Positions 1 to 6,220 of a DNA stretch of 6,220 bases are shown here, piece by piece (positions within the stretch are counted from its first letter, which is position 1; each line of letters opens with the position of its first letter). The notes under the pieces were generated by a model. That model saw only the letters and a program-made list of their open reading frames with translations, did no database searches and had not been told where the DNA came from. The stretch is from Methanomicrobiales archaeon (GTDB lineage: Archaea > Halobacteriota > Methanomicrobia > Methanomicrobiales > JACTUA01), in the NCBI GenBank assembly GCA_028678715.1, contig JAJRCY010000057.1, positions 1 to 6,220 of the forward strand. Reading direction: 5' to 3'. The translations under genes were made by a program, and so were the position numbers.

Positions 1-171
1 CCCGGCTACCATACATGGATGGTGGAGGATATCGAGAACCTCTCACAGTACCGGAAGAGCGCGATCGTGAATTATTCCATCGAAAGCTGGAATGTCGATC
101 ACCGGAAGGTCCTGATCCATTACCACAACGGGGTGTTCGAGTACAATGAAGAGGCTACCGTCTTTTACTGA
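1..171 (+). CDS. 3' end of an unrecognised gene in the pilin-like operon
   Basis: An open frame runs from the left edge to a TGA at 169-171 and gives the last 56 residues of a protein whose start lies outside the window. The visible part is polar and rich in aromatic residues (Trp, Tyr, His), has no membrane segment, and ends in Ala-Thr-Val-Phe-Tyr. This is compatible with a beta-rich extracellular domain. The next gene starts at 146 inside it, a 26-nt overlap that suggests co-transcription and perhaps translational coupling. The two genes that follow encode pilin-like surface proteins, so a secreted or surface-assembly role is a reasonable inference, but I do not recognise the family. The reading frame itself is supported by the absence of stops and by the operon-like overlap. 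Confidence 0.6.
   Translation, partial: PGYHTWMVEDIENLSQYRKSAIVNYSIESWNVDHRKVLIHYHNGVFEYNEEATVFY
130..135 (+). promoter_or_regulatory. Ribosome binding site for the gene at 146
   Basis: GGGGTG lies 10 nt before the ATG at 146 and partly matches the archaeal Shine-Dalgarno consensus GGAGGTGA. It sits inside the coding sequence of the preceding gene, so the two frames overlap. It supports the start at 146 over the internal ATG further down, which would cut into the N-terminal pilin-like segment. Confidence 0.4.
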
Positions 172-610
172 CGGCGACCGGGGCGAAGCCGCGGTCACCA
201 ACCTGATGGAGTACATCTCCGTCACCTCCATCCTCATGATCCTCCTCGTGGTGATGATGTTCTCGGTGAACGCGGTCTTCATGGAGGGTCCGGCCAACAC
301 GCTCCGGTACCATGCCTTCACCGACATCGGGAACGGCATCAGCGTGAGGATTGTGGATATCTACGTGACCGCCCCTGATACGGGGGACATCACCTCCTAT
401 TTCGACATCCCGGATGACGTGGGCGGCGCAGATTATTTCGTCGAAGTGGAGGGGTCAGAGGAGGCCCAGAAGATCCTGGTGCATCGGGGAGATATCCAGA
501 GCAGGATCGCGATTGCCGGCATCGGAGCGTCCAAGGGGGTCACAGGGAATACCACAAGCCGGGGCTGGAACATGATCCAGTATAACTCAAGCGGATTCAG
601 CGGGAGTTGA
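146..610 (+). CDS. Pilin-like surface protein with one N-terminal membrane helix
   Basis: A 154-residue protein. Residues 1-13 are polar and basic and end in Asp-Arg-Gly, a plausible class III (prepilin peptidase) cleavage context. A strongly hydrophobic helix follows at about 24-46 (Ile-Leu-Met-Ile-Leu-Leu-Val-Val). The remaining ~107 residues are polar and would lie outside the cell. They contain Phe-Asp-Ile-Pro-Asp-Asp-Val-Gly-Gly near the middle, a Pro-x-x-x-Gly-Gly pattern resembling that of small euryarchaeal pilin-operon proteins. This architecture is typical of archaeal type IV pilins and related pseudopilins, which are processed at the membrane and assembled by a secretion-type ATPase. 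The gene overlaps its upstream neighbour by 26 nt, and its TGA (608-610) lies just before the ATG of the next gene at 616. I infer a pilus or adhesion-related role; the family name is uncertain. Confidence 0.7.
   Translation: MKRLPSFTDGDRGEAAVTNLMEYISVTSILMILLVVMMFSVNAVFMEGPANTLRYHAFTDIGNGISVRIVDIYVTAPDTGDITSYFDIPDDVGGADYFVEVEGSEEAQKILVHRGDIQSRIAIAGIGASKGVTGNTTSRGWNMIQYNSSGFSGS
602..606 (+). promoter_or_regulatory. Ribosome binding site that favours the ATG at 616
   Basis: GGGAG ends 9 nt before the ATG at 616, a good spacing. A TTG at 607 is also in frame, but it directly abuts this motif, so it is unlikely to be the start. The motif lies at the end of the preceding coding region, which fits coupled translation. 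Confidence 0.5.
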
Positions 611-615
611 CGCAG

Positions 616-1410
616 ATGAGAGAGAACGAAGGGGGAGTATCAGAAGCGATCGGCTACATCATCATCTTCGGCCTGGTCATGACCGGCATCGGGCTCATCA
701 CCCTGTACGGGTACCCGGTGCTGATGAAGCAGGAGTCCTCCGCGAACATCAAGAACATGGAGCAGACCATGATCGTGCTGCAGAACGACATGAAGAGCCT
801 GACCTACAAGCTGGTCCCCTACAAGGAGACCACGCTCCGGGTCAGCGGGGGCACGCTCACGCTCTTCAACAAGTCGCTGACCCGGCAGAAATTCAGTGTG
901 TACAGGGAGAGTGCGCCCGGCAGTCCGATCTGGGGGGAATTCCAGCCCGGGGAGCTCCGGTTCGAGTCGGACAAGGATAACACGGTGATCACCCTGGAGA
1001 ACGGGGCGGTGATCGAGCGGCAGGTGGGCATCACCGGATCCTTCATGCTGGCCCAGCCCCGCTGGTATATGGACACCTACGCAGGGCAGAATACCCTGGT
1101 CATCAACTACATCAGCCTGGATAACATCTCGACGGCAGAGATAAAGGTGAGATCCAAGGGAGTGGGGACCGTGCGGATGCGACACTTCCAGACGCTGTTC
1201 ACGAACGACCAGCCTGGTGAGCAGGTGAGAATTCAATACGAATCCGTTCCAGAATATGACTATTCAAGGGCATGGTATAACTTCCTCACGGATCCCAATG
1301 GCCTGGACATGGAGGAGGTCGCCCCCGCGGGTTCGGGTATCTACCGAACCAGGCAGAATGTGGATAACATCGTCGTGAAAGAGTACGACCTGGTCATAGA
1401 GGAACTGTAA
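616..1410 (+). CDS. Archaeal type IV pilin-like protein (DUF7289-like)
   Basis: A 264-residue protein from the ATG at 616. A TTG three codons upstream (607) would add Met-Thr-Gln but lacks a spaced ribosome binding site. The N-terminus reads Met-Arg-Glu-Asn-Glu-Gly-Gly, followed by Val-Ser-Glu-Ala-Ile-Gly-Tyr and a hydrophobic helix to about residue 35. This is a classic archaeal class III signal, with prepilin peptidase cleavage expected after Gly7. A short polar helix follows (Asn-Met-Glu-Gln-Thr-Met-Ile-Val-Leu-Gln-Asn-Asp-Met), then a Gly-Gly-Thr-Leu segment and a long beta-rich, Tyr-rich domain. This order resembles the euryarchaeal DUF7289 family of pilin-like proteins, by memory of its pattern only. 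It is the last gene of the plus-strand group and probably encodes a surface or pilus component. No biochemical function can be assigned. Confidence 0.75.
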   Translation: MRENEGGVSEAIGYIIIFGLVMTGIGLITLYGYPVLMKQESSANIKNMEQTMIVLQNDMKSLTYKLVPYKETTLRVSGGTLTLFNKSLTRQKFSVYRESAPGSPIWGEFQPGELRFESDKDNTVITLENGAVIERQVGITGSFMLAQPRWYMDTYAGQNTLVINYISLDNISTAEIKVRSKGVGTVRMRHFQTLFTNDQPGEQVRIQYESVPEYDYSRAWYNFLTDPNGLDMEEVAPAGSGIYRTRQNVDNIVVKEYDLVIEEL

Positions 1411-1422
1411 CGGCCGTTCCCG

Positions 1423-1455
1423 CTCCCCTTCTCTCTTCTCTCTTCACGCCGTTTT
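1423..1455 (+). terminator. Possible pyrimidine-rich terminator of the pilin-like operon
   Basis: Thirteen bases after the TAA of the last plus-strand gene begins a 23-nt run of only C and T (1423-1445), followed by TTTT at 1452-1455. Archaeal transcription often ends at T-rich tracts without a hairpin. The tract is mixed C/T rather than pure T, so this is only a candidate. Confidence 0.3.
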
Positions 1456-1488
1456 CCGGGCCATCATCATTGATCTCCTCCTTCGGCC

Positions 1489-1579
1489 ATCTCATCTCGA
1501 TCCTGTGATACAGGGTCACTTCTCTGACCCACAGACTGTGCAAAGGTAGTGTTCGCCCACGAGGAGCAGGAGATGAGAT
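1489..1579. repeat. Nested inverted repeats in the convergent intergenic region
   Basis: The gap 1411-1649 contains no credible gene. It holds a perfect 10-bp inverted repeat, ATCTCATCTC (1489-1498) with GAGATGAGAT (1570-1579). Between its arms is a compact hairpin, GGGTCA (1513-1518) and TGACCC (1525-1530) with a 6-nt loop CTTCTC. Neither is followed by a T run. The structure lies between genes that converge from both strands, so it may act in transcript ends or stability. It could also be chance. Confidence 0.4.
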
Positions 1580-1620
1580 CAGTTCACCGATCATGGCAGA
1601 AAATGCATGGGCCACTCCGG

Positions 1621-1647
1621 AAAAGGGGGGCCGGCCTGCATGGCCCC
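1621..1647 (-). terminator. Hairpin plus T-run terminator of the membrane protein gene
   Basis: On the minus strand, two bases after the TAA of the membrane protein gene, GGGGCC (1647-1642) pairs with GGCCCC (1632-1627) across a 9-nt loop. CC and then TTTT follow at 1624-1621. The position directly after the stop codon and the trailing T run support a terminator. The T run is short, and archaea do not strictly need hairpins. Confidence 0.4.
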
Positions 1648-1649
1648 GA

Positions 1650-2098
1650 TTAGCGGTCCCGTGCCCAGATCCATGCGTAGAGGCACCCCAGCAGCGGGAA
1701 CCCGATGACACCGGTAAGGAAGTTGGCGATATAGAACCCGGGGGGGTAGTCCATGGAGCTGAAGATGACAAAGAGGCTCGGGAAGGTGATCAGGAGCACG
1801 AGTATCAGGCCAAACCGCATTCCTCTCTGCAGGATGGTCCCCTCAAGTGCCCTCTCCACGATGTCAAAGACGATACTGGAGAGGAGCGCCAGGAGAAAGG
1901 GATAGGCAAAGTACAGCGTGAGGATCGGGTCTGTGGGGTCCCGCACCCGCCGATCGCAAAGATGTTGAACGGGGCAATGGCCATGCCCAGCTGCGTGAAC
2001 ACCATCTCAAAGAGGGTGATGAGCAGGCCGCCCGCCAGGATGGCGATGAAGATCCTTTTCCCGTGCAAAGAGGTCACCTGAAGGGTTGATCCGGCCAT
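1650..2098 (-). pseudogene. Small four-helix membrane protein broken by a one-base frameshift
   Basis: Two minus-strand frames join into one coherent membrane protein of about 149 residues. The first frame starts at the ATG at 2098 and gives 51 residues with a helix at about 15-35 (Ile-Phe-Ile-Ala-Ile-Leu-Ala-Gly-Gly). It ends in Ala-Ile-Gly-Gly at about 1947. Restoring one base in the G run there (CCC at 1946-1948 on the plus strand read as CCCC) leads straight into the second frame. That frame starts Val-Arg-Asp-Pro-Thr-Asp-Pro, carries three more helices and stops at TAA 1652-1650. Without the shift, translation runs off into non-hydrophobic sequence and stops at 1805. The GTG at 1946 has no spaced ribosome binding site, so a separate gene starting there is unlikely. 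I do not recognise the family. The gene lies 59 nt downstream of the tRNA in the same direction and has no clear promoter of its own. A sequencing error or a recent mutation are both possible. Confidence 0.65.
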
Positions 2099-2157
2099 GG
2101 GAGGCAAATAGGTTGCGATGGGCGGAAGGAGGGTCCGGCGTCGGATCGGGAACAGGA

Positions 2158-2242
2158 TGCGAGGGGAGGGATTTGAACCCGCGAACCCCTTCGGGAGCAG
2201 ATCTTGAGTCTGCCTCTTTTGACCAGGCTTGGATACCCTCGC
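2158..2242 (-). tRNA. tRNA-Leu (anticodon CAA)
   Basis: An 85-nt class II tRNA reading UUG codons. The acceptor stem GCGAGGG/CCCTCGC is perfect and is followed by discriminator A at 2158. The anticodon stem GCAGA/TCTGC is also perfect and encloses loop CTCAAGA, with anticodon CAA at 2206-2204. The D loop has A14 and GG; the T loop is TTCAAAT. A 14-nt variable arm with a CCC-GAA-GGG hairpin (2183-2196) is typical of tRNA-Leu. The 3' CCA is not encoded (the next bases are T, C, C). Two stem positions are mispaired: C12-A23 in the D stem and C50-U64 in the T stem. There is no intron. Identity as Leu rests on the long variable arm, the anticodon and discriminator A. Confidence 0.93.
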
Positions 2243-2266
2243 ACAGTACCCATGCACCGGGGAAAT

Positions 2267-2279
2267 CATTAGGTTAATC
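2267..2279 (-). promoter_or_regulatory. Possible TATA box (box A) of the tRNA-Leu gene
   Basis: The minus strand reads GATTAACCTAATG about 25-37 nt before the mature 5' end of the tRNA. It is a local AT-rich patch in GC-rich surroundings and lies at the distance expected for an archaeal box A. The match to the TTTATATA-type consensus is poor, so this is tentative. Confidence 0.35.
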
Positions 2280-2373
2280 TGCGGAGGCAGGGCTACCCCT
2301 TGTCGATCATCCCTCAAGTTACATCCGATGCGTGTTCAACGGGGTATTGTTACTTGTTTCTCTTATGACTGGG

Positions 2374-2556
2374 ACGCTCCTCCGGGGCTCCACCCCCGCC
2401 GCGTGGGCATCCTCCACGGAGGATAGGGTGATCCACGGTTTCCGAAATTCTCATGGAATCCTTCTCCTGCAATCCTGATACAGAATGGATCCTCTCATCC
2501 TCAGCCGGGGGGGCGCCCACGCGGCGGGGGGGCCGCGAGGCCCCCACCTGGAGCGT
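2374..2556. repeat. GC-rich inverted-repeat element between tRNA-Leu and DP2
   Basis: The 369-nt stretch 2243-2611 holds no confident gene. Its main structure is a perfect 16-bp inverted repeat, with arms at 2393-2408 and 2515-2530 (core GCCCACGCGGCGGGGG). The arms are 106 nt apart, with an outer 7-bp pair ACGCTCC (2374-2380)/GGAGCGT (2550-2556). Smaller hairpins are embedded: GGGG-CTCCA-CCCC at 2384-2396; ATCCTCC/GGAGGAT at 2409-2424; and a 7-bp stem with a GCGA loop at 2528-2545. The centre is less GC-rich. This could be a dispersed palindromic or MITE-like element, or the 3' processing or termination region of the DP2 transcript. No flanking target duplication was recognised. The pairing is seen directly; the nature of the element is inferred. 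Confidence 0.6.
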
Positions 2557-2611
2557 TTCACCAGTACATCAACCGGGCTGCCGACAGGAGGGAACGAGGG
2601 ATCTGCATCCG

Positions 2612-5600
2612 TCACATGAAGTCCGCAAGGCCCATCTGCTTCTCCGGGGCGATGCCGAAGGTGGAATTGATGGCCATCTCCAGCACCGCGAGCCGCTGCC
2701 GGGTGTAGCCGGAGACCCCGTACTTTTCGCAGATCTTCCGAGAGATCTCCAGGTACTTCTTCACCGAGGCCTCGTGGATGGTGGGGAGGATCGATCCCCC
2801 GCACCGGGGGCACTTCCCTGCCAGGGGAACCCGCCGGTACTTGGAGTTGCACCGTGTGCACCGGACGGTCTGGTTGGAGAAAGCCCGCAGGTTGCCCATC
2901 AGGTCCGGGATGAAGTGGGTGGTGAGCACCCGCTCCGCCACGTCATCCGGGTCGACGGCCCGGATCTTGGCCGCAAGGGTGAGCATGGCCTCCAGCTTCT
3001 GCTGCATGGTCTCAAGAGCGGTGTACGTGGACTCCAGGGGCCCCGCCGAGATATCGGTGGTGTCATGGGTGAAGAGGAACCCCTCCAGCTGGGCGGGGGT
3101 GCCCAGCCGGTGCTCCACCCGGTCGATCTGCCCCTCCACCTCCCGGGGGTGGGTATTCCGGAGGGCGGCCAGGTAGAGATTCAGGGGGTAGCGGGGCCCC
3201 ACGTCCAGGTTGTGGCTCTCCTTGTCAATCTCCGAGGGGTCGATCTGGCTCGTGATCATGAGCGGTGCGTCCATGGTGCCGCCCCGGTTCTCGGGCAGGT
3301 AGGCGCGGGAGAAGTTGACCAGGCAGTCGAGGAGCAGCATCACGCAGTCCTCGTCCCCGTCGCACTGCCCGGTGAAGATCCCCTCTGCCTCCAGGGTGTG
3401 CTCCCCCTCCACCGTCAGGCAGAAGACGGTGGGATCGGGGGAGGGGACCAGGTCGCGCTTCGCCACCCGCTCGGAGATCACCGCCCCTCCCGCGCAGACC
3501 GGGAGGCAGTCCCCCTCCTTCACCTCCATGGCACGGATCCGGCGGATGTAGCCCAGGTCCATGACGAGCATCGTGTGATCGGGGGTGACGGCCAGGCTCC
3601 TCCCCCGGGCGGTCTCGAAACGGATCAGGGCAGCGGGGGATTTATGGACAGAGACCGCCGTCACCCGCCGGAGGTGCAGGGTGCCCTGGGTGTCCACCGC
3701 CCGGACGTAGGCCAGTTCTTTCGGCGACGAGTAGTAGGTTCCCAGCCGGTCAAGGCCGGGGGAGCTCACGTCAAAGTTCTCGAGAACGAACTGCCGGATG
3801 GGCTTTTTCACCCACCGGGTCCCATCGGAGACGTCGATGCGGGTGTCGCCATGGAAGCAGTTCCGGCGCTTGGCGGCATGGAAGAACGGGTGGGCGTAGC
3901 CCACGTTGGCCCGGCTGAACCCCACCAGCCGCGCGAGCACACCGGCGCTCGTGTGGGGGGCGAGGCCCACCAGCAGGTGACCCACCAGGTCCTGCCGTGC
4001 GTTCACCCGGTAGAAGGGCGGGAGCCCGTAGCACTTCACCAGCAGCTCATCCAGGAACGCCGCCACCTTCACCAGGAACTCTCCGCAGGCCTCGGAGACC
4101 AGGATGTCCTGCGGGCGGAGCTCCAGCACCTGACTCCCTTCCGCAAGTTCTCTCCCGTGGATATCAGTCACGTACCCCAGCTCCCGCAGCCGTTCCACGG
4201 GCACCCCCACCTCGTCGGGCCGGAAATGAGTCAGGGGCAGGTCAATCATGTCGTACCGGATCGTGCCGTCCTTGAAGACAAAGAGGCCGTGGAGCGCCCG
4301 GAGGATCCCCTTCTCCACCGGTTCCACGGCCTTCTCCCGGGAGATCATGCCCCGGACGCCCTTCACGAGCACGGGAGCAGTCTCCCGGATGCCCAGCCGG
4401 TCCATGGCGGCCTGGAACTCCTCCTTCAGGTTCACCGTCACCCGCTGGGAGGAGGCGGCAGGGGCATCGCAGCGGGGACAGCGGTCCCCCTCCGTTTCCC
4501 TCCCGCACCGCGTGCACCGGAAGACGGGGACGGTGGAGCCCCCGCAGATGCACCGGTTCCGGAACTCCTTCCTCCCGCAGACCGGGCATCTCCGCTCACC
4601 GGCATCCACCTCGATGATCCCCTCGTGCTCTGTGAAGCCCCCCTCCCGCTTCACCATCGTCTTCCCCGAGGCCGCCTCCTGGAAGGATCGCCGCGATCCG
4701 CCGGATTCCCCCAGCGGGTAGAGGGAGTGGGGGGGCGGGGACATCTCCCGGGGCCGGGACTTCCCCGGCCTCCCCATCCGGCCGCCGATCCGGGTCCCTC
4801 CCCGGGGCCGGAGCTTCATCCCCGAGAGGTGAGAGGCCAGCGCAAGGGCATCACCCTTCGGGGCCCCGTTCCACTGCGGCCGCTTTTCGAGGTGCGGGGA
4901 GAGGCCCAGGCAGGCCAGCAGCACCGGGGGGCGGGCGACGTGGATCCGGTCGTCCTCCACCCGGAACTCCACCAGCAGCTCCTCCAGGGTCCTTTCGGTT
5001 TCCCCGGTGCGGGGTACCACGAGTTCCCCGTTCCTCATGCTTCCCGCCGAGGCAATGGCATCGGCGAGGGCCTCCATCTCCACCGGTGTGAGGTCCTCCC
5101 AGTAATACGAGAAGTCCGGGTGCAGGTAACTTCCGGTCAGGGCCAGCTCCATGGCGTGGAGCTCGGTGGAAGGTGCCGGGATCCCGTGCTCCTGCTCCCA
5201 CCACTCCCGGCAGTAGCCGGCAGGCATCAGGGGGTGGTTGTTCTCCAGGAACTCACCGAAGGAGACCAGGATCTCACCCACGTCCAGGATGCGGTCCACC
5301 CGATCCCCCAGGCCCACGGCCTCTTCCAGGGAGTCGATCCGGTGCACCCCGCCCCCCTTCAACCGGACCGTGGGCCCCTCGATCGTGTCCACGGGCACTA
5401 TCCCCGCCGCTTTCCCGGGCCGTTCCAGTTTCATCTGGGTTCCCACCGCCAGGAACCGGCCCAGTACCTCCATGGTGGCCGGATTCAGGCCTGCCGCGGC
5501 AAACCCGCTGTTCCGCGACCGCCCGTACCGGAGCCGGAACCCCCCCTTCCGCATCGGGTGGGCAAAGACCGGCCGGCCCGCGATGATGTCCCGCAGGTAC

Positions 5601-6220
5601 TTGTCCCGGGGGGCGATCCCGCCGTTATCCTGATCCCCCTTCTTCACGGCTGCGCCGAAATCCTCCAGCCACTCCCAGCCGTCCAAGGCCAGTTTCTTCA
5701 CGTGCTTCTGAAGCTTGGGGGCTTTCAACGCCAGCCCCTCGGCGATGACGAGGGCCATGCCGCCCCGGATGGCGTTCGTCTCCACCCGCTCCAGGTTCCG
5801 GTACCCGCTCACCTCCTCGTGCTCCGTGGCCTCCCCGTCGATGCAGACGGGGCAGTGCTCCACGATCTTCCGGATCTCCCCGTCGCCGGGCAGGTACTGG
5901 AGGCTCACCCGCGAGTGGTACTGCCGGATCTCCTCCACGTACCGGGCCACCTCCTCGGGCCGGGGGCGGTAGCGGTCGATCCCGAGAGCCCTGCGCACGT
6001 AGTCCCCCACCAGCACCGAGAGGGCCTGGGCGGTCCCCCCCGCGGACCGGATGGGCCCGGCATAGTAGATGCGGAGGTATTCTGTCCCGCCATCGTTCTT
6101 ACCGAGGCCCACCTTGGCGATCCCTTCGGTGGGCGCCGCCACCACCCCCTCGGTGAGGACCGCCATGGCCGTCCGGATGGCGTGGTCCAGCACTTCCTCC
6201 CGACTGGTCTCGCCAAAGCG
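2612..6220 (-). CDS. polC: DNA polymerase D large subunit DP2, intein-containing, 5' partial
   Basis: Catalytic subunit of the archaeal replicative polymerase PolD, which pairs with the exonuclease subunit DP1 and binds PCNA. The frame is open to the right edge (Arg-Phe-Gly-Glu-Thr-Ser-Arg-Glu-Glu precedes the GTG codon at 6193), so that GTG is an internal Val. About 100 N-terminal residues are missing. The window encodes 1202 residues, 1037 after intein removal. Recognisable blocks, numbered from the edge, are: Tyr-Tyr-Ala-Gly-Pro-Ile-Arg-Ser-x-Gly-Gly-Thr-Ala-Gln at 52-65; Phe-Arg-Leu-Arg-Tyr-Gly-Arg-Ser-Arg at about 228-236; a Gly-Arg-Met-Gly-Arg-Pro block before the zinc region; and an eight-Cys zinc region at 545-584 (CxxC-x8-CxC, then CxxC-x8-CxxC). 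Then come Ala-Pro-His-Thr-Ser-Ala-Gly, the catalytic loop Asn-Cys-Asp-Gly-Asp-Glu-Asp (Asp954 and Asp956), and a C-terminal four-Cys zinc module at 1121-1140. The Asn/Cys junction of the catalytic loop is split by an intein. The last residues, Gln-Met-Gly-Leu-Ala-Asp-Phe-Met, resemble a PCNA-binding motif. Confidence 0.97.
3365..3859 (-). other. PolD DP2 mini-intein (165 residues, C-terminal Gln)
   Basis: An in-frame insertion between Ala-Ala-Lys-Arg-Arg-Asn and Cys-Asp-Gly-Asp-Glu-Asp, which are contiguous in intein-free DP2 proteins. It begins with Cys1 (codon 3859-3857) in Cys-Phe-His-Gly-Asp-Thr (block A). Block B is [10 protein letters not shown], with Thr92 and His95. Block F is [10 protein letters not shown], about 145-154. 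It ends in Gly-Ile-Phe-Thr-Gly-Gln, followed by Cys+1 (3364-3362). At 165 residues it has only the splicing domain; no LAGLIDADG or HNH endonuclease is present, so it cannot home by itself. The usual C-terminal His-Asn is Gly-Gln. Gln-ending inteins at this same PolD site are known in Pyrococcus abyssi, so splicing is plausible by Gln cyclisation. It should excise after translation and join the two halves of the catalytic loop. Confidence 0.93.

Follow-up and report, generated by a model that had tools for sequence, protein, structure and literature searches.

A mini-intein in the PolD large subunit gene of a Methanomicrobiales archaeon belongs to a class 1 family widespread in its order

The PolD large subunit gene (DP2) of a Methanomicrobiales archaeon is interrupted at the pol-IIa site by a mini-intein for which self-removal by the class 1 route is predicted and which, in our judgement very probably, is kept because the polymerase needs splicing and not for replication control. 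Within its family, a known group of class 1 mini-inteins found widely in the order, it is unremarkable; most likely it is inherited vertically and splices adequately, and it is not a demonstrated replication gate. What is new here is the distribution of the intein across the order; we found no order-wide survey of the PolD intein in the open-licence PMC literature.

The window, i.e., the whole stretch of DNA analysed, is one entire contig of 6220 bases from a draft genome (212 contigs, 56.5% complete), and no Rfam families at threshold were found in it. The DP2 frame (Table 1) matches Pfam PolC_DP2_N, PolC_DP2_central, and PolC_DP2_cat as well as NCBIfam PRK14714, PRK04023, and TIGR00354. A first-pass annotation had placed an intein between the Asn and Cys of the active-site loop, and the minus-strand translation agrees, with an insert of 165 aa flanked by Asn on one side and CDGDED on the other (N/CDGDED, the slash marking the insertion point). 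The loop, whose aspartates have the catalytic role described in PMC4996933, is thereby split one residue ahead of the first aspartate; before splicing, with both catalytic aspartates in an interrupted loop, the enzyme would be inactive. The same genome also encodes a family B DNA polymerase (G000:C29:4390-5394), and PolD is therefore not its sole polymerase.

Table 1. Features of the 6220-base window
Feature	Position	Strand	Basis or remark
Two adjacent genes, DUF7266 (below cut-off) and DUF7289, families of unknown function	146-1410	+	Pfam
98-aa open frame with hydrophobic stretches	1650-1946	-	No Pfam match
tRNA-Leu, anticodon CAA	2155-2243	-	ARAGORN
DP2, PolD large subunit gene with intein	2612..6220	-	Open frame, 1202 aa; N-terminus cut by contig end
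Asp-Gly-Asp, catalytic aspartates of the DP2 active-site loop	3353..3361	-	Sequence; role from PMC4996933
Cys+1, first residue after the intein	3362..3364	-	Sequence; invariant in 97-row alignment
Mini-intein without endonuclease, CFHGDTRI...EGIFTGQ	3365..3859	-	165 aa, in DP2 frame
Gly164-Gln165, intein C-terminus	3365..3370	-	101/101 distinct order inteins
His154, block F histidine, putative main helper of Gln cyclisation	3398..3400	-	89/89 distinct order inteins
Cys147, block F position 4	3419..3421	-	88/89 distinct order inteins
Block B Thr92-Pro-Asp-His95	3575..3586	-	His95 in 89/89, Thr92 in 88/89 distinct order inteins
Cys1, block A, predicted step 1 nucleophile	3857..3859	-	89/89 distinct order inteins
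Last six N-extein residues, Ala-Ala-Lys-Arg-Arg-Asn	3860..3877	-	Sequence and alignment

The intein call is more than chance, because the insert is matched by NCBIfam intein_Nterm (5e-11) and by PRK14714, a DP2 family model whose positions 932-1100 align with the intein (E 1e-45); Pfam Intein_splicing also matches, at 1.7e-6, under its curated cut-off. The Pfam search of the intein found no endonuclease family and no other family at E 0.001, which confirms its earlier description as endonuclease-free and led us to reject an endonuclease remnant. In a PDB sequence search the insert matched the Pyrococcus PolII inteins 5bkh (8.5e-8), 2lcj (9.1e-8), and 7oec (3.7e-7), with the CDC21 intein 6rpp scoring slightly better (3e-8); the top row was a designed repeat protein, none of whose stretches passes alone. 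The predicted model has the HINT fold with 7OEC as its best match, and a resemblance to the fold of the Pyrococcus PolII mini-inteins is predicted. Insertion at N/CDGDED of DP2, for which relatives show the empty site RRN/CDGDED, identifies the pol-IIa allele, and the PRK14714 intein region (1e-45), 5bkh, 2lcj, and the inteins of named methanogens provide the corresponding relationship.

The residues characteristic of class 1 are present: the nucleophiles Cys1 and Cys+1, Thr92 and His95 in block B, His154 in block F, and Gln165 as a C-terminal residue able to cyclise. According to PMC4031507, Asn is usual at the intein C-terminus with Gln and Asp as accepted variants, and the penultimate His differs in about 5% of functional inteins. 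As previously noted, the window intein lacks both the penultimate His and the terminal Asn, its translation ending in ...GIFTGQ; class 1 membership stands despite Gly164, because the penultimate His is not a defining requirement. Class 3 inteins have no nucleophile at position 1 and carry a Trp-Cys-Thr motif; that class was rejected here, as the insert starts with Cys1 and has Met97 at block B position 12, while Cys147 and Thr163 would fit the other two places of the motif.

Judging from these residues and from relatives, Cys1, aided by Thr92 and His95, would form a thioester, after which the N-extein would pass to Cys+1. Without a penultimate His, His154 would help Gln165 to cyclise and so free the joined exteins, and an S-to-N shift would rebuild the Asn-Cys-Asp-Gly-Asp loop. 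The role of the block F His is described in PMC8175363 and PMC8229266, and the occurrence of His154 in 89/89 order inteins marks it as the conserved histidine of blocks F and G and as the likely helper of Gln cyclisation. This residue-conservation set was reduced from 130 rows to 115 distinct ones (89 from the order and 26 others), with rows of 164-166 aa except L087 counted as order rows; Gly164 and Gln165 are each found in all 89.

The C-terminal Gly-Gln pair had first been taken as an unusual feature, a view that did not survive comparison with relatives. All 101 distinct order inteins, assigned by genome placement or title and with no length filter, end in Gly-Gln, and their lengths are nearly constant at 165 aa (93), 166 aa (7), or 164 aa (1); two more sequences that end in Gly-Gln, L025 and L057, are not part of this count, as their titles name no order. 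The DNA pattern for Gly-Gln followed by Cys-Asp-Gly-Asp-Glu-Asp occurs in 184/232 order genomes (119/135 of the more complete ones), and a peculiarity of the window sequence was accordingly rejected. At the protein level, DP2 was found in 224/232 order genomes, and the intein query matched 189/232 genomes in 37/40 genera, including G053 and G064 with weak matches in other proteins only. Three further intein matches are without the Gly-Gln pattern, two of them cut within the intein (G202, G231) and one with a broken frame (G103). The empty-site pattern occurs in 26/232 genomes (12/135 of the more complete ones) and neither junction pattern in 22/232. An assembly or binning artefact, as a genome in 212 contigs and 56.5% complete might produce, is scarcely credible, since the intein recurs in the two other genomes of the genus, where it is 95 and 93% identical to that of the window.

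A second, intein-free DP2, which would have relieved the polymerase of its need for splicing, was also looked for: a single DP2 match and no second copy was found in the genome, a result that tests the point only in part because the genome is 56.5% complete and the DP2 N-terminus lies beyond the contig end, and 0/232 order genomes matched both the Gly-Gln junction and the empty site in the DNA pattern search. The draft genome G005, from the same family, has two different DP2 stretches (L007 and L012), each carrying a Gly-Gln intein and one of them incomplete; contamination in this genome is 4%, and the two may stem from two organisms. Methanogenium cariaci (L085:4100-4680) shows a change of DP2 frame between the intein junctions and has CDGGDED at the C-junction, likely through sequencing errors; G103, with its broken intein frame, may be the same genome.

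The 26 genomes with an empty site comprise 23/25 of genus g8, presumably Methanocorpusculum, and 3/6 of genus g21, whose intein-free group we take to be Methanomicrobium, and the site is exact (RRN/CDGDED) wherever sequence was read. In a DP2 extein tree of 73 rows, 15 of them intein-free rows drawn from these 26 genomes, two changes of state are needed and well supported branches force two; because both intein-free groups nest within intein-bearing clades, two losses are inferred. Nothing could be concluded for genome size as a cause of loss: the more complete intein-free genomes (12) measure 1.6-2.0 Mb, yet intein-bearing genomes of 1.6-1.9 Mb exist as well, and the losses number only two. 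The intein-free g21 DP2 genes (L142, L143; G114, G116) have an extra stretch near query residue 376, about 95 residues long in G114 and of low complexity where read (L142), and L142 and L143 sit on a long branch of the tree.

Descent of the intein looks mainly vertical. Over 77 rows, drawn with a 160-168 aa length filter (102 distinct), pairwise intein and extein identities are correlated at r 0.80, a value that 0/999 permutations reach. The intein is under purifying selection, with a median dN/dS of 0.079 against 0.073 for the flanking DP2 over 70 close pairs, values from simple NG86 on pairs picked by an intein identity of 0.85-1, some of which repeat one genome from two collections. Between the window and L002 the values are 0.089 and 0.159, respectively. 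Median protein identity is 0.60 for the intein and 0.71 for the flanking DP2, with the intein lower in 98.1% of 3403 pairs, so that its protein sequence diverges faster than that of its host. Selection and identity data together fit vertical inheritance with a constant need for splicing and are alone no sign of a regulatory role. They also bear on a decayed intein that no longer splices and leaves a dead polymerase gene, as the non-standard Gly-Gln end and the Pfam score below cut-off might suggest; with the class 1 residues kept, the frame open, a dN/dS of 0.089, and this being the sole DP2 found in the genome, we regard such decay as highly improbable.

The Gly-Gln ending had further been proposed to make splicing slow or conditional, an idea already published in large part for a relative, as reviews cover the Methanoculleus marisnigri PolII intein (PMC4031507, PMC3922620). 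With terminal Gln, the PolII inteins of Pyrococcus abyssi and M. marisnigri splice slowly, and better with Asn (PMC4031507); the M. marisnigri intein is switched by an internal disulfide (PMC3922620), and the switch cysteines are located in conserved splicing blocks (PMC6195587). Splicing of the P. abyssi and P. horikoshii PolII inteins is temperature-dependent, and the authors speculate on regulation (PMC8175363, PMC8229266). By analogy, a slow splicing step is possible in the window intein, as is a Cys1-Cys+1 disulfide of the P. abyssi kind. Among 12 Methanoculleus-titled or g10 inteins, 10 have cysteines at 1, 147, and 163 only, the exceptions being L111 with one cysteine more and L046 without that at 163. 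The original M. marisnigri study reportedly has the disulfide joining two internal cysteines, and given the 10/12 inteins with cysteines only at those places, the published pair is most likely Cys147-Cys163. Residue 163 is Thr in the window intein and in 81/101 distinct order inteins; the window intein, although it keeps Cys147, is therefore predicted to lack this switch if the deduced pair is right.

Taken further, these published properties and the Gly-Gln ending in 101/101 order inteins would allow a conditional gate, in which an intein that splices slowly, or only under reducing conditions, makes active PolD and thus replication follow redox state or temperature. We consider such a gate unlikely, however: the 26/232 genomes with a clean empty site, on two tree branches, live without it, purifying selection is expected of any intein in a needed protein, and the published pair most likely includes the Cys163 that the window intein replaces by Thr. 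An invariant Gln might reflect selection for slow splicing, and a related reading, to which we give little credence, is that of a selected brake, with a mini-intein of constant length kept order-wide together with a slow C-terminal residue to meter active replicative polymerase. If this were true, the two lineages without the intein would have lost that control. Returning to the preferred reading of an adequately splicing, vertically inherited mini-intein, the uniform ending and length of the intein and the existence of two lineages without it make an issue testable within the order, namely whether conserved mini-inteins help their hosts or merely resist deletion.

Beyond the order, endings were read for 88 inteins (order and others), i.e., 94 loci minus L010, L011, L014, L085, and L088 without a readable C-junction and L062 without an N-junction: Gly-Gln 77, Ala-Gln 6, Tyr-Asn 2, and one each of Lys-Gln, Lys-Asn, and His-Gln. 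Outside the order these counts are biased to Gln-ending inteins because the scan of named contigs, from which the best 80 of at least 520 were kept, relied on a Gln-terminated pattern (QCDGDED) beside an extein pattern; the protein survey of the order genomes is free of this bias. Among 20 further stretches, L170 and L181 are without an N-junction and L189 is a ten-base placeholder. Of 21 distinct rows with haloarchaeal titles, mostly from the Gln-biased scan (best 80 of at least 520), 14 end in Gly-Gln, five in Ala-Gln, and one each in Lys-Gln and Lys-Asn. Haloarchaeal pol-IIa inteins thus share the site and mostly the terminal Gln with the window intein but are 175-206 aa long, and a Halobacterium salinarum intein is said, in the title of a paper, to be salt-dependent.

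The P. abyssi and P. horikoshii PolII inteins (2LCJ, 5BKH, 7OEC) resemble the window intein in the site followed by C-D-G-D-E-D, the terminal Gln, and the HINT fold but have a penultimate His and a Ser at block F position 4 (PMC8175363). They are 185 and 166 aa long, respectively, come from hyperthermophile hosts, and are 28-31% identical to the window intein by structural alignment. Nearer relatives appear in Table 3 of PMC4071816, which stars mini-inteins at the pol-IIa site in Methanoculleus (including M. marisnigri), Methanolinea, Methanoplanus, and Methanospirillum and leaves Methanoregula, Methanosphaerula, and Methanofollis unstarred, in contrast with the 164-166 aa of all 101 distinct order inteins here. 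The M. marisnigri PolII (Mma) intein shares order, site, host protein, and terminal Gln with the window intein. In L167 (165 aa, ending in FCGQ), which we take to be the Mma intein, and in most Methanoculleus-type rows, Cys163 stands beside Gly-Gln, whereas the window intein has Thr163 and, compared with the Mma type, extra cysteines at 118 and 122.
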